NCBI RefSeq assembly: GCF_018324205.1
Contig: NZ_AP023356.1
Span: 992,001-1,056,000, forward strand
Direction of reading: 5' to 3'
DNA length: 64,000 bases
Origin: Actinoplanes ianthinogenes
GTDB lineage: Bacteria > Actinomycetota > Actinomycetes > Mycobacteriales > Micromonosporaceae
A program made the position numbers and the translations under genes. A model generated the notes under the pieces. It did no database searches, was not told the origin of the DNA, and saw nothing but the letters and a program-made list of their open reading frames with translations. Position 1 is the stretch's first letter, and each line of letters opens with the position of its first letter. Positions 1 through 64,000 of the stretch are shown here, in pieces.

Positions 1-1
1 G

Positions 2-100
2 GAGGCGCAGGGGACGGTCCGGGTGACCTGGCCCGATCATCTGACCGCCCCCTTGCCGGAGCAACCCGGCATCAAACGCGGCCGCCGGGGCCGCGCCTGA
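2..100 (+). CDS. 3' end of an unidentified gene (partial)
   Basis: An open frame enters from the left edge and stops at TGA 98-100, giving the last 32 residues of a protein that ends in a basic Arg/Gly-rich tail (ends GRRGRA). The codons are GC-rich at third positions as in the genes around it. Nothing in these residues identifies a family. It converges on the decayed hydrolase, whose stop codon begins at the next base, so the two 3' ends abut. Confidence 0.5.
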   Translation, partial: EAQGTVRVTWPDHLTAPLPEQPGIKRGRRGRA

Positions 101-875
101 TCACTTCACGGAGGTGACCATCACGTTCGGGTCGGCCGCGTCGCCGGTGGTGTAGACGTACCTTTTCGCGGCCGCGTCGCCCAGCTGGGCCAGCAGCCAC
201 TGGCCGGACCAGCGGGCGATGGTCTCCACGCCGGCACCCTGGCCGAGGGTCTGCGCCGAGGTGTCCGGGGCGGCGCCGGCCGGGTTCTGCACGTCGGTGA
301 TGCCGTAGTGGCTGGTCCCGGCCACCTGGATGAACGCCTTCGGCGTGCCGGCGGTCAGGTGGTAGGTGGTGCGGCCCTCCGCCGGGGCGGCGATCCCGTC
401 CGCGGTGCCCTGGACGTAACCGACCGGCACCGTGTTGAGCACCGGCAGGACCAGCGACGTCCCGTACAGCGTGTTGTTCCCCCGTAGGTGACCACCGCCT
501 CCAGCTCGCCGGGCGCGGTGTTCGCGATCGCGCAGAACGGGATGACGCAGAGGCCGGTGCTGAGGCTGAGCGCGGTGGCCGCGCCGAACGAGTGCCCGGC
601 CAGGACCAGCGTGTCCTCGTCGATCCGGCGGTAGAGCGGGGACGCCGCGTCGTCGTCCTCGGCCTGCGCCCAGTCGACGGTCCAGCCGGCCTGCGCGCCC
701 TCGGGGAACAGGTCGCTGGTGCCGAACAGGGAACGGGTGTGGTTGGGGACGGCGACGACGAACCCGTACGAGGCGAGCGTCGACGCGTAACCGGCGCGAG
801 AAGCGACGCGGCGAGTGCGGTGACCGCGGCCACCGACACCAGTCGTTTCCAAGAACGGAACGGTGTCACATTCAT
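101..875 (-). pseudogene. Decayed secreted alpha/beta hydrolase (lipase/chlorophyllase-like)
   Basis: Three pieces of one protein lie in different frames. A signal peptide (starts MNVTPFRSWKRLVSVAAV, Ala-rich h-region) begins at 875. A hydrolase core follows in a second frame, with YGFVVAVPNHTRS and the nucleophile elbow GHSFG. The C-terminal third, with a probable catalytic His in AGTSHYG, is in a third frame. The junction near 479-483 is a run of five C on the + strand; restoring one base joins VTYGG to NNTLYGTS in frame. The junction near 790-805 also lacks about 90 residues that such enzymes normally have between signal peptide and core, including the oxyanion-hole strand, so a deletion occurred there too. 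The gene is almost certainly inactive unless the sequence has errors at both points. Confidence 0.75.
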
Positions 876-938
876 AGATACGGACTATGTCGGTCGAGCC
901 GGGTCATCGTCAAGGTCTTCGCGTGGGATGATGCGGCG

Positions 939-1343
939 ATGGCCACCGAGTCACGTCACGTCACCGAGCACATCGCCCGGCCCGCCCGGGTGGTGTACGA
1001 GTACGCCTCCGACCCGGCCAACCTCGCCCACTGGGCCCCCGGCCTGGGCAGCTCGGTACGCCTCGACGAGGGCCGCTGGCTGGTCGACGTGCCGGGCGGC
1101 GGCGGGCAGGCCGAGGTGGTCTTCGTCCCGCGCAACGACCTCGGGGTGCTCGACCACGAGGTGCACCTGCCGGGCGGCGAGATCGTCTACGTCCCGTTCC
1201 GGGTGGTCGCCGACGGGGAGCACGCCGAGGTGGTGTTCACCGTGCGCCGCGCCGCCGGGATGACCGACGACGAGTTCGACCGGGATGCCGCCGCGGTCGC
1301 CGCCGACCTGGCCACCCTCAAGCGGATCCTGGAGACGGGCTAG
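939..1343 (+). CDS. SRPBCC-family (polyketide cyclase/START-like) protein
   Basis: This is a 134-residue protein with the pattern of a small SRPBCC fold: N-terminal beta strand then IARPARVVYEYASDPANLAHW, the usual helix-loop of START-like proteins, with alternating beta strands and a long C-terminal helix (DAAAVAADLATLKRILE). The family binds hydrophobic ligands in a central cavity; the ligand here cannot be read. The ATG at 939 is preceded by a weak GGGATG-rich leader. The stop codon overlaps that of the convergent GNAT gene in the four bases CTAG. Confidence 0.75.
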   Translation: MATESRHVTEHIARPARVVYEYASDPANLAHWAPGLGSSVRLDEGRWLVDVPGGGGQAEVVFVPRNDLGVLDHEVHLPGGEIVYVPFRVVADGEHAEVVFTVRRAAGMTDDEFDRDAAAVAADLATLKRILETG

Positions 1344-1876
1344 CCGAGCTGCTGCTCCAGCACCTGGCCGGGCCAGGGCTTGCGGCCCGGCTGCGGGACG
1401 GTGAACTGCTGGGTCGCCGTGAAGCCCTGCCGCTCGTAGTACTTGACCAGCGCCTGATCGTCGCCGGCGTAACAATCGACGCGCAGCAGCCCGGCGCCCG
1501 AGTTCACCGCGAGCCGGCGGGCATAGGCGAGCAGCCGCCGCCCGATCCCCTGCCCGGCGAACTCGCGATCGGTGACCAGCAGCACGACGTACAGCTCCGG
1601 CTCCGGCGCCGGGGCGACGTACGCCGGTGGCTGGCCGATGCCGAGCGCGCCGACCACGTCCTCGCCGCGGACCGCCAGGTGCAGGCCGCCGTCGGCGGCG
1701 ATCCCGGAGATGAGTGTGGTCAGCCGGCGGCTCTCGGAGAGGGGCTGGGTGCCCCACTGGCCGGTGCGGCCGCGGGCGGTGAGCCAGCGGACCGCGCCGT
1801 CGAGGAGCGCCATCACGGCCGGTACGTCGTCGGAGTCCCCCCGCCGGATGTCCGTCCACTCTGTACTGTCACCCAT
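1340..1876 (-). CDS. GNAT-family N-acetyltransferase
   Basis: A 178-residue protein starting MGDSTEWTDIRRGDSDDV, the typical N-terminal strand and helix of GNAT acyltransferases. Motif A, the acetyl-CoA pyrophosphate loop, is readable as EFAGQGIGRRLLAYA, followed by motif B (YYERQGFT). The substrate is unknown. An upstream in-frame ATG at 1897 would add seven residues (MCGRMFR) that do not fit the fold, so the ATG at 1876 is preferred. The gene is tail-to-tail with the SRPBCC gene. Confidence 0.85.
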   Translation of the reverse strand: MGDSTEWTDIRRGDSDDVPAVMALLDGAVRWLTARGRTGQWGTQPLSESRRLTTLISGIAADGGLHLAVRGEDVVGALGIGQPPAYVAPAPEPELYVVLLVTDREFAGQGIGRRLLAYARRLAVNSGAGLLRVDCYAGDDQALVKYYERQGFTATQQFTVPQPGRKPWPGQVLEQQLG

Positions 1877-1911
1877 ACGAAACATTCTGCCGCACAAAAC
1901 GGAAATCTTCG

Positions 1912-2829
1912 CTAGGCGCAGTTGCCGTCGATGTCCAGCGAGTGGTCGGGCTTCGCGAGCGCCTCCTGGTCCTCGGTGCTCGGGCGACCGGCAGCGTCCT
2001 TCGGTGTCGGTGCCAGCAGTCCCTTCTTCGAGGCCACACAGTCGACCCAGGCGTCATAACCGGTCGCCCCGCCGATCCACATCCCGCGGTCCTCCAGACG
2101 CACCGCGTCCTTCTGCGGGAAATCCCAGTCGATCTGATCATGCTCGACGGCGAGCGGCCGGTTGGCGAACTCTCCGGCGAACGCATAGATCCACACGAAG
2201 TTGGTCGTTACCCGAAGAATGCGGGTGCCGTCCTTGACCATCGATTTGTAGGTCACTCGCCCGCTGACCCGCGGCTCATTCCGCGGATCGAGTGTCACCG
2301 CGGGATCGATCCAGGTCACCACGGTGCTGAAAGAGCCGTTGGTGAACCACTTCTCGATGGTGGCGCGAGCGTTCGGAGCGAGCAACCGCAGGAAAGCACC
2401 CTTGCGGTGATCCACGATCATGTCGTGGTCGAGCCGGCCGAGGATCAGGGCGGTCCGCACCCTGGTCAGCGACTCGCTCACCTCGGCCGCGCTGAACCCG
2501 CTCACCGCCCTGGCCGGCGGCAGCGTGATCCCCGCCTCCCCGATCGGATAGGTCGCCGCCGCCGTCCCCTCGAACGGACTCGCCGGCGCCGCGCTCCCCG
2601 TGGTCGTCGCGGTAACCCCGTCCGGCGCACTCGTCTGCGCCGCCGGCGCGTCGTCGTCGTCCAGCGCCCACCGCACGGTCGGAACCGCCGCCACGACCAG
2701 GACTCCGGCCACCGTCAGCGGCAGCAGGAAGCGGAGCAGCCGGGCCCGCCGCCCCCATCGCACCTTGCGCTCGGTCTTACGCGCCCAGTCCTGCAAGTGG
2801 GCGATCGGATCGTCGTCATGCTGATTCAT
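1912..2829 (-). CDS. Hypothetical single-pass membrane protein
   Basis: A 305-residue protein with a short charged cytoplasmic N-terminus (MNQHDDDPIAHLQDWARKTE), basic residues, one membrane helix at about residues 32-52, and a long outward-facing domain rich in Ala/Thr at first and then folded. The exported part has several Trp and Asp residues and one C-terminal cysteine pair region (WVDCVAS, DIDGNCA). I recognise no catalytic motif. It could be an actinobacteria-specific envelope protein. No operon partner: the next gene downstream starts 36 bp away on the same strand. Confidence 0.6.
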   Translation of the reverse strand: MNQHDDDPIAHLQDWARKTERKVRWGRRARLLRFLLPLTVAGVLVVAAVPTVRWALDDDDAPAAQTSAPDGVTATTTGSAAPASPFEGTAAATYPIGEAGITLPPARAVSGFSAAEVSESLTRVRTALILGRLDHDMIVDHRKGAFLRLLAPNARATIEKWFTNGSFSTVVTWIDPAVTLDPRNEPRVSGRVTYKSMVKDGTRILRVTTNFVWIYAFAGEFANRPLAVEHDQIDWDFPQKDAVRLEDRGMWIGGATGYDAWVDCVASKKGLLAPTPKDAAGRPSTEDQEALAKPDHSLDIDGNCA

Positions 2830-3162
2830 CTGTCGTTCCCTGTCACGCGTTCATCCGAGCGACATCAGTATGGCTCAGCCATCGATCTTGTGGAATAAGT
2901 GCAAACGCTGGGCAAATGTCGCCGTCCGCGCCCGGGGTGCGTCCGCGCCCGGCGACGGCGGTGGTGGCCGATTTCGCCGGGGTGAGCAACCGGCCGCCGC
3001 GGACCGTGGACGCAGCCGGCCGGGCCGGACCGCCAGCCTCCTCGGCCCGGCCGGCCGGGTCACGGTCACCGCCAGTGATCAGCTGCCGGCGTCCCCGATG
3101 TCCGGAAGCGAGCTGCCGACCGGCGTCCGGCCCCAGTCGGGCCGTAACAATCTACATAGGGC
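2830..3162. other. Intergenic region without a convincing gene
   Basis: About 330 bp between divergent genes. Small open frames exist on both strands, but their residues are Pro/Arg/Ala-rich and lack ribosome binding sites. AT-richer segments near 2860-2900 and 3145-3162 may hold promoters for the divergent genes. Confidence 0.5.
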
Positions 3163-3190
3163 TTGACCCGCCGGTATCCACGTCTACCGT
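3163..3190 (+). promoter_or_regulatory. Sigma70-type promoter for a leaderless gene
   Basis: TTGACC at 3163-3168 and TACCGT at 3185-3190 are separated by 16 bp. Transcription would begin about seven bases further on, at or next to the ATG at 3197, so the mRNA would have no 5' leader, which is common in actinobacteria. Confidence 0.6.
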
Positions 3191-3196
3191 TTGGCT

Positions 3197-3643
3197 ATGA
3201 GCGACGAGGAGTTCATCCACACGGCCCTCGTCGTGGCGTTCACGGCGGCGCCGGGGCACCCCCGCAGCCTCCAGCACGCCATTGACGAGATCTACCGGCT
3301 GTTACATGAGGCCCCGGCAGGGCACCCCGATCTGGTGATCGGGTGGGGGGTCCTCTTCGATCTGCTCCAGGAGCGGGCCGAGCACTCCGGTGCGCTCGGC
3401 GACTGGGACGCCCTGGTCGACGCGGCCGGCTGCATGGTCCTCGTCGCCGAGCCCGGCACCGAGCTCGCGGTGCGTGCCTGGCGGCGGCAGTGGCAGGCAC
3501 TGCTGCTGCGCCACCAGGTGACCCGGGACGCCGCCGACCTCAAGGACGCGAAGATCGCCGCCGCGGCGCTGGCCTCCGCGGCCGCCGCCGTGCCCCGCTC
3601 CCCGCACCAGCCGCGGCCCCGGCGGCCGTGGCGTTGTGATTGA
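3197..3643 (+). CDS. Hypothetical TPR-like helical protein, possibly a remnant
   Basis: 148 residues starting MSDEEFIHTALVVAFTA. The start is placed at the ATG that coincides with the predicted transcription start; a TTG two codons upstream is the alternative. The protein is all-helical with repeated patterns such as LQHAIDEIYRLLHEAPAGHP and GTELAVRAWRRQWQALLLRH, resembling the helical repeat regions ahead of CHAT peptidase domains in actinobacteria. No CHAT domain follows and the C-terminus runs into a Pro/Arg tail, so it may be a truncated copy. Function unknown. Confidence 0.55.
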   Translation: MSDEEFIHTALVVAFTAAPGHPRSLQHAIDEIYRLLHEAPAGHPDLVIGWGVLFDLLQERAEHSGALGDWDALVDAAGCMVLVAEPGTELAVRAWRRQWQALLLRHQVTRDAADLKDAKIAAAALASAAAAVPRSPHQPRPRRPWRCD

Positions 3644-3656
3644 TCCAGCACCCGTG

Positions 3657-3685
3657 TTTACACGTACCTAGGGGCGGGTTACAGT
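3657..3685 (+). promoter_or_regulatory. Candidate promoter of the cellulase gene
   Basis: TTTACA at 3657-3662 and TACAGT at 3680-3685 with a 17 bp spacer. The expected transcription start, about 3692, lies just before the CebR-type operator, so bound repressor would block initiation or early elongation. Confidence 0.55.
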
Positions 3686-3698
3686 CGTCACCCCGATA

Positions 3699-3712
3699 TG
3701 GGAGCGCTCCCA
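3699..3712. promoter_or_regulatory. CebR/CelR-type operator
   Basis: TGGGAGCGCTCCCA is a perfect 14 bp palindrome identical to the operator bound by the LacI-family cello-oligosaccharide repressors CebR (Streptomyces) and CelR (Thermobifida). It lies between the predicted promoter and the cellulase start, which predicts induction by cellobiose or cellotriose. Confidence 0.85.
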
Positions 3713-3742
3713 AATCTCCCTTCCCCCAAAGGTGACGCAGCG

Positions 3743-5188
3743 TTGAAGCGTAGTGTAAAGACCCTCCTGGCCTCGGCGTTCGCCGTGGCCGCCGCCTCCA
3801 CGGTGGCGTTCTTCGCGCTGCCGGCCAGCGCCGAGGCCGCCGCGTTCACGGTGACGAACTCGTGGGACTCGGGCTATCAGGGCGAGATCACGGTCAGCAA
3901 CGGCTCCTCGTCGACGATCGGCACCTGGAAGGTCGAGCTCACGCTCCCGGCCGGGTCGACGATCGCCCAGTCGTGGAACACCACGCCGGCCGTCTCGGGC
4001 CAGACCATCACCTTCACCCCGGCCGGCTGGAACGCCTCGATCGCCGGCGGCGCCTCGACCAGCTTCGGCTTCGTCGTCAACGGCACCGGGCGGCCGACGG
4101 CGTGCACGGTCAACGGCCAGGCCTGCACCGGGCTGACCAGCGCAATCCCCTCCGCGACGGTCCCCAGCAGCAGCACACCCACCGCGGCCCCGGCCTCCCC
4201 CAAGCCGAGCGCCACCACCACCTCGGCGTCACCCACGCCGGCGCCCACCAGTACGGGCACCACGCCGCTGGCGATCAACGGGCAGCTCAAGGTCTGCGGC
4301 GTGAACCTGTGCAACGCGGCCGGCAAGAAGATCCAGCTGCGCGGGGTGAGCAGCCACGGCATCCACTGGTTCCCCAGCTGCTACACCGGCGCGGCGCTGG
4401 ACGCGCTCGCCACCGACTGGAACGCCGACCTGTTCCGGATCGCCATGTACGTGCAGGAGGGCGGCTACGAGTCCGACCCGAGCGGGCTGACCGGCAAGGT
4501 GAACAGCCTGGTCGACATGGCCGAGGCGCGCGGCATGTACGCCCTGATCGACTTCCACATCCTCAACCCCGGCGACCCGAGCTACAACCTCACCCGCGCC
4601 AAGGAGTTCTTCGCCAAGGTCGCCGCCCGCAACGCGACCAAGAAGAACGTCATCTACGAGATCGCCAACGAGCCGAACGGCGTCAGCTGGGCCACCATCA
4701 AGAGTTACGCCGAGCAGGTCATCCCGGTCATCCGGGCGAACGACCCGGACGGCGTCGTGGTGGTCGGCACCCGCGGCTGGTCCTCGCTCGGCGTCTCCGA
4801 GGGCTCGTCGTCCACCGAGATCATCAACAACCCGGTGAACGCGGCGAACGTCATGTACGCCTTCCACTTCTACGCCGCCTCGCACAAAGACAACTACCGT
4901 GCCGAGGTCACCAAAGCCGCTGCCTCGCTCCCGTTGTTCGTCACCGAGTTCGGCACGGTCAGCGCCAGCGGCGACGGCGCGGTCGACACGACCAGCACCG
5001 ATGCCTGGCTCGACCTGCTCGACAAGCTGAAGATCAGTTACGCCAACTGGAACTTCGGCGACAAGAGCGAGGGCAGCTCGATCCTCAAGTCCGGCGCCTG
5101 CGGCGGCGGCACGTTCTCCGGCACCGGCCCGCTCACCGAGTCCGGCCGGCTGATCCGCTCCCGGATCCGCACCGCCGACGACTTCTAG
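3743..5188 (+). CDS. Secreted endoglucanase: CBM2 + Ser/Thr/Pro linker + GH5
   Basis: 481 residues. A signal peptide (residues 1-32, ending ALPASAEA) is followed by a family 2 cellulose-binding module (about 33-130, conserved Trp residues and C-terminal VNGQACTG), a Pro/Ser/Thr linker (about 134-175), and a GH5 catalytic domain. The acid/base Glu310 is in YEIANEPNG and the nucleophile Glu402 in FVTEFGT. It hydrolyses beta-1,4-glucan outside the cell. A longer frame begins at ATG 3698, but that codon overlaps the operator; the TTG at 3743 has AAAGGTG upstream and begins the signal peptide (LKRSVKTLLA), so it is preferred. Expression should be controlled by cello-oligosaccharides through the operator. 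Confidence 0.93.
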   Translation: MKRSVKTLLASAFAVAAASTVAFFALPASAEAAAFTVTNSWDSGYQGEITVSNGSSSTIGTWKVELTLPAGSTIAQSWNTTPAVSGQTITFTPAGWNASIAGGASTSFGFVVNGTGRPTACTVNGQACTGLTSAIPSATVPSSSTPTAAPASPKPSATTTSASPTPAPTSTGTTPLAINGQLKVCGVNLCNAAGKKIQLRGVSSHGIHWFPSCYTGAALDALATDWNADLFRIAMYVQEGGYESDPSGLTGKVNSLVDMAEARGMYALIDFHILNPGDPSYNLTRAKEFFAKVAARNATKKNVIYEIANEPNGVSWATIKSYAEQVIPVIRANDPDGVVVVGTRGWSSLGVSEGSSSTEIINNPVNAANVMYAFHFYAASHKDNYRAEVTKAAASLPLFVTEFGTVSASGDGAVDTTSTDAWLDLLDKLKISYANWNFGDKSEGSSILKSGACGGGTFSGTGPLTESGRLIRSRIRTADDF

Positions 5189-5228
5189 CAGATCTCTGGT
5201 CCGCCCTCCCCTGCGTGCGGGCCACTCG

Positions 5229-5261
5229 AACCGGGCCGGGACCCTACCCCGGCCCGGTTTT
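5229..5261 (+). terminator. Intrinsic terminator after the cellulase gene
   Basis: A perfect 12 bp stem, AACCGGGCCGGG (5229-5240) with CCCGGCCCGGTT (5248-5259), a 7-base loop and a short T run. Confidence 0.85.
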
Positions 5262-5280
5262 CGGGTTTACAAAGTGACTC

Positions 5281-5290
5281 CTTATATAAG
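5281..5290. promoter_or_regulatory. Palindrome upstream of the ArsR-type gene
   Basis: CTTATATAAG is a perfect 10 bp palindrome in an AT-rich island 23 bp before the GTG start. It could be the autoregulatory operator and may overlap the -10 region. Assignment is by position only. Confidence 0.4.
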
Positions 5291-5312
5291 TCGTAGGTGA
5301 TAGGGTGATGCC

Positions 5313-5672
5313 GTGCATGCGTTCGATGTGCTTGGAGATCCGGTCCGGCGTCGCATCCTGGAGCTGCTCGCCGACGGCGAGCAGACCTCCGGCGCGGTGA
5401 CCGCCGTGATCCGGGCCGAGTTCGGCATCTCCCAGCCGGCCGTGTCGCAGCATCTGAAGGTGCTGCGGGACAACGGCTTCGCCACCGTCCGCCCGGACGG
5501 CGCCCGGCGGCTCTACGCGGTCGACGACACCGCGCTGCGCCAGGCCGACGAGTGGCTGGGCCGGTTCCGCCGATTCTGGACGCCGCACCTCGCCGCGATG
5601 GCCACCGAGGTCGCCCGCGGCAAAAGACTGCGGCGACTGGCCGCACCCGACGACGTGAGGAGCAGCGAATGA
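5313..5672 (+). CDS. ArsR-family winged-helix transcriptional regulator
   Basis: 119 residues starting at GTG 5313 (HAFDVLGDPVRRRILELLAD, the classic ArsR N-terminal helix). The recognition helix is SQPAVSQHLKVLRDNG and the wing follows (VRPDGARRLYAVD). No metal-binding cysteine cluster is present, so it is probably one of the non-metal ArsR proteins that travel with SRPBCC proteins. It overlaps the next gene by ATGA, indicating translational coupling. The same two-gene arrangement occurs again at 37168-37991. Confidence 0.88.
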   Translation: MHAFDVLGDPVRRRILELLADGEQTSGAVTAVIRAEFGISQPAVSQHLKVLRDNGFATVRPDGARRLYAVDDTALRQADEWLGRFRRFWTPHLAAMATEVARGKRLRRLAAPDDVRSSE

Positions 5673-6301
5673 TCGACGTGACCGAGCAGATCAGCAACGT
5701 CCGGCGCACCCTCGGCGACAAGACCGTGGAGGCCGGCGGGGCCCGCGTCCTGACCATCAGCCAGGTCTACGACACCGACCTCGACGACATGTGGGACGTG
5801 GTGTCCAATCCGGAACGCATCGCCCGCTGGTTTCTGCCGATCTCCGGCGACCTGCACGAGGGCGGGAAATATCAGTTCGAGGGACAGGCCGGCGGCACCA
5901 TCACGCGCTGCGACAAGCCACGGTCGGTGGCCGCCACCTGGGAGTTCGGCGGGCAGGTCAGTTGGGTCGAGGTCCGCCTGACACCGGCGGGCGACGGGCG
6001 CACCCGCTTCGAGCTGGAGCACACCGCGCCGATCGACGACCACTGGGACCAGTTCGGCCCCGGCGCCGTCGGCATCGGCTGGGACATGGCCGTCTGGGGT
6101 CTGGCCAACCATCTCGCCCACCCGGACGCCCCGATCGACAAGGACCAGGCGATGGCCTGGATGCTCTCCGCCGACGGCAGACAGTTCATGAAACTCAGCA
6201 GCGACGCCTGGGCCGCCGCCGACCTGGCCCTCGGTACCGATCCCGACGACGTCACCAGGCGGGCCGCAGCCACCTACGCCGCCTACACCGCCACGGAATA
6301 A
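5669..6301 (+). CDS. SRPBCC/AHSA1-like protein paired with ArsR
   Basis: 210 residues starting MIDVTEQISNVRRTLGDK at the ATG that overlaps the regulator's stop; GAGGAGC precedes it. The core is an Activator-of-Hsp90-like START fold, with ISQVYDTDLDDMWDVVSNPERIARWF and later WVEVRLTPAGDGRTRFELEH. A helical C-terminal region after about residue 150 contains HPDAPIDKDQ and AADLALGTDPDDV, typical of the longer members. The ligand is unknown. Families of this kind are regulated by the adjacent ArsR repressor. Confidence 0.82.
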   Translation: MIDVTEQISNVRRTLGDKTVEAGGARVLTISQVYDTDLDDMWDVVSNPERIARWFLPISGDLHEGGKYQFEGQAGGTITRCDKPRSVAATWEFGGQVSWVEVRLTPAGDGRTRFELEHTAPIDDHWDQFGPGAVGIGWDMAVWGLANHLAHPDAPIDKDQAMAWMLSADGRQFMKLSSDAWAAADLALGTDPDDVTRRAAATYAAYTATE

Positions 6302-6342
6302 CCCTTTTACGGTACGACGTGATGTGCCCGCCCCCGCCCGGC

Positions 6343-7209
6343 TCACTCGTCGGCGAGGAGGGCGTCCAGCACGGGACGGTCGTCGGTGATGGCCGCCTTC
6401 CAGACCGCCCACCCACGGCCTCGCGCCCAGGTGCCGGGGTCGACGGCCAGTCGTTCGCGGAAGAGGCGACGGCTGGCCGGGGGCAGGAAAGTCCACGCGA
6501 TCACCAGGTCGCACGCCGGATCACCGACACCGCTCGTGCCGAAGTCGATCACAGCGCTCAGGCGCCCGTCGCGGACCAGCAGGTTGCCGGCCGCGACGTC
6601 GCCGTGGAACCAGACCGGCTTGCCGGTCCAGGTCGCGGCCAGCGCCTCCGCCCAGATCGCCAGCAGCGCGTCGCCGTCGGGATGGCGGGGAGCCGCGGAG
6701 CGCATCTGCGCGTCGTAGGTGCGCAGCGGGCCGCCGCGATACCAGTTGTGCTGGCCGGGCCCCGGGCCGCCGGCCGGATCGACCTGCTGAAGGGCGAGCA
6801 GGAAGTCGGCGATCGCGATCGCGAAGGCGTCGGTGTCGGTGACCTTCGCGATCGCGGCGGGCTCGCCGTCGAGCCAGCGATAGACCGACCACGGATGCGG
6901 ATAGTCCGCCGACGGCAGGCCCTCCGCGAGCGGGGCCGGGATGGGCAGCGGCAACTGCCGGGCCAGGACGGGCAGCCAGCGCTGCTCCTTGGCGACGGCG
7001 CCGGCGTACTCCCCGGCGCTCGGCAACCGGACCAGCATGCCGTCGCCGAGGTGAAAGGTCCGGTTGTCCCAGCCGGGTGTGGCCACCGGCCGCACCGGCA
7101 GCCCCGCCCACTCCGGGAACTGCGCGGCCACCAGGCGTTCCACGAGCTCGGCGGCGATCGGCGGACGGTGCGGGACGGGTCCCAGGTCGAACTCCGGTTC
7201 GTCGGTCAC
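6343..7209 (-). CDS. Aminoglycoside phosphotransferase (APH)-family kinase
   Basis: 288 residues. The catalytic loop FHGDVAAGNLLV (Asp base, Asn metal ligand) and the metal-binding IDFGTSGVGDPACDL match the APH/choline-kinase fold; the N-lobe has GWDNRTFHLGDGMLVRLPS. Such proteins phosphorylate aminoglycosides, macrolides or small metabolites, and the substrate cannot be read here. It stands alone between the SRPBCC gene and the YjbR gene, so a housekeeping or detoxification role is as likely as antibiotic resistance. Confidence 0.85.
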   Translation of the reverse strand: MTDEPEFDLGPVPHRPPIAAELVERLVAAQFPEWAGLPVRPVATPGWDNRTFHLGDGMLVRLPSAGEYAGAVAKEQRWLPVLARQLPLPIPAPLAEGLPSADYPHPWSVYRWLDGEPAAIAKVTDTDAFAIAIADFLLALQQVDPAGGPGPGQHNWYRGGPLRTYDAQMRSAAPRHPDGDALLAIWAEALAATWTGKPVWFHGDVAAGNLLVRDGRLSAVIDFGTSGVGDPACDLVIAWTFLPPASRRLFRERLAVDPGTWARGRGWAVWKAAITDDRPVLDALLADE

Positions 7210-7301
7210 CCGGACACCCCATCGTTCCCGGCCGCCGGAGGCAAACGGTTTCCCGGCGTCGTGGGTTGCTTCCGGGCCGGCGATGGCGTATTCACTCCGT
7301 C

Positions 7302-7652
7302 ATGGACGGGGATGAACTGAAGCGGCACTGTCTCGCCAAGCCGGGCGCCTGGCCGGACGAGCCGTGGGAGAACGACGTGGTCATCAAGGTGGGGCCGAAG
7401 ATCTTCGCGTTCCTCGGCAGCACCGGCGAGACCGTCGGCGTCAAGTGCGGCAAGGGCCGCGACCTGGCCGACGAGTGGCTGACCCGCTACCCGGAGGACG
7501 CCACGGCCAGCGCCTACATCGGCCGCCACGGCTGGAACACGCTGCGCCTCCAGGGCGCCATCCCCGCCGACGAGATCCTGGAGGCCGTCGACGCCTCGTA
7601 CGAAGCGGTCGTCGCCTCCCTCCCCAAAAAGGACCGCCCCACCAGCGCCTGA
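7302..7652 (+). CDS. MmcQ/YjbR family protein
   Basis: 116 residues, start at ATG 7302 (MDGDELKRHCLAKPGAW), the characteristic beginning of the YjbR fold (CyaY-like). The motifs PWENDVVIKVGPKIFAFLG and SAYIGRHGWNTLRLQG are typical; the fold is a small alpha/beta domain proposed to bind DNA, and its cellular role is not established. Longer frames extend upstream but lose homology. Confidence 0.85.
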   Translation: MDGDELKRHCLAKPGAWPDEPWENDVVIKVGPKIFAFLGSTGETVGVKCGKGRDLADEWLTRYPEDATASAYIGRHGWNTLRLQGAIPADEILEAVDASYEAVVASLPKKDRPTSA

Positions 7653-7712
7653 GCGGAATTGTCGTACCGGGCGGGCATACTGCCGGCGACGTCGCACAAC
7701 GGGGAGGATGCG

Positions 7713-8081
7713 GTGACAGAGCCGGCTGCGATCTGGCGACGGATCATCGTGGGTGAGCACAAGTCGTGGGTGGTCTTCGAGCACGGCACCTGCGTGGTGC
7801 TGACCGCGCCGGCGCAGGATCTCGCGGCTCAGGCCACCGAGATCCTGCGGGAGTTCGGGCCGGTCCAGGCCGGCACGCCGGCGGGAGACTTCGACACCAT
7901 CACGCTCAGCGAGGCGCCCGGCTGGGTGGTGACCGGGCACCACCCCGACGTGCTGACCTATGTGGCGCCGGGCGAGCCGCCTGAGGAGAGCGCTCTGCAC
8001 GTGGGCCTGACGGGCCGCGCCAAACGCGACCGCGACGGGCGCGAGCTAACCGTCGTCCACGTCGAGGACCGCCGCCCCTAA
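7713..8081 (+). CDS. Conserved hypothetical protein, 122 residues
   Basis: The start is GTG 7713, preceded by GGGGAGG at 7701-7707. The protein reads as alternating strands and helices (IWRRIIVGEHKSWVVFEHGT, AQATEILREFGPVQAGT) with a closing VVHVEDRRP. It lacks signal peptide, membrane segments or known motifs. Its last 14 codons and stop lie inside the first unit of a downstream repeat array, in which the same coding end reappears twice more. I cannot assign a function. Confidence 0.6.
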   Translation: MTEPAAIWRRIIVGEHKSWVVFEHGTCVVLTAPAQDLAAQATEILREFGPVQAGTPAGDFDTITLSEAPGWVVTGHHPDVLTYVAPGEPPEESALHVGLTGRAKRDRDGRELTVVHVEDRRP

Positions 8082-8370
8082 GAGCCGGCCCCCGAAGGGC
8101 GCGTTCCTCCTCAGCGACCCCGCCACGGGCGCGGTCCTCCTCAGCGACCCCGCAACGGGCGCGAACTGACCGTGGCCCACGTCGAGGACCGCCGCCCCTG
8201 AGAGGCGGCCCGCGACGGGCGCGTTCCTCCTCGGCGGCCCCGCGACAGGCGCGAACTGACCGTGGCCCACGTCGAGGACCGCCGCCCCTGAGAGGCGGCC
8301 CGCGACGGGCGCGTTCCTCCTCGGCGGCCCCGCGACGGGCGCGTTTCTCCTTGGCGGCCTCAGGGCTGTC
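8041..8370 (+). repeat. 30-bp block array copied from a gene 3' end
   Basis: Eleven consecutive 30 bp blocks in the order A B C C A B C A B C C, with the last C degenerate. A (8041, 8161, 8251) starts GCGAACTGACCG, B (8071, 8191, 8281) starts GCCGCCCCTGAG, and C (8101, 8131, 8221, 8311, 8341) starts GCGTTCCTCC. A+B contains the final codons and stop of the preceding gene, so the gene end was duplicated together with 3' flanking DNA. All blocks have the same length, so every reading frame is preserved. Confidence 0.85.
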
Positions 8371-8690
8371 GGTCACCGTCGCGGCCTCCGCCCGCGGCCC
8401 CGGCTGGTCACGGTCTGCATGCCACGGCTCTGCGGGTCGCGGCCGCCATTCGCGGTCCGCTCCTTGGACGGCGCGCGGCCCGCGGTCCCGGTTGCGGCTG
8501 GCGGATGCCCAGGTCGGTGCCGATTCCCGGTACGCCGATCGCGCGCTGCACCGCCTCCACCCGGTGTCTCCCCTGGTGCTCGCCACCGTTGTCCCGCCCC
8601 GGGTCAGTACCGGCAGCGCGAGCCAGAACTCGGGGCTCGCCCCCATAGCGCTGTCCCCACCCGACCAAGCCACCAGCACCAGCCCCGACC
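8371..8690. other. Non-coding stretch between repeat arrays
   Basis: About 320 bp, GC-rich. Frames are open because stops are rare, but none has a ribosome binding site or a recognisable protein. I see no gene here. Confidence 0.5.
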
Positions 8691-8940
8691 ACCGAGCTGG
8701 CACCCACCGCCCCAACTCGCACCCCGATAGGGCCACCAGCACCAGCCGCGATCACCGAGCTGGCACCCACGGCCCTAACCCGCACCCCGATAGGGCCACC
8801 AGCACCAGCCCGCCACCACCGAGCTGGCACCCACGGCCCTAACCCGCACCCTCATAGGGCCACCAGCACCAGCCGCGATCACCGGGCTGGCACCCACGGC
8901 CCTAACTCGCACCCCGATAGGGCCACCAGGACCAGCCGGA
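8691..8940. repeat. Four tandem ~63 bp double-hairpin repeats
   Basis: Units begin at 8691, 8754, 8818 and 8881 (periods 63, 64, 63). Each has an outer stem GCTGG/CCAGC and an inner stem GGCCCTA/TAGGGCC. The same architecture with a different sequence recurs at 26429, 35838 and 62091. Confidence 0.85.
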
Positions 8941-9256
8941 TAGCGCAGGCACGCAAGTGGTGTTGCCCGGCTTGCCGGGTGTCGGCATATCGGAAAGTCG
9001 GTCTTCGGTCGGCGGGTGGGCAACGCACGCGAGCGGGATGCGAACCGGATCTGGGCGGATGATTGGCCGGCCGTGACCGGCGGCTGGACCGCGACCGACA
9101 GCCCGCGTGGCCTGGCGCGCGAAAACCGCAATCAGCCAGCAATCCGCAGTGGGCGGGCGGGCCGCGACCAGGGTGAGTTGCCTGGCGGTGCGACAGGGCG
9201 CCGGGACGAGGTGACGTTGCGGCAGCAGGGTTGCTTCAGGCAGCGCCCTCTCCCCC

Positions 9257-9328
9257 GGAAAGAGCACCGCGGTTTCCCCCGGAAAGAGCACCGCAGTCTT
9301 CCCGAGAAAGAGCACCGCTGTCTCCCCG
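9257..9328. repeat. Three tandem 24 bp repeats
   Basis: Units at 9257-9280, 9281-9304 and 9305-9328 share GGAAAGAGCACCGC followed by a variable TTTCCCCC-like end. They differ at a few positions. The function is unknown. Confidence 0.8.
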
Positions 9329-9471
9329 GGAGAACAGCGCGGGCTAACTCAGAAGAAACTGGATCCGGCCGGGAGCGTGCATGCGCGCACGAGCACCGGC
9401 ATCCACGGACAAACATCAGCCGGACCGCACCTCGCGACGCGACCCGGGTGGGCGTGGGCCTTGAGCCGGGG

Positions 9472-9600
9472 GCACGGGTGCAGCCCGGCAGTGCCTCGCG
9501 GCCTTGCGCTGGGTGCACGGATTCAGCCCGGCGGTGCCTCGCGGCCTTGCGCCGGGGCACGGGTTCAGCCCGGCGGTGCCTCGCGGCCTTGCGCCGGGAT
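9472..9600. repeat. Three tandem 42-43 bp repeats
   Basis: Units starting GCACGG at 9472, 9515 and 9557 share CAGCCCGGCGGTGCCTCGCG and CCTTGCGC segments. The array ends about 70 bp before the stop codon of the convergent TetR gene. No coding capacity is convincing. Confidence 0.8.
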
Positions 9601-9668
9601 CACAGTGCGTTCAGGCACGGGACGGGGCTGCTGCGGGTGTGATGGCACGAGAGCGTACCGAAGCGGAT

Positions 9669-10277
9669 TTATGGTTTTGATTGGGTTGAGGCGAGGACGA
9701 AGTCGACCAGGGCGGCGGCGTAGTCGTCGGCGCCTGCGGCTACCTGGTCGCGCAGGTGCGGCGGGGTGGCCAGGACGTGGTTCATGACGCCGCCGCAGAC
9801 GCAGTCCAGCAGGAGGGTGACGCTGGTCTGCGGGTGGAGTTCGCGGCGGGCGATGGCTCGGCGGACGATCGCCCGGGCCGCCAGGACCTGGGATTCCTGG
9901 AGGCGGTGCAGGTGGTCCTGGACCTCCGGGACGCGCTGCGCGTCGACGCGGAGCTGGAGCGCCGCGCGGCCCGACTCGCCCAGGTAGGAGCGCTGGATCT
10001 GCCGGGCCAGGCTGATCAGGTCGTCGCGGACCGAGCCGGTGTCGATGTCCTCGATGCCGTTGAGGCGGGCGGCGAGGGCGGCGGCGAGCAGGGCTTCCTT
10101 GTTCGGCCAGCGGAGGTAGATGGAGGCTTTGCCGACACCGGCCCGCCGGGCGACGGTGTCGATGGTGAAGCGGTGCCAGCCGTTCTCGCCGAAGACCTCG
10201 GCGGCGGCGCGGGTGATCCGGGCGTCGACCTCGGGGTCGCGGGGACGCCCCGACGGGCCGTGTGGGGTTGCTGACAT
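9669..10277 (-). CDS. TetR-family transcriptional regulator
   Basis: 202 residues. The N-terminal helix-turn-helix is clear: ITRAAAEVFGENGWHRF, then TIDTVARRAGVGKASIYLRW, with NKEALLAAAL completing the domain. The C-terminal ligand domain is all-helical and of ordinary length. It is divergent from an MBL-fold hydrolase 84 bp away, with an inverted repeat between them, so that gene is the likely target. Confidence 0.88.
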   Translation of the reverse strand: MSATPHGPSGRPRDPEVDARITRAAAEVFGENGWHRFTIDTVARRAGVGKASIYLRWPNKEALLAAALAARLNGIEDIDTGSVRDDLISLARQIQRSYLGESGRAALQLRVDAQRVPEVQDHLHRLQESQVLAARAIVRRAIARRELHPQTSVTLLLDCVCGGVMNHVLATPPHLRDQVAAGADDYAAALVDFVLASTQSKP

Positions 10278-10328
10278 CGGGCTGGCTCCCGTTGCTGGGC
10301 GGATCTTGATCAGTATAGGGTCGGCTTT

Positions 10329-10347
10329 CTAGACCGAAGTCGTCTAG
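10329..10347. promoter_or_regulatory. Candidate TetR operator
   Basis: The inverted repeat CTAGAC (10329-10334), 7 bp, GTCTAG (10342-10347) lies between the divergent TetR and MBL genes, close to the MBL start. Confidence 0.5.
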
Positions 10348-10361
10348 GAAGTGGGGTTCGG

Positions 10362-11399
10362 ATGGCGCCGATGACCCGTGCGGCCGATGACGCGATCGTC
10401 GTGACCGGGATTGCACAGCGCGAGGCCTGGCGGACGCGTGCGCTGCCGCCGGTGGAGCGGCTGGCCGGGGGCATCTGGTCGGTGCCGGTGCCGATCCCGC
10501 ACAATCCGCTGCGTTACACGCTGTCCTATCTGATCCCCGGCGACGACGGCCTGGTCGTGGTCGATCCGGGCTGGGCCAGCGACGAGGGCTGGGCCGCCCT
10601 GCGAGCCGGGCTGGTCGCGGCCGGCGCGGGCGACGGGGACGTGCTCGGCGTCGTGGTGACCCACGTGCACGCCGACCACCACGGCTTGTCGAAGGCATTT
10701 CAGGACCAGGGCGCCTGGGTCGCCATGCACCCCGAGGAGCGCGACGCGCTCACCCTGAGCGGCTCCCCCGCCGACTGGCTGCGGGCGCACCACGTGCCCG
10801 AGGAGGAGATCGCGGTGCTGGCCGGCACCATCGGCAAGCACCGGATGGCCGCCGCGGCCCAGCCGGACGTGCTGCTCGGCGACGGTGATCTGATCCCGCT
10901 CGCCGGGCGTCGGGTGCGGACCGTCTGGACGCCGGGGCACACCCCGGGACACATCTGCCTGCTGGAGCCGGACGCCGGCGTGCTGCTCACCGGCGACCAC
11001 CTGCTGCCCCGGATCAGTCCGAACATCGGCTTGCAGCGACCCGGTTCCTCCCCGCTGGAGTCGTTCCTGGAGTCGCTCGACCGGGTCGCCGCCCACGACG
11101 AGCTGGAGGCGTTCCCCGCGCATGAGTACCGGTTCCGCGGCATCGCCGCCCGCGCCCGGCAGCTCCGGGTGCACCACGAGGAGCGCTGCGACGAGATCGT
11201 CGCCGCGGTCCAGCGGCTGGAGCGGCCGACCATCTGGCAGCTCGCGGCGAGTCTGACCTGGTCACGGCCGTGGGACGAGATCGGCCCGATGCGGGTCGGC
11301 GCGATCGCCGAGACCATGGCGCACGTGCGTTACCTGGCCGACCGGGGCGCGCTGCACTGGTCCGGCGAGCACGTGACGCGGCCCGCCACCCTCGGGTGA
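10362..11399 (+). CDS. MBL-fold metallo-hydrolase
   Basis: 345 residues. The zinc signature THVHADHHG is followed by the third His in GHTPGHICLL, the bridging Asp in LLTGDHLLPR, and a further His in AHEYRFRG. This is the metallo-beta-lactamase fold as used by glyoxalase II-like and lactonase enzymes. The C-terminal helical region (about residues 250-345, RARQLRVHHEERCDEI) resembles the extra winged-helix-like domain of LACTB2-type members. The substrate is unknown; the TetR regulator next door suggests induction by a small molecule. Confidence 0.87.
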   Translation: MAPMTRAADDAIVVTGIAQREAWRTRALPPVERLAGGIWSVPVPIPHNPLRYTLSYLIPGDDGLVVVDPGWASDEGWAALRAGLVAAGAGDGDVLGVVVTHVHADHHGLSKAFQDQGAWVAMHPEERDALTLSGSPADWLRAHHVPEEEIAVLAGTIGKHRMAAAAQPDVLLGDGDLIPLAGRRVRTVWTPGHTPGHICLLEPDAGVLLTGDHLLPRISPNIGLQRPGSSPLESFLESLDRVAAHDELEAFPAHEYRFRGIAARARQLRVHHEERCDEIVAAVQRLERPTIWQLAASLTWSRPWDEIGPMRVGAIAETMAHVRYLADRGALHWSGEHVTRPATLG

Positions 11400-11415
11400 C
11401 GGGCCGTCGCGACCG

Positions 11416-12450
11416 TCAGGCGACCTTCTTGGACTTCGTGATCGCCGCGGTGATCGCCTCGATCAGCGGGGCCGCGTGGTTCCACGAGAAGATCGGGACG
11501 GCCTGCCACGGGAAGACCTGGTTGGCCTTGACGGCGGGCAGCGCGTTCCAGGACGGCTTGGACGCCAGGTCCTTCGGCTGCAGCGTGCCGGTGCGGGCGT
11601 CCAGGAAGATGATGTCCGCCTTGTACTTGTCGGCGTTCTCCCAGCTCAGCGACTCGTAGTAGTCGGCGCCCTTGACCTCGGGCATGATCAGGTCGACGCC
11701 GAGCTCCTTGAAGTACATCAGGTCGGAGCTGACCGCCGCGCTGGAGACGTAGAAGATGTCCGCCGCGCCGGAGCCGAACAGCACCTTGATGCCGCCGGAC
11801 GCCTTCGCCGCGGCGCTCAGGTCGGCGGCGGCCTTCTCGAAGCGGGCCTTGGCCTCGGTGACCTTCGGCGCGTTCAGGTCGGCGCCCAGCGACTTGGCCA
11901 GCTCGGCGTAGCGCTCGATCGGCTTGTTCAGCGGGACCCGGCCGACGCCGATCAGGGCGTTCGACGGCGCGACGGCGAGGATCTTGTCCTTCGACTCGTC
12001 CGGCACGTACCACCAGGCGCCCTGGTCGTACATGTGGGTGACCAGCAGGTCCGGGGTGAGCGCCGCGTACTTCTCCACGGAGAACTCGCCCCACGCGTTG
12101 CCGACGATCTGGACCTTGCTGATGTCCAGGTCACCGGCCTGCTCCTCGGCGGTGCCGTCGGCCTTCTTGGTCTCGCCGAAGACGCCGACGATCTTGTCCT
12201 GCAGGCCCAAGTCGGCCAGCGCGGCCGCGGTGCCGGTGAAGGCAACGATCTTCGACGGGGTCTTGGCGCTCGTCAGCGGCTTCGGCTGGTCATCGGTGAA
12301 GGTCCACGGGCCGGCGGCAGCGGAGGCGCCGGCGGCAGTACCCGTCTCCTCCTTCTTGCTGCCGCATGCGCTCAGCACGGTGCCCAGGGCTGCGGCGCCG
12401 CCCGCGGCGAGCAGGCCACGACGAGAAAGGGAAAGGGAGGAATAAGACAT
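11416..12450 (-). CDS. Iron-siderophore ABC transporter substrate-binding lipoprotein
   Basis: 344 residues. A twin-arginine-like n-region (SLSRRGLLAAGG) leads to the lipobox LSAC, so the protein is probably Tat-exported and lipid-anchored. The mature part is a class III (FecB/FepB-type) binding protein, with KIVAFTGTAAALADLGLQDKI opening the first lobe and a long connecting helix near residue 180. The start is set at ATG 12450 with GAAAG upstream; GTG 12456 is an alternative. It is divergent from the two permeases and the ATPase, with the iron box between them. The acidic/aromatic pocket does not tell which siderophore is bound. Confidence 0.88.
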   Translation of the reverse strand: MSYSSLSLSRRGLLAAGGAAALGTVLSACGSKKEETGTAAGASAAAGPWTFTDDQPKPLTSAKTPSKIVAFTGTAAALADLGLQDKIVGVFGETKKADGTAEEQAGDLDISKVQIVGNAWGEFSVEKYAALTPDLLVTHMYDQGAWWYVPDESKDKILAVAPSNALIGVGRVPLNKPIERYAELAKSLGADLNAPKVTEAKARFEKAAADLSAAAKASGGIKVLFGSGAADIFYVSSAAVSSDLMYFKELGVDLIMPEVKGADYYESLSWENADKYKADIIFLDARTGTLQPKDLASKPSWNALPAVKANQVFPWQAVPIFSWNHAAPLIEAITAAITKSKKVA

Positions 12451-12495
12451 GGTCACATCTTTCGCAGGCCAACGTACCGGTCGCTCGACCGTGTG

Positions 12496-12514
12496 GATGG
12501 TTAGGCTAACCTAA
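12496..12514. promoter_or_regulatory. DtxR/IdeR-type iron box
   Basis: The 19 bp site ends in TTAGGCTAACCTAA and matches the DtxR/IdeR consensus TTAGGTTAGGCTAACCTAA at 16 of 19 positions. It lies between the divergent binding-protein and permease genes, which predicts iron repression of both. Confidence 0.85.
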
Positions 12515-12566
12515 CGAACTGGAAGCGCGTCAACAGGATCCGCCGGAAGCTGACGGGAGCCAGACA

Positions 12567-13571
12567 CTGTCCACCATCGACACCCGCCCTCACCAGCGGA
12601 TATCCGCCCGGGTGGCCGGGCTGATGATCGCGGTCACGGTGCTCGCGGTCGTGCTGGTGCTCGGCATCGGCTTCGGCGCGCGGTTCCTCACCCCCGGCGA
12701 GGTCTGGGCCGGGCTGGTCGACTCCGGTTCGCCGTCCTACCGGATCGTGCACGAGATGCGCCTCCCCCGGACCCTGCTCGGCCTGGTCGTCGGCCTCGCG
12801 CTGGGCCTGGCCGGCGCGATCATGCAGGCTCTCACCCGGAACCCGCTCGCCGACCCCGGTCTGCTCGGCATCAACGCCGGCGCGTCGGCCGCGGTCGCCA
12901 GTGCCGCCGCGCTTCTCGGCATCGGCACCTTCTCCGGTTGGGTCTGGTTCGCCATGACCGGCGCCGCGGTCGTCACCGCCCTGGTCTACGCGGTCGGCGG
13001 CGGCCGCGCGGCCACCCCGGCCCGGCTCGCCCTGGCCGGCGCCGCGCTGAACGCCGCGCTCTACTCCTACGTGAGCGCCGTCATGCTGGCCGACACCGCG
13101 TCGATCGAGAAGATGCGGTTCTGGACGGTCGGCTCGCTGGCCAGCGCCGACTTCCGCACGCTGCGCCAGGTGACCCCGTTCATCCTGGCCGGCGTGCTGA
13201 TCGCGCTGGCCACCGCCCGCCCGCTGAACGCGCTGTCGCTCGGCGACGACGCCGCCCGCGCCCTGGGGGCCCGGCCCGGCGTGATCCGCGCCCTGGTGAT
13301 CGTGGCGATCACCCTGCTCTGCGGCGCGGCCACCGCGGCCTGCGGCCCGATCGTCTTCGTCGGCCTGCTCATCCCGCACCTGGTCCGCCCGCTGACCGGG
13401 CCCGACCTGCGCTGGCTGCTGCCGTACACCGCGGTGCTCTCCCCGGTGCTGTTGGTCGGCGCGGACGTGCTCGGCCGGGTGCTGGGCAGCCCCGGGGAGC
13501 TCCAGGTCGGCGTGGTCACCGCGATCCTCGGCGGCCCCCTGTTCCTCTACCTCGTGCGAGCGGCGAAATGA
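12567..13571 (+). CDS. FecCD-family siderophore permease, subunit 1
   Basis: About 334 residues with nine to ten membrane helices. Family motifs are RLPRTLLGLVVGLALGLAG, MQALTRNPLADPGLLGINAG and GLLIPHLVRPLTGPD, the last near the ATPase-coupling helix. The only ATG/GTG/TTG start is GTG 12612, which would cut into the first helix and has no ribosome binding site. The in-frame CTG at 12567 has GGGAG seven bases upstream and gives STIDTRPHQRISARVAGL, a normal N-terminus, so CTG is preferred. It overlaps the second permease by ATGA. Confidence 0.88.
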   Translation: MSTIDTRPHQRISARVAGLMIAVTVLAVVLVLGIGFGARFLTPGEVWAGLVDSGSPSYRIVHEMRLPRTLLGLVVGLALGLAGAIMQALTRNPLADPGLLGINAGASAAVASAAALLGIGTFSGWVWFAMTGAAVVTALVYAVGGGRAATPARLALAGAALNAALYSYVSAVMLADTASIEKMRFWTVGSLASADFRTLRQVTPFILAGVLIALATARPLNALSLGDDAARALGARPGVIRALVIVAITLLCGAATAACGPIVFVGLLIPHLVRPLTGPDLRWLLPYTAVLSPVLLVGADVLGRVLGSPGELQVGVVTAILGGPLFLYLVRAAK

Positions 13572-14560
13572 TCACCACCCGTCCCCGTGCCGCACTCATC
13601 GGCGGTGGCGCGCTGCTCGCCATGGCCGCCGTCGCGGTCCTCACCCTGGGCACCGGCGACTTCCCGATCGCGCCCGGCGACGTGGTGAAAACCCTGTTCG
13701 GGCAGGGCACCGCGGCTCAGGCGTTCATCGTCAACGAGCTGCGCCTGCCCCGGGTGATCACCGCGATCCTGGTCGGCATGGCCCTCGCGGCCGGTGGCGC
13801 GATCTTCCAGTCGGTCACCCGCAACCCGCTGGGCAGCCCGGACATCCTCGGCATCACCGGCGGCGCCGGCGCGGCCGCGCTGACCGTGGTGATCCTCGGC
13901 GGCAGCAGCGCCCAGCTCTCCCTCGCCGCGGTGGCCGGCGGCGTCGGCACCGCCCTGGTGATCCAGCTGATCGGCGGACGCCGCGGCCTCCAGGGCTACC
14001 GGTTCATCCTGATCGGCATCGGGATGACCGCGATCCTCAACGGCATCGTCGGCTACCTGCTGACCAAGGGCGTGCAGATGGAGAGCGCCCGGGCCATGCT
14101 CTGGCTGACCGGCAGCTTCGACGGCCGCGGCTGGGAGGAGGCCGTCCCGCTGCTGATCGTGCTGGCGATCGCCATTCCGGTGCTGGTCCTGCTCTGCGGC
14201 CCGGCCCTGCGGATGCTGGAGATGGGCGACGACATCGCGGCCGCCCTGGGCGTACCGGTGAAGCGGCTGCGCAACGGCTCGCTGCTGCTGGCCGCCGTCG
14301 TGGTGGCGTTCGCCGCGGCCGCCGCCGGCCCGGTCAACTTCGTCGCGCTGATCGCCCCGAACATCGCCCGGCGCCTCACCCGCTCCCCCGGGCCGAACCT
14401 GCTGCCGTCGATCGCGATCGGCGCGCTGCTCACCGTCGGCGCCGACTGGCTGGCCATGCACTCCGGGTACCCGATCCCGGTGGGCGTGGTGACCGGCCTG
14501 CTCGGCGGCGCCTACCTCGTCTGGCTGCTCACCACGGAACGCAAGGCCGGCCGGATCTGA
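13568..14560 (+). CDS. FecCD-family siderophore permease, subunit 2
   Basis: 330 residues with about nine membrane helices. The motifs ELRLPRVITAILVGMALAAGG, QSVTRNPLGSPDILGITGG and FVALIAPNIARRLTRSPGP mark it as the partner of the preceding permease. The two subunits would form the heterodimeric channel of a BtuCD/FhuB-type importer. The ATG overlaps the stop of subunit 1. Confidence 0.93.
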   Translation: MITTRPRAALIGGGALLAMAAVAVLTLGTGDFPIAPGDVVKTLFGQGTAAQAFIVNELRLPRVITAILVGMALAAGGAIFQSVTRNPLGSPDILGITGGAGAAALTVVILGGSSAQLSLAAVAGGVGTALVIQLIGGRRGLQGYRFILIGIGMTAILNGIVGYLLTKGVQMESARAMLWLTGSFDGRGWEEAVPLLIVLAIAIPVLVLLCGPALRMLEMGDDIAAALGVPVKRLRNGSLLLAAVVVAFAAAAAGPVNFVALIAPNIARRLTRSPGPNLLPSIAIGALLTVGADWLAMHSGYPIPVGVVTGLLGGAYLVWLLTTERKAGRI

Positions 14561-14582
14561 TGACCCTGTTAGGAGCGACGAC

Positions 14583-15377
14583 ATGAGCCGACTGAGCGGC
14601 ACCGGGATGACTCTGGCATATGACAAGCGGGTCATCGCGGAGGAGCTGAGCGTCGAGATCCCGGACGGCTCGTTCACCGTGATCATCGGACCGAACGCGT
14701 GCGGCAAGTCGACGCTGCTGCGGGCGCTGTCCCGGCTGCTCAAGCCGACGGCGGGGACGGTGCTGCTGGACGGGAACGACGTGCACTCGTTGCCCACACG
14801 TACCGTAGCGAAAACGCTCGGCCTGCTGCCGCAGTCCTCCGTCGCCCCGGACGGCATCTCGGTCTCCGAGCTGGTCGCCCGCGGCCGTTACCCCCACCAG
14901 GGCATCCTGCGCCGCTGGTCCACGGAGGACGAGCGGGTGGTCACCGAGTCGATGGCCGCCACCGGCGTGGGCGACCTGGCCGACCGGAATGTCGACGAAC
15001 TCTCCGGCGGCCAGCGCCAGCGTGTCTGGATCGCCATGGCCCTGGCCCAGCAGACCCCGCTGCTGCTGCTCGACGAGCCGACCACGTTCCTGGACATCGC
15101 CCACCAGATCGAGGTGCTGGACCTCTGCGCCGAACTTCACGAACGCCAGGGCCGCACGCTGGTCGCCGTCCTGCACGACCTGAACCACGCGGCCCGCTAT
15201 GCCACCCACCTGATCGCCATGCGCGGCGGCAGGGTGGCCAAGGCCGGCAAGCCGGGTGAGGTCCTCACCGCGGACCTGGTCGAGGAGGTCTTCGGCCTCC
15301 CCTGCCGCGTGATCGACGACCCGGAGACGGGCACGCCGCTGGTGATCCCCCGCAAACGCGCCACGGCGGCCGTCTGA
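14583..15377 (+). CDS. FecE/FepC-type siderophore ABC transporter ATPase
   Basis: 264 residues. Walker A is GPNACGKSTLLRAL, the Q-loop region is LGLLPQSS, the signature is ELSGGQRQRVW, Walker B is LLLLDEPTTFLDI, and the H-loop is VLHDLNHAAR, all typical of the FepC subfamily. AGGAGCG precedes the ATG. It energises ferric-siderophore import with the two permeases and the divergently encoded binding protein; an outward siderophore biosynthesis cluster is not present in this window. Confidence 0.94.
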   Translation: MSRLSGTGMTLAYDKRVIAEELSVEIPDGSFTVIIGPNACGKSTLLRALSRLLKPTAGTVLLDGNDVHSLPTRTVAKTLGLLPQSSVAPDGISVSELVARGRYPHQGILRRWSTEDERVVTESMAATGVGDLADRNVDELSGGQRQRVWIAMALAQQTPLLLLDEPTTFLDIAHQIEVLDLCAELHERQGRTLVAVLHDLNHAARYATHLIAMRGGRVAKAGKPGEVLTADLVEEVFGLPCRVIDDPETGTPLVIPRKRATAAV

Positions 15378-15496
15378 AAGATCGAGATCGAGCGGCAGAG
15401 ACAGACGGTCATCAGTACGTTCCCTATGGCCCGTCCGGAGGATCCGGCGCGGACTGCCGCCGAGGAGACTGAGCAGGATGACGGAAAGGAACCGTC

Positions 15497-17005
15497 ATGG
15501 CTGACATCGTTTCCGCAAGCAGTGGTCCGCCCCGCGGCCGGTCCTCTCGCCGCCGGGAACGCGTGGTCCTCGCCCTGGCCGCCGCCGCGCTGGCCGTCGC
15601 GCTCATCCCCCTCGGCGGGTTGCCGATCGGGTACGCGATCCCGATCGCCGGACTGCTGCTCGCCGCCGGTACACCACCGGATACCGGGCCGGCCGCCCGG
15701 TCGATCCGGCCGGGTGCGCGCAACGTGATCATCGGAATCGCCGTGCTGGCCGCCGTCGCGGTGGTGGCCTTCCAGCCTCAACTGCTGGTGCCGCTCGTGA
15801 CGGTGTTCGGGGTGCAGCAGTACACCCTGGTGGTCACGCTGTGCGCGGTCGCCGCTCTCGCGCTGCCGCTGGCGCTGGCCGAGTCCACCGGCGCCATCGA
15901 CACGTTGCCGCCGGGCCGGGCCGTGCTGACCCGTCGCAGCCTGGTCCTGGCGTTGACGCCGGTGGTCACCGTCGCGTTCTGGTACGGCTCCATCGGGCAG
16001 AGCTTCCTCGCCCTGGCAGCGGTCGTGCTGGTGCTGCCTGTCCTGCTCGCCGTCGCGCGCGTACGGCACGCCGTACGGGGACGAGTCGAGCCCGTGTTCC
16101 GGCATGGGCCCGGCCGGTCCGCCCGGCTGCTTCAGCTGCTCAACTACACCGTGCTGAGTGGACTGCTCGCTGCGGCGATGCTCCCCGGCACGTTCGACGC
16201 CCTGCGCCTGGACTTCACCCCGGCCGGGTACCACGCCTTCCTGGTCGCCTACTGCACCGGACTCGTGGTGCTGGTGGTTCTCGCGCTGGTACCCCTACGC
16301 CGGGTCCGGCCGGCCGGCAACGTGGCCGTCCTGGCCGGGTCGGTGTTCCTTGTCGTCCAGCTCGTCACCGTCTACCGGCCGCCTGCCGATCCCGTGACGA
16401 TCGCGTTTCCGTTGGCGGAGCCCGGTTACGTCATCCAAGGCGGCCAGGCCGAGCTGACCAACTATCACGTCGTCATCTCGACGCAGCGTGACGCCGCGGA
16501 CATCGTCCAGGTCGTCGGCGATCGCACGTACGCGGGCGACAGCGCCGCCTTGAGCGACTACCACATCTTCGGTGATCCGGTTCTGGCCCCGGCCGACGGC
16601 GTGGTGACCGAGGTGGTCAACGACCTGCCCGACCAGCGCATCGGTACGGTCGACAACCGGCACCAGGCGGGCAACCACCTCGTCATCGACATCGGCGCCG
16701 GGCGCTCCCTCGCGCTCTGCCACCTCCAGCACGGCAGTGTCCGCGTCGCCGTGGGCGACCGGTTACGCGCCGGCCAGCAGCTCGCGCTGGTCGGCAACTC
16801 CGGCAACACCGACCAGCCTCACCTGCACATCCAGGCGCAGAACCGGGCAACTCTGGACGACGCCGCCGGCAACCCCGTCGCGCTCCTGAGAAGCCTGCAC
16901 ACGTACCCGATCCTCTTCCGCGACGTGCTGCTCACCCGAGGCGGCGAGTCGAGCACCCCCGCCACCGCCGGCATGCGCCGCGGCGACGTCCTGGGCCCCT
17001 TGTGA
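15497..17005 (+). CDS. Polytopic membrane protein with C-terminal M23 (LytM-like) peptidase domain
   Basis: 502 residues. The first about 310 residues form roughly nine membrane helices; the remainder is an extracytoplasmic domain with M23 motifs: NHLVIDIG (HxxxD), VGDRLRAGQQLALVGNSG, and the HxH zinc ligands in PHLHIQ. M23 peptidases cut peptidoglycan cross-bridges or serve as non-catalytic scaffolds; here all zinc ligands appear present. AAAGGAACCG precedes the ATG. There is no operon partner: the neighbour on the left is the siderophore ATPase, 119 bp away. Confidence 0.82.
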   Translation: MADIVSASSGPPRGRSSRRRERVVLALAAAALAVALIPLGGLPIGYAIPIAGLLLAAGTPPDTGPAARSIRPGARNVIIGIAVLAAVAVVAFQPQLLVPLVTVFGVQQYTLVVTLCAVAALALPLALAESTGAIDTLPPGRAVLTRRSLVLALTPVVTVAFWYGSIGQSFLALAAVVLVLPVLLAVARVRHAVRGRVEPVFRHGPGRSARLLQLLNYTVLSGLLAAAMLPGTFDALRLDFTPAGYHAFLVAYCTGLVVLVVLALVPLRRVRPAGNVAVLAGSVFLVVQLVTVYRPPADPVTIAFPLAEPGYVIQGGQAELTNYHVVISTQRDAADIVQVVGDRTYAGDSAALSDYHIFGDPVLAPADGVVTEVVNDLPDQRIGTVDNRHQAGNHLVIDIGAGRSLALCHLQHGSVRVAVGDRLRAGQQLALVGNSGNTDQPHLHIQAQNRATLDDAAGNPVALLRSLHTYPILFRDVLLTRGGESSTPATAGMRRGDVLGPL

Positions 17006-17054
17006 GGCGGTAAGAGGAGTCCGCGACGTGCCATCGGTTCCTCGCACGAACGCG

Positions 17055-18248
17055 TCAGTCGAAGATCGCGGACACCACGTGCTCGGCGATCGCCAGGGAC
17101 GACGTCGCCGCCGGTGAGGGGGCATTGCGGACGGCCGTGACGGCGCCCATCCGGTGGATGCGGAAGTCGTCGACCAGACTGCCGTCCCGGTCCAGCGCCT
17201 GGGCTCGCACGCCCGCACCGGCCCGGACCACGTCGGCCGCGCCGATCTCCGGGACGTACCGCATGGCCTCGACCATGTACCGGCGCTTGGAGAGCGAGCC
17301 GCGCACCTCCTTGATCCCGGTACGCCAGTGCTGCCTCGCCATCCGCCAGGCGCCCGGCCAGGCGGCCAGCGCGGCCAGGTCGGGAAGGGAGAGGTGCGAG
17401 CGCCGGTAGCCCTCGCGCGCCGTGGCCAGCACCGCGTTCGGGCCGACCTCGACCACGCCGGTGACCCGGCGGGTGAAGTGCACGCCGAGGAACGGGTAGC
17501 GCGGGTCCGGGACCGGGTAGATCATGCCGCGGACCATGTCGGCCTTGGCCGGCTTGACCCGCATGTACTCGCCCCGGAACGGGATGATGATCGGTTCCTG
17601 CTGGTCGCCGGCGAGCTTGGCGACCCGGTCGCTCTGGATACCGGCGCAGATGATCAGCCGGTCGACCGCCAGGCGACGCTCGCCGGAGACGACGTCGATC
17701 TTGGAGGGCCCCGGAACGATGGACGAGACCGGCCAGTTGAGGCGGACCTCTCCGCCGGCCGCGATGATGTCGTCGGCGAAGGCCCGCGCGATGCCCGGGA
17801 AGTCGGTGATCGCCGTCTCCGGCGAGTGCAGCGCGGCGAGGCCGGCGGCGTGCGGCTCGATCTCCCGGATGCCGGCCGGGTCGACCCGGCGCAGGCCGGG
17901 CACGTTGTTCTGGTGCGCCCGCTTCTCCAGGTCGTCCAGCCGGCCCATCTCGTCGGCCCGGACCGCCACGACCAGCTTGCCGCACTCGTCGTACGCGATC
18001 TTCCGCTCCTGGCAGTACTCCTTGATCAGCGACCGCCCCCGCGAGCAGAGCCGCGCCTTGAGACTGCCCGGCGTGTAGTAGATGCCGGCGTGCACCACCC
18101 CGGAGTTGTGCCCGGTCTGGTGCCGGGCGACCGCGTCCTCCTTCTCCAGGACGACCACCCTGGTGCCCGGCCGCCGGAGGGTGATCTCCCGGCCGATCGC
18201 CAGGCCGACGATGCCGGCTCCCACGATCCCGATGGTCTCGTCAGCCAT
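17055..18248 (-). CDS. lhgO: L-2-hydroxyglutarate oxidase
   Basis: 397 residues. The N-terminal dinucleotide-binding motif is GIVGAGIVGLAIGREI, followed by the family signature HNSGVVHAGIYYTPGSLKA and the substrate-side GVHFTRRVTG and GSLSKRRYM. The enzyme is an FAD-dependent DAO-fold oxidase that converts L-2-hydroxyglutarate to 2-oxoglutarate and passes electrons to the quinone pool at the membrane. The frame extends far upstream to 19091, but that part is antisense to the GntR gene and is not coding. The divergent GntR protein is the likely regulator. Confidence 0.9.
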   Translation of the reverse strand: MADETIGIVGAGIVGLAIGREITLRRPGTRVVVLEKEDAVARHQTGHNSGVVHAGIYYTPGSLKARLCSRGRSLIKEYCQERKIAYDECGKLVVAVRADEMGRLDDLEKRAHQNNVPGLRRVDPAGIREIEPHAAGLAALHSPETAITDFPGIARAFADDIIAAGGEVRLNWPVSSIVPGPSKIDVVSGERRLAVDRLIICAGIQSDRVAKLAGDQQEPIIIPFRGEYMRVKPAKADMVRGMIYPVPDPRYPFLGVHFTRRVTGVVEVGPNAVLATAREGYRRSHLSLPDLAALAAWPGAWRMARQHWRTGIKEVRGSLSKRRYMVEAMRYVPEIGAADVVRAGAGVRAQALDRDGSLVDDFRIHRMGAVTAVRNAPSPAATSSLAIAEHVVSAIFD

Positions 18249-18389
18249 CACTTTCTCGCCTCCGTCAGGTCGTACGCGCTCGGGCGAAACCGTAACGCCT
18301 CGGCACCCTGCTCCTTGCCGGGCATCGGCACCGCTCCGGCATGATGAGAGGTCCGGCACCGGCATCGACAGGAAGACGACGAGTAACCG

Positions 18390-19079
18390 ATGGCGTCTGA
18401 GCACGACACCGATCGGCGGGCGGCGCGAGTCTCCGCCCCCAGCACGGCGGCCCAGGCCCGCGACACCCTGCGCGACGCCATCCTGCGCGGTGTGTACCTG
18501 CCGGGCGAGCGCCTGGTCGAGGCCCAGCTCTGCGAGCGGTTGCAGGCGAGCCGGTTCACCGTCCGCGCGGCCCTGCAGGATCTGACCGCCGAGGGCCTGG
18601 TCGAGGTGCAGCGCAACCGGGGCGCCCAGGTGCGCAAGGTGTCGCTGGCCGAGGCCGTCGAGATCACCGAGGTCCGGATGGTGGTGGAGGGCCTGATCGC
18701 GGCCCGCGCCGCCGAGCGGGTCCAGCCCGAGCAGGCCACCGAGCTCGACGAGATCGGCGTGCTGATGCGCCGCGCCGTCGAGGCGGGAGAATATCGGCGG
18801 TACAGCGACCTCAACGTCCGCCTGCACGCCCTGGTCCGCCAGATCGCCGGCCACCAGACCGCCGACCGCATCGTCGAGACCCTGCGCGGCCAGCTGGTCC
18901 GCCACCAGTACATGCTGTCCCTGCTCCCGGGCCGCCCACAGACCTCCCTCCCGCAGCACCAACGCATCATCGCGGCGATCCGCGACCGCGACCAGAAAGC
19001 GGCCGAAGCAGCCATGCGCGACCACATCGCCAGCGTCATCGCGGCCTTGCGCTCCATGGAGCACCTCGGCCCGGCTTAA
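18390..19079 (+). CDS. GntR-family regulator (FadR/FCD type)
   Basis: 229 residues. The winged helix has AQARDTLRDAILRGVYLPGE and SRFTVRAALQDLTAEGLVE, the GntR recognition helix, then RGAQVRKVSLAEAVEITEVR leading into an all-helical FCD ligand domain. The metal-binding His of FCD domains is present in LNVRLHALV and DHIASVI. FCD regulators sense small carboxylic acids, which fits its divergent partner, L-2-hydroxyglutarate oxidase. Its stop codon TAA is part of the terminator stem. Confidence 0.9.
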   Translation: MASEHDTDRRAARVSAPSTAAQARDTLRDAILRGVYLPGERLVEAQLCERLQASRFTVRAALQDLTAEGLVEVQRNRGAQVRKVSLAEAVEITEVRMVVEGLIAARAAERVQPEQATELDEIGVLMRRAVEAGEYRRYSDLNVRLHALVRQIAGHQTADRIVETLRGQLVRHQYMLSLLPGRPQTSLPQHQRIIAAIRDRDQKAAEAAMRDHIASVIAALRSMEHLGPA

Positions 19080-19102
19080 GGCCTGTTCCATGACAGGCCT
19101 TA
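19077..19102. terminator. Bidirectional terminator between convergent genes
   Basis: A perfect 10 bp stem, TAAGGCCTGT (19077-19086) with ACAGGCCTTA (19093-19102), 6-base loop. It includes the GntR stop codon and ends 8 bp before the histidine kinase stop. Confidence 0.8.
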
Positions 19103-19109
19103 GTAGCGA

Positions 19110-20576
19110 TCACACGGGCAGGCGGATCGTCATCACCGTGCCACCGGTCTCGGCCGGGGCGGCGGCGACCGTGCCGCCGTGCTGGGCGGCGGTCTGGGCG
19201 ACGATGGCGAGGCCGAGACCGGAGCCGGGCATGGAGCGGGCGGCCGTGGCGCGGTAGAAGCGGTCGAAGACGAACGGCAGGTCCTCCTCCGCGATGCCCG
19301 GACCGCTGTCGGTGACCGTGAGCTGGGCCCACCCCGGCTCCGCGCCGGCCAGCGCGATCCGGACGGTGGCGCCCGGTGGGCTCCATTTCGCCGCGTTGTC
19401 CAGCACGTTCACCACCATGCGCTCCAGCTCGCCGGGGCGGCCGTGGACGGTGGCCGGCTCCAGGGACGTGTCGTAGGTGAGGCCGGGGGCACGGATGCGG
19501 ACCCGGGACACGGCCGCGGACACCACGTCGGCGAGGTCGACCGGCTCGATCGCCTCGAGGGTCGCCTCCTCGCGGGACAGCTCGACCAGCTCGGTGGTGA
19601 GCGTGGCCAGCTCGCGCACCTGGGCGTCCAGGTCGGCGAGCAGCTTGGCCCGCTCCTCCGGGGGCAGCCGGTGCGCCAGCTCGGGGCGGCGCTCCAGCTC
19701 CAGGAGCAGCTCCACGTTGGTCCGGATGCTCGTCAGCGGCGTCCGCAGCTCGTGCCCGGCGTCCTCGACCAGGGTGCGCTGGGCGCGGCGGGACGCGTCG
19801 ATGGCGGCGAGCATCGCGTTCACCGAGCGGCCGAGCCGGGCGATCTCGTCGTCGCCGTGCACGTCGATCGGCTGGTCCAGGTCCTGGGTGACGGCGACGT
19901 CCTCGACGGCCGAGGTGAGCCGCTCGACCGGGGCCAGGCCGGCCCGGGCGACGGTGCGCCCGAGGAAGGCCGCCCCGGCGATCCCGGCCGCGCACCCGAG
20001 CGCGAGCAGGAGCGCGAACGCGGCGAGCACCCGCTCGCTGGGGTCGGAGTCCATGCCGACCTGGACCGCGCCGCCGCCGGTGAGGGGCACGGTCAGCATC
20101 AGGTAGTCGTCCGGGCCGAGCGTGATCCGCTCCTGCGCCGGACGCGGCGAGGCGCCGGAGGCGATCTGCCTGGCGGTGTCGGTCACCGGCAGCGTGGTGC
20201 GGCTGCCGCCGGCCGGTGCGCCGGTGGCGTCGAGGATCTGCCAGCACGGGCCGATCTCGCCGTGTTTCCCGCCGTCCCGGCCCGGCCCGTGCCCGCCGTC
20301 CCCGTCACCGTGGCCGCCGTAACCGCCGGCGTCCTCGCCGGGCTGCTCGCGGGTGCGCGAGGACTCCGTCGCCAGCCACTGGTCCGGGTTCGCCGCGATG
20401 GACGTGGCGTCGCTGCGCAGCTCCAGCGCCACCTGGTGCCGCTGGATCTCCCGCACCGCCACCCAGGCGCCACCGGCGACGACCACCATGGCCGCCCCGA
20501 CCGCCACCGTGACCAGCAGCGACAGCCGCGCGTGCAGGGTGCGCGCCCGCCACCACCGCGCCGGCCCAAACCTCAC
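19110..20576 (-). CDS. Sensor histidine kinase (MprB-like) with Gly/His-rich sensor insert
   Basis: 488 residues. TM1 is at about 16-38 and TM2 at about 182-206, enclosing an extracytoplasmic sensor of about 140 residues. HAMP follows, then the HisKA box [17 protein letters not shown] (phospho-acceptor His275), N-box [13 protein letters not shown]1 [11 protein letters not shown] and G2 SGLGLAIV. Residues about 83-106 of the sensor are a run of Gly, Asp and His ([14 protein letters not shown]), which looks like a metal-binding or flexible insert. The ATG overlaps the response regulator's stop (ATGA), so the pair is co-translated. It is the last gene of the operon that starts with the ferric-reductase-like gene. 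Confidence 0.92.
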
Positions 20577-21283
20577 AACGGCTCCTCTCGCAACACGAAG
20601 CCGACCCCGCGCACGGTGTGCAGCAGCCGCGGCTCGCCCTCCGACTCCAGCTTGCGCCGCAGATATCCCAGGTAGACGTGCAGGCTGTTGGAGCCCTCGC
20701 CGAAGTCGTAACCCCAGACCTGCTCGAACAGCGCGGCCCGGCTGAGCACCTGCCGCGGATGGCGCAGGAACGCCTCGAGGATGTCGAACTCGGTGCGGGT
20801 CAGCCGCAGGGCACGGCCGCCGCGCTCGACCTCCCGGGTGCGGGGATTGAGGCGTACGTCAGAGAACACCAGCCACTCGCCCGCCGACGCCTCGCCGGGG
20901 GTCGTGTCGGCCGGCGCGGTCAGCGCCGACCGGCGCAGCAGCGCCCGGATCCGGGCCAGCAGCTCCTGGAGGGCAAACGGTTTCACCAGGTAGTCGTCGG
21001 CGCCGGCGTCCAGGCCGGCGACCCGGTCGCCGACACTGTCGCGGGCGGTCAGCATCAGCACCGGCAGGAAGACGCCGTCGCCGCGCAGCCGGCGGCACGT
21101 CTCCAGCCCGTCCAGCCGGGGCATGCTGACGTCGAGGATCACCGCGTCCGGCTCGCCGGCCCGGACCGCGTCGAGGGCCTGCACCCCGTCGACCGCGATC
21201 TCCACCTGATATCCCTCGAAGCGCAGCGTGCGCGCGAGCGAGTCGCGCACCGCCGCGTCGTCCTCCACCACCAGGATCCGCAT
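20573..21283 (-). CDS. OmpR/MprA-family response regulator
   Basis: 236 residues starting [16 protein letters not shown]. The acidic pocket and phospho-acceptor Asp51 ([12 protein letters not shown]), the switch Thr in MLTARDS and Lys in DYLVKPF are present, then a winged helix with [20 protein letters not shown] and the GVGFVLR end. Starts at GTG 21292 or TTG 21316 are possible but would add a non-conserved stub. It lies 33 bp after the FMN-binding gene and overlaps the kinase gene. The 11-bp-phased direct repeats in the upstream divergent promoter region are candidate binding sites. Confidence 0.93.
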
Positions 21284-21316
21284 GCCCTCCACCCTGCCAG
21301 CCCCCTCCGACAACAA

Positions 21317-21718
21317 TCAGCTGAGGTGGGCCGCGTCGAGCGCGGACTGGAGCGACTGGAGATACCCGTCACTGGTGACGGTGGCGCCGGAGACCGTGTC
21401 GATGTCGGCGCTCTGCGCGTCCAGCGTCTCCTGCACGAGGGCCGGGATGGCCCGCGCGTTGATCTGCTGGTCACGGCCGTTCTCGTTGGGGTACACCGGC
21501 ACCGAGACGCTGGTGATCCTCCCGTCCGCGACGGTGATGGCGACCTGAACGTCACCCCACCGGGTCGACACCGCGGAACCGGTGTAGGTCTTCCCGCCGC
21601 CGGTGGTGGCAGCGACCGCGGCCGCGGCCGGCGCGGCACTGTTCGTGCTGGTCCGATAGCTGAACAGCAGCACCAGGACGGCAACGGTGGACAGCATCCA
21701 CAGGGTGATACGACGCAT
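21317..21718 (-). CDS. FMN-binding domain protein with ApbE flavinylation motif
   Basis: 133 residues. An N-terminal membrane anchor (about residues 5-21) is followed by an FMN_bind domain. The sequence DTVSGATVTS contains the consensus at which ApbE attaches FMN covalently to threonine, here Thr113. The exported domain would carry electrons from the membrane oxidoreductase encoded 8 bp upstream to an extracytoplasmic acceptor. No apbE gene is in the window, so the flavin transferase must be encoded elsewhere. Confidence 0.88.
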   Translation of the reverse strand: MRRITLWMLSTVAVLVLLFSYRTSTNSAAPAAAAVAATTGGGKTYTGSAVSTRWGDVQVAITVADGRITSVSVPVYPNENGRDQQINARAIPALVQETLDAQSADIDTVSGATVTSDGYLQSLQSALDAAHLS

Positions 21719-21726
21719 CGGATTCC

Positions 21727-23046
21727 TTACCAGGAGAAGAGTTCGGTGTGCAGGCGATCGGCGGCGACCCCGGCCTCGAGCGCGGCACCCCGCACCGACT
21801 CGGCCCAGGCCTCCGGCCCGCAGACGTACAGATGGGCGGTGGCGACCTGGGGCACGATCTGCCGCAACGTGGCAGCGTCCCCCTGCCCGGCCAGACTGCC
21901 CGGCAGCCAGGAGGACCCCTCGGCGCGCGGCCCGAGCAGGGTCACCACCCGCACCCCGCGGTGCCGCGCGAACCACTCCAGCTCGGACCGGAAGGCCAGC
22001 TCCGCCTCGGTGCGTGCCCGATAGATCAGGGTCGCCTCGCCCGGCTGATACGGCAGCTCGCCGAGCAGCGACAGCAGCGGCGTCACCCCGATCCCGCAGG
22101 CCACCAGCACCACCGGCCCACCGGCGTAGCTCTCCCCGGTCAGCTTCCCGTACGGCCCCTCGACCAGCACCCTGGTCCCGGGCCGGAGCGTTGCCACCCG
22201 GGAGCTGCCGTCCCCGAGGTTCTTCACGGTGATCCGGAGCCGGTCGCCGTGCGGGGTCGCGGAGAGCGAGTACGGGTTGGCCCGGCTCCACCCGGCCCCG
22301 TCCAGGAACCGCCACTGGAAGAACTGCCCGGCCCGCACCGGCAGCTCGCCGAGCCGCCGCCCGGTCAGGTACACCGAGGTCAGCCCGGGTCCTTCCGGCA
22401 CCACCCGGGTCACCACCAGCCGGTGCCGCCAGTTGCGCCAGGCCGGCAGCCCGACCCGGTACGCCAGCACCGCCCCCGCCGACACCACGTACAGCGTCCA
22501 CCAGTACGCCCGCGCCACCGGCGACCCGGCGAAGTCCGTCCCGGTCCACAGCTGGTGCGGCAACGCCAGCCCGACGCCGAGGTAGGCATAGAGGTGCAGC
22601 AGGTGCCACGACTCGTACCGAAGCTTCCGCCGGGCCGCCCGGATCGACGTCACCACCACCATGGTCAGCGCGAGCGTCCCCGCGGTGGCGAGCAGCATCC
22701 CGGGATAGTTCACGATCTGGTCCCACAGCTCGGTGAGCAGCCCGGTGACCGTCACGATGTGCACGACCATCAGCCAGAACGAGCTGAACCCGGTCCACCG
22801 GTGCCACCGCGCCAGCCGGTCCTGCCCGAAGGCCCGCTCCACCAGCGGGATCCGGGCCATCAGCAGCACCTGGACGAGCATCAGGTCGGCGGCGACCAGT
22901 CCGGTCAGCCGCCCCCACGCGTCGAGAGAGCCCAGCTGCTGCACGCCGCCGTCGCTCACCCAGAGCGCCACCACGACCAGCAGGCTGAGCGCTGCCGCCG
23001 AGCCACCGAGGTCGGCGGAGAAACGCGGGGTGCGAGTCGCTGTCAT
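21727..23046 (-). CDS. Ferric-reductase-like transmembrane FAD/NAD oxidoreductase
   Basis: 439 residues. Six membrane helices fill about residues 12-205, with paired histidines in the WHRWTGF...VVHIV and WHLLHLYAYL helices, the haem ligands of ferric-reductase-like membrane domains. The cytoplasmic half has the FAD motif NPYSLSATP, the phosphate-binding GQFFQWRF region, and the NAD(P) motifs LVACGIGVTPLLSLLGEL and YVCGPEAW. The enzyme would move electrons from NAD(P)H through FAD and haem to the outside, where the FMN-binding protein is the likely acceptor. The ATG at 23046 is preferred over 23085. First gene of a four-gene operon ending in the two-component system. Confidence 0.9.
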   Translation of the reverse strand: MTATRTPRFSADLGGSAAALSLLVVVALWVSDGGVQQLGSLDAWGRLTGLVAADLMLVQVLLMARIPLVERAFGQDRLARWHRWTGFSSFWLMVVHIVTVTGLLTELWDQIVNYPGMLLATAGTLALTMVVVTSIRAARRKLRYESWHLLHLYAYLGVGLALPHQLWTGTDFAGSPVARAYWWTLYVVSAGAVLAYRVGLPAWRNWRHRLVVTRVVPEGPGLTSVYLTGRRLGELPVRAGQFFQWRFLDGAGWSRANPYSLSATPHGDRLRITVKNLGDGSSRVATLRPGTRVLVEGPYGKLTGESYAGGPVVLVACGIGVTPLLSLLGELPYQPGEATLIYRARTEAELAFRSELEWFARHRGVRVVTLLGPRAEGSSWLPGSLAGQGDAATLRQIVPQVATAHLYVCGPEAWAESVRGAALEAGVAADRLHTELFSW

Positions 23047-23070
23047 GCCCCCAAGATTCGGCACCGTGCC

Positions 23071-23201
23071 TAAGACCTGGACCACCGGAAACGTAAGGAA
23101 TCGCTAAGAGGAACGGCTCTCAGAGGCGCGACAGAGCACCCACAGGTTCCACCCAGGCGGCGATCCCTGAATGGGGAAACACCACCTGAACCCCGCCTGA
23201 A
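23071..23201. promoter_or_regulatory. Phased direct repeats in a divergent promoter region
   Basis: TAAGGA at 23094 and TAAGAG at 23105 are 11 bp apart, with a further TAAG at 23071. CCTGAA occurs at 23166, 23185 and 23196, the last two 11 bp apart. One-turn spacing of direct repeats is how OmpR-family regulators bind, and the operon encodes such a regulator. Binding is inferred, not shown. Confidence 0.45.
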
Positions 23202-23210
23202 GGAAACCTC

Positions 23211-23780
23211 GTGAACGCTCTGTTTGCCGCTGCCGCGGACCTCGTGGCGATCGGCCTCCTCACGTTCGGCGTCTACTTCCCCCGGCACCACCGGCGCGAT
23301 CTGGTCGCCGCGTTCCTGGGCGTGAACATCGGCGTGCTCGCCGTGTCGACCGTGCTCGGCGCCGAGAACGTCGGTGCCGGCCTGGGCCTCGGCCTGTTCG
23401 GCGTGCTGTCGATCATCCGGCTGCGCTCCGACGAGATCACCCAGCACGAGGTCGCCTACTACTTCGCGGCGCTCGCGCTGGGCCTGATCACCGGCCTGGG
23501 CGGGCTCGACCCGATCACCGGCGCGCTGATGGTCCTGATCATCGCGGCGCTCTGGATCGGCGACCACCCCGGCCTGTTCCGCCGATACCGCCACCAGACG
23601 ATCCGCCTGGACACCGCGCACGCCGACGAGACCGCGCTGCGTGCCCACCTGGAGCGGGTGCTCGGCGGGACCGTGGTCAACCTGTCGATCAAGCAGGTGG
23701 ACCTGGTCAACGACAGCACCCTGGCCGAGGTCCGCTACCTGGCGCCGGCCGGCCGCGCCGCACGGGTGCCGGTCGCATGA
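23211..23780 (+). CDS. DUF4956 membrane protein
   Basis: 189 residues. The GTG start at 23211 has AAGGAAA upstream. Four hydrophobic segments occupy about residues 1-125, with the family hallmark SIIRLRSDEITQHEVAYYF between them, and a cytoplasmic alpha/beta tail of about 60 residues follows. DUF4956 proteins are nearly always next to VTC-type polymerases and surface proteins of the CotH or Cthe_2159 type, as here. The biochemical role is not known; a membrane partner of the polymerase is plausible. It overlaps the next gene by ATGA. Confidence 0.88.
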   Translation: MNALFAAAADLVAIGLLTFGVYFPRHHRRDLVAAFLGVNIGVLAVSTVLGAENVGAGLGLGLFGVLSIIRLRSDEITQHEVAYYFAALALGLITGLGGLDPITGALMVLIIAALWIGDHPGLFRRYRHQTIRLDTAHADETALRAHLERVLGGTVVNLSIKQVDLVNDSTLAEVRYLAPAGRAARVPVA

Positions 23781-24538
23781 TCGCCACGTTCGCCCCGATC
23801 TCCCTGGACCACCTGGTCGCCGACGCCGAGCTGCTCACCCGGGTCGACCGCAAGTACCTGCTGCCCGCCTCGCTGCTCCCGGACCTGCTGGCCCGGCTGC
23901 CACGCGACGCCCGGGTGCTGGAGATCGACGGCCGCCGTGACTTCGGCTACCGCTCGGTCTACTTCGACACCGAGCGCCTGGACAGCTATCTCGGCGCGGC
24001 CCATCGCCGGCGCCGGCGCTTCAAGGTCCGGATCCGCACCTACCTCGACACCGGCGCCCGCTTCGTCGAAATCAAAACCCGCGGTTCCCGCGGGACCACG
24101 ATCAAGACCCGATTTCCGTACGACGGAAGCGGTCACGATCTAGGCCCTGCGGGCCGAGCCCACCTGGACCACGTCCTGACCGGCGCCCACATCTCCCCGG
24201 ACGGTCACACGTTTCAGCCGGTGCTCGCCACCGGATACCGCAGGCACACGCTCTACCTGCCCGGATGCGGCAGCCGGGTGACCGTCGACACCGACCTCAC
24301 CTGGTCGCTCCCGGACGGCGCCACGCTCGGCATGCCGGGCCACGTGGTCCTGGAGACCAAGTCGGGCGGCGGTGTCTCGGAGGTGGACCGCCTGCTCTGG
24401 CGGCTCCGGCACCGCCCCGCCTCGATCTCCAAGTACGCCACCGGCCTCGCCGCCCTGCGCCCCGAACTCCCCGCCAACCGCTGGCACCCGATCCTGCACC
24501 GCCACTTCTCCCTGAGGAACCGCCATGAGACTGCGTAA
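23777..24538 (+). CDS. VTC-domain polyphosphate polymerase-like protein
   Basis: 253 residues. VTC tunnel motifs are clear: RVDRKYLLP, YRSVYFDTERLDSY, RRRFKVRIRTYLDTG, FVEIKTRGSRGTTIKTRF, VVLETKSG and ISKYATG. These put basic and acidic residues inside the triphosphate tunnel that in yeast Vtc4 makes polyphosphate from ATP. Bacterial members are soluble and often pair with DUF4956, as in this operon; their product has rarely been tested. The gene overlaps both neighbours (ATGA upstream, 14 bp downstream). Confidence 0.9.
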   Translation: MIATFAPISLDHLVADAELLTRVDRKYLLPASLLPDLLARLPRDARVLEIDGRRDFGYRSVYFDTERLDSYLGAAHRRRRRFKVRIRTYLDTGARFVEIKTRGSRGTTIKTRFPYDGSGHDLGPAGRAHLDHVLTGAHISPDGHTFQPVLATGYRRHTLYLPGCGSRVTVDTDLTWSLPDGATLGMPGHVVLETKSGGGVSEVDRLLWRLRHRPASISKYATGLAALRPELPANRWHPILHRHFSLRNRHETA

Positions 24539-26318
24539 GAAGTTCGTCGCCGCCGTCAGCTCGGCCGCGCTGGCGGTCGTCCTGCTCGCCGGCTGCTCCG
24601 GCGGCACCGGCTCGACCGCCGCCGAGGCGGCCACCGCCACCGCCGCGGCCGGCACCGTCGACGGCACCCAGAAGGCCGCCACCGTGCTCGCCGCCAACAA
24701 GAAGGTGACCGCCGCCGGTGACGTCGCCACCGCCGGCGCCTCGGCCGTCACGCTCTCCGGCAACTCGGCCACCAGCAGCGCGGACGGCGTCACGGTGGAC
24801 GGCTCCACGGTGACGATCACCAAGGCCGGGACCTACCGGATCACCGGGACGCTGCGCGACGGGCAGATCGTGGTGGACGCCGCCGGCGCCGCCGTCACGC
24901 TGATCCTGGACAACGCGTCGATCAGCAGCGCGACCACGGCCGCGATCGCCGCCACCGCGGTGGACTCGCTGGTCGTCGTACTGGCCGACGGGACCAGCAA
25001 CACGCTGTCCGACGCCTCGTCCTACGCCGCCGACGCGGACGTGAACGCGACCCTGTTCAGCGCCGGCGACCTGAGCATCACCGGCGACGGGTCGCTGACG
25101 GTGACCGGCAACGGCAACGACGGGATCACCTCGAAGGACGGCCTGGTGATCCAGTCCGGGACGGTCACCGTGACCGCGAAGGACGACGGGATCCGCGGCA
25201 GGGACTACGCGGTGGTGAACGGCGGGACGATCACGGTCACCGCGGGCGGCGACGGGATCAAGGCGGACAACACCGAGGACGCCGACTCCGGATACGTGGC
25301 GGTCACCGGAGGGACGGTGACGCTGACGGCGACGGGTGACGGGGTGGACGCGGCCACCGACATCGTGCTGACCGGCGGCGACCTGACCGTCAAGGCGGGT
25401 GGCGGGCACACCGGCAAGGTCGCCGGCGACGCCTCGGCGAAGGGTCTGAAGTCCGGGGTGATCACCGTGCTGGAGGGTGGCACGACGACGGTCGACGCGG
25501 CCGACGACGCGATCCACAGCGACGGCGCGGTCCACTTCACCGGCGCGAAGGTGACCGTGGCCAGCGGCGACGACGGCGTGCACGCCGAGGGGCAGCAGAT
25601 CGTCGACGGTGGCACGCTGGACGTGACCACGGCGAACGAGGGGCTGGAGGCGGCCGACTTCGTCCTCAACTCGGGCACCGTGCACGTGCACTCCAGCGAC
25701 GACGGCGTCAACGCGGCCGGCGGGTCCGGCACAGGTGGCGGGCGGGGCTTCGGCGGCGGCGGCGAGGAGGTCGGGCCGTACAAGTGGACGGTGAACGGCG
25801 GCACGCTGATCGTCGACGCCGGCGGCGACGGGCTGGACTCCAACGGGACGGCGTCGATCACCGGCGGCACCGTGGTCGTGAACGGCCCGGAGGGCAACGG
25901 GAACGGGGCGCTCGACGTGAACGGCACCTTCACGATCAGTGGCGGGACCCTGCTGGCGGCGGGCAGCGCGGGCATGGTGGTCTCGCCGGACACCGACTCC
26001 GAGCAGGGCTGGCTCTCCGCGACGCTGGACAGCGCGGTGGCGGCCGGCACCACGATCCAGATCGCCGACAGTGACGGGAATCTGGTCGCCTCCTACGTCA
26101 CCGGCAAGAGCGTCCAGAACGTCGTCTTCTCCTCTTCGAAGATCAAGAGCGGCGCGACCTACACCGTCCACACCGGCGGCACCGCGGCCGGCACGAGCAC
26201 CGGCGGCCTGTCCGCTTCCGGTTCGCTCACCGCAGCCACCAAGATCGCCACGGTAACCGCCAACCAGGCCGCCGCCGGCGGCAACGGCTTCGGCGGCGGC
26301 GGCCACGGCCCCCGCTGA
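24525..26318 (+). CDS. Cthe_2159-like carbohydrate-binding beta-helix lipoprotein
   Basis: 597 residues. A signal peptide with lipobox VLLAGCSG anchors it outside. The rest is a right-handed parallel beta-helix built from many short repeats of the type GDGIKADN, DDAIHSDGAV, DDGVHAEG and DDGVNAAGG, typical of Cthe_2159 proteins, which bind polygalacturonate and cellulose with calcium through such Asp-rich turns. A Gly-rich loop at about residue 405-415 and a C-terminal Ser/Thr/Gly domain follow. Third gene of the DUF4956-VTC operon; it may be the extracellular product of the system. Confidence 0.87.
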   Translation: MRLRKKFVAAVSSAALAVVLLAGCSGGTGSTAAEAATATAAAGTVDGTQKAATVLAANKKVTAAGDVATAGASAVTLSGNSATSSADGVTVDGSTVTITKAGTYRITGTLRDGQIVVDAAGAAVTLILDNASISSATTAAIAATAVDSLVVVLADGTSNTLSDASSYAADADVNATLFSAGDLSITGDGSLTVTGNGNDGITSKDGLVIQSGTVTVTAKDDGIRGRDYAVVNGGTITVTAGGDGIKADNTEDADSGYVAVTGGTVTLTATGDGVDAATDIVLTGGDLTVKAGGGHTGKVAGDASAKGLKSGVITVLEGGTTTVDAADDAIHSDGAVHFTGAKVTVASGDDGVHAEGQQIVDGGTLDVTTANEGLEAADFVLNSGTVHVHSSDDGVNAAGGSGTGGGRGFGGGGEEVGPYKWTVNGGTLIVDAGGDGLDSNGTASITGGTVVVNGPEGNGNGALDVNGTFTISGGTLLAAGSAGMVVSPDTDSEQGWLSATLDSAVAAGTTIQIADSDGNLVASYVTGKSVQNVVFSSSKIKSGATYTVHTGGTAAGTSTGGLSASGSLTAATKIATVTANQAAAGGNGFGGGGHGPR

Positions 26319-26331
26319 TCCCGAAACGCCA

Positions 26332-26363
26332 AGGGCCGCTCCGCCACAACGCAGAGCGGCCCT
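26332..26363 (+). terminator. Intrinsic terminator after the VTC operon
   Basis: A perfect 10 bp stem, AGGGCCGCTC (26332-26341) with GAGCGGCCCT (26354-26363), without a long T run, as usual in actinobacteria. Confidence 0.75.
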
Positions 26364-26428
26364 CACCCGCACCAGACCACGCAGCCGCTGGTCACCGCAG
26401 CCCGACGACCCGCCCAGATCCACCCCGT

Positions 26429-26485
26429 CCGGCTGGCCCTGGCCGCCCTACCCGAGCCCGAGAAAGGGCCCTGGGGGCCAGCCGG
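26429..26485. repeat. Single double-hairpin repeat element
   Basis: The outer stem CCGGCTGGCC (26429-26438) pairs perfectly with GGCCAGCCGG (26476-26485); the inner stem is GCCCT (26445-26449) with AGGGC (26465-26469). Same plan as the tandem arrays at 8691 and 62091. Confidence 0.8.
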
Positions 26486-26634
26486 GGTTTGGCTGTGCGG
26501 CGGGTTCTGATTGCGGGGCGGGACCGCTTTGGTCGTACACAAATCGGGTGTTGATCCTGAATAACCGCGGCCCAGCGCGGCGCGTGCCGTGCGACTATCC
26601 CCAGGCCCGACAAAAGCGGATATCAGGAGACAAC

Positions 26635-27705
26635 GTGGGTCGGATCGCGAAACGCCGTGCGCCGTTCTGGGCGCGGCTCGGAGTCGCCGCCGGCAGCCTG
26701 CTGCTCGCACCGGCCCTCATCGCCGGGCAGGCGGCGCCGGGTTTCAGCAGTCCAGCGGCGGCCGGCACGATCGCCGGACCGCTGAATCTGCTGCTCGTCG
26801 GCATCGACCCGCGCAACGATCACACCGCCCCGCTGGCCGACTCGATCGTCGTGGCGCACATCCCGGCGGACCGGCACGGGATCTTCCTCTTCTCCATCCC
26901 GCGGGATCTCGTGGTCACGATCCCGGCGTTCGCGAAGTCCGGGACGCCCGCGCAGCGCAGCAAGATCAACGCGGCGATGGGGCTGGGCAGCCGGCTCGGC
27001 GGGGATCGGTACAGCGCCGCGCAGGGCTTCGAACTGCTCGCCCAGACCGTCGGGAACGTCACCGGGATCCGGAAGTTCGACGCGGGGGCGGTGCTCAACT
27101 TCGGCGGCTTCACCAAGATGGTCGAGGCGGTCGGCGGGCTGTCGATGCCGATCGACCAGACGGTCGTCTCCGAGCACCGCAAACCGGACGGCACGCCGCG
27201 TGACCGGCTGCCCGAGTGCCCCGGGCACGACAACTGCCACCGGCCCTACGTCGGCCCGCAGAAGGTCTACCCGAAAAGCGACAAACCGGTGCACCTCCAG
27301 CCGTGGCAGGCGCTCGACTTCGTCCGGCAGCGCTATGGCCTGCCCCGCTCCGACTACGACCGGCAGCGGCACCAGCGCCAGTTCCTGAAAGCCCTGGCCA
27401 AGAAGCTGAAGCGGACGGTCCTCAGCACCCCGGACGGCCTGTTCCGGACCACCACCGCGATCGGCGACTCACTGACCTTCATCGGCGGTGGTCACAGCCT
27501 CGCCGAGTGGGCCGCCTCGCTCAGGGACATGCACCTCAACGCCATGACCGGCCTCGGCCTGCCCGGCGGCCCGCTGTTCGAGAACGGCCTGTACCGCGGC
27601 GAACAGCTCCCGGCCCGGGTGACCCCGTTCTTCACCGCGGTGGCCACCGACCGGATCCCGCAGTACCTGCTGGCCAATCCGGGCGTGGTGACCGTCGACG
27701 GCTAG
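26635..27705 (+). CDS. LytR-CpsA-Psr (LCP) family protein
   Basis: 356 residues. The GTG at 26635 has CAGGAGA upstream. An N-terminal membrane anchor (about 14-32) precedes the LCP domain, with LNLLLVGIDPRND, LADSIVVAHIPADR, FSIPRDLVVTIP (catalytic Arg/Asp), KINAAMGLGS, and DYDRQRHQRQFLKAL. LCP proteins transfer polyprenyl-linked glycopolymers to peptidoglycan outside the membrane. An insert with DRLPECPGHDNCHRPYVGP carries two cysteines that may form a disulfide. It is convergent with the MBL gene, overlapping by CTAG. Confidence 0.9.
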   Translation: MGRIAKRRAPFWARLGVAAGSLLLAPALIAGQAAPGFSSPAAAGTIAGPLNLLLVGIDPRNDHTAPLADSIVVAHIPADRHGIFLFSIPRDLVVTIPAFAKSGTPAQRSKINAAMGLGSRLGGDRYSAAQGFELLAQTVGNVTGIRKFDAGAVLNFGGFTKMVEAVGGLSMPIDQTVVSEHRKPDGTPRDRLPECPGHDNCHRPYVGPQKVYPKSDKPVHLQPWQALDFVRQRYGLPRSDYDRQRHQRQFLKALAKKLKRTVLSTPDGLFRTTTAIGDSLTFIGGGHSLAEWAASLRDMHLNAMTGLGLPGGPLFENGLYRGEQLPARVTPFFTAVATDRIPQYLLANPGVVTVDG

Positions 27706-28319
27706 GAACCCAGAGCGGCGTGCTCGGCGGCGATCGTGGTGTCCGGGCCGTGGCCGGTGTGGACCACGGTGCCGCCGGGCAGCGGGAACAGCTTCGCCCG
27801 GATCGAGGTGACGATCAGGTCGCCGTCGGAGTAGGAGCGGCCGGTCGCGCCCGGGCCGCCCTGGAACAGGGTGTCGCCGGTGAAGACGCAGCCCAGCTCC
27901 GGGGCGTAGAGGCAGACGGCGCCCGGGGCGTGGCCCGGGGTGTGCAGGACGGTCAGGCCGATCCCGGCCACCTCGACGCGGTCGCCGTCGGACAGGTCCT
28001 TGTCCCAGGTGGTGCCGGGGCCGTGGGTGAGCTCCCAGAGCGGCAGCTCGGCCGGGTGCAGCAGGATCGGCGCGCCGGTGCGCTCGCGCAGGGCCGGGGC
28101 GACCCGGACGTGGTCGTCGTGGGCGTGGGTGCAGACGATCGCGGTGACCCGGCGGTCGCCGACGATCGCGAGGATGGCGTCGACGTCGTGCGGGGCGTCG
28201 ATCACCACGCACTCGGTGTCGTCACCGACGACCCAGACGTTGTTGTCGACGTCGAAGGTCTGCCCGTCGAGGCTGAACGTCCCGCTGACCACGCCGTGAT
28301 CCACCCGTGCCCGCTGCAT
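27702..28319 (-). CDS. Glyoxalase II-like MBL-fold hydrolase
   Basis: 205 residues. Zinc motifs CTHAHDDHVRVAP, HTPGHAPGAV, FTGDTLFQGG and HTGHGPDTTI are all present. Short single-domain members like this act on thioesters, for example mycothiol-dependent hydroxyacylglutathione-hydrolase analogues in actinobacteria; this is an inference. The start is ATG 28319, since the upstream frame to 28391 is Gly/Arg-rich. Stop codons of this gene and the LCP gene share CTAG. Confidence 0.87.
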   Translation of the reverse strand: MQRARVDHGVVSGTFSLDGQTFDVDNNVWVVGDDTECVVIDAPHDVDAILAIVGDRRVTAIVCTHAHDDHVRVAPALRERTGAPILLHPAELPLWELTHGPGTTWDKDLSDGDRVEVAGIGLTVLHTPGHAPGAVCLYAPELGCVFTGDTLFQGGPGATGRSYSDGDLIVTSIRAKLFPLPGGTVVHTGHGPDTTIAAEHAALGS

Positions 28320-28412
28320 CCCCCGATTCTGCCCTGCGAGCCCGGGAGTGTTCGCCGCTCCCCCGACTTCCCGGCGCGGGCCGGCCGGCACGCACGGCCG
28401 GCCCGTTCCGGG

Positions 28413-28910
28413 TCAGGCGGCGCAGGCCGCCTTGAGGTCCTTGATCGCGGCGTTCAGGTCCGCCTTGCTCGGGGCCTTCTTCGGGTTCTCGTTCCAGGCC
28501 TTGTCGAGCTCGTCCATGGCCGCCTCGACCTTGCCGGCCGCCGCGGACACCGTCTCGTTCGCGCCGATCGCGTAAGCGGTCATCGCGGTGGCGCCCGCGA
28601 TGTACTGGGCCGACACCGCAATGTATCCGGCCGGCGGCCCGATCTTCTCGGCGTCGGCCGCCTTCTTGACCGTGTCGTCGACCGCCTTGAGCAGCTGGGT
28701 GCAGGCCTTCTTGGTGGCGGCGTCGACGGTGGCCGCGGCCTCCGTGGTGGGTGCGGCCTCCGTGGTGGGTGCGGCCGCCGGAGCGCTCGCCGCGGGGGCG
28801 GCTTCGGACTTGGGTGCCGGGTCGCAGGCCGTGAGGGCCAGGACGGCCAGGACGGACGGAACGATGACCCCGTGAATACGTCGCACTACATTCCTTACTT
28901 TCAATGACAT
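28413..28910 (-). CDS. Small secreted helical lipoprotein
   Basis: 165 residues. A signal peptide ends in the lipobox LTACDP. A low-complexity Ala/Pro/Thr stretch (two copies of APTTEA, at about residues 46-58) leads to a helical domain with two cysteines (KKACTQLL and LKAACAA) that could bridge. No family recognised. Repeats and linker suggest an envelope-exposed protein on a flexible tether. Confidence 0.65.
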   Translation of the reverse strand: MSLKVRNVVRRIHGVIVPSVLAVLALTACDPAPKSEAAPAASAPAAAPTTEAAPTTEAAATVDAATKKACTQLLKAVDDTVKKAADAEKIGPPAGYIAVSAQYIAGATAMTAYAIGANETVSAAAGKVEAAMDELDKAWNENPKKAPSKADLNAAIKDLKAACAA

Positions 28911-28931
28911 CTGCGCCGGAAAGGTAGCAGA

Positions 28932-29666
28932 TCAGCGTCGGGCCAGCAGGGAGAAGGCGTTCGGGAGGCGGCCCGACCAGGCCGCGGCCTGCAGGTCGCC
29001 CCAGCGCCAGAACGGCTCCGCGTACTCGGCCAGGTGCTCGATGGTGAAGCCGGCGCCGATCAGCGTGGTGACGATCTCGCCGAGCGTCCACTGCGACTCG
29101 ACGGCGCCGTTGGCCGGGAACGTGTCGTTGACGAACGAACGGGTGAAGTAGCTGCGGTCCGGGCGGATCCGCGGCTCGTCCTCGTCCCAGCTCCACAACG
29201 GCACGGCCGGATGTCCCTCGTAGATGAACAGGTGACCGCCCGGTCGCAGCACCCGGTGCAGATCACGCGCCCACGCGCCCAGGTCGCGCATCCAGATCAG
29301 CGCGCCCTTGCCGGTGTAGACGAGGTCACTGCTGGCGTCGCGGACCGGCAGGCCGGGCAGCTTGCCGACCAGGTAACGGACCGGCAGGCCGGCCTGCTCG
29401 GCGCGGCGCTGGGCGGCGGCCACCGCCCGCGGGCTGTAGTCGACGCCGAGCACCGAGCGCGCCCCGGCCTTGGCGAGGGCGATGTCGTCGGCGCCGTCGC
29501 CGCTCTGCGGATGGACCACGTCCGGGGCGGCGGCCAGGATCTCGGCGAGCAGCTCCCGCTCGGCCGGCCACAGCGCCCGTTCGCTCAGCGCGAAGGCGAG
29601 GATCTCGTCGGACTCGTCCTCGTACTTGCCGGAAACGGCCTCCCAGGCCTGTCGTGTCTGATCCAC
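28932..29666 (-). CDS. Class I SAM-dependent methyltransferase
   Basis: 244 residues from GTG 29666 (DQTRQAWEAVSGKYEDES). The nucleotide-binding region deviates from the usual GxGxG, reading VVHPQSGDGADDIALAKAGA, but motif II (SVLGVDYSPRAVAAAQRRAE) and the post-motif DLVYTGKGALIWMRDL fit methyltransferase family 11. The open frame runs on to 29849 with Pro/Arg-rich residues antisense to the next gene and is not used. The substrate is unknown. Possibly regulated from the 76 bp region shared with the divergent glycosidase gene. Confidence 0.85.
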   Translation of the reverse strand: MDQTRQAWEAVSGKYEDESDEILAFALSERALWPAERELLAEILAAAPDVVHPQSGDGADDIALAKAGARSVLGVDYSPRAVAAAQRRAEQAGLPVRYLVGKLPGLPVRDASSDLVYTGKGALIWMRDLGAWARDLHRVLRPGGHLFIYEGHPAVPLWSWDEDEPRIRPDRSYFTRSFVNDTFPANGAVESQWTLGEIVTTLIGAGFTIEHLAEYAEPFWRWGDLQAAAWSGRLPNAFSLLARR

Positions 29667-29742
29667 GCGGCGGACGGTAGTCGACAGAGGGTGGACGGCC
29701 GCAACACAGTTCCGGCACAAGGAGCGCCGCTTCACTCGGCTC

Positions 29743-30690
29743 GTGACCAGTGAGAACATCTCCAAGAAGCGACTCTCCCGGCGCGGATTCCTGGGCGGTG
29801 GCCTGGGCGTTCTGGCCGCGGCCGCCGGTGGTGGCGGATGGGCGCTCAATCGTTATGTCATCGATCACGTCGAGGTGTCCGGCGCGTCCGCGCTGACCGC
29901 GGCCAACGTCGTCGAGGCGCAGGCCGCGAGCGACGGGACGGCGACCGCGACGTCCTACACCAGCGACACCGCGACGATCACGATCAGCACCGTGAGCACC
30001 GGGTCCGGCAGCGACAAGGTGACCTATTTCGTCGCCGACGTCCAGGTCACCGACGCCACCATCGTGCGGTCGGCGTTCGCGAACGATCAGTTCGGCGAGA
30101 ACATCACCGCCAACCCGTCGACGATCGCGAAGAGCGTGAACGCGGTGCTGGCGATCAACGGGGACTACTACGGGTTCCGGGACACCGGGATCGTGATCCG
30201 CAACGGGGTCACGTTCCGGGACTCCGGGGCGCGGCAGGGGCTGGCTTTCTACGCCGACGGCAGCGCGAAAATCTACGACGAGACGGCGACCAGTGCGGAC
30301 GAGCTGATCGCGGCCGGGGTGTGGAACACGCTGTCGTTCGGGCCGGGGTTGGTCGAGGACGGCAAGGTGCTCAGCGGGATCGACCGGGTGGAGGTGGACA
30401 CCAACTTCGGCAACCACTCCATCCAGGGGAACCAGCCGCGGACCGGGGTCGGGCTGATCGAGGAGAACCACCTGCTCTGGGTGGTGGTGGACGGGCGCAG
30501 CAGCGGGTACAGCCTGGGCGTCTCGATGACCGAGTTCGCGCAGATCTTCGCGGATCGGGGCGCGCGGGTGGCGTACAACATCGACGGCGGCGGGTCGTCG
30601 GCAATGGTCTTCCGGGGCTCGCTGGTGAACAACCCGCTCGGCACGGGCCAGGAGCGCGGCACCAGCGACATCCTCTACGTGGCCGGGTGA
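29743..30690 (+). CDS. Tat-exported phosphodiester glycosidase family (NAGPA-like) protein
   Basis: 315 residues. A twin-arginine signal, SRRGFLGGGLGVLAAAAGG, begins at residue 12. The mature domain has AINGDYYGFRDTGIVIRNG, LSFGPGLVEDGK, RTGVGLIEENHLLWVVVDG and YNIDGGGSSAMVF, the NAGPA/DUF2233 hallmarks; the Asp-rich pocket hydrolyses sugar phosphodiesters. It overlaps the glycosyltransferase gene by GTGA, so cell-wall or exopolysaccharide processing is a reasonable joint role. Confidence 0.88.
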   Translation: MTSENISKKRLSRRGFLGGGLGVLAAAAGGGGWALNRYVIDHVEVSGASALTAANVVEAQAASDGTATATSYTSDTATITISTVSTGSGSDKVTYFVADVQVTDATIVRSAFANDQFGENITANPSTIAKSVNAVLAINGDYYGFRDTGIVIRNGVTFRDSGARQGLAFYADGSAKIYDETATSADELIAAGVWNTLSFGPGLVEDGKVLSGIDRVEVDTNFGNHSIQGNQPRTGVGLIEENHLLWVVVDGRSSGYSLGVSMTEFAQIFADRGARVAYNIDGGGSSAMVFRGSLVNNPLGTGQERGTSDILYVAG

Positions 30691-32003
30691 TCGGGATGCT
30701 CGTGCTGATCCCCGCCTACCAGCCGGACGGGCGGCTGGCCGACCTGGTCCGGGCGCTGGGCCGGCACCCTGTGCTGGTCGTGGACGACGGGAGCGGTCCG
30801 GCGTACGCGGAGTTCTTCGACCGGGCACGCCGGGCCGGCGCCGAGGTGGTCACGCTGGACCGGAACCGCGGCAAGGGCTTCGCGCTGCGGGCCGGGTTCG
30901 CGCACGCGGCCGCCCACCATCCCGGGCACGACGTGGTCTGCGCGGACAGTGACGGCCAGCATCGGCCGGCGGACATCGAGGCGGTGGCGGCCCGGGTCGG
31001 TGCCGGGGGCGCCGCGATGGTGCTCGGGGTGCGCCGGTTCACCGGGACGGTGCCGGTCCGCAGCAGGTTCGGGAACTCCGCGACGCGCGTGCTGTTCCGG
31101 CTGGTCACGGGCATCGCGGTGACCGACACGCAGACCGGGCTGCGCGGCTATCCGGCACGGATGCTCGGCTGGCTGGGCCGGGTGCCCGGCGACCGTTTCG
31201 AATATGAGCTGCGGCTCCTGCTGCGCGCGGCCCGCGAACGCCTGACCGTCGAGCAGGTCGAGATCGCCACGGTCTACCTGGACGGCAACCGCTCGTCACA
31301 CTTCCGCCCGCTGCGCGACTCGGCCCGCGTCTACGGCCCGCTGCTCGGCTTCGCCGCGTCGTCGCTGCTGGCCTTCGCCGTCGACGCCGCCCTGCTCGCG
31401 ATCCTGGTGTCGGTCACCGGTCAGCTCGTCCTGTCCGCGGTGACGGCCCGCCTGGTCAGCGCGACCCTCAACTACTCGATCAACCGAACCGCCGTCTTCG
31501 ATCGCGTCCCGCACCGCCGGGCCGCCCCACGCTACGCCGCCCTGGCCGCCCTGTCGCTGACCGCGAACGTCCTGCTCCTCGGCCGGCTGACGGACCTGCT
31601 GGGCTCGCTCGTCCTGGCCAAACCGCTCACCGAGGCAACGCTGTTCGCCGCCGGTTTCCTCGCCCAGCGAGCGTTCGTCTTCAGCCGCGGCCGGGAGGCG
31701 CGAGGTGGGCAGACGGTACCGGTGGGCGACGCGGCCTTCAGCCGCGGCCGAGAGGCGCGAGGTGGGCAGACGGTCCCGGTGGGCGACGCGGCCTTCAGCA
31801 CGCCGCGACCGATTTCCGGTACGCCGGGCAGCGCGCCCCCGAGCGAGCGGTCGCGATGGCGCCCCGCCGTGGCCGGCGGTCCCGAGGTCGCGACAACGGC
31901 GCAGCCCCCGGCCGACCCGCCGGCCGCCGGGCCGGCGGGTGGCCCGTCGCGCTCCGGCACCGCGGCGGTCTCGTCCGGGGTGACCTGGGCCGGGAATGGA
32001 TGA
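30687..32003 (+). CDS. GT2 glycosyltransferase fused to GtrA membrane domain, with repeat-bearing tail
   Basis: 438 residues. The GT2 domain (1-205) has VLIPAYQPDG, VLVVDDGSG, CADSDGQHRPADIEA (DXD-like) and TDTQTGLRGYPARML, as in dolichol-phosphate mannose synthase-like enzymes that load sugars onto polyprenyl phosphate. Four membrane helices (about 210-330) form a GtrA domain that flips such lipids. After the usual GtrA end (RAFVF) a tail of about 105 residues follows, with a 19-residue unit, SRGREARGGQTVPVGDAAF, present twice. The start is GTG 30687, overlapping the previous stop; ATG 30696 is possible. Confidence 0.88.
   Translation: MIGMLVLIPAYQPDGRLADLVRALGRHPVLVVDDGSGPAYAEFFDRARRAGAEVVTLDRNRGKGFALRAGFAHAAAHHPGHDVVCADSDGQHRPADIEAVAARVGAGGAAMVLGVRRFTGTVPVRSRFGNSATRVLFRLVTGIAVTDTQTGLRGYPARMLGWLGRVPGDRFEYELRLLLRAARERLTVEQVEIATVYLDGNRSSHFRPLRDSARVYGPLLGFAASSLLAFAVDAALLAILVSVTGQLVLSAVTARLVSATLNYSINRTAVFDRVPHRRAAPRYAALAALSLTANVLLLGRLTDLLGSLVLAKPLTEATLFAAGFLAQRAFVFSRGREARGGQTVPVGDAAFSRGREARGGQTVPVGDAAFSTPRPISGTPGSAPPSERSRWRPAVAGGPEVATTAQPPADPPAAGPAGGPSRSGTAAVSSGVTWAGNG
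31680..31793 (+). repeat. Two 57 bp tandem units inside the GT2-GtrA gene
   Basis: Units at 31680-31736 and 31737-31793 differ at only a couple of bases and keep the frame (19 codons). They lie in the C-terminal tail after the conserved domains. Confidence 0.9.
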
Positions 32004-32034
32004 TGCGGCCGGTGCTTGGCCACCGACCGCATCA
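32001..32034. terminator. Terminator between convergent genes
   Basis: The stem TGATGCGG (32001-32008) pairs with CCGCATCA (32027-32034), and an inner GGTG pairs with CACC, followed by TTT. It contains the stop codon of the glycosyltransferase gene. Confidence 0.75.
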
Positions 32035-32056
32035 TTTCCCGCTGAGCGTAGTCCTC

Positions 32057-33505
32057 TTAGTCCGGGAGCGCAGCGTCAGCCGTGGCCGAGTGCTTCGGAA
32101 TGATCAGCGCCAGCACGGCGGCGAGCACCGCCGCGCCGGCGCAGAGGGCGAACAGCAGCTGGTAGGCCCCCAGGGTGGGCAGCTCGTGGCCGCCGAGGTT
32201 CATCGTTTTCGCGGCCAGGACCGCACCGCCGATGGCGCTCGCCAGCGAACTGCCGACGCTGCGGAACAGAGCGTTCAGACCGTTCGCCGCGGCCAGCTCG
32301 GAGAGCGGGGTGGCGTGCGAGATGAGGCCGGGCATCGCGGCGTAGGCGATGCCGGTGCCGGCGCCCGCGATGGTGGCGCCGAGGATCACCTGGAACAGGC
32401 TGTCGGTCAGGAGGATCCGGGAACCGAAGCCGAGCGCGATGATCAGCGAACCGATGATCAGCGCGGTGCGCGGGGCCAGTTTCGCCGACAGCGGCGAGAG
32501 CAGCAGCATGATGATGCCGCCGGGCAGCATGCAGAGTCCGCCGACCAGGACCGACTTGCCGAATCCGTAACCGGTGACGGCCGGCATCTGCACGTAGGTC
32601 GCCGTGCCGATCAGGGTGGCGAACAGCGCGAAGCCGACGAACAGCGAGGCGAGGTTGGTGAGCAGCAGGGCCGGGCGGGCTGTGGTGCGCACGTCCACCA
32701 GCGGGGACTTCAGCTTCAACTCGACCAGGACGAAGACGACCAGCAGCACGGCGGCGGCGACCAGCAGGCCGATGGTGAGCGGGTCGCTCCAGCCCCATTT
32801 CGAGCCCTGCGCGAGGGGGAGCAGCAGGGCGAGCATCGCGGCGCCGAGCAGGACGGTGCCGAAGTAGTCCATCCGGCCCTTGCCGGCCCGCGGCGGGTTG
32901 GGCACCAGGGCGACGATGCCCGGGATGGCGAGGAGGCCGCCGACCACGCAGATCCAGAACAGGACGTGATAGTCCGCATACTCCGCGATCAGGCCGGAGA
33001 GCGGCAGGCCGAGCGCGCCGCCGACGCCGAGCATGGCGCTGATCAGGGCGATGCCGGCGGCCGAGTGCTCGCGGGGCAGGGTGACGCCGACCAGGCTGAT
33101 GCTCAGCGGGACGGTGGCGACCGCGAGGCCGACGATCGACCGGCCGACGATCATCGGGGCGAGCGAGTCGGAGAGCGCGCAGACCAGCGAGCCGAGGACC
33201 AGCGCGCCGAGCGAGACGAGCACCATCAGCTTGGTGCCGAACAGGTCGCCGAGGCGGCCGAAGGCGGGCACCGCGACGGCGCCGACCAGCAGCGTCGAGG
33301 TGAGCAGCCAGGCGATGCCGTCGCTGCTCGCATGCAGGTCGACGCCCAGCTCGGACATGACCGGGACCAGCAGGGACTGGGTGAGCGACACCATCAGCGC
33401 GGCGGTGCCGATCACCAGCAGGACGATCAGCTGCTTGCCGGTCCAGGAGGATCTCGGCGTGGCGCCGGACTCCTCGGACTGTGTCACAGCGGCGGCTTGG
33501 GACAT
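32057..33505 (-). CDS. MFS drug/proton antiporter (DHA2-type, 14 TM)
   Basis: 482 residues with about 14 hydrophobic segments. The MFS motif A is present as GRLGDLFGTKLMVLVS and motif C-like glycines are in SAMLGVGGALGLPLSG. DHA2 exporters of this kind pump toxic organic compounds. AGGAG lies six bases before the ATG. A TetR gene is divergent, and a perfect inverted repeat lies between the two start codons, so regulation by that TetR is very likely. Confidence 0.9.
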   Translation of the reverse strand: MSQAAAVTQSEESGATPRSSWTGKQLIVLLVIGTAALMVSLTQSLLVPVMSELGVDLHASSDGIAWLLTSTLLVGAVAVPAFGRLGDLFGTKLMVLVSLGALVLGSLVCALSDSLAPMIVGRSIVGLAVATVPLSISLVGVTLPREHSAAGIALISAMLGVGGALGLPLSGLIAEYADYHVLFWICVVGGLLAIPGIVALVPNPPRAGKGRMDYFGTVLLGAAMLALLLPLAQGSKWGWSDPLTIGLLVAAAVLLVVFVLVELKLKSPLVDVRTTARPALLLTNLASLFVGFALFATLIGTATYVQMPAVTGYGFGKSVLVGGLCMLPGGIIMLLLSPLSAKLAPRTALIIGSLIIALGFGSRILLTDSLFQVILGATIAGAGTGIAYAAMPGLISHATPLSELAAANGLNALFRSVGSSLASAIGGAVLAAKTMNLGGHELPTLGAYQLLFALCAGAAVLAAVLALIIPKHSATADAALPD

Positions 33506-33521
33506 GAAGGCTCCTTCTGCG

Positions 33522-33542
33522 TTGTGGCAGACTGTGCCACAA
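33522..33542. promoter_or_regulatory. TetR operator between exporter and regulator genes
   Basis: TTGTGGCA (33522-33529), 5 bp, TGCCACAA (33535-33542) is a perfect inverted repeat. A shorter palindrome, GGCAG AGC CTGCC, follows at 33543-33555 and may be a second half-site cluster. Confidence 0.7.
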
Positions 33543-33587
33543 GGCAGAGCCTGCCACGAAAAGGGGCACCGGGCGGCGTCAGGAAGA

Positions 33588-34175
33588 ATGCTTGAGATGG
33601 GGATCACCAACCTTCGGGACCGCAAGCGAGAGCAGAACCGGATCGCCACCGTGCGGGCGGCCTGGACGCTGTTCATCGAGCGTGGTTACGACCACGTGAC
33701 GGTCAGCGACATCTGCCTCGCGGCGGACATCGCCCCGCGCACCTTCCACCGGTATTTCGCCGGCAAGGAGGACGTGGTCGCCGAGCCGGTCCGGCAGATG
33801 ACCACGATCGTCACCGAGTACGTGACCGGCGCGGCCGCGGGACTGAGCGACCGGGAGGTGCTGCGCGAGGCGATGGTCCTGGTGGCCCGCTACGTGGTCG
33901 AGCACCGGGACCTGTTGATCGCCCTGCGCACGGTGGCCCAGCAGTCCACCCACCTGAAGGCCTCCCAGACGGTGGTCCGCACCGAGACCGAGCCGGACAT
34001 CGCCGCCCTGCTCGACGCCCGGCACCCGGACGGCGAGCCCGGCCAGTGGCGGCGCCGGCTGCTGGTCGGCTGCACCACCGCGGCGTTCCGGGTGTGGTAC
34101 GAGGACTTTCTCCGCGGCGACCTGCCCGACCCGATGGCCCACCTGGCCGAGGTCCTGGACGCGGCCGGCACCTGA
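33588..34175 (+). CDS. TetR-family regulator of the divergent MFS exporter
   Basis: 195 residues. The HTH is RIATVRAAWTLFIERGYDHV followed by TVSDICLAADIAPRTFHRYF, then AGKEDVV. The ligand domain is helical and of normal length. The start at ATG 33588 is close to an AGGAAG; ATG 33597 (MGITNLRDRKRE) is equally possible. Its position and the inverted repeat upstream suggest it represses both itself and the exporter until a substrate drug binds. Confidence 0.88.
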   Translation: MLEMGITNLRDRKREQNRIATVRAAWTLFIERGYDHVTVSDICLAADIAPRTFHRYFAGKEDVVAEPVRQMTTIVTEYVTGAAAGLSDREVLREAMVLVARYVVEHRDLLIALRTVAQQSTHLKASQTVVRTETEPDIAALLDARHPDGEPGQWRRRLLVGCTTAAFRVWYEDFLRGDLPDPMAHLAEVLDAAGT

Positions 34176-34228
34176 GTCGCAACCGCACGGGTCCGGCCCG
34201 GCGACCCGCGGCGTCCGACAGTTTCCGG

Positions 34229-35671
34229 GTGACGACTCGACGGCCGCCCGCCTGGACACTCGCGCTCGCCGCTGCCCCGGTGGTGATCGCGGTCTACTAC
34301 TGGCTGGCGGCGCACGACCTGTGGCCCGGCGCCCAGGTCGCGCTCTACGTCAGCGCGAACGGCGGGTTCGCCGCCGCCTGCCTGGTGGTCGCGGCGCGCA
34401 ACCGGGACCTGCGCCCGGTGATGCTGATGCTGGCCGTCGCGGCCGGCTTCGGCGTCGCCTCGGACCTGCTGTTCTACATCCTCGCGCTGGTCTACGACGA
34501 GGTCGCCTACCCGAGCATCGCCGACGTGGGTTACCTGGCCGCCTACGTGATGATGGCGGCCGGCCTGCTGATGATCGTCCGGCGGCGCACCCCCGGCTGG
34601 GACGGTGCCAGCGGCATCGACGCGGCGATCGTGGCGGTCGGCGCGGGCTACCTCACCTACGAGTTCCTGGTGGCCCCGACCATCGACGTGACCAGCGGAA
34701 ACCTGACCACGTTGGTGTCCGTCGCCTATCCGCTGGGCGACCTGATGCTGATGATGGTGGGCGCCCGGCTGGTGCTCGGCGCCGGTCCGCGCAGCCCGTC
34801 GCTCTACCTGATCGCCGGCTATCTGGCCTGCTGCCTGTACGCCGACACGGCGTACACCATCCAGTCGCTGAACGGGACCTACCAGCCGGCGAACTACCTG
34901 GACGCCATCTGGATCGCCGGCAGCTACCTGTTCGCCGCGGCCGTGCTGCACCCGTCGGCGGCCAAGATGATCGCGCCGTCCCAGGTCACCACCCCGGACG
35001 CCACCCCGGCCCGGCTGACCGTGCTGGCGATCGCCGCGATCACCGCGCCGACCTCACTCCTGGTCCAGTACGCCCGCGGCGGCGAGCCGCACGTGATCGC
35101 CGCCGGGATCGCCTGCAACGCGCTGTTCCTGCTGGTCCTGGCCCGGATGGCGGGCCTGGTCCGGGCGCAGCGGCTGGCCGCCATCACCGACGGGCTGACC
35201 GGGCTGCGCAGCCGGCGATATTTCGAGGAGACGCTGCGCCACGCGGTGGAGCGGGCCGGTCGGCACGGCGAGCCGCTGGGCCTGCTGCTGCTCGACATCG
35301 ACCACTTCAAGCGGGTGAACGACACGTACGGGCACGGCGGCGGGGACCGGGTGCTGATCGAGGTCACCCACCGGCTCAGCCAGCTGGTCCGCCCGGGTGA
35401 CCTGGCGGCCCGGTACGGCGGCGAGGAGTTCGCCATGCTGCTGCCCGGCGCCACCCCCGAGGAGACGATGGAGGTCGCCGAGCGGATCCGCCGCGGCGTC
35501 TCGGCCGCCCCGATCGCGGTGTCCGACGGCGTCCTGTGCAACGCCACCGTGTCGATCGGAGCGGCCGGCGTACCCGCCCTGCGCGACGTCGAGGAGCTGG
35601 TGCTCGCCGCCGACCGCGCCCTGTACGCCGCGAAGAACGCCGGCCGCGACCGGGTCGCCGCCGCTGCCTGA
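34229..35671 (+). CDS. Membrane diguanylate cyclase (GGDEF)
   Basis: 480 residues. About nine N-terminal membrane helices (residues 10-310) form a sensor of the type seen in actinobacterial GGDEF proteins. The cyclase domain follows with DGLTGLRSRRYFEETL, LLLLDIDHFKRVNDTYGHGGGD and the active-site RYGGEEF. An RPGD motif five residues before GGEEF is the product-inhibition I-site. It makes cyclic di-GMP from GTP and should be feedback-inhibited. The frame opens further upstream inside the TetR gene; GTG 34229 is taken as the start. No EAL domain is fused. Confidence 0.92.
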   Translation: MTTRRPPAWTLALAAAPVVIAVYYWLAAHDLWPGAQVALYVSANGGFAAACLVVAARNRDLRPVMLMLAVAAGFGVASDLLFYILALVYDEVAYPSIADVGYLAAYVMMAAGLLMIVRRRTPGWDGASGIDAAIVAVGAGYLTYEFLVAPTIDVTSGNLTTLVSVAYPLGDLMLMMVGARLVLGAGPRSPSLYLIAGYLACCLYADTAYTIQSLNGTYQPANYLDAIWIAGSYLFAAAVLHPSAAKMIAPSQVTTPDATPARLTVLAIAAITAPTSLLVQYARGGEPHVIAAGIACNALFLLVLARMAGLVRAQRLAAITDGLTGLRSRRYFEETLRHAVERAGRHGEPLGLLLLDIDHFKRVNDTYGHGGGDRVLIEVTHRLSQLVRPGDLAARYGGEEFAMLLPGATPEETMEVAERIRRGVSAAPIAVSDGVLCNATVSIGAAGVPALRDVEELVLAADRALYAAKNAGRDRVAAAA

Positions 35672-36035
35672 CGCCTGCGAGGGCGCCCCGCAGACGGGGA
35701 GATCTCGGGCCTGCAACGCCGGTTTTGATCTCCGGAACCACCCGCGGGCAGTGAAGACATCCCATGTCCATGGGTGTCAAGCGGCTTGGCCCGATCCCGC
35801 GTCTGCCCAGGGCGCTGAGGCCCAGCCGAAAAGTGTCCGGCTGGCCCCGGTGGCCCTATCCAGGACCGGGATAGGGCGCTGAGGCCCAGCTGGGGTTTGA
35901 TCTCCGGAACCAGCCGCGGACAGTGAAGGGGCCGGCGATCGCTCTGGACGCGCCAGCGGCCAGATCGCCGGGCCCGGCCCGCGCGGGAGCATGCGATCCG
36001 CACCACCGCGGACGTGCGTGAAGAAAAATGGTGAA
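35672..36035. other. Intergenic region made of repeats between convergent genes
   Basis: 364 bp without a gene. It holds two imperfect direct repeats and one clear plus one degraded double-hairpin element, annotated separately. Confidence 0.6.
35722..35928. repeat. Direct repeats flanking double-hairpin elements
   Basis: A roughly 34 bp direct repeat (core TTGATCTCCGGAACCA) occurs at 35722-35755 and 35894-35928. Between them is a hairpin element at 35838-35894, with inner stem CCCTATCC/GGATAGGG and outer GGCTGG/CCAGCT, and a degenerate copy at 35782-35828. AGGGCGCTGAGGCCCAGC occurs at both element ends. Confidence 0.75.
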
Positions 36036-37145
36036 TCAGCCCCAGATCTCCTCGGCGGTCTCGACGATCAGCCGCAATTTGGCCACCTGCTCGTCATAGC
36101 TCAGGGCATTCCCCTCGACCGTCGAGGAGAATCCGCATTGCGGGCTCAGGCAGATCTGGTCGAGGGGAACGTGTTTTGCGGCCTCCTCGATGCGCCGTTT
36201 GAGGGTGTCCTTCGATTCGAGCGTGCCGCGTTTCGTGGTGACCAGCCCGAGCACGACCATCTTGCCCGGCGGGACGAAGCGCAGCGGCGCGAATCCGCCC
36301 GACCGCTCGTCGTCGAACTCCAGGAAGAAACCGTCCACCGCCAGCTCGCTGAAAAGCGCCTCGGCGACGAAGTCGTAACCGCCCTCGGCCGCCCAGGACG
36401 AGCGGAAGTTGCCCCGGCACATGTGCGTGGTGACCCGCAAGCCGGCCGGCCGGTCGGCGATCGCCGCGTTGATCTGCTTGATGTATCGCAGGTGCTGGTG
36501 CTCGGCGTCGTCGCCGCGGTCGGCGAGCAGCCGGCGCTGATCCGGATCGTTGAGATAGGCCAGGCTGGTGTCGTCCAGCTGCAGATAGCGGCAGCCCAGC
36601 TCGTGGACCCGGCGAACCTGCTCGGCATAGGCGGCGCTCAGGTCCGCCCAGAACTGCTCCTGGTCCGGATAGACCGCCGGGTCGATGGCCGCGCGGCCGC
36701 CCCGATAATGCACCATGCTGGGCGACGGAATGGTCAGTTTCGCCGTCGTCTCCGGGTCCTTCACCGCGTTCAGAAAGGCGAAGTCGTCGCCGAAAATGGT
36801 CTCGGTGAGCCGGATCGGCGCGTCGACGGCGAGCGCCGCCGACTCGAAGTCCAGCTCCCCGTCCGCATTGCGGAAATGGACCTGGATCTTCTCGTCGGTC
36901 GGATGGATGCCGCCCAGGCGATAGATGAAGTCCATGTGCCAGGCGGTGCGGCGGAACTCGCCGTCGGTGGCCGAACGCAGTCCGACCTCGCGCTGCATCC
37001 GGACCACATCCCGGATCGCGTCGTCCTCGATCGCGCGGAGCTCGTCCGCGCCGATCTCGCCGGTGGCGCGCTTGGTGCGGGCGTCGAGGAGCTGGGGCGG
37101 GCGGAGCAGGCTGCCGACGTGATCCGCCCGGAACGGTGGGGTCAT
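36036..37145 (-). CDS. Cobalamin-independent methionine synthase C-terminal-domain-like protein
   Basis: 369 residues, about half the length of MetE and matching only its C-terminal catalytic domain. HVGSLLRP at the N-terminus, YLQLDDTSLAYL, the zinc ligands in THMCRGN and a second Cys in LSPQCGFSS are typical of the stand-alone members. Such proteins methylate thiols or use simpler folates or methylcobalamin; the substrate is not certain. The start is ATG 37145. It lies 23 bp downstream of the ArsR-SRPBCC pair on the same strand and may be co-transcribed with it. Confidence 0.85.
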   Translation of the reverse strand: MTPPFRADHVGSLLRPPQLLDARTKRATGEIGADELRAIEDDAIRDVVRMQREVGLRSATDGEFRRTAWHMDFIYRLGGIHPTDEKIQVHFRNADGELDFESAALAVDAPIRLTETIFGDDFAFLNAVKDPETTAKLTIPSPSMVHYRGGRAAIDPAVYPDQEQFWADLSAAYAEQVRRVHELGCRYLQLDDTSLAYLNDPDQRRLLADRGDDAEHQHLRYIKQINAAIADRPAGLRVTTHMCRGNFRSSWAAEGGYDFVAEALFSELAVDGFFLEFDDERSGGFAPLRFVPPGKMVVLGLVTTKRGTLESKDTLKRRIEEAAKHVPLDQICLSPQCGFSSTVEGNALSYDEQVAKLRLIVETAEEIWG

Positions 37146-37167
37146 CCCCCCACTCAACACCCCCGGC

Positions 37168-37656
37168 TCAGCTGTTGGAAAGAACCTGATCGATCTGACC
37201 GAGAGCCAGCCGCATGCCCTCCTGCATGCCCATCGTGACCAGACGCTCCAGCTGGGCGGCGTCGGCGAAGTGGTTGACCACGGTCATCCGGGTCTTGCCG
37301 CCGGCCCCGTCGAGGGTGACCACGATGTGCACCGGCTGGTCATCCTTGATCGGCTCGCCCTGGTCGTCGCCGAACCCGTCGTCGAACTCCAGCCGGAACG
37401 GCGCCTCGATCGTGGTGATCGTCCACCAGCCGTGCGCCTTGGTCCCGTCGGGGCCGGTCATGTGGTAGCGCGCCGCGCCGCTGACCACGAACTCGTGGCG
37501 GGTGAAGGTGGCCGGCCAGGTCGGCGGGCCCCACCAGCGCTCCAGCTTGCGCGGATCCGCCCAGACCTGCCAGACCTGCTCGACCGGCGCCGCGAAGTCG
37601 GTGACGAAGGTCAGGGTCAAGGCCTCGGTGTCCTTGACCGTCTCGGTGACTGTCAC
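37168..37656 (-). CDS. SRPBCC/AHSA1-like protein paired with ArsR (second copy)
   Basis: 162 residues. The fold is Activator-of-Hsp90-like: LTFVTDFAAPVEQVWQVWADPRKLERWWGPPTW, KAHGWWTITTIEAP and a closing helix with ERLVTMGMQEGMRLALGQ. The WWGPP motif is common among members regulated by ArsR. The ligand is unknown. It overlaps the regulator by ATGA. Confidence 0.85.
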   Translation of the reverse strand: MTVTETVKDTEALTLTFVTDFAAPVEQVWQVWADPRKLERWWGPPTWPATFTRHEFVVSGAARYHMTGPDGTKAHGWWTITTIEAPFRLEFDDGFGDDQGEPIKDDQPVHIVVTLDGAGGKTRMTVVNHFADAAQLERLVTMGMQEGMRLALGQIDQVLSNS

Positions 37657-37991
37657 GATCCCTCCTCCAAAATGTGTGCGATCCGGTCGGCCCGCTGCTG
37701 CCAGATCCGCTCGTAGGCGTCCACCAGCCCGCCGACCACGCTGCGCAGCGCGTCCGGCCTGCCGTGGACGATCTGCTCCCGCCCGCGCCGCTCCTTGGTG
37801 ACCAGGCCGGCCCGCTCCAGGATCGCGACGTGTTTCTGCACCGCCGCGAAACTCATCGGGTAAAGCTGGGCGAGGGCGGAGACGGACTGTCCGTCTCTGA
37901 TCACCCGGGCCAGGATGTCGCGCCGGGTCGGGTCGGCAAGCGCGTGGAAGACGCGGTCCGCGCCGTCCTCAACGTTCTCACCTACAACCAT
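37653..37991 (-). CDS. ArsR-family regulator (second ArsR-SRPBCC pair)
   Basis: 112 residues. The HTH reads DRVFHALADPTRRDILARVI and MSFAAVQKHVAILERAGLVT; no metal-binding cysteines. The start codon is ATG 37991, which lies in the middle of a strong palindrome, and a promoter is placed so that transcription would begin close to it. The regulator probably represses its own operon by binding over the transcription and translation start. Confidence 0.87.
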   Translation of the reverse strand: MVVGENVEDGADRVFHALADPTRRDILARVIRDGQSVSALAQLYPMSFAAVQKHVAILERAGLVTKERRGREQIVHGRPDALRSVVGGLVDAYERIWQQRADRIAHILEEGS

Positions 37992-38000
37992 GTGGTTGTA
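37983..38000. promoter_or_regulatory. ArsR operator overlapping the start codon
   Basis: TACAACCA (37983-37990), TG, TGGTTGTA (37993-38000) is a perfect 8+8 bp inverted repeat. The ArsR start codon is the CAT at 37989-37991 on the + strand, inside the palindrome. Confidence 0.75.
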
Positions 38001-38028
38001 CGTTAGTCCCGTCCTCGCTTGATCGCAA
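38000..38028 (-). promoter_or_regulatory. Promoter of the ArsR-SRPBCC operon
   Basis: On the minus strand, TTGCGA (38028-38023) and TAACGT (38005-38000) are 17 bp apart. Transcription would start about eight bases on, at the ATG, giving a leaderless message. Confidence 0.55.
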
Positions 38029-38047
38029 CCCGCGATACCGTGCCGCC

Positions 38048-38878
38048 ATGACGTTCTCGATCGTGGGCCGGTCCGCCGACGGCACGGCCCTGGGTGTGGC
38101 GGTGGCCAGCAAGTTCCTCGGCGTGGGCGCGGCGGTGCCGGCCGCGCTGGCCGACGTGGGCGCGGTGGCCACCCAGTCCTACGCCAACCTGGCCTATCGG
38201 CCGCAGGCCCTCGCGCTGCTGAGCACCGGGGTGGCCGCACCGGAGGCGGTCAGGGCGCTGATCGCCGGCGACGCCGGGCAGGTCGAGCAGCGGCAGGTCG
38301 GCGTGGTCGGTGCGACCGGGCCGGGCGCGACCTACACCGGCGCGGACTGCCACGAGTGGGCCGGCGGGACGGCCGGCGAGGGGTATGCCATCCAGGGCAA
38401 CATGCTGGCCGGCCCGGCCGTGGTCGGGGACATGACCGACGCGTGGCTGGGGTCCGCCGACGAGTCACGGCTGGCCTATCGGCTGGTCGCGGCGCTGCGC
38501 GCCGGAGACCAGGCGGGCGGGGATCGGCGCGGGCGGCAGAGTGCGGCGTTGCTGGTGGTGGCCAAAGGCTTGGGGTACGGCGGGACCAGTGACGTTCTGG
38601 TCGACCTGCGCGTGGACGACCACCCGGATCCGGTGACCGAATTGGCCCGGCTCCTGGAGATGCACACGCTGTATTTCGAGCGCCCCGCTCCGGAGACGTT
38701 GCTGCCGTTGACGGACACGCTCGCCGACGAGGTGCGCAAGCGGCTCGCCGCCCTCGGCCACCCGCACGCCGACCTGGACGAGGGGCTCGCATCCTGGGCC
38801 GGTGTCGAGAACCTGGAAATGCGGATCGTGCCCGGGGCCATCGACCCCCTGGTCCTGGCCCATCTCCGAGCCATGTGA
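38048..38878 (+). CDS. DUF1028 protein (Ntn-hydrolase-like)
   Basis: 276 residues. The beginning, TFSIVGRSADGTALGVAVASKFLGVGAAVP, and YAIQGNMLAGPAVVGDM are hallmarks of DUF1028, which has an Ntn-hydrolase-like fold; Asp and His residues proposed as catalytic are present. The C-terminal part contains a putative peptidoglycan-binding-like region in other members, here SWAGVENLEMRIVPG. The substrate is unknown. Confidence 0.88.
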   Translation: MTFSIVGRSADGTALGVAVASKFLGVGAAVPAALADVGAVATQSYANLAYRPQALALLSTGVAAPEAVRALIAGDAGQVEQRQVGVVGATGPGATYTGADCHEWAGGTAGEGYAIQGNMLAGPAVVGDMTDAWLGSADESRLAYRLVAALRAGDQAGGDRRGRQSAALLVVAKGLGYGGTSDVLVDLRVDDHPDPVTELARLLEMHTLYFERPAPETLLPLTDTLADEVRKRLAALGHPHADLDEGLASWAGVENLEMRIVPGAIDPLVLAHLRAM

Positions 38879-38981
38879 ACAATCGTCGCCGCCGTTATTT
38901 ACGGCAAAAGGCCCATCGAACCCTTTCTGCCCTGCAATGATCATTTATGGGACGTAAGTGGTCGGGGACGATGGGACGACA

Positions 38982-39560
38982 ATGGGACACGAGGAGCGCG
39001 CCGGTGCGCCGGTGATAACTCGCCGCAGCATCATCACGCTGGACTTTCCGGGGCCGGTGCCGGCCATCTGCCAGTTGCGGCCGGCCGGGCCGATGGCCAC
39101 GGACCGTTTCGTGGTCCGGCGCGAGCTGGCCCCGGCCGATGCCGGCGTGCCGATGATGCTGCGGGTCCGGGTCCTCGACGCGGTCGACCGGCCGCTGCCC
39201 GGCGCGATCCTGGAGATCTCGCACCACGCTCCCGACGCGTCGGCCGCCGCGCTGCACGGCGCCCAGCTGACGGACCCGCACGGGTATGCCGAATTCAAGA
39301 CGGTCTTTCCGGGGTGGTCCTCGGAGCAGCCGGCCGGGATCGCGGTGACCCTGCATCTGGCGGGGTCGCGGGATGTCGGCCGATTCCATTTTCCGGCCCA
39401 GGTGACCGGGCAGGTCGCCGAACTTGCCGGGTATGAAGGCAATCCGAGCCCGCTGCCGCCGCCGGTCCTGCCGGCCGGGATCCTGCATGTGGTTCCGCGC
39501 GATCGTTACGATCTGACGGCCGGCCTCCTGGCCACCATCAACGCCGTCACCGATCGCTGA
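38982..39560 (+). CDS. Intradiol-dioxygenase-fold protein lacking iron ligands
   Basis: 192 residues. LRVRVLDAVDRPLPGAILEISHHAPD, HGAQLTDPHGYAEFKTVFPGW and VTLHLAGSRDVGRFHFPAQ follow the beta-sandwich of intradiol ring-cleavage dioxygenases. In true enzymes two Tyr and two His bind Fe(III): the GxY tyrosine and the PGWY tyrosine are missing here (ASAAALHG and PGWSSE), so catalysis as in protocatechuate dioxygenase is unlikely. It may bind something else or have lost function. A start at ATG 38982 is preferred over GTG-type codons upstream. Confidence 0.72.
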   Translation: MGHEERAGAPVITRRSIITLDFPGPVPAICQLRPAGPMATDRFVVRRELAPADAGVPMMLRVRVLDAVDRPLPGAILEISHHAPDASAAALHGAQLTDPHGYAEFKTVFPGWSSEQPAGIAVTLHLAGSRDVGRFHFPAQVTGQVAELAGYEGNPSPLPPPVLPAGILHVVPRDRYDLTAGLLATINAVTDR

Positions 39561-39722
39561 GGCCGGCTACCCCTGGCTCGGGTGCGCCCACACGTCGGTG
39601 GTGTTCGAGGAGCCCCCTGCTTCCGGGGAGCGGTTGGTGGGAACACGGTAATGCGTGAGCGGGCTGACGCCGTACGGATGGCGGAAGCGGCCTGAAGCAC
39701 CGGCGGACCGCGGCAAAGGGCG

Positions 39723-40376
39723 TCAGCCGCGGAGGTAGGCGAGCACGGCCCGGACCCGGCGGTGGTCGTCGGCGTCCGGGGGCAGGTCGAGCTTGGTGAG
39801 CAGGCTGTTGATGTGTTTGGCGACCGCGGCCTCGGAGACCACCAGGGCGCGGGCGATCGCCGCGTTGGAGCGGCCCTCCGCCATCAGGCCGAGCACCTCG
39901 CGCTCGCGGGCGGTCAGGCGGTGCAACGGGTCGCGGCGGCGGGACAGCAACTGGCGGACCACCTCCGGGTCGACGACGGTGCGGCCGGCGGCGACCGCGG
40001 CGAGTGCGTCGACGAACTCGGTGACCTCGCCGATCCGGTCTTTCAGCAGGTAGCCCACGCCGGCCGGGGCCCCGCCCGAGTCGAGCAGCTCGGTGGCGTA
40101 GGTCTGCTCGACATACTGACTCAGGACCAGGACCGGCAGCTCCGGGTCGGCGGCGCGCAGCTCGATCGCGGCTTGCAGGCCCTCGTCGCTGAAACCGGGC
40201 GGCATCCGCACGTCGGTCACCACCACGTCGGGCCGGTGCTCGCGGACCGCGGCGCGCAGCTCGTCGGCGTCACCGACGGCGGCCACCACCTCGTGCCCGA
40301 AGCGGCGCAGCATGCCGGCGACACCCTCCCGGACGATGACCCCGTCCTCCGCGATGACGACCCGCAACCCGCTCAC
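39723..40376 (-). CDS. NarL/LuxR-family response regulator
   Basis: 217 residues. The receiver has VIAEDGVIVREG, the phospho-acceptor in VVVTDVRMPPGFSD, and Lys in GYLLKDRI. The LuxR HTH is LTAREREVLGLMAEGRSNAA then VVSEAAVAKHINSLLTKLDL. It overlaps the histidine kinase by ATGA and is divergent, through the kinase, from an ABC exporter, which is its likely target. Confidence 0.92.
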   Translation of the reverse strand: MSGLRVVIAEDGVIVREGVAGMLRRFGHEVVAAVGDADELRAAVREHRPDVVVTDVRMPPGFSDEGLQAAIELRAADPELPVLVLSQYVEQTYATELLDSGGAPAGVGYLLKDRIGEVTEFVDALAAVAAGRTVVDPEVVRQLLSRRRDPLHRLTAREREVLGLMAEGRSNAAIARALVVSEAAVAKHINSLLTKLDLPPDADDHRRVRAVLAYLRG

Positions 40377-41620
40377 GCCGAAACCTCCGTCACAGGCAGC
40401 TCCACGCGGAGCACGGTGGGGCCGCCCGGCGGGCTGGCCAGGGCGACCGTGCCGTCCACGACGGCCACCCGGTCGGCGAGGCCGACCAGGCCGGTGCCGG
40501 CGGCCGGGTCGGCGCCGCCGCGCCCGTCGTCGCGGATCTCGACGACCAGCCGGGACGCGGTGACCGTGCCGGAGATCCAGGCCCGGGTGGCGCCGCTGTG
40601 TTTGGCCACGTTGGTGAGCGCCTCGACGATCACGAAATAAGCCGTCACCTCGACAGCCGACGGGAGCCGGCCGGGCAGCGTGAAGTCCAGCTCGACCGGG
40701 AGCGGCGCGGTGGACGCCACCTCGCCGGCCGCGGCGGGCAGACCGCGGTCGGTCAGCACTTTCGGATGCACGCCGCGGATCAGCTCCCGGATGTCGGTGA
40801 GCGCCTGTCTGGCCAGGTCGTGGGCCTCGGCGACGGACTCGGCGGACGGGCTGCCGGGTGGCAGCTCGAGCCGGGCCAGGCCGAGCTGCATGCTCAGCGC
40901 CACGAGCCGCTGCTGGGCGCCGTCGTGCAGGTCACGCTCGATCCGGCGGCGCTCCACCTCGAACGCGTCGACCAGCCGGGCCCGGGACCGGGTCACCTCG
41001 ATCAGTTTCTCGTCGGCGTCGTGGGCGCGCGGGGCCAGGATCGCGCGGGCCATCGCCGCCCGGGCGCCGGCCCACGCGGTGACCGGCCAGGCGAGCACCA
41101 CGGTCAGCGGGATGCCGGCCAGGAACAGGGCCCAGCGGGAGCCGGCGCCCTCGTCCTGCATGTAGACCGGTGCGCCGAAGGTGGTCAGCACCTCGTAGAT
41201 CACCCCGCCGACGACCAGGGCGTCCATCCAGCAGAACAGGGCCGCGGACATCATCGTGTAGCCCAGCTCGCGCCAGGTGGCCTGCTCGCGCAGCCGGACC
41301 AGCAGCCAGGCGCGCAGCCCGGCCCGCGGTGGTGGCCGGTGCGGGTCGGGCAGCTCGTCGACGTCGACCAGGCGCAACCGGCGGCGCTCCAGCCGGCCGA
41401 CCGCGATGCCGGAGAGCACGGTCGCCAGGTAACCCGCGAAGCCGATCACCACGATGGACAGCAGCACGCCGGCCACGAGCATGCCGACAACCGCGAGGAT
41501 GGTCGCGGCGCCGAGCAGCGCGCCGCTCGCCAGGTAGGCCAGCGAGCGCCAGGGCCAGGAGGACCGCAGGAACACGGTCGGGCGCAGGGTGAGCGCTTCG
41601 AGCGCGTTACGGGCCGGCAT
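40373..41620 (-). CDS. NarL-type sensor histidine kinase (DesK-like)
   Basis: 415 residues. Four to five membrane helices occupy about residues 20-205. The HisKA_3 box is ERRRIERDLHDGAQQRLVAL, with the phospho-acceptor His, followed by N-box EALTNVAKHSGAT and G-box RDDGRGGADPAAGTGLVGL. The short loops between helices suggest sensing within the membrane or at its surface. The ATG at 41620 is preferred to TTG 41629. Together with the regulator it is placed to control the divergent ABC exporter. Confidence 0.92.
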   Translation of the reverse strand: MPARNALEALTLRPTVFLRSSWPWRSLAYLASGALLGAATILAVVGMLVAGVLLSIVVIGFAGYLATVLSGIAVGRLERRRLRLVDVDELPDPHRPPPRAGLRAWLLVRLREQATWRELGYTMMSAALFCWMDALVVGGVIYEVLTTFGAPVYMQDEGAGSRWALFLAGIPLTVVLAWPVTAWAGARAAMARAILAPRAHDADEKLIEVTRSRARLVDAFEVERRRIERDLHDGAQQRLVALSMQLGLARLELPPGSPSAESVAEAHDLARQALTDIRELIRGVHPKVLTDRGLPAAAGEVASTAPLPVELDFTLPGRLPSAVEVTAYFVIVEALTNVAKHSGATRAWISGTVTASRLVVEIRDDGRGGADPAAGTGLVGLADRVAVVDGTVALASPPGGPTVLRVELPVTEVSA

Positions 41621-41644
41621 GACCGGCAACCTACCCGGGCGGTA

Positions 41645-41655
41645 CGACAGTGTCG
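41645..41655. promoter_or_regulatory. Small palindrome between the two-component system and the ABC exporter
   Basis: CGACA G TGTCG lies in the 110 bp divergent region. It could be the response-regulator site. Evidence is only symmetry and position. Confidence 0.3.
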
Positions 41656-41730
41656 GTAGTGCTGGCGTTACCCCGGATCGTCACTCCCGCGCGACTGTGC
41701 CGGAGCCGGGAAACCGGTTGGCTCGGTGGC

Positions 41731-42474
41731 ATGACGAACGGACACGACACCGCCGCCGTAGAGCTGCGAGCGGTCACCCGGCGATACGGGAGCATGGTCA
41801 CCGCGCTGGACGGGATCGACGCCCGGTTCGAGCGGGCCACCTTCACCGCGGTGATCGGCCCCTCCGGATCCGGCAAATCCACGCTGCTGCACTGCGCCGC
41901 CGGGCTGGACCGGGCCGACGAGGGCGAGGTGATCATCGACGGCACGCCGCTGACCGGCCTGTCCGAGCGGGCGCTGACCCGGCTGCGGCGTCGCCGGGTG
42001 GGCTTTGTCTTCCAGGCGTTCAACCTGGTCGCGGCACTGACCGCGGCGCAGAACGTGGTGCTGCCGATGCGCCTGGCCGGGCGCAAGCCGCAGGCCGGCG
42101 AGGTGGCCGCGATGCTCGCCGAGGTGGGACTGGCCGACCGCGCCGGGCACCGGCCCGGCCAGCTCTCCGGCGGGCAGCAGCAGCGGGTGGCGATCGCCCG
42201 GGCGCTGGTCACCCGGCCGGCGGTGCTCTTCGCCGACGAGCCGACCGGCGCGCTGGACGCCCGGTCCGGTGCCGAGGTGCTGCGGCTGCTGCGCTCGGCG
42301 GTGGACCGGCACGGGCAGACCATCGTGATGGTCACCCACGATCCGGTGGCCGCCGCGTACGCCGACCGGGTGCTGTTCCTGGCCGACGGGCGGGTGGTCG
42401 ACGACCTGACCGGGCCGGTCGGCGCGGAGAAGATCGCGGTGCACACCGCGCGGCTCGAGGAGTCGGCCCGATGA
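41731..42474 (+). CDS. ABC transporter ATPase (MacB/LolD type)
   Basis: 247 residues. Walker A GPSGSGKSTLLHC, Q-loop VFQAFNLV, signature QLSGGQQQRVAIARAL, Walker B VLFADEPTGALDA and the H-loop MVTHDPVAA are intact. The family partners with FtsX-like permeases, as here, for antibiotic efflux or lipoprotein handling. The frame continues upstream to 41650 without conservation; ATG 41731 is the start. It overlaps the permease by ATGA. Confidence 0.94.
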   Translation: MTNGHDTAAVELRAVTRRYGSMVTALDGIDARFERATFTAVIGPSGSGKSTLLHCAAGLDRADEGEVIIDGTPLTGLSERALTRLRRRRVGFVFQAFNLVAALTAAQNVVLPMRLAGRKPQAGEVAAMLAEVGLADRAGHRPGQLSGGQQQRVAIARALVTRPAVLFADEPTGALDARSGAEVLRLLRSAVDRHGQTIVMVTHDPVAAAYADRVLFLADGRVVDDLTGPVGAEKIAVHTARLEESAR

Positions 42475-44759
42475 TCGCGTGGGCGATGGTGCGGCACCGG
42501 TTCGCGAGTTTCGCCGGGACGTTCGTGGCGATCGCGCTGGGCGTCGCGGTGGTGGCCGGCTCGGTGACGCTCTACCTCTCCTCACGGCCGGAGCCGCCTG
42601 AGCGATATCGGTCAGCGCCGGTGATGGTGCAGGCGCCGTCGGTGGGCACGAACGACTTCGGCGAGCCGGAGATCCGCTCGTGGACCCACGATGAGATGGC
42701 TGATATCTCCGAAAAACTCCGGGACATCGCCACGGTCATCCCCGACCCGGTCTTCTACGTGCAGGAAGAGGGCACGCAGGATCAGGGGACAGCAAGGATC
42801 GACGGGCACGCCTGGTCGTCCACGGCGCTCGGCGGCTACCGGCTGACCTCCGGGCGGAAGCCGGACAAGACCGGCGAGGTGGTCGCGCGGAAGGCGCTGA
42901 ACAGCCGGCTCGAGGTGATCACCGCGAAGGGCCCGGAGAGCTGGACGGTCGTCGGGACGACGGACGGCCCCGGGTACTACGTGCCGGACGCTGATGCGCT
43001 CGGGCGCGCTTCCGGCGTACGCGTAATCGGTCTGACGGTGACCGGAAACCCGGCGCAAGCGGCAAGCGAGGCGCAAGCCCTGATCGGCCCGGCCGGAACG
43101 GTCCGCACCGGAGCGGACCGCGCCGTCCTGGAACCCGAGGAGATCACCCGGATCCGCTGGCTCGGCGCCCAGCTGCTGATCGCCCTGGTCACCCTCGGCA
43201 CCTTCGCCACCGTCTTCGTCGTCGCCTCGACCTGCGCGCTGACCGCCGCGCAGCGCCGCCGCGAACTGGGTCTGCTGCGCGCCGCCGGCGCGACCCCGGG
43301 CCAGGTCCGCCGGCTGATGTACGCCGAGACCACCCTGATCGCGCTGCTCGCCGGCCTGGTCGGCGCCCCGCTCGGCGCCCTGCTCGCGCCGCTGCTGGCC
43401 GGCCCGATGGTCGATTTCGGCCTGGAGCCGCCCGGGTACGCGGCCACCTGGCAGCCCGCCGCGGTCGGTGGCTCGATCCTGCTCGGCCTGCTCGTCGCCC
43501 TGGCCGGCGTCGCCGTGGCGGCGCGCCGCGCCAGCCGGGTCTCCCCGATGGCCGCGCTGCGCGAGGCGGCTGCCGAGACCCGCGCGATGACCCCGGCCCG
43601 CTGGGTGTCCGGCCTGCTCAGCGCGGCGGCCGGTGGGGCGTTGCTGGCCGCGATGCCGAGCATGCCGACGGCGAGCAAGTCGACCGCCGGGCTGGGCGCC
43701 GCGATGCTGTTGCTGACCGCGGCCGCGCTGCTCGCGCCGGTGGTGATCGGTCCGCTGGTGCGGCTCGCGACCGCCGGGTGGCGCGGCTCGGCGACCGGGA
43801 TGGTGGTCCGCGAGGGCACCCTGACCGGGGTTCGCCGTGTCGCCTCGACGGCCGCTCCGGTGCTGGTCACGGTTGGGATCACGGTGCTGCTCACCGGCAT
43901 GATCGCGACGATCGAGGAGGCGGCCGGGATCGACGGGACCGCGCAGATCCCGGCGGCCACCGTGCTCGCCCCGGACGGCACACCGGGCCTGTCCGAGGCC
44001 GCGGTGCAGGGTCAGCCCGGCACGTCTCGCCTGGGCACCCGGGTGCTGATCACTCGCGGTCAGCAGATCGTCGGCGAGGACGCTGTGGGCGAGGCCGGCG
44101 CGCCGGTCACGGTCACCCCCGAGGTGGGCGTCGGGCTCGGCTCGCCGCTTCCCCTGCGGTGGGCGGACGGCACGATCGACACGCTTACGGTACGCCGGAT
44201 CGACCCGGACGCCGCCGCCCCCGTCGTGCTCCCCCGCGAGCTGGTCCGCAGGCACGACCCGGACGCCCTGACCGGCATGGTGGTGCTCGCCGGCGACCCG
44301 CGTCCGGCGGCCGGCGCCCGGGCGCTGTCCGCGCGGGACTACGTGCAGGAGGAGATCGACGAGGAGGGCCGGCTGGTCGACCTGTTCCTCTGGGTGCTCA
44401 TCGGGCTGACCGCCGGTTACACCGCGATCGCGGTGTCGAACACGCTGCTGATGGCCACGGCGGCGCGCCGGCCGGAGTTCCGGGCGCTGCGGCTGGCCGG
44501 CGCCGGGCTGGGTCAGGTCCTGCGGATCACCACGGCCGAGGCGGTCCTGGCGGCGGTGACCGGGGCGCTGCTCGGCGGCCTGGTGGGCGGGCTGTCGCTG
44601 ACCGGGGTGCGCGCCGCGGTCGAGGACGAGCTGGGACAGGACGTGGCGCTGGTCATCCCGTGGGAGGCGGCGCTCGGGGTGGTGGGATTGTGCGTGGTGC
44701 TCGCGGTGGTTGCCACCGCGGTGCCGGTGCTGCGCCGGAGCGCCACGAGCGCGGCCTGA
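42471..44759 (+). CDS. FtsX-like ABC permease with two FtsX domains
   Basis: 762 residues. TM1 is at about 14-36, then a large extracytoplasmic domain (40-220), then three helices with the FtsX core RRRELGLLRAAGATPGQVRRLMYAET, a repeated half with another exterior domain (about 480-620), and a final core around RRPEFRALRLAGAGLGQVLRITTAE. The duplicated layout is that of MacB/BceB-like exporters and peptide-resistance pumps. With its ATPase and the divergent two-component system it forms a stress or antibiotic response module. Confidence 0.92.
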   Translation: MIAWAMVRHRFASFAGTFVAIALGVAVVAGSVTLYLSSRPEPPERYRSAPVMVQAPSVGTNDFGEPEIRSWTHDEMADISEKLRDIATVIPDPVFYVQEEGTQDQGTARIDGHAWSSTALGGYRLTSGRKPDKTGEVVARKALNSRLEVITAKGPESWTVVGTTDGPGYYVPDADALGRASGVRVIGLTVTGNPAQAASEAQALIGPAGTVRTGADRAVLEPEEITRIRWLGAQLLIALVTLGTFATVFVVASTCALTAAQRRRELGLLRAAGATPGQVRRLMYAETTLIALLAGLVGAPLGALLAPLLAGPMVDFGLEPPGYAATWQPAAVGGSILLGLLVALAGVAVAARRASRVSPMAALREAAAETRAMTPARWVSGLLSAAAGGALLAAMPSMPTASKSTAGLGAAMLLLTAAALLAPVVIGPLVRLATAGWRGSATGMVVREGTLTGVRRVASTAAPVLVTVGITVLLTGMIATIEEAAGIDGTAQIPAATVLAPDGTPGLSEAAVQGQPGTSRLGTRVLITRGQQIVGEDAVGEAGAPVTVTPEVGVGLGSPLPLRWADGTIDTLTVRRIDPDAAAPVVLPRELVRRHDPDALTGMVVLAGDPRPAAGARALSARDYVQEEIDEEGRLVDLFLWVLIGLTAGYTAIAVSNTLLMATAARRPEFRALRLAGAGLGQVLRITTAEAVLAAVTGALLGGLVGGLSLTGVRAAVEDELGQDVALVIPWEAALGVVGLCVVLAVVATAVPVLRRSATSAA

Positions 44760-44780
44760 GCCGGGCGATCGGCGGGGGGC

Positions 44781-44805
44781 GCCGCGGGTCGGAACGATCC
44801 GCGGC
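44781..44805 (+). terminator. Intrinsic terminator after the FtsX gene
   Basis: GCCGCGG (44781-44787) pairs with CCGCGGC (44799-44805) around a loop of 11 bases. Confidence 0.65.
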
Positions 44806-44823
44806 GCTCGCGCGGTCAGCGAG

Positions 44824-44878
44824 GCGCCGCGGACCGGAAACGGTCAGCGGAGCGCCGCGGACCGGAAACGGTCAGCGG
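44824..44878. repeat. 28 bp direct repeat at a gene 3' end
   Basis: Two identical 27 bp copies at 44824-44850 and 44852-44878, one base apart. The second covers the stop codon of the EAL-HDOD gene. Confidence 0.8.
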
Positions 44879-46089
44879 GGCCGCTGCGGGTTGAAGCGAT
44901 GCGCCGCGGTCAGCGTCCGGGTGGACCAGCGCATCGCGTCGAGGGCGGGAACGGCGAGGTCGGCGGACCCCGCCTCGCCGGCCTCGTAGGCGCTGACCGC
45001 GTTCAGCACCTGGCCGAGCCGCCCGGTGCCGTTGGTCAGGGCGTCCGCGACGTCGGAGGTGAGCGGCAACTGCTCGGCCATCGCCGAGGGGGTGCTGCCC
45101 ATCAGCCGGGCCATGCCGGTGACCAGGCCGGCCACGAACGCGGCGCCCTGGTCGGCGCCGAACCGGGCGGCCAGGTTCTCGCAGAGCCGGGCCTGGGTCA
45201 GCGCGGTGAGCAGCTGCTCCTCGGGGGCCTCGGCGACGTCGTCGACCACCATCAGGGTGGCCCAGCGGCGGATCCGGGTGAGGCCGACCAGCATCACCGC
45301 CTGGCGGACCGAGGAGATCCGGCTGACCACGCCGGCCGCGACCGAGTTGCTGACCCGCAGCACGCGCAGGGCCAGCGCCGGGTCGCTGACGATGATCGAG
45401 GTGATCTTCTCGAGCGGGACGTCCGGCGACATCAGCGCGGCGACCAGCTCCAGGCGGCGCAGCCGGGACGGGGAGAGGCTCGGGGTGCTCAGCACCTGCG
45501 GACGGCTCAGCCAGTAGCCCTGGCGCAGCTCCATGCCGTAGCGGTCGGCGATGGCGACCTGCTCCGCCGTCTCCAGACGTTCGGCGACCAGTTGCAGGCC
45601 GGGGTGCTGGCGGCAGGCCGCGACGATCTCGTCGAGCCGGCTCAGGTCGCCGTCCAGCAGGTCGAGCTTGACGTACGAGGCGAGCCCGAGCAGCTGCTCG
45701 TGCCCGGAACCCCAGACGAAGTCGTCCAGCGCGATCTTGTAGCCGGCCGCGGCCAGCGCGGTGATCCCCTCGATCACCTCGTCGTCCACCGTGACCGTCT
45801 CCAGCACCTCCAGCACCACCTGCTCGGGGCCGAAGGGCAGCGGCAGGCGGCCGGTCAGGAACTCGCGGGTGAGGTTGATGAAGCACGGCCGGTTGCCGGC
45901 CACCTCGGCGATCCCGAACTCGGTGAACGCGTTGATCATGACAGTGCTGGTCGCATACGTGTCCTGCCGGCCGGACGCGACGGAGTCCATCCGGCCGCGG
46001 AAGAGCAGCTCGAACGCCACCACCACGCCCTGGGCGTCGAAGATCGGCTGTCGACCGACGTGCACCGCGTCCATCACCGGGATTCCCAC
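44872..46089 (-). CDS. EAL-HDOD signalling protein (YuxH type)
   Basis: 405 residues. The N-terminal half is an EAL domain: GRQPIFDAQGVVVAFELLFRG, CFINLTREFL, LEVLETV, KIALDDFVWG, VKLDLLD, VAERLET and RQGYWLSRP, so the Glu, Asn, Asp-Asp, Lys, Glu and Gln positions of an active c-di-GMP phosphodiesterase appear present. The second half is an HDOD domain (LVAALMSPDVPLEKITSIIV, LRVSNSVAAG), a non-catalytic HD relative used in signalling. It could counter the GGDEF protein at 34229. Start GTG 46089 or ATG 46074. Confidence 0.88.
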   Translation of the reverse strand: MGIPVMDAVHVGRQPIFDAQGVVVAFELLFRGRMDSVASGRQDTYATSTVMINAFTEFGIAEVAGNRPCFINLTREFLTGRLPLPFGPEQVVLEVLETVTVDDEVIEGITALAAAGYKIALDDFVWGSGHEQLLGLASYVKLDLLDGDLSRLDEIVAACRQHPGLQLVAERLETAEQVAIADRYGMELRQGYWLSRPQVLSTPSLSPSRLRRLELVAALMSPDVPLEKITSIIVSDPALALRVLRVSNSVAAGVVSRISSVRQAVMLVGLTRIRRWATLMVVDDVAEAPEEQLLTALTQARLCENLAARFGADQGAAFVAGLVTGMARLMGSTPSAMAEQLPLTSDVADALTNGTGRLGQVLNAVSAYEAGEAGSADLAVPALDAMRWSTRTLTAAHRFNPQRPR

Positions 46090-46225
46090 GTCGCTGCCAT
46101 CGGCACAAAACTCGGCGACCTGACGAATCCGGGCGGGGAAACAAAACCGAAACGGCCGGTTCCCCTTACGAACCCCTCATGTTGGGATGAGACAGCCGTC
46201 ACAGCGCCTGAAAGGGAACCACCTG

Positions 46226-47773
46226 ATGCTCAACCTCTCCATCCTGCTGGAGGACAGCGCCCGCCGCTACCCGGACCGCGCCGCCGTGGTGCTGGGCCCG
46301 CAGCGCCTGAGCTACGCCCAGGTGGACGCGGCAGCGAACCAGGTGGCCAACATGCTGGTCGCGCGAGGCATCCAGCCCGGCGACAAGGTTGCCCTGTCCT
46401 GTCCCAACCTGCCGTACTTCCCGATCGTCTACTACGGCATCCTCAAGGCCGGCGCCGTCGTCGTCCCGCTGAACGTGCTTCTCAAGGGCCGCGAGATCAC
46501 GTACCACCTGAACGACTCGCAGGCGAAGGCGTACTTCTGTTTCCAGGGCACCCCGGAGCTGCCGATGGGCGCCGAGGGCAAGGCCGGGTTCGACGCCGCC
46601 GAGGGCTGCGAGCACTTCTTCCTGATCACCGCGGACCCGGCGGCCGCCTCCCCGATCGAGGGCGCCGGGACGCTGGGCCAGGCGCTGGCCGGGCAGGCGC
46701 CGGTCTTCGAGACCGTGCTGCGCGCCGAGACCGACGCCGCGGTCATCCTGTACACCAGCGGCACCACCGGCCAGGCCAAGGGCGCCGAGCTCTCCCACTC
46801 GAACCTGGTGCTCAACGCGCTCACCTGCAACCGGCTCTTCGCCTCCCAGCCGGCCACCGACACCCACCTGCTGGTGCTGCCGCTGTTCCACTCGTTCGGC
46901 TCGACGGTGAACATGAACGCCGGCTTCTCGGTGGCGGCCACCCTGGTGCTGCTGCCCCGCTTCGAGGCGAACGCCGCGGTCCAGCTGTTGCAGAGCGAGA
47001 ACGTGACGTTCTTCGCCGGCGTGCCGACCATGTACTGGGGCCTGCTGAACGCGCTCGACGACAGCGTGGACGTCGAACGGATCGCCCGGAACATGCGGGT
47101 CGCGGTGGCCGGCGGCTCCAGCCTCCCGGTGGAGATCATCAAGGCGGTCAAGGAGCGCTTCGGCGTCACCATCCTGGAGGGCTACGGCCTCTCCGAGACC
47201 TCACCGGTGGCGACCTTCAGCGACCCGGACGCCGAGCCGCGGCCCGGCTCGATCGGCATCCCGATCTGGGGCGTCGAGGTCAAGCTGATCGACCAGCAGT
47301 GGAACACGATCGGCGGCGCCGACGAGATCGGCGAGATCGCCATCCGCGGCCACAACATCATGAACGGGTACTACAACCGGCCGGAGGCGACCGCCGAGGT
47401 GATGCGGGACGGCTGGTTCCGCACCGGCGACCTGGCCCGCCGCGACAAGGACGGCTACTACTACATCGTCGACCGGGCCAAGGACATGATCATCCGGGGC
47501 GGCTTCAACGTCTACCCGCGGGAGATCGAGGAGGTCCTGCTCACCCACGAGGCGATCTCCCTCGCCGCGGTGATCGGCGTGCCGCACCCCAGCCACGGCG
47601 AGGAGGTCAAGGCGTTCGTGATCCTCAAGCCGGGCGCCACCGCCACCGAGGAGGAGATCGTCGCCTGGGGCAGGGAGCAGATGGCGTCGTACAAATACCC
47701 CCGGCTGGTCAGCATCGTCGAGTCGCTCCCGATGACGGCGACCGGCAAGCTGCTCAAACGCGAGCTCAGCTGA
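46226..47773 (+). CDS. Long-chain fatty-acid-CoA ligase (AMP-binding)
   Basis: 515 residues. P-loop LYTSGTTGQAKGAELSH, the A5 motif GYGLSETSPV, the A7/A8 hinge WFRTGDLARRDKDGYYYIVD and RGGFNVYPREIEE, and the catalytic Lys in ATGKLLKREL are all present. The enzyme adenylates an acid and transfers it to CoA. AAAGGGA lies eight bases before ATG 46226. Promoters for this and the divergent EAL-HDOD gene must be in the 136 bp between them. A strong terminator follows. Confidence 0.93.
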   Translation: MLNLSILLEDSARRYPDRAAVVLGPQRLSYAQVDAAANQVANMLVARGIQPGDKVALSCPNLPYFPIVYYGILKAGAVVVPLNVLLKGREITYHLNDSQAKAYFCFQGTPELPMGAEGKAGFDAAEGCEHFFLITADPAAASPIEGAGTLGQALAGQAPVFETVLRAETDAAVILYTSGTTGQAKGAELSHSNLVLNALTCNRLFASQPATDTHLLVLPLFHSFGSTVNMNAGFSVAATLVLLPRFEANAAVQLLQSENVTFFAGVPTMYWGLLNALDDSVDVERIARNMRVAVAGGSSLPVEIIKAVKERFGVTILEGYGLSETSPVATFSDPDAEPRPGSIGIPIWGVEVKLIDQQWNTIGGADEIGEIAIRGHNIMNGYYNRPEATAEVMRDGWFRTGDLARRDKDGYYYIVDRAKDMIIRGGFNVYPREIEEVLLTHEAISLAAVIGVPHPSHGEEVKAFVILKPGATATEEEIVAWGREQMASYKYPRLVSIVESLPMTATGKLLKRELS

Positions 47774-47798
47774 ACCGTCGGAGGATCGCGGCCGAACG

Positions 47799-47827
47799 GG
47801 CACCCGGCGGGATACCCGCCGGGTGCC
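47799..47827 (+). terminator. Strong intrinsic terminator
   Basis: A perfect 13 bp stem GGCACCCGGCGGG (47799-47811) with CCCGCCGGGTGCC (47815-47827) and a 3-base loop separates the ligase gene from the glnX operon. Confidence 0.9.
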
Positions 47828-47930
47828 GCCGCTCCCTAGACTCGCACGCAACACCCGCCCCGTGGGGCTCGATGATCGCTTGCATCGGTGACGCACAGTG
47901 GACGGGCAGGCACCCCTGGCGTACGGAGGC

Positions 47931-49244
47931 ATGAGCGTGACCACAGCCCTGGCGCACCGGTCCCCGGCGAACGCACCACCCGCCCCGCCGGCGGACGGTC
48001 TGCTGCGCCGGGTCGGCAACCTGCGCCACCACTCCCCCGGCCGCCTCCAGCTGATCCTCGCCGCCCTGATCACCCTGACCCTGCTGACCGGGCTGGTGTC
48101 CGGGCTCACCGCGCACGCGGCCTCGTCCGGCACCACCGACCTCGGCGAACGCGCGCAGCCGCTGCTCGCCGAGTCGGAGAAGGTGTACACCTCGCTGGCC
48201 GACGCGGACACCACGGCCGCCCAGGCGTTCCTGGCCGGCGGCCTGGAGCCGGCCGCGCTGACCCGTCGCTACGACGACGACCTGGCCCGGGCCGGCACCG
48301 CGCTGACCCGCGCGTCCCGGATGGTCCCGGCCGACAGCGAGGCCGGCAACGCGATCGAGGCGCTCTCCACCGGCATCGCGCGATATGCGGCACTCGTCGC
48401 CACCGCCCGGGCCACCAACCGGCAGGGCCTGCCGATCGGCGCGTCGTATCTGTCCGCCGCCTCCCAGCTCAACCGGGACACCCTCCAGCCGCAGGCGCAG
48501 CAGCTGTTCCGGACGGCCGGTGACGAGCTCGGCGAGAGCTACGACGCGGCCCGCAGCTCGTGGTGGCTGATGCTGCTGCTGATCCTGTTCGTGGCGCTCG
48601 GCGTCGCGCTGTTCTGGAGCCAGGGCTACCTGAGCCGCACCACCCGCCGCACCTTCAACGTCCCGCTGGTCGCCGCCACCGGCCTGATCGCCGTGCTGGT
48701 CCTGCTCAGCACCAGCATCTTCGCCAACCAGCGGACGCACCTGTCGGCCGCGGACGCCCAGGGGTCCCGCCCGGTCGCGGCGCTCGCCCAGATGCGGATC
48801 CTGATGCTCAGCGAGCGGGCCGACGAGGCGCTCACCCTGGCCGCCCGCGGCGCCGCCGACCACGAGGCCGACTTCACCACCGCCCGCGACGGGATCGACT
48901 TCGACGACCCGCGCCTGACCTACGCCCAGGCCCAGGTCTACCAGGCCGCCCGCCTGCACGACGACTACCTGGCGCTGCACGAGCAGGTGCAGCGGCTCAA
49001 CCAGAGCGGTGACTACGACAAGGCGGTCCAGCTGGCGATCAGCGCCGAGACCAGCAAACGGTTCACCGCCCTGACCGACACCATGAACACGGCGATCACC
49101 GACCGGACGGACGCGTTCACCGGCCAGATCAAGGACGCCGGCGACGGGCTGGACCTGCTGACCGTGCTCGGGCCGCTGCTCGCGCTGGCCGCCTGCGCGC
49201 TCGCCGTGATCGGTATTCGTGCCCGCCTGGAGGAGTACCGGTGA
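47931..49244 (+). CDS. glnX: GlnX-like membrane sensor of the PknG operon
   Basis: 437 residues. The ATG at 47931 has ACGGAGG upstream. Four membrane helices, at about 38-58, 206-226, 243-263 and 402-424, enclose two helical extracytoplasmic domains of about 140 residues each. This is the topology of GlnX, the membrane partner that carries the GlnH amino-acid signal to PknG in Mycobacterium. First gene of a seven-gene operon in which each junction overlaps by a few bases or is closely spaced. Confidence 0.82.
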   Translation: MSVTTALAHRSPANAPPAPPADGLLRRVGNLRHHSPGRLQLILAALITLTLLTGLVSGLTAHAASSGTTDLGERAQPLLAESEKVYTSLADADTTAAQAFLAGGLEPAALTRRYDDDLARAGTALTRASRMVPADSEAGNAIEALSTGIARYAALVATARATNRQGLPIGASYLSAASQLNRDTLQPQAQQLFRTAGDELGESYDAARSSWWLMLLLILFVALGVALFWSQGYLSRTTRRTFNVPLVAATGLIAVLVLLSTSIFANQRTHLSAADAQGSRPVAALAQMRILMLSERADEALTLAARGAADHEADFTTARDGIDFDDPRLTYAQAQVYQAARLHDDYLALHEQVQRLNQSGDYDKAVQLAISAETSKRFTALTDTMNTAITDRTDAFTGQIKDAGDGLDLLTVLGPLLALAACALAVIGIRARLEEYR

Positions 49245-50224
49245 TGCGTACCCGTCTCGCCCTGATCGCCACCGTCGCCCTGCTGCTCGGCGCCGCCGGG
49301 TGTGCCGGCGACTCCTCCCCGCGCTACGACGCCGACACCCCGCCCAAGGCGATCGGCCAGGGCACTCAGGAGGGCGCCGCGCCGGCCACGACCGCGGCCC
49401 CGGCCGACACGTCGTGCAACCCGCGGGCCAGCCTGCGCCCGTCCGGCTCGCTGCCGCAGCCGGGCAGGATGCCGGCCGGCACGCTGATGGCCGACATCCA
49501 GAAACGCGGCCGGCTGATCCTCGGCACCAGCCAGGACACCTTGCTGTTCAGCTCGCGCAACCCGTTCAGCGGCAAGGTCGAGGGCTTCGACGTGGACATG
49601 GGCCGGCTGATCGCGGACGCGATCTTCGGGGACCCGGACAAGCTGCAGATCATGGTCATCGGGTACGACCAGCGGGTCAACTCGGTGCTCCAGGGCAAGG
49701 TGGACGTGGTCGCCGACACGATGACCGCGAACTGCGCCCGGTGGAAGGACGTCAACTTCTCCTCGATCTACTACGAGGCCGGGCAGAAGGTGCTGGTCAG
49801 CAAGGATTCGGCGGCCAAGAGCATCGCGGACCTGGGCGGGAAGAAGATCTGCTCGGCGGCCGGGTCGACGTCGTACGACAACATCGGCAAGGTGAAGAGC
49901 AACCCGCCGCCGGTCGCGGTGTCCCGGGCGAGCTTCGGCGACTGCCTGGTGGCGTTCCAGCAGAACGAGGTGGACGCGATCTCCACCGACGACACCATCC
50001 TGGCCGGGATGGCCGCGCAGGACCCGTACGCGAAGGTGGTCGGCGATCGGTACACCGAGGAGCCGTACGGGATGGCGCTGAGCAAGGACCACCCGGAGTT
50101 CACCCAGTTCGTCAACGCGGTGCTGGAGAAGGCCCGCAAGGACGGGACCTGGAAGAAGACGTACGAGAAATGGCTCGGCCGATTCGGGCCGGCCCCGCAG
50201 CCGCCGGCGGCACAGTACCGATGA
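49241..50224 (+). CDS. glnH: GlnH-like glutamate/aspartate-binding lipoprotein
   Basis: 327 residues. The signal peptide ends in the lipobox LLGAAGCAG, and a Pro/Ala linker to about residue 85 leads to a type II periplasmic-binding fold with RGRLILGTSQDTLLFSSRNP, GFDVDMGRLIADAIFG, and a C-terminal KDGTWKKTYEKWLGRFG. In Mycobacterium GlnH binds glutamate or aspartate and, with GlnX, controls PknG. The start is GTG 49241 or ATG 49244, overlapping the GlnX stop. It is not accompanied by ABC permease genes, which supports a sensing rather than a transport role. Confidence 0.88.
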   Translation: MMRTRLALIATVALLLGAAGCAGDSSPRYDADTPPKAIGQGTQEGAAPATTAAPADTSCNPRASLRPSGSLPQPGRMPAGTLMADIQKRGRLILGTSQDTLLFSSRNPFSGKVEGFDVDMGRLIADAIFGDPDKLQIMVIGYDQRVNSVLQGKVDVVADTMTANCARWKDVNFSSIYYEAGQKVLVSKDSAAKSIADLGGKKICSAAGSTSYDNIGKVKSNPPPVAVSRASFGDCLVAFQQNEVDAISTDDTILAGMAAQDPYAKVVGDRYTEEPYGMALSKDHPEFTQFVNAVLEKARKDGTWKKTYEKWLGRFGPAPQPPAAQYR

Positions 50225-51414
50225 CAGCACCCTCGGTAGCCCCCGCCGACGCCGAACTGGCGCGCCTCGAAACCGCCGTGCAGGTGATCTCCCGCAACCT
50301 CGTCGAACTCGACGAGATGCCCGCTCGCAAGGACCTGGACGGCAAGCACCTGACCGGCCGGACCGCCGCCGAGTGGGCCGACGCCGGGGTCGCCATGGCC
50401 ACCCTCTGGGACGGCTATCGGATGCTCAGCGAGTCGATCGTGCGCGCCCAGTCACTGCGCGCGCAGCGCAAGTTCACCGACGCCGACCGGGCGAAGTTCA
50501 TGCACGAGGTGCTCGGCTCGTCGATCCTGCTCTCCACCACGACGGTGCCGCTGGCCCAGCGCGGGCTGCTCGGCGCCGGCCAGATCACCACCACCTGCAC
50601 GCCGGCCGAGCTGCTGGCCGCGATGGAACGGTCGTTCACCACCGCGGTGGACGTGGCCACCCGGGCCGCCGAGCGGTGGCAGAAACTCCTCCCGGCGGCC
50701 GCTGACGCGGCCGCCGCGCTCGATCAGGCCCGGCAGCTGTCCCGCCGGGTCGGCGCCCCGGCCACGCTGCTCGACCAGGCCGACCGGCTGCTCGGCGACC
50801 TGACCGGCACGCTCGCCACCGATCCGCTCGGCACCGACCCGGCGATCCTCGACCGGGTCCGGGACCTGATCCGCCGCTCCGACGCCGAGCGCACCTCGGC
50901 CACCGAGCTGCGCGACTCGCTGAGCCGGCGGCTGGCCGAGGCCCGGGACCGGGCCGACGAGCTGGACCGGGCCGGGCACGCGGCGCAGCAGGCGCACGCC
51001 CGGGTCACCGGCCGGTTCCCGGACTCGCAGATCGCCACGGTCCGCGCCGTGAACCTGCGGCCCGACCTGGCCGCGGTCGAGGCGCTGGCCGCCGCCGGGC
51101 AGTGGGCGCTGATCAGCCCGCGGCTGGCCCAGTGGTCCCGGGCCGCCCGGGAACGGCTGGCCGCGCTCTCGGTGATCACCACGCACAACGACAAGCTGCT
51201 CGCCGAGCGCGACGAGCTGCGCGGGCGGCTCAGCGCGTACCAGGCCAAGGCGCTGCGGCACGGGCTCGGCGAGCACCCCCGGCTGACCCCGCTCGCCGAG
51301 CGGGCCCGCACCCTTCTGCACACCGCGCCGTGCGAGCTGGATCAGGCTCGGGCGGCGGTCAACGCGTACCAGGAAGCGCTCACCGCCACGATCGCGAGGG
51401 ATGCCCGGTCATGA
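50221..51414 (+). CDS. Unknown helical protein in the pknG operon
   Basis: 397 residues, almost entirely alpha-helical, with long heptad-like segments (for example SATELRDSLSRRLAEARDRA and RLAALSVITTHNDKLLAERD). No signal peptide or membrane helix is present, so it should be cytoplasmic. I recognise no family. Its ATG overlaps the GlnH stop and its TGA overlaps the kinase start (ATGA both times), so it is made together with GlnH and the kinase. The position suggests an adaptor between the membrane sensor and PknG. Confidence 0.6.
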   Translation: MTAPSVAPADAELARLETAVQVISRNLVELDEMPARKDLDGKHLTGRTAAEWADAGVAMATLWDGYRMLSESIVRAQSLRAQRKFTDADRAKFMHEVLGSSILLSTTTVPLAQRGLLGAGQITTTCTPAELLAAMERSFTTAVDVATRAAERWQKLLPAAADAAAALDQARQLSRRVGAPATLLDQADRLLGDLTGTLATDPLGTDPAILDRVRDLIRRSDAERTSATELRDSLSRRLAEARDRADELDRAGHAAQQAHARVTGRFPDSQIATVRAVNLRPDLAAVEALAAAGQWALISPRLAQWSRAARERLAALSVITTHNDKLLAERDELRGRLSAYQAKALRHGLGEHPRLTPLAERARTLLHTAPCELDQARAAVNAYQEALTATIARDARS

Positions 51415-53747
51415 AATGCCAGCGGAACTGCCCCGGGACCATCGAGGACGGGTACTGCGACACCTGTGGGATGGCGCCGGCCGCCACGTCGGCGAGCAAG
51501 CCCGCACCGGTCCCGGCCGCGCCGGTGACCGTCGCGCCGGTCTCGGACAAGTGCCAGCGCGACGGCTGTGGCGGCACGATCGAGGACGGCTACTGCGACA
51601 CCTGCGGGCTCGCGCCACTGACGAAGGCGAAGGTGCCGCAGCCGCGGTCGGCGACGACCAGCACCGGCACGCAGAGCTCGACGCGCAGCAGCGCGCTCTC
51701 CACGCGTACCGGCGGGAGCCGGCGGGGCAGCGGCCGCACCGCGTCCAGCCGCCGGTTCGGCAGCGGCCTGGTGGAGATCGCCCCGATCGCCAAGGTCGAC
51801 CCGGCCACCACGATCATGGTCGACGCCGAGGTGCCGGAGTCCAAGCGGTACTGCGCCAAGTGCAACAACCAGGTCGGCCGCTCCCGCGGTGACCGGCCCG
51901 GGCGTACCTCCGGCTTCTGCCCGCACTGCGGCGAGGCGTTCAACTTCACCCCGAAACTGGTCAAGGGCGACGTCGTCGGCGGGCAGTACGAAGTGGCCGG
52001 CGCCCTCGCCCACGGCGGCCTGGGCTGGGTCTACCTGGCCGTCGACCTCAACGTCTCGAAGCGCTGGGTGGTGCTCAAGGGCCTGCTCAACTCGGGCGAC
52101 GAGGACGCGCTGGCCGCCGCCCTGGCCGAGCAGCGGTTCCTGGCCGAGGTCGAGCACCCGAACATCGTCAAGATCTACAACTTCGTCGAGCACGACGGCG
52201 CCGGCTACATCGTGATGGAGTACGTCGGCGGCAAGTCGCTCAAGGACATGCTCAAGCAGCGCCGCGAGGCGAACGGCGGCAACTCCGACCCGCTGCCGCT
52301 GGATCAGGCACTGGAGTTCCTGATCGAGATCATGCCGGCGTTCAGCTACCTGCACGAGCGCGGCCTGATCTTCTGCGACTTCAAGCCGGACAACGTGATC
52401 CAGTCCGGCGACCAGATGAAACTGATCGACCTCGGCGGCGTCGTGCACATCGACGACCAGGAGGCCGCGATTTACGGCACGGTCGGTTACCAGGCGCCGG
52501 AGATGGCCACCGACGGCCCCTCGGTCGCCTCCGACCTGTACACGATCGGCCGGTCCCTGGCGGTGCTGACCACCGACTTCCGCGGCTACCAGACCACCTT
52601 CAAGGAGAGCCTGCCCAGCCGCGACGAGTTCGAGGTCTACACCAGGTACGAGTCGTTCTACCGGCTGGTCGACCGGGCCACCCGGCCCGATCCGGACGAG
52701 CGGTTCGTGGACGCCGCCGAGATGCAGGAGCAGATGCTCGGCGTGCTCCGGCAGGTGGTGGCCGCGCAGGGCACGCCGAAACCGGCGCCGTCCAAGGTGT
52801 TCACCGGCGAGCTGCGCACCGACATGAAGTCGGAGGCGCCGCGCTGGCAGGACCTGCCCACCCCGCTGATCGACCTGACCGACCCGGCGGCCGGCTTCCT
52901 CGCCTCGATCACCCTGACCGACCCGGCCGAGGTGCTCGCGCTGCTCAAGCACGCCCCGCAGGAGACCGTCGAGGTGCGGCTGCGGGCGCTGCGGGCGGAG
53001 ATCGACCTGGCCACCCGGCACGGCTTCTTCGACGACGCCCGCAAGGCCCGGGACCGGTTCGCCGCGCTGGACGGCGCCGACTGGCGGCTGGCCTGGTACG
53101 ACGGCCTGCTGGCGCTGGCCACCCAGGACTGGACGACGGCCCGCTCCCGGTTCGACGCGGTCTACTCGGTGCTGCCCGGCGAGCTGGCCCCGCAGCTCGC
53201 GCTCGGCTTCACCGAGGAGCTGTCCGGGCCCGGCCGGGTACAGATCGCGGCCGGGTACTACGACGTGGTCAGCCGGACCGACCCGTCGTACACCACGGCC
53301 GCGGCCGGGCTGGCCCGCTGCCGGCTGGCGAGCGGGGACCGGGCCGGCGCGGTGGAGGCCTACCAGCGGGTGCCGGGCACCTCCTCGGCGTACGCGATCT
53401 CCCAGGTCGGCGCGGTGCGGGCGCTGGTGCACGCGCACCCGGGGGTGAAGGTCGACGTGCAGGCGCTGACCGAGGCGGCGGCGCTCATCGAGCGGCTCGA
53501 GGTGGAGCGGGCGCAGCTGGCCGAGCTCCGGGCCGAGCTGCTCAAGCAGGCGCTGGCCTCGATGGACGGCGGGCTGAAGCTGCCGGCCGCGGTGCTCGGT
53601 GGTGGGCGCACCGGGGACACCGGGGAGAAGGACGTGCGGTTCGCGTTGGAGGACGCGTACCGGGAGATGGCCCGCGCCGCGCACGGCCCCGAGAAGATCC
53701 GCCTGGTCGACATGGCGAACGCGGCCCGGCCGCGCACCCGCACCTGA
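51411..53747 (+). CDS. pknG: PknG-like serine/threonine kinase with extra zinc ribbons
   Basis: 778 residues. Two N-terminal zinc ribbons (C3/C7/C16/C19 and C48/C53/C62/C65, each with EDGYCDTCG) precede a Ser/Arg-rich linker and the rubredoxin-like domain of PknG (C148, C151, C170, C173). The kinase domain has ALAHGGLGWVYLAVD, catalytic Lys223 (WVVLKG), FCDFKPDNV (Asp323, with the usual His of HRD replaced by Cys) and LIDLGG in place of DFG, all as in PknG. A TPR domain follows from about residue 500. Mycobacterial PknG controls glutamate/2-oxoglutarate metabolism through FHA proteins; an FHA protein is encoded four genes on. The two N-terminal ribbons are additional to the standard PknG. Confidence 0.93.
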   Translation: MKCQRNCPGTIEDGYCDTCGMAPAATSASKPAPVPAAPVTVAPVSDKCQRDGCGGTIEDGYCDTCGLAPLTKAKVPQPRSATTSTGTQSSTRSSALSTRTGGSRRGSGRTASSRRFGSGLVEIAPIAKVDPATTIMVDAEVPESKRYCAKCNNQVGRSRGDRPGRTSGFCPHCGEAFNFTPKLVKGDVVGGQYEVAGALAHGGLGWVYLAVDLNVSKRWVVLKGLLNSGDEDALAAALAEQRFLAEVEHPNIVKIYNFVEHDGAGYIVMEYVGGKSLKDMLKQRREANGGNSDPLPLDQALEFLIEIMPAFSYLHERGLIFCDFKPDNVIQSGDQMKLIDLGGVVHIDDQEAAIYGTVGYQAPEMATDGPSVASDLYTIGRSLAVLTTDFRGYQTTFKESLPSRDEFEVYTRYESFYRLVDRATRPDPDERFVDAAEMQEQMLGVLRQVVAAQGTPKPAPSKVFTGELRTDMKSEAPRWQDLPTPLIDLTDPAAGFLASITLTDPAEVLALLKHAPQETVEVRLRALRAEIDLATRHGFFDDARKARDRFAALDGADWRLAWYDGLLALATQDWTTARSRFDAVYSVLPGELAPQLALGFTEELSGPGRVQIAAGYYDVVSRTDPSYTTAAAGLARCRLASGDRAGAVEAYQRVPGTSSAYAISQVGAVRALVHAHPGVKVDVQALTEAAALIERLEVERAQLAELRAELLKQALASMDGGLKLPAAVLGGGRTGDTGEKDVRFALEDAYREMARAAHGPEKIRLVDMANAARPRTRT

Positions 53748-53764
53748 GAACGAGAGAAGGCACG

Positions 53765-54991
53765 TTGATTCTGACCGAGTGCGACTCCTGCGCCGAGGGG
53801 CGCGCCAGCGGCGCGTCGTTCTGCGAGGCGTGCGGGCGCCGCCTGACCGAGACCGCGTCGGTCGGCGCCGCCGACGCCGACGCCGACGGGGGCCCGGACG
53901 CCGCCGAGGGTACCGGGGCGAAAGCCCCGGGGACGGGCAAGAGCACCGGGCTGGCCGGCCGGGACTGCCCGCACTGCGGCGCGGAGGGGGCCGTCGCCGC
54001 GGACGGGTACTGCGAGGAGTGCGGGATGCTGGCCGGGCGCCCGCGCGACCACACCGAGGCCGACGGCGACCTGGTCGCGGCCGCGGTCAGCGACCGGGGC
54101 CGGCGGCACCACCGCAACGAGGACGCGATGTGGCTGGCGGTCGGCTCGGACGCAGCCGACGTGGTGGTCTGCGACGGCGTCTCGTCGTCGTTCGACCCGG
54201 ACGTGGCCTCCGAGGTGGGTGCGAAAGCGGCCGGTGAGCTGCTGGCCCGCGCCCAGCACCCGGGTCCGCCCGCGGAGCGGGCCGAGGACGGCGCGGACGA
54301 GGTGACCGACGAGGACGCGACCGTGCCGACCGAGCCGGCCGAGCCCGCGCTGCCGATCGCCGAGGTGGTCGGCCGGGCCATCCAGGGCGCCGGCGAGGCG
54401 GTCGCCCAGCTGGCCGGGACGGGCGACCCGCGCCGGGCCACCTCCAATCCGGCCTGCACGATCGTCGCGGCCGCGGTGCGCGGCCCGCACGTCGGGTTCG
54501 GCTGGGTCGGCGACAGCCGGGCCTACTGGATCGCCGCCTCCGGGCCGGCCGAGCAGCTCACCGAGGACGACTCGTGGGCGCGGCACGTGATCGCGATGGG
54601 CGCCGACCCGCGGGTGGCGATGAACGACCCGAAAGCGCACGCGATCACCGCGTGGCTGGGCGCGGACGCCGGGCGGATCACCCCGCGGGTCGGCGCGTTC
54701 ACCGCGAAGGCGCCCGGGCATCTGGTGCTGTGCAGCGACGGGCTGTGGAACTACCTGACCGACCCGGAGGACTTCGGCGACGCGGTCCGCTCGGCGCTGC
54801 GGGTGGCGACGGGGCCGCGTCCGCTGCTCGAGGCGGCGCGCGCGCTGGTGGCGTACGCGAACTCCGCCGGAGGCGCCGACAACATCACGGTGGCGATCGT
54901 GCCGGTGCCACCGCGGACCGAAGTGGAAGAGGCGGAAGCCGAAGGCGACGCCGAGATCAAGACCAGTGACAACGAGACCAGCGAAGCTTAA
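53765..54991 (+). CDS. PP2C-type Ser/Thr phosphatase with two zinc ribbons
   Basis: 408 residues. The start TTG 53765 has AGAAGG upstream. Two N-terminal zinc ribbons (C6/C9/C20/C23 and C68/C71/C83/C86, the latter ADGYCEECGM) are followed by a PP2C domain with RRHHRNEDA, VVVCDGVSSS, GWVGDSRAYW, LVLCSDGLWNYL and GGADNITVAIV, so the metal-binding Asp residues are in place. It ends in an acidic tail. It should reverse phosphorylation by the PknG encoded just upstream; the shared ribbons suggest docking to the same partners. Confidence 0.92.
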   Translation: MILTECDSCAEGRASGASFCEACGRRLTETASVGAADADADGGPDAAEGTGAKAPGTGKSTGLAGRDCPHCGAEGAVAADGYCEECGMLAGRPRDHTEADGDLVAAAVSDRGRRHHRNEDAMWLAVGSDAADVVVCDGVSSSFDPDVASEVGAKAAGELLARAQHPGPPAERAEDGADEVTDEDATVPTEPAEPALPIAEVVGRAIQGAGEAVAQLAGTGDPRRATSNPACTIVAAAVRGPHVGFGWVGDSRAYWIAASGPAEQLTEDDSWARHVIAMGADPRVAMNDPKAHAITAWLGADAGRITPRVGAFTAKAPGHLVLCSDGLWNYLTDPEDFGDAVRSALRVATGPRPLLEAARALVAYANSAGGADNITVAIVPVPPRTEVEEAEAEGDAEIKTSDNETSEA

Positions 54992-55001
54992 GGAGTCCCG
55001 A

Positions 55002-56267
55002 GTGTCCTACAGCGCCGAGGCCTTCCAGAACGAGTACCTCGCCATGGGCGCCAGCGAGGTGAACGCGATCGTCACCGTCACCTCGACAGGGGGCGAGGGC
55101 GGTCGCCGCAGCGCCGGGGCGACCGAGATCATCATCGTCGACGCGTCCGGATCCATGCAGGCCGAGGGCCGGATGGCGGCCGCCCGGCAGGCCGCCAAGG
55201 CCGCGGTGAACTGCATCGACGACGGCGTCCGGTTCGCCATCATCGCCGGGGTCAGCACCGCGCAGCAGCTGTTCCCGGACCCGGGTCAGCTGGCCGTCGC
55301 GTCCCCGCAGTCGCGGGCCGACGCGCTGCGGGCGATCGACCGGTTGCAGGCCAGCGGCGGCACCGCGATGGGCGCCTGGCTGCTGCTCGCGACCCAGCTG
55401 TTCGACCAGCGCCCGGGCGACATCAAGCACGCCATCCTGCTCACCGACGGTGACAACGGCGAGCGCTTCGGCTACCTGGAGAGCGTGCTGGAGCAGATCG
55501 CCGGGCGGTTCGTCTGCGACTGCCGCGGCGTCGGCACGAACTGGAAGGTGTCCGAGCTCCGCAAGATCGCCACGGCGATGCTGGGCACCGTCGACATCGT
55601 GGCCCGCCCCGAGGGGCTGACCGCCGCGTTCGAGCAGATGATCACCGGGGCGATGGGCAAGACCGCCGCGGACGTGCAGCTCAAGGTCTGGACGCCGGTG
55701 AACGCCCAGGTCCGCTTCGTCAAGCAGGTGGAACCGCAGGTGATGGACCTGACCGGCAAGCGGGTCGAGGACGGTCCGCGGGCCGGCCGCTATCCGCTGG
55801 GCTCCTGGGGTCAGGAGAGCCGCGACTACCACGTCTGCATCGACGTGCCGGCGGGCAAGGCCGGCGACGAGATGCTGGCCGCGCGGATCTCGGTGGTCGA
55901 GGAGGACACCGTGCACGCGCAGTCACTGGTCCGGGCGGTGTGGACCGAGGACACCGCGCTGTCCACCCGGATCAACCGGCAGGTCGCGCACTACACCGGG
56001 CAGGCCGAGCTGGCCCAGACGATCCAGGACGGCATCGCCGCCCGGGAGGCCGGCGACGAGCGGACCGCGACGATCAAGTTCGGCCGGGCCGCGCAGCTCG
56101 CCCACGAGAGCGGCAACAAGGCCACCGAGGAGCTGCTCTCCAAGGTCGTGGAGATCGAGGACGCGGCGACCGGCACGGTCCGGCTGCGGCGCAAGGTCAA
56201 CGCGGCGGACGAGATGGCGCTGGACACGCAGAGCACCAAGACGGTCCGGGTCGGGCGGTCGCAGTGA
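55002..56267 (+). CDS. von Willebrand factor A domain protein
   Basis: 421 residues from GTG 55002 (AAGGAG upstream). The vWA domain has the MIDAS motif DASGS (Asp47), a downstream Thr in GGTAMG and ILLTDGDNGE, so it can bind a divalent metal and a protein ligand. No signal peptide. A beta-rich region and a helical C-terminus with AREAGDERTATIKFGRAAQL follow, and Thr-rich residues near the end (TQSTKTVRVG) could be phosphorylated. It overlaps the FHA gene by GTGA. Confidence 0.88.
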   Translation: MSYSAEAFQNEYLAMGASEVNAIVTVTSTGGEGGRRSAGATEIIIVDASGSMQAEGRMAAARQAAKAAVNCIDDGVRFAIIAGVSTAQQLFPDPGQLAVASPQSRADALRAIDRLQASGGTAMGAWLLLATQLFDQRPGDIKHAILLTDGDNGERFGYLESVLEQIAGRFVCDCRGVGTNWKVSELRKIATAMLGTVDIVARPEGLTAAFEQMITGAMGKTAADVQLKVWTPVNAQVRFVKQVEPQVMDLTGKRVEDGPRAGRYPLGSWGQESRDYHVCIDVPAGKAGDEMLAARISVVEEDTVHAQSLVRAVWTEDTALSTRINRQVAHYTGQAELAQTIQDGIAAREAGDERTATIKFGRAAQLAHESGNKATEELLSKVVEIEDAATGTVRLRRKVNAADEMALDTQSTKTVRVGRSQ

Positions 56268-56902
56268 GCTCGTTCACCTGCCCGAACGGGCATGTCTCCA
56301 CGGAGGCGGACTACTGCGACACGTGCGGGGCGAAAATCGGCGGCGCGCCGGTTGCCGCCGAGGCGGTCAAGGATCCGGCGCCGATGCTGAACTCGGAGAA
56401 CTGTCCTAATTGCGGCACACCTCGCGCGGGGGCGGCGCGGTTCTGCGAGGACTGCGGGTACGACCACACCACCGGCAAGGTGCCGCAGCTCACCGAGGTG
56501 CTCCCGGAGCCGGTGACGGCCGGCGAGTGGACCGCGACGCTCTTCGCCGACCCGGCGTACTTCGCGCTCAACGAGGTGGAGGGCGTCACGTTCCCGGCCG
56601 ATCCCGGCGAGCGGCAGATCACGCTGACCCCGCCGCAGGTCCGGATCGGGCGCGGCAGCACGTCGAAGGGCACCAGCCCGGAGATCGACCTGGCCGACAC
56701 CGACCCGGGCGCCTCGCACAACCACGCGCTGCTCACCCTGAACGTGGACGGCGTCTGGCTGGTCACCGACCTGGGCTCGACCAACGGGACGTACATCAAC
56801 GACGAGGACCAGCCGCTCACCGCCGGGCAGTCGCGCGCCCTCAAGGACGGCGATCAGGTGCACGTGGGTGTGTGGACCACGCTCACGATGCACGCTCCGT
56901 GA
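56264..56902 (+). CDS. FHA-domain protein with two zinc ribbons
   Basis: 212 residues from GTG 56264. Two zinc ribbons (C6/C18/C21, with His10 as possible fourth ligand, and C47/C50/C61/C64, the first with EADYCDTCG) precede an FHA domain with RIGRG (phosphopeptide Arg), SHNHALL (Ser151, His154) and GSTNGTYIND (Asn174), the residues that read phosphothreonine. No GarA-type ETT phosphosite is visible, so it is a reader in this module rather than a plain GarA orthologue. It is convergent with the protease gene, overlapping by 20 bp. Confidence 0.9.
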   Translation: MSSFTCPNGHVSTEADYCDTCGAKIGGAPVAAEAVKDPAPMLNSENCPNCGTPRAGAARFCEDCGYDHTTGKVPQLTEVLPEPVTAGEWTATLFADPAYFALNEVEGVTFPADPGERQITLTPPQVRIGRGSTSKGTSPEIDLADTDPGASHNHALLTLNVDGVWLVTDLGSTNGTYINDEDQPLTAGQSRALKDGDQVHVGVWTTLTMHAP

Positions 56903-57401
56903 AGTAACCGGCCGGCACCCGCACCGAGGTGCCGAACAGACGATTGACGGTGGCCGCCTCGGTACTGCTCGGATTCGCGTTCGTGCAGCTCACCGGGGCG
57001 CTGCTGCCGGACATCAGGTCGCTGCACAGGCCGGTGCGGCGGTCCGGCAGGCCGAGGATGTGGCCGAACTCGTGCGCGGCGATCCGCGGCTTGTAGTACC
57101 CGTCGTTCACCGCCTCCCGGCCCATGTACCAGTAACCGTTGCCCAGCGACGACGTGTACGTGCGCGGCCAGCCGTTGTCGGCGTACACCCGGATGTTCGG
57201 GGTCCGGCCGGCCGGCACCGGCTCCAGCCGGACGTTGGTGACCTTGCTGTTCCAGATCTGCGCGCCCTGGTTGACCACGGCGACGAACTCCTGCGCCTGG
57301 CTCGCGTCGTAGTAGAGCACCCGGGTCGCGGCGTGCGCGGGGGTGGCCCAGGTGAGCGCGAACAGGACGACCAGTGCGGCGGCGGCTCTTCTCCACATCA
57401 T
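56883..57401 (-). CDS. Snapalysin-type secreted zinc metalloprotease (M7)
   Basis: 172 residues. A signal peptide (about 1-24, ending ATPAHA) is followed by a small protease domain with HEFGHILGLPD (His110, Glu111, His114, Asp120), the extended zinc motif of family M7. Two cysteines (GLCSDLM and PVSCTN) can bridge. Unlike in Streptomyces, no LysR activator gene is beside it; instead a divergent XRE-NB-ARC regulator lies 120 bp away. Confidence 0.9.
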   Translation of the reverse strand: MMWRRAAAALVVLFALTWATPAHAATRVLYYDASQAQEFVAVVNQGAQIWNSKVTNVRLEPVPAGRTPNIRVYADNGWPRTYTSSLGNGYWYMGREAVNDGYYKPRIAAHEFGHILGLPDRRTGLCSDLMSGSSAPVSCTNANPSSTEAATVNRLFGTSVRVPAGYFTERAS

Positions 57402-57521
57402 GCCTCGACGCTAGGCCTGACAACGATGGATATCGATGTTAAGGCTCATATCACTTGGCACCTCGGGCCAACGTGATGGTCGCCGCTGCGCCGGGCCGCC
57501 CCGGCGTGATCTCGTCGTGCG

Positions 57522-59708
57522 GTGTCGGAGTTCGGAAGCAGGCTGCGTGAGTTACGGCGGGCCGCGGGCCTGACCATGGAACAGCTCGCCGAGTCGTCCG
57601 GGGTCAGCGCCCGCGCGATCAGCGACATGGAGCGCGGGCACAGCCGGGTGCCTCAGGCCCGCACGCTCGCCGCCCTGACCGACGTCCTCGGCCCGGGCCT
57701 GAAGGACACCGCTCGCCCCGGGCTGTGTGAGCCGCCCCGCGCGATCAACGACTTCGTCGGTCGCGCCGACGAGCTCGACCGACTGCGCCGGCACGCCCTC
57801 GCCGGCACCGGACAGGCCCCGGTCGCCGTCGTGCACGGGCAGCCGGGCCTGGGCAAGACCGCGCTGGCCGTGCGGTTCGCCGACCAGGTGCGCGACGACT
57901 ACCCGGGCGGCCGGTTCTATCTGGACCTGCGCGGCACCGACCCGGAGCCGATGCCGACCGGCGACGCCCTGGTCCGGCTGCTGCGGGCCCTCGAGGTGAA
58001 CCCCCGCAGGATCGGTGAGACCGACGATGAACGCTCCAGCCAGCTGCGCGCGGTGCTCAGCGACCGCCGCTGCCTGCTGGTGCTGGACAACGCCGGCAGC
58101 GAGGCCCAGGTCCGGCCGCTGCTGCCCGGCGAGGGCGGCAGCCTGGCCGTGGTGACCAGCCGCCGGGTGCTCGCCGGGCTGGAGGGGGTGGAACGGATCG
58201 CCCTGGCCCCGCTCGTCCCCGGCGAGTCGGCCGCGCTGCTGCGGGCGATCGCGGTGCAGGCCGCCGATCCGGGGGTGGTCGCCGAGGTGGAGGCGGTGGC
58301 GCGGTACTGCGCGCACCTGCCGCTGGCGCTGCGGATCGCCGGGACCCGGCTGGCCACCCGGCCGGCCTGGACCGTCGAGCACCTGGTGACCCGGCTCGCC
58401 GACGCCGACCGGCGGCTGGCCACCCTGGCGACCGGCGACATCGGGGTGGCCACCGCGTTCGCCCTGTCGCACGCCCAGCTGTCCAAACCGGCCCGGGAGC
58501 TGTTCCGGCGGCTCGCCCACGTGCCCGGGGTGGACTTCGCGCCGGCGCTGGCCGCGGTGCTCACCGGCGCCCACCCGGACGACGCCGCCGACGGCCTGGA
58601 CGAGCTGGTCGACCTGGGCCTGCTCCAGCAGTCCGGGCCGGACCGTTACCGCTTCCACGACCTGATCCGGCTGTTCGCGCAGGAGCGCCTGCGGATCGAG
58701 GAGCCGGCCGGCACCCGGGCCGCGACCGCCCGGCGGATGGCCTGCTGGCTGCTGGAGACCGCGATCGTGGCCGGTCGCTGGTTCGAGCCCGGGTACGGCT
58801 GCCTGCCCCCGGATTACGCCGGGCCGGTCCCGCTGGCCACCGCCGACGAGGCGGACGCCTGGTTGCAGGCCGAGCGCGACAACTGGCTGGGCGCGCTGCG
58901 CACGGCCGCCCGCGGCGGGCAGCACCAGCTCGTGGTGGACGTCGCCGAGGCGATGCACTGGTACTCGGACAAGTACATACGGGCCGAGTACTGGTACGAC
59001 GTCTACGGCCTGTCCCGGGCCGCCGCCGCGGAACTGCCCGACCGGCGGCAGGAGGTCACCCACATCAACTACTTCTCCTGGGCGGCCACCAACTGCGCGC
59101 GCCGGCCGGACGAGGGCGCCCGGATCGCGATGGACGCCCACCGGGTGGCGGTCGACATCGGCGACGTCAAGGAGCAGGCGTGGGCGCTGCGGTACGCCGG
59201 GGACGCGTGGCGGCTGGCCGGGAACCCGGCGGCGGCGCTGCCGGCGTACCGGCAGTCCGCCGAGCTGGCCGTGGCGGCCGGCGACCACGACGGCTACGTG
59301 CAGTTGCGGCCCGGGATCGCCCGCGCGCTGGCCGAGCTGGGCCGCGACGAGGAGGCGCTCGCCGAGTGCACGGCCGCGCTGGCCGAGATCGAGGCCCTGC
59401 CGGTGGCGCCCCGGCCCGCGCTGGGCGCCCGGCTCAACGCGCGGATCACCATGGCCGCGTGCCTGAGCCGGCTGGGGCGCTGGGCGGAGGCGCTGCGGGT
59501 GGCCGAGGAGAGCCTGCCGGTCGCGGAGGAGTACGGCTACGCCGGCTACCTGGGTGAGGTGCACCTCACCATCGGCCGGGCCCGGATCGGACTGGGTGCC
59601 CCGGAGGCCGCCCGGCCGTCCCTGCATCTGGCCCGTGACCTGCTGCGAGACCTGCCACTCAGCAACCTCCAGGCGCTCACCCGGGAGAGCCTCCAGGCGC
59701 TGTCCTGA
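57522..59708 (+). CDS. XRE-HTH + NB-ARC + TPR regulator (STAND ATPase)
   Basis: 728 residues. An XRE helix-turn-helix ([35 protein letters not shown]) occupies residues 1-65. The NB-ARC ATPase has Walker [16 protein letters not shown], Walker [11 protein letters not shown] and the GxP-like LPLALRIAG, followed by a winged helix ([18 protein letters not shown]) and TPR-like repeats from about residue 440. Related STAND proteins regulate secondary metabolism or development in actinobacteria. GTG 57522 is the start. The divergent protease may be a target. Confidence 0.9.
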
Positions 59709-59809
59709 CAGTTTCTGCATGTTGTTCTGCGTGGTCTGCGGAAGTTCGGGTTGGTTGCATGGAGGTACGGACGCGCCGCCGGTGCGCGGACGAACGGAAA
59801 GGACCTTCC

Positions 59810-60637
59810 ATGGGTTACGTGACCACCTCCGACGGCACGAGCATCTATTTCAAGGACTGGGGCGCCGGCCGCCCGGTCGTCCTCAGCCACGGCTGGCCGC
59901 TGAACGCGGACAGCTGGGAGGCGCAGCAGCTCTTCCTCGCGCAGCACGGTTACCGGGTGATCGCGCACGACCGCCGTGGCCACGGCCGGTCCGACCAGAC
60001 CTGGCACGGCAACGAGATGGACACCTACGCCGCCGACCTGGCCGCCGTGATCGAGACCCTGGACCTGCGGGACGTCACCCTGGTCGGCTTCTCCACCGGT
60101 GGCGGCGAGGTCGCCCGCTACATCGGCAACCACGGCACCGCCCGGGTCGCCCAGGCCGTGCTGGTCTCCGCGGTGCCGCCGCTGATGCTCCAGACCGACG
60201 ACAACCCGGGCGGCCTGCCGATCTCGGTGTTCGACGGCATCCGGGCCGGTTCGCTCGCCGACCGCTCCCAGCTCTACAAGGACTTCGCGGCCGGCCCGTT
60301 CTTCGGGGCCAACCGTCCCGGCGCCCAGGTCTCGCAGGGCATGCAGGACTCGTTCTGGCTGCAGGGCATGACCGCCGGGCACCACAACACCTACGAGTGC
60401 ATCGCCGCGTTCTCGGCCACCGACTTCCGCGGCGACCTGGCCAAGTTCGACGTCCCGACGCTGGTCATCCACGGTGACGACGACCAGGTGGTGCCGTTCG
60501 AGGTGGGCGGCCAGGCGTCGGCGGCGCTGATCAAGGGCGCCGAGCTGAAGGTGTATTCGGGTGCACCGCACGGCATCACCGACACCCACAAGGACCAGCT
60601 GAACCAGGACCTGCTGACGTTCCTGAACAGCCTGTAG
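59810..60637 (+). CDS. Alpha/beta hydrolase (non-haem haloperoxidase/arylesterase type)
   Basis: 275 residues. The oxyanion region is [15 protein letters not shown], the nucleophile elbow [12 protein letters not shown], the catalytic Asp is in [11 protein letters not shown] and His in [11 protein letters not shown]. The GFSTGG elbow and the [14 protein letters not shown] strand are typical of cofactor-free haloperoxidases. ATG 59810 with GAAAGGA upstream is preferred over ATG 59759. Confidence 0.92.
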
Positions 60638-60701
60638 AAATCGGATCGCGGGGAGGCCGGGCGATGGCTAGGCTTCCCCGCAGTCTGCCGAAGGAGTGAG
60701 C

Positions 60702-60758
60702 ATGCGCAAGCACGTGGACACGGTCGCCACCTCGCCGCGAGGGACCGCCGCCGCCTGA
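60702..60758 (+). CDS. 18-residue leader peptide upstream of the MFS exporter
   Basis: ATG 60702 with AAGGAG seven bases upstream encodes MRKHVDTVATSPRGTAAA, then TGA. It is too short to be a typical gene but has a stronger ribosome binding site than most in the window. It ends 54 bp before the exporter's start, and its codons 10-15 contain the first two segments of a set of alternative RNA hairpins. Its probable role is to place ribosomes on the leader. Confidence 0.6.
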   Translation: MRKHVDTVATSPRGTAAA

Positions 60759-60807
60759 TCCTCAGGCCGCCGTCTCCTCGCCGACCGTTTCGTCCCGGCT
60801 TGAGGAG
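60730..60807 (+). promoter_or_regulatory. Candidate translational attenuator (ribosome-mediated)
   Basis: Segment 1 CCTCG (60730-60734) pairs with segment 2 CGAGG (60738-60742). Segment 2, extended to CGAGGGAC (60738-60745), can instead pair with segment 3 GTCTCCTCG (60772-60780) with one bulged base. Segment 3 (60774-60783) can pair with segment 4 (60796-60807), which includes GAGGAG, the exporter's ribosome binding site. A ribosome stalled on early leader codons would cover segment 1, favour 2:3 and free the binding site. Confidence 0.6.
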
Positions 60808-60812
60808 CCATT

Positions 60813-62048
60813 TTGCATGCCCTTCTTCGCCCGCGCCTCGGCGCGGGTTTCACCCGTCTCTGGACCGCCGCGGCGGTCTCCAACCTGGGCGACGGGGTCA
60901 CCATGGTGGCCGGCCCACTCCTGCTCACGACAGTCACCGACGACCCCGCTCTGATCGCCGGCGGCGCGTTCGCCGGCCAGCTCCCCTGGCTGCTGTTCGC
61001 GCTGATCAGCGGCGCTTTCGTGGACCGCCTCGACCGCCACCGCCTGGTCGTCGTGGTCAACCTGCTGCGCGGCGCGGTCCTTGCCGGCCTGGCCGCCGCG
61101 ATCGCCACCGGGCACGTCTCGGTGCCGGTGATCTACCTGGCGTCGTTCCTGCTCGGGGTCGGGGAGACGCTCGCCGACACGGCGTACGGGGCGCTGCTGC
61201 CGGCGGTGGTCGCCCCGGACGATCTGGAGCGGGCCTACTCGCGGCTCGGGGCCACGTTCACGATCGCCAACCAGTTCGCGGCCAAGCCGTTCGGGGCCTG
61301 GCTCTACGGGATCGCCGCGGCGCTGCCGTTCGGGCTGGACGCGGCCAGTTTCGTGGCGGCGGCGGTGCTGATCGCCGGGTTGCCGGCCGTCCCCCGCCCG
61401 GCGACTCCGGAACGTCGCGACAACCTGCGGGCCGACATCGCCGCAGGGTTGCGCTGGCTCTGGCGGCATCGGCTGCTGCGGACCCTGGCGGCGGCGATGG
61501 GCGTGGCGAACATCGCGTTCTGCGCGGCGTTCGCCGTCTTCGTGCTCTACGCCCGGGACCGGCTCGGCCTCTCCGGGGTCGGCTACGGGTTCCTGCTGAC
61601 CACGTTCGCGGTCGGTGGGCTGGCCGGCGCCGGGTTCGCGACCTGGCTGTCGCGCCGCTTCGGCGCCGGGCGGGTGCTCCGCGCCGGCCTGATCGTCGAG
61701 ATCATCACCCACCTGACGCTCGCGGTGACCACGAATCCGCTGGTGGCGGGCGGGATCATCGTGATCTTCGGGGTGCACACGATGGTCTGGGGAGTGCTGG
61801 TCTCGACGATCCGGCAGCGGGCCGTCCCGGACGAGTTGCGGGGCCGGGTCGGCAGCGTCTACGCACTGCTGGAGACCGGCGGCGCGGCCCTCGGGTGGCT
61901 GGTCGGGGCGTTGTTCGCCCAGCTGTGGGGAGTGACCGTGCCGTTCTGGATCGCGGCGTTCGCGATGGTCGCGGTCACCGCCGCGGCCTGGCGTCCGCTC
62001 TCCGAGATCAACCCCGTTTCCGGTACGGCGGCAGCGCCCAGTAGTTGA
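60813..62048 (+). CDS. MFS exporter (MefA/EntS-type, 12 TM)
   Basis: 411 residues with about 12 hydrophobic segments. Features of the MFS_3 branch, which includes macrolide exporters MefA and enterobactin exporter EntS, are VSNLGDGVTMVAGPLLL near the N-terminus, GAFVDRLDRHRLVVVVNLLR, and RQRAVPDELRGRVGSVYAL. The start is TTG 60813 with GAGGAG five bases upstream; the only nearby ATG is in another frame. That binding site can be sequestered in a hairpin. A ribosome-binding antibiotic is the likely inducer and possibly the substrate. Confidence 0.9.
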   Translation: MHALLRPRLGAGFTRLWTAAAVSNLGDGVTMVAGPLLLTTVTDDPALIAGGAFAGQLPWLLFALISGAFVDRLDRHRLVVVVNLLRGAVLAGLAAAIATGHVSVPVIYLASFLLGVGETLADTAYGALLPAVVAPDDLERAYSRLGATFTIANQFAAKPFGAWLYGIAAALPFGLDAASFVAAAVLIAGLPAVPRPATPERRDNLRADIAAGLRWLWRHRLLRTLAAAMGVANIAFCAAFAVFVLYARDRLGLSGVGYGFLLTTFAVGGLAGAGFATWLSRRFGAGRVLRAGLIVEIITHLTLAVTTNPLVAGGIIVIFGVHTMVWGVLVSTIRQRAVPDELRGRVGSVYALLETGGAALGWLVGALFAQLWGVTVPFWIAAFAMVAVTAAAWRPLSEINPVSGTAAAPSS

Positions 62049-62054
62049 TCACGC

Positions 62055-62080
62055 GTGCCCGGCTCGCCGGGGCCGGGCAC
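62055..62080 (+). terminator. Intrinsic terminator after the MFS gene
   Basis: A perfect 9 bp stem GTGCCCGGC (62055-62063) with GCCGGGCAC (62072-62080), 8-base loop, no T run. Confidence 0.75.
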
Positions 62081-62090
62081 GCCTCACCGT

Positions 62091-62531
62091 CCGGCTGGCC
62101 GCGACGGCCCTATCCCGAGCCCGGGAAGGGCCACAGAGACCAGCCCGACCACCCCGGCTGGCCGTGACCGCCCTACCCCAAGCCGGGAAAGGGCCACAGA
62201 GACCAGCCCGACCACCCCGGCTGGCCATGACCGCCCTACCCCAAGCCCGCAAAGGGCCACAGAGACCAGCCCGACCACCCCGGCTGGCCGCGACCGCCCT
62301 ACCCCCAGCCCGCAAAGGGCCCCAGACACCAGCCCGACCACCCCGGCTGGCCGTGACCGCCCTACCCCGAACCCGCAAAGGGCCACAGAGACCAGCCCGA
62401 CCACCCCGGCTGGCCGTGACCGCCCTACCCCAAGCCCGCAAAGGGCCACAGAGACCAGCCGGACCACCCGGGCTGGCCGTGACGGCCCTATCCCGAGCCG
62501 GGAAAGGGCCACAGGGACCAGCCCGGTTGGT
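62091..62531. repeat. Seven tandem 63 bp double-hairpin repeats
   Basis: Units start (CCGGCTGGCC or close) at 62091, 62154, 62217, 62280, 62343, 62406 and 62469, exactly 63 bp apart. Each has outer stem GGCTGG/CCAGCC and inner stem GCCCT/AGGGC. The array fills the space between two convergent genes. Because 63 is a multiple of three, both strands show long open frames that are not genes. Confidence 0.9.
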
Positions 62532-62911
62532 CAGGGCCAGACCTTGGAGTCCGTCGCGAACAGGTGCTCCGAGCTCTGGACCGGGACCACGCACACCAGG
62601 TGACCACCCGGCGCGCGCAGGATCTTGTGCCCACCGTTGTCCGTCACGATCGTGGCGCCCGCCCGGATCAGCCGGGCACTCTCCGCCTCGACGTCATCGG
62701 TCTCGATGTCCACGTGATACCGCGGGGCGTCGTCCACCGACTGCACCACCACGGCCAGCCCGGGCACCGCACCCTTGATCCCGGTGAACTCCGGCTCCCC
62801 CGGCGCCGGCCGGGCGCTGCCACCGAGGGCCGTCGCCCAGAAGGAGACCGCGGCGTCGGCCTCCTTGACCGGGGTGTCGATCAGAACTCCGAACAACCGG
62901 CTTCGATGCAT
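62531..62911 (-). CDS. VOC-superfamily (glyoxalase/bleomycin-resistance fold) protein
   Basis: 126 residues. SRLFGVLIDTPVKEADAAVSFW, YHVDIETDDVEAESARLIRAGA and LRAPGGHLVCVVPV show the paired beta-alpha-beta-beta-beta modules of the VOC fold, with His and Glu residues at usual metal positions. The function is undefined. Its stop codon touches the last repeat unit. Confidence 0.87.
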   Translation of the reverse strand: MHRSRLFGVLIDTPVKEADAAVSFWATALGGSARPAPGEPEFTGIKGAVPGLAVVVQSVDDAPRYHVDIETDDVEAESARLIRAGATIVTDNGGHKILRAPGGHLVCVVPVQSSEHLFATDSKVWP

Positions 62912-62920
62912 GGCCCCACG

Positions 62921-64000
62921 TTACGCGTAGAGATCGTCCAACAGGGGACGATAGCGCTCCTCGATCACCCGCCGGCGCAGCTTGAGCGAGGACGTCAGCT
63001 CACCGGTTTCCACCCCGAGGTTCTCCTCGAGCACGGCGAACTTCTTGATCGTCTCCCAGGAGTTGAGGGTGGCGTTGAGCTGCTCGACGTACCCCGCAAT
63101 CGCCTCCCGAAGCGCGGCGGACCGTGCGATGTCCGCATGCGAGGCGTCGCCGAGGCCGTGGGCCGAGGCCCATTTCCGGGCCTCGTCCGGATCGAGGTCG
63201 ATCAGAGCAGTGATGTATTTGCGTTTCTCGCCGTGCACCACGAATTGCCCGGCGAGCGGGCAGATCGCCTTGAACCGCGCCTCGATCGCCTGCGGCGCGA
63301 CGTATTTGCCGTTCGATGTCTTGATCAAGTCTTTCTTACGGTCGGTGATCCGCAGGGACCCCCGCTCGGTGATCTCTCCGATGTCGCCGGTGTGCAGCCA
63401 GCCGTCCTGGAGCACCGCGCTGGAGTCCAGCCCGTGATACCCCGACATCATCCCCGGCCCGCTGAGCAGGATCTCCCCGTCCTCGGCGATCCGCACCCGG
63501 GTGCCCGGCAGCGGCCGCCCGACCGTGCCGTACTCCGGACTGTCCGGCCGGTTGAAGATCGTCGTCGCGCACGACTCGGTGAGCCCGTAACCCTCCGCGA
63601 TCGGCAGCCCGACGGCGCCGAACCACCGCGCGATGTCCGGGGAGAGCGCGGCCGCGCCGGAGATGAAATAGCGCATCCGCCCGCCGAACCGCGCTCGGAT
63701 CTTCGCCAGCACCAGGCGGTCCGCCACCCGGAACCGCAATCCCGACCTGCGGTTCTGCGCCACGCCCACGGCCCAGTTCAACAGCGTTTTCTGTACGCCC
63801 GAAGCCCCGCTCACCGCCGCATAGACCTTCTCGAAGATCCGTGGCACGGCCGGCATGATCGTCGGCCGCACCTCGGCGAGCCGCTGCACGACCTTGCTGA
63901 CGTCACCGTCCACCGCGAACGGGAACCCGACCGAGAGCTGGCAGCTCAGCAGCGCCTTGCCGAACGCGTGGGACAGCGGCAGCCACAGATAGCCGAGATC
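62921..64000 (-). CDS. Long-chain acyl-CoA ligase, C-terminal part (cut by the window)
   Basis: The frame is open to the right edge, giving the last 359 residues. Motifs are LWLPLSHAFG, PRIFEKVYAAVSG, MRYFISGAAALSPDIARWF, EGYGLTESCATTIFN, WLHTGDIGEITERGSLRITD and RKKDLIKTSNGKYV, as in FadD15-type long-chain synthetases. The catalytic Lys that closes ANL enzymes lies near the end in LTSSLKLRRRV. It is 9 bp downstream of nothing conserved; the next gene on the same strand is the VOC gene 9 bp beyond its stop, so they may be co-transcribed. Confidence 0.92.
   Translation of the reverse strand, partial: DLGYLWLPLSHAFGKALLSCQLSVGFPFAVDGDVSKVVQRLAEVRPTIMPAVPRIFEKVYAAVSGASGVQKTLLNWAVGVAQNRRSGLRFRVADRLVLAKIRARFGGRMRYFISGAAALSPDIARWFGAVGLPIAEGYGLTESCATTIFNRPDSPEYGTVGRPLPGTRVRIAEDGEILLSGPGMMSGYHGLDSSAVLQDGWLHTGDIGEITERGSLRITDRKKDLIKTSNGKYVAPQAIEARFKAICPLAGQFVVHGEKRKYITALIDLDPDEARKWASAHGLGDASHADIARSAALREAIAGYVEQLNATLNSWETIKKFAVLEENLGVETGELTSSLKLRRRVIEERYRPLLDDLYA

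Follow-up and report, generated by a model that had tools for sequence, protein, structure and literature searches.

Exporter gene, leader ORF and RNA segments at the locus

The window analysed here is a stretch of 64,000 nucleotides from a genome of 9.9 Mb, and the nearest named orthologues are from Actinoplanes. At positions 60813-62048 it carries an MFS exporter gene of 411 amino acids with a TTG start codon; this gene and the leader and RNA features described below all lie on the forward strand. The DHA3-like exporter matched Pfam families MFS_1 (7.7e-34) and MFS_3 (6e-33) as well as TIGR00900 (2.1e-51, under the cut-off), and it stayed below every curated NCBIfam cut-off, scoring 63.7 of 625 bits for Tap and 29.2 of 675 bits for MefA. 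No sequence relative was found among solved structures. We classified the protein as a putative drug exporter of DHA3 type, with Tap and Mef as weak relatives. Elsewhere in the window, positions 57522-59708, upstream of a hydrolase gene, encode a 728-aa protein with N-terminal HTH, NB-ARC ATPase and TPR domains, which has AfsR/SARP-related repeats and gave weak PADLOC matches through the HTH only. A ~62-base unit (CCAGCCCGACCACCCCGGCTGGCCGTGACCGCCCTACCCCAAGCCC...) is repeated imperfectly in tandem, in about six to seven copies, at 62090-62520, between the exporter and a glyoxalase-like gene.

The initial annotation had described a short ORF with an AAGGAG ribosome-binding site ahead of the exporter, followed by three mutually exclusive pairings, and direct reading of the sequence reproduced all of these elements. 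The leader ORF of 18 codons (MRKHVDTVATSPRGTAAA; 60702-60758) runs from an ATG at 60702 to a TGA at 60756-60758 and is preceded by the Shine-Dalgarno (SD) sequence AAGGAG at 60691-60696; a purine-rich SD-like stretch also precedes the leader in the aligned loci. Segment 1 (CCTCG, 60730-60734) pairs with CGAGG (60738-60742) of segment 2 (CGAGGGAC, 60738-60745, leader codons 13-15) in a stem of 5 bp with a 3-nt loop, CCG. Segment 2, whose partner can be segment 1 or 3, also pairs as CGAGG and GAC (60738-60745) with GTC (60772-60774) and CCTCG (60776-60780) of segment 3, giving 8 bp around a single bulged T at 60775. Segment 3 (60772-60783) is the anti-SD; its part 60772-60780 serves segment 2, and its part 60774-60783 (CTCCTCGCCG) pairs over 10 bp with CGGC (60796-60799) and GAGGAG (60802-60807) of segment 4 (CGGCTTGAGGAG, 60796-60807), leaving TT at 60800-60801 bulged. 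Since GAGGAG at 60802-60807 is the SD of the exporter, stem 3:4 covers it.

Two further pairings were found. Arm A (ACGGTC, 60720-60725), which is leader codons 7-8, can pair with arm M' (GACCGT, 60783-60788); in most relatives M' can also pair with a local arm M (GCGGTC), which has been lost in the window. An alternative anti-SD, TCCTCAGGCCG, lies just past the leader stop at 60759-60769 and can form 11 bp, including one G-U, with CGGCTTGAGGA at 60796-60806; it was seen in this genome only. The 141-nt region folded at -67.3 kcal/mol, with a z score of -3.9 against dinucleotide shuffles, and the z score reached -5.0 once the upstream hairpin was included. A scan of the whole window with Rfam gave no match at gathering score.

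Conservation of the leader and covariation of its stems

A close orthologue of the exporter was present in 36 of the 68 genomes of the genus and in many more across the wider family. We read 30 loci in the genus, together with 40 further regions and 14 loci in the family. The arrangement seen in the window (type 1) was found at 56 loci of the family and at eight loci of Streptosporangiales, in Nonomuraea, Actinomadura, Acrocarpospora and Rhizohabitans, with peptides such as MRIGKVTVAASRRRRLTI and MLRIMVTAGASMQESAAL. In the 56 family loci a predicted translated leader with its own SD precedes the exporter; it starts with ATG in 56/56 loci and spans 11-25 codons (11-19 in all except one), and its stop codon lies 43-90 nt before the exporter SD. 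The anti-SD is CTCCTCG, the exporter SD GAGGAG is almost invariant, and the exporter start is mostly TTG. This conservation of the layout in relatives rules out a chance arrangement, and as far as the sequences tell, the element is kept across at least two orders of actinobacteria. A conserved neighbouring gene was rejected as the cause, the hydrolase lying upstream in just 7 of the 43 loci tested.

The element was tied to this exporter. In a covariance-model search of ~600 genomes of the order and class, it was confined to positions upstream of this exporter or of its decayed copies, and matches with E < 1e-12 all preceded the exporter or its remnants. Weak matches inside other genes resembled chance, and we rejected other genes as members of the same leader family in these ~600 genomes. 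Strong matches outside the family were L104, from one other family of the order, and Nonomuraea L122, which is the same locus as L174 and has its true leader further upstream. The leader was not evident before distant paralogues of at most 50% identity (L079-L091), and none was seen upstream of the exporters of Prauserella and Actinokineospora. At three loci (L100, L101 and L102) an attenuator was still recognisable before truncated or vanished exporter genes, as pseudogene remnants.

A -10-like element, TAGGCT, lies at 60669-60674, 33 nt upstream of the leader ATG. The motif TANNNT occurred at -60 to -22 of the leader ATG in 54/56 loci, compared with 3/56 in a control stretch, indicating that a dedicated promoter serves the leader and the exporter. 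This element is overlapped by a hairpin at about 60648-60681.

The peptide was conserved at particular positions. Of the 56 loci, 48 kept T7, 53 V8, 47 A10 and 40 V6, whereas positions 4 and 9 were variable; the core of the predicted peptide is V/A/D-T-V-x-A at codons 6-10. Val6 was encoded by GTC, GTG or GTA and Ala10 about equally by GCT and GCC, indicating that both are kept as amino acids. Thr7 was ACG in 47/48 and Val8 was GTC in 52/53, and these near-fixed codons suggest a second constraint at the nucleotide level. The residues themselves also matter, since Nonomuraea uses ACC or ACT for Thr7 and L075 retains VTV with the codons ACC GTT. The motif is not a strict stalling motif, because residue 6 is D instead of V in the clade of the window locus and four loci (L029, L033, L026, L013) lack Thr at codon 7. 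The macrolide arrest motifs IFVI, IAVV and MRLR did not form the core of the leader in the 56 loci, MRLR occurring in L025 only. An amino acid attenuator was rejected, as the leader lacks repeated codons.

The initial annotation had proposed looking for conservation of the leader and covariation of the stems in relatives. Both leader and stems were conserved, and covariation was seen, most clearly for stem 2:3, while stem 3:4 was too invariant to test: it hardly varies and its SD is fixed, so that covariation is uninformative there. In a plain MAFFT alignment of the 56 loci, with statistics that ignore kinship, 3:4 was paired in 94%, M:M' in 98% and A:M' in 93%. Taken together, 3:4 and M:M' were 95.8% paired and A:M' and 2:3 were 86.6% paired, compared with 30-55% for slid partners overall and 30-50% for those of the A:M' and 2:3 set. 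The set of A:M' and 2:3 contained 23 two-sided cells, a number matched by 0 of 500 shuffles, and 2:3 alone had 6 pairs with two-sided changes. When the duplexes were formed with a genome's own partner or with those of other genomes, co-evolution was evident for 2:3 (z -5.9), M:M' (z -3.0) and A:M' (z -2.3), and none of four non-partner control pairs was significant. Individual loci illustrated this: in L055 and L058 the leader ACGGCC (V8 to A) was matched by a downstream GGCCGT, in L029 and L033 CAGTC:GACTG replaced CGGTC:GACCG, and in the extended 2:3 stem L032 had ACGTG:CACGT and L036 GCGTG:CACGC. These alignments point to mutually exclusive stems, in which 3:4 would hide the SD and the co-varying 2:3 would compete with it.

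Another co-varying hairpin lies inside the exporter ORF at 60829-60848 and begins 16 nt downstream of the first base of the TTG codon. It was present in 64/69 loci, with arms that had changed yet still matched (CCCGCGC:GCGCGGG, CCCGTTG:CAACGGG, CCGCACC:GGTGCGG), and a genome's own arms gave -15.1 kcal/mol versus -12.7 +/- 0.17 kcal/mol for chimeras. As guesses, it might aid the weak TTG start or act as a polymerase pause.

A second leader type was found at eleven loci in a sister clade of the exporter (L060-L065, L067-L069, L071, L072), whose loci with names were Micromonospora (L187, L195, L205). Its peptide, for example MRIAPLGTVLVSASPLGTAVS, resembles a drug-sensing leader and has a core GTV or GTM at codons 7-9, and the T-V or T-M pair sits at codons 8-9, one codon later than in type 1. 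The sequestered SD belongs to a 23-codon mini-ORF with a GTG start (VFPEIPSGRPAAPG...) that ends in ATGA, overlapping the exporter start. L070 and L074, from an Asanoa-like genus, carry a possible third leader form, MTNAFLGTAPAA.

These comparisons also bear on whether stem 3:4 or M:M' could be a terminator, with a stall on the leader letting the polymerase into the exporter. Such transcriptional attenuation is what ribosome-mediated control does at actinobacterial ABCF genes such as lmrC (PMC8546547), and TTTT follows segment 4 in 42/56 loci while M:M' is followed by TTTCC in most. However, the T run has another explanation in the TTG start codon that it overlaps, and it is missing in 14/56 loci and after the sequestered SD of the second type. 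M:M' is absent from the window locus and from L016, L017, L021 and L022, the loop of 3:4 is long, and what all loci share is the pairing over the SD. We therefore regard a terminator switch as unlikely.

Computed effect of ribosome position on SD access

The cost of freeing GAGGAG was calculated with the ribosome at successive leader codons, folding only the RNA beyond its footprint; footprint and energy settings were approximate. With the P site at codons 1-7, the median cost over the 56 loci was 6.7-7.6 kcal/mol; it rose to 8.4 at codon 8 and 9.5 at codon 9, and reached 10-10.8 at later codons. The window locus gave 5.7-6.3 kcal/mol for codons 1-6, rising to 9-12 once codon 10 was reached. 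The step disappeared when the segment-2 stretch was shuffled, the mean over 16 loci being 4.1 kcal/mol for real sequences and 0.45 for shuffled ones, and in the window 5.2 versus -0.6 kcal/mol (0/20). The switch was weak or unclear in L012, L024 and L041 in the shuffle test, and in L162 and L200.

In this calculation, the position of the ribosome on the leader would decide access to the SD, and the conserved peptide core sits at the predicted edge of the switch, with the break at codons 8-9. The step implies that the exporter would be turned on by stalling at any position as far as about codon 8. Stalling had been placed at codons 6-9 by the initial annotation, close to the computed end of the ON range at codons 8-9. 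Without a ribosome the window RNA was already fairly open (3.8 kcal/mol), indicating that the OFF state needs a translating ribosome. Inhibitors acting at the start codon would also be expected to trip the switch, and the RNA alone would not specify the drug. For the second leader type the computed switch was placed at codons 10-12, a delay of two to three codons relative to type 1; sensor and switch thus shift in the same direction, which supports the stalling model.

Because stalling at any codon from 1 to 8 would suffice for the RNA switch, the leader might sense slow decoding in general, such as amino acid shortage or any translation stress, instead of a particular drug and peptide. WblC attenuation can be triggered by amino acid starvation as well as by many ribosome-targeting drugs (PMC12421871). 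The present leader, however, has no run of a single amino acid, T7, V8 and A10 are kept while residues 4 and 9 are free, and the downstream gene is an exporter and not a biosynthetic or general stress gene, so we find this explanation rather doubtful. That the leader is conserved merely for translational coupling or reinitiation, with no stalling signal, appears very improbable: the mini-ORF of the second type does overlap the exporter start, but the type-1 leader stop is far from the exporter SD for reinitiation, and conserved competing stems and a codon-dependent switch would be needless.

Proposed mechanism and relation to known systems

From the layout and its conservation, the covariation seen in stem 2:3 and in arms A and M, and the computed switch position, we interpret the locus, with a probability of about 0.82, as a translational attenuator of the cmlA/ermC kind whose leader peptide senses a drug. 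Transcripts from the promoter with its -10 element at 60669 would have a short 5' UTR. When no drug is present, ribosomes would traverse the leader and, on nearing its stop codon, cover segment 2; segment 3 would then pair with segment 4 and hide the exporter SD (OFF). A ribosome-bound antibiotic would stall the ribosome with its P site at or before about codon 8, leaving segment 2 free to capture segment 3, which would open the SD and allow exporter synthesis (ON). The signal would be a translation inhibitor; the likeliest type is one that blocks elongation at the peptidyl-transferase centre or within the exit tunnel while codon 7 or 8 occupies the P site. Control would be exerted mainly at the level of translation, and the exporter presumably pumps the inducing drug; it may then be a resistance gene, as the initial annotation had proposed.

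An extension of this attenuator model, which we put forward tentatively, is that the leader does double duty. Codons 7-8 would both encode the sensed T-V and supply the RNA arm by which GACCGT, ahead of the exporter SD, is captured. The switch would then read an untranslated leader as well as a stalled ribosome and be OFF only under free leader translation, with the intra-exporter hairpin timing the polymerase or helping the TTG start.

By analogy, the closest systems in mechanism would be cmlA and ermC-type genes. ErmAL1 and ErmCL arrest near codon 8-9, and the stall predicted here is near codon 8. The erm genes of the ermC and ermA type share the four-segment logic of 1:2, 2:3 and 3:4 pairings; their target, however, is a methyltransferase and not an exporter, and the present leader lacks IFVI and IAVV. 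Inducible erm leaders encode peptides of 8-20 aa (PMC4335068). In cmlA, an integron-borne chloramphenicol exporter of the MFS controlled by translational attenuation, a short leader ORF and alternate stem-loops likewise hide the SD, and a drug-induced stall opens it (PMC8876359). The cmlA leader has 9 aa and a peptide unrelated to the V-T-V-x-A core, whereas the present locus adds the A/M' arm pair, the TTG start and the hairpin inside the ORF, and its element is chromosomal and long kept in actinobacteria. In mef(E)/mel of streptococci a leader peptide also controls an MFS exporter of the broad DHA3 group, but that system relies on a Rho-independent terminator and has the peptide MTASMRLR (PMC4335068). 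The lmrC, tiaA, are5sc and wblC leaders of Streptomyces are, like the present one, actinobacterial uORFs sensing ribosome-targeting drugs (PMC8546547, PMC12421871); they differ in targeting ABCF or regulator genes, mostly through terminator switches, and in their unrelated peptides. No compared system has the present peptide, arms or exporter, and we found no description of this leader or element in the open-access literature, to which the search was confined.

The exporter is chromosomal and long conserved in antibiotic-producing actinobacteria, including Actinoplanes, Micromonospora, Salinispora, Nonomuraea, Actinomadura and others, and it is probably switched on by ribosome-targeting compounds. 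Its leader peptide is a new candidate stalling sequence, and the element could be used as a sensor for what these bacteria perceive as a translation inhibitor.
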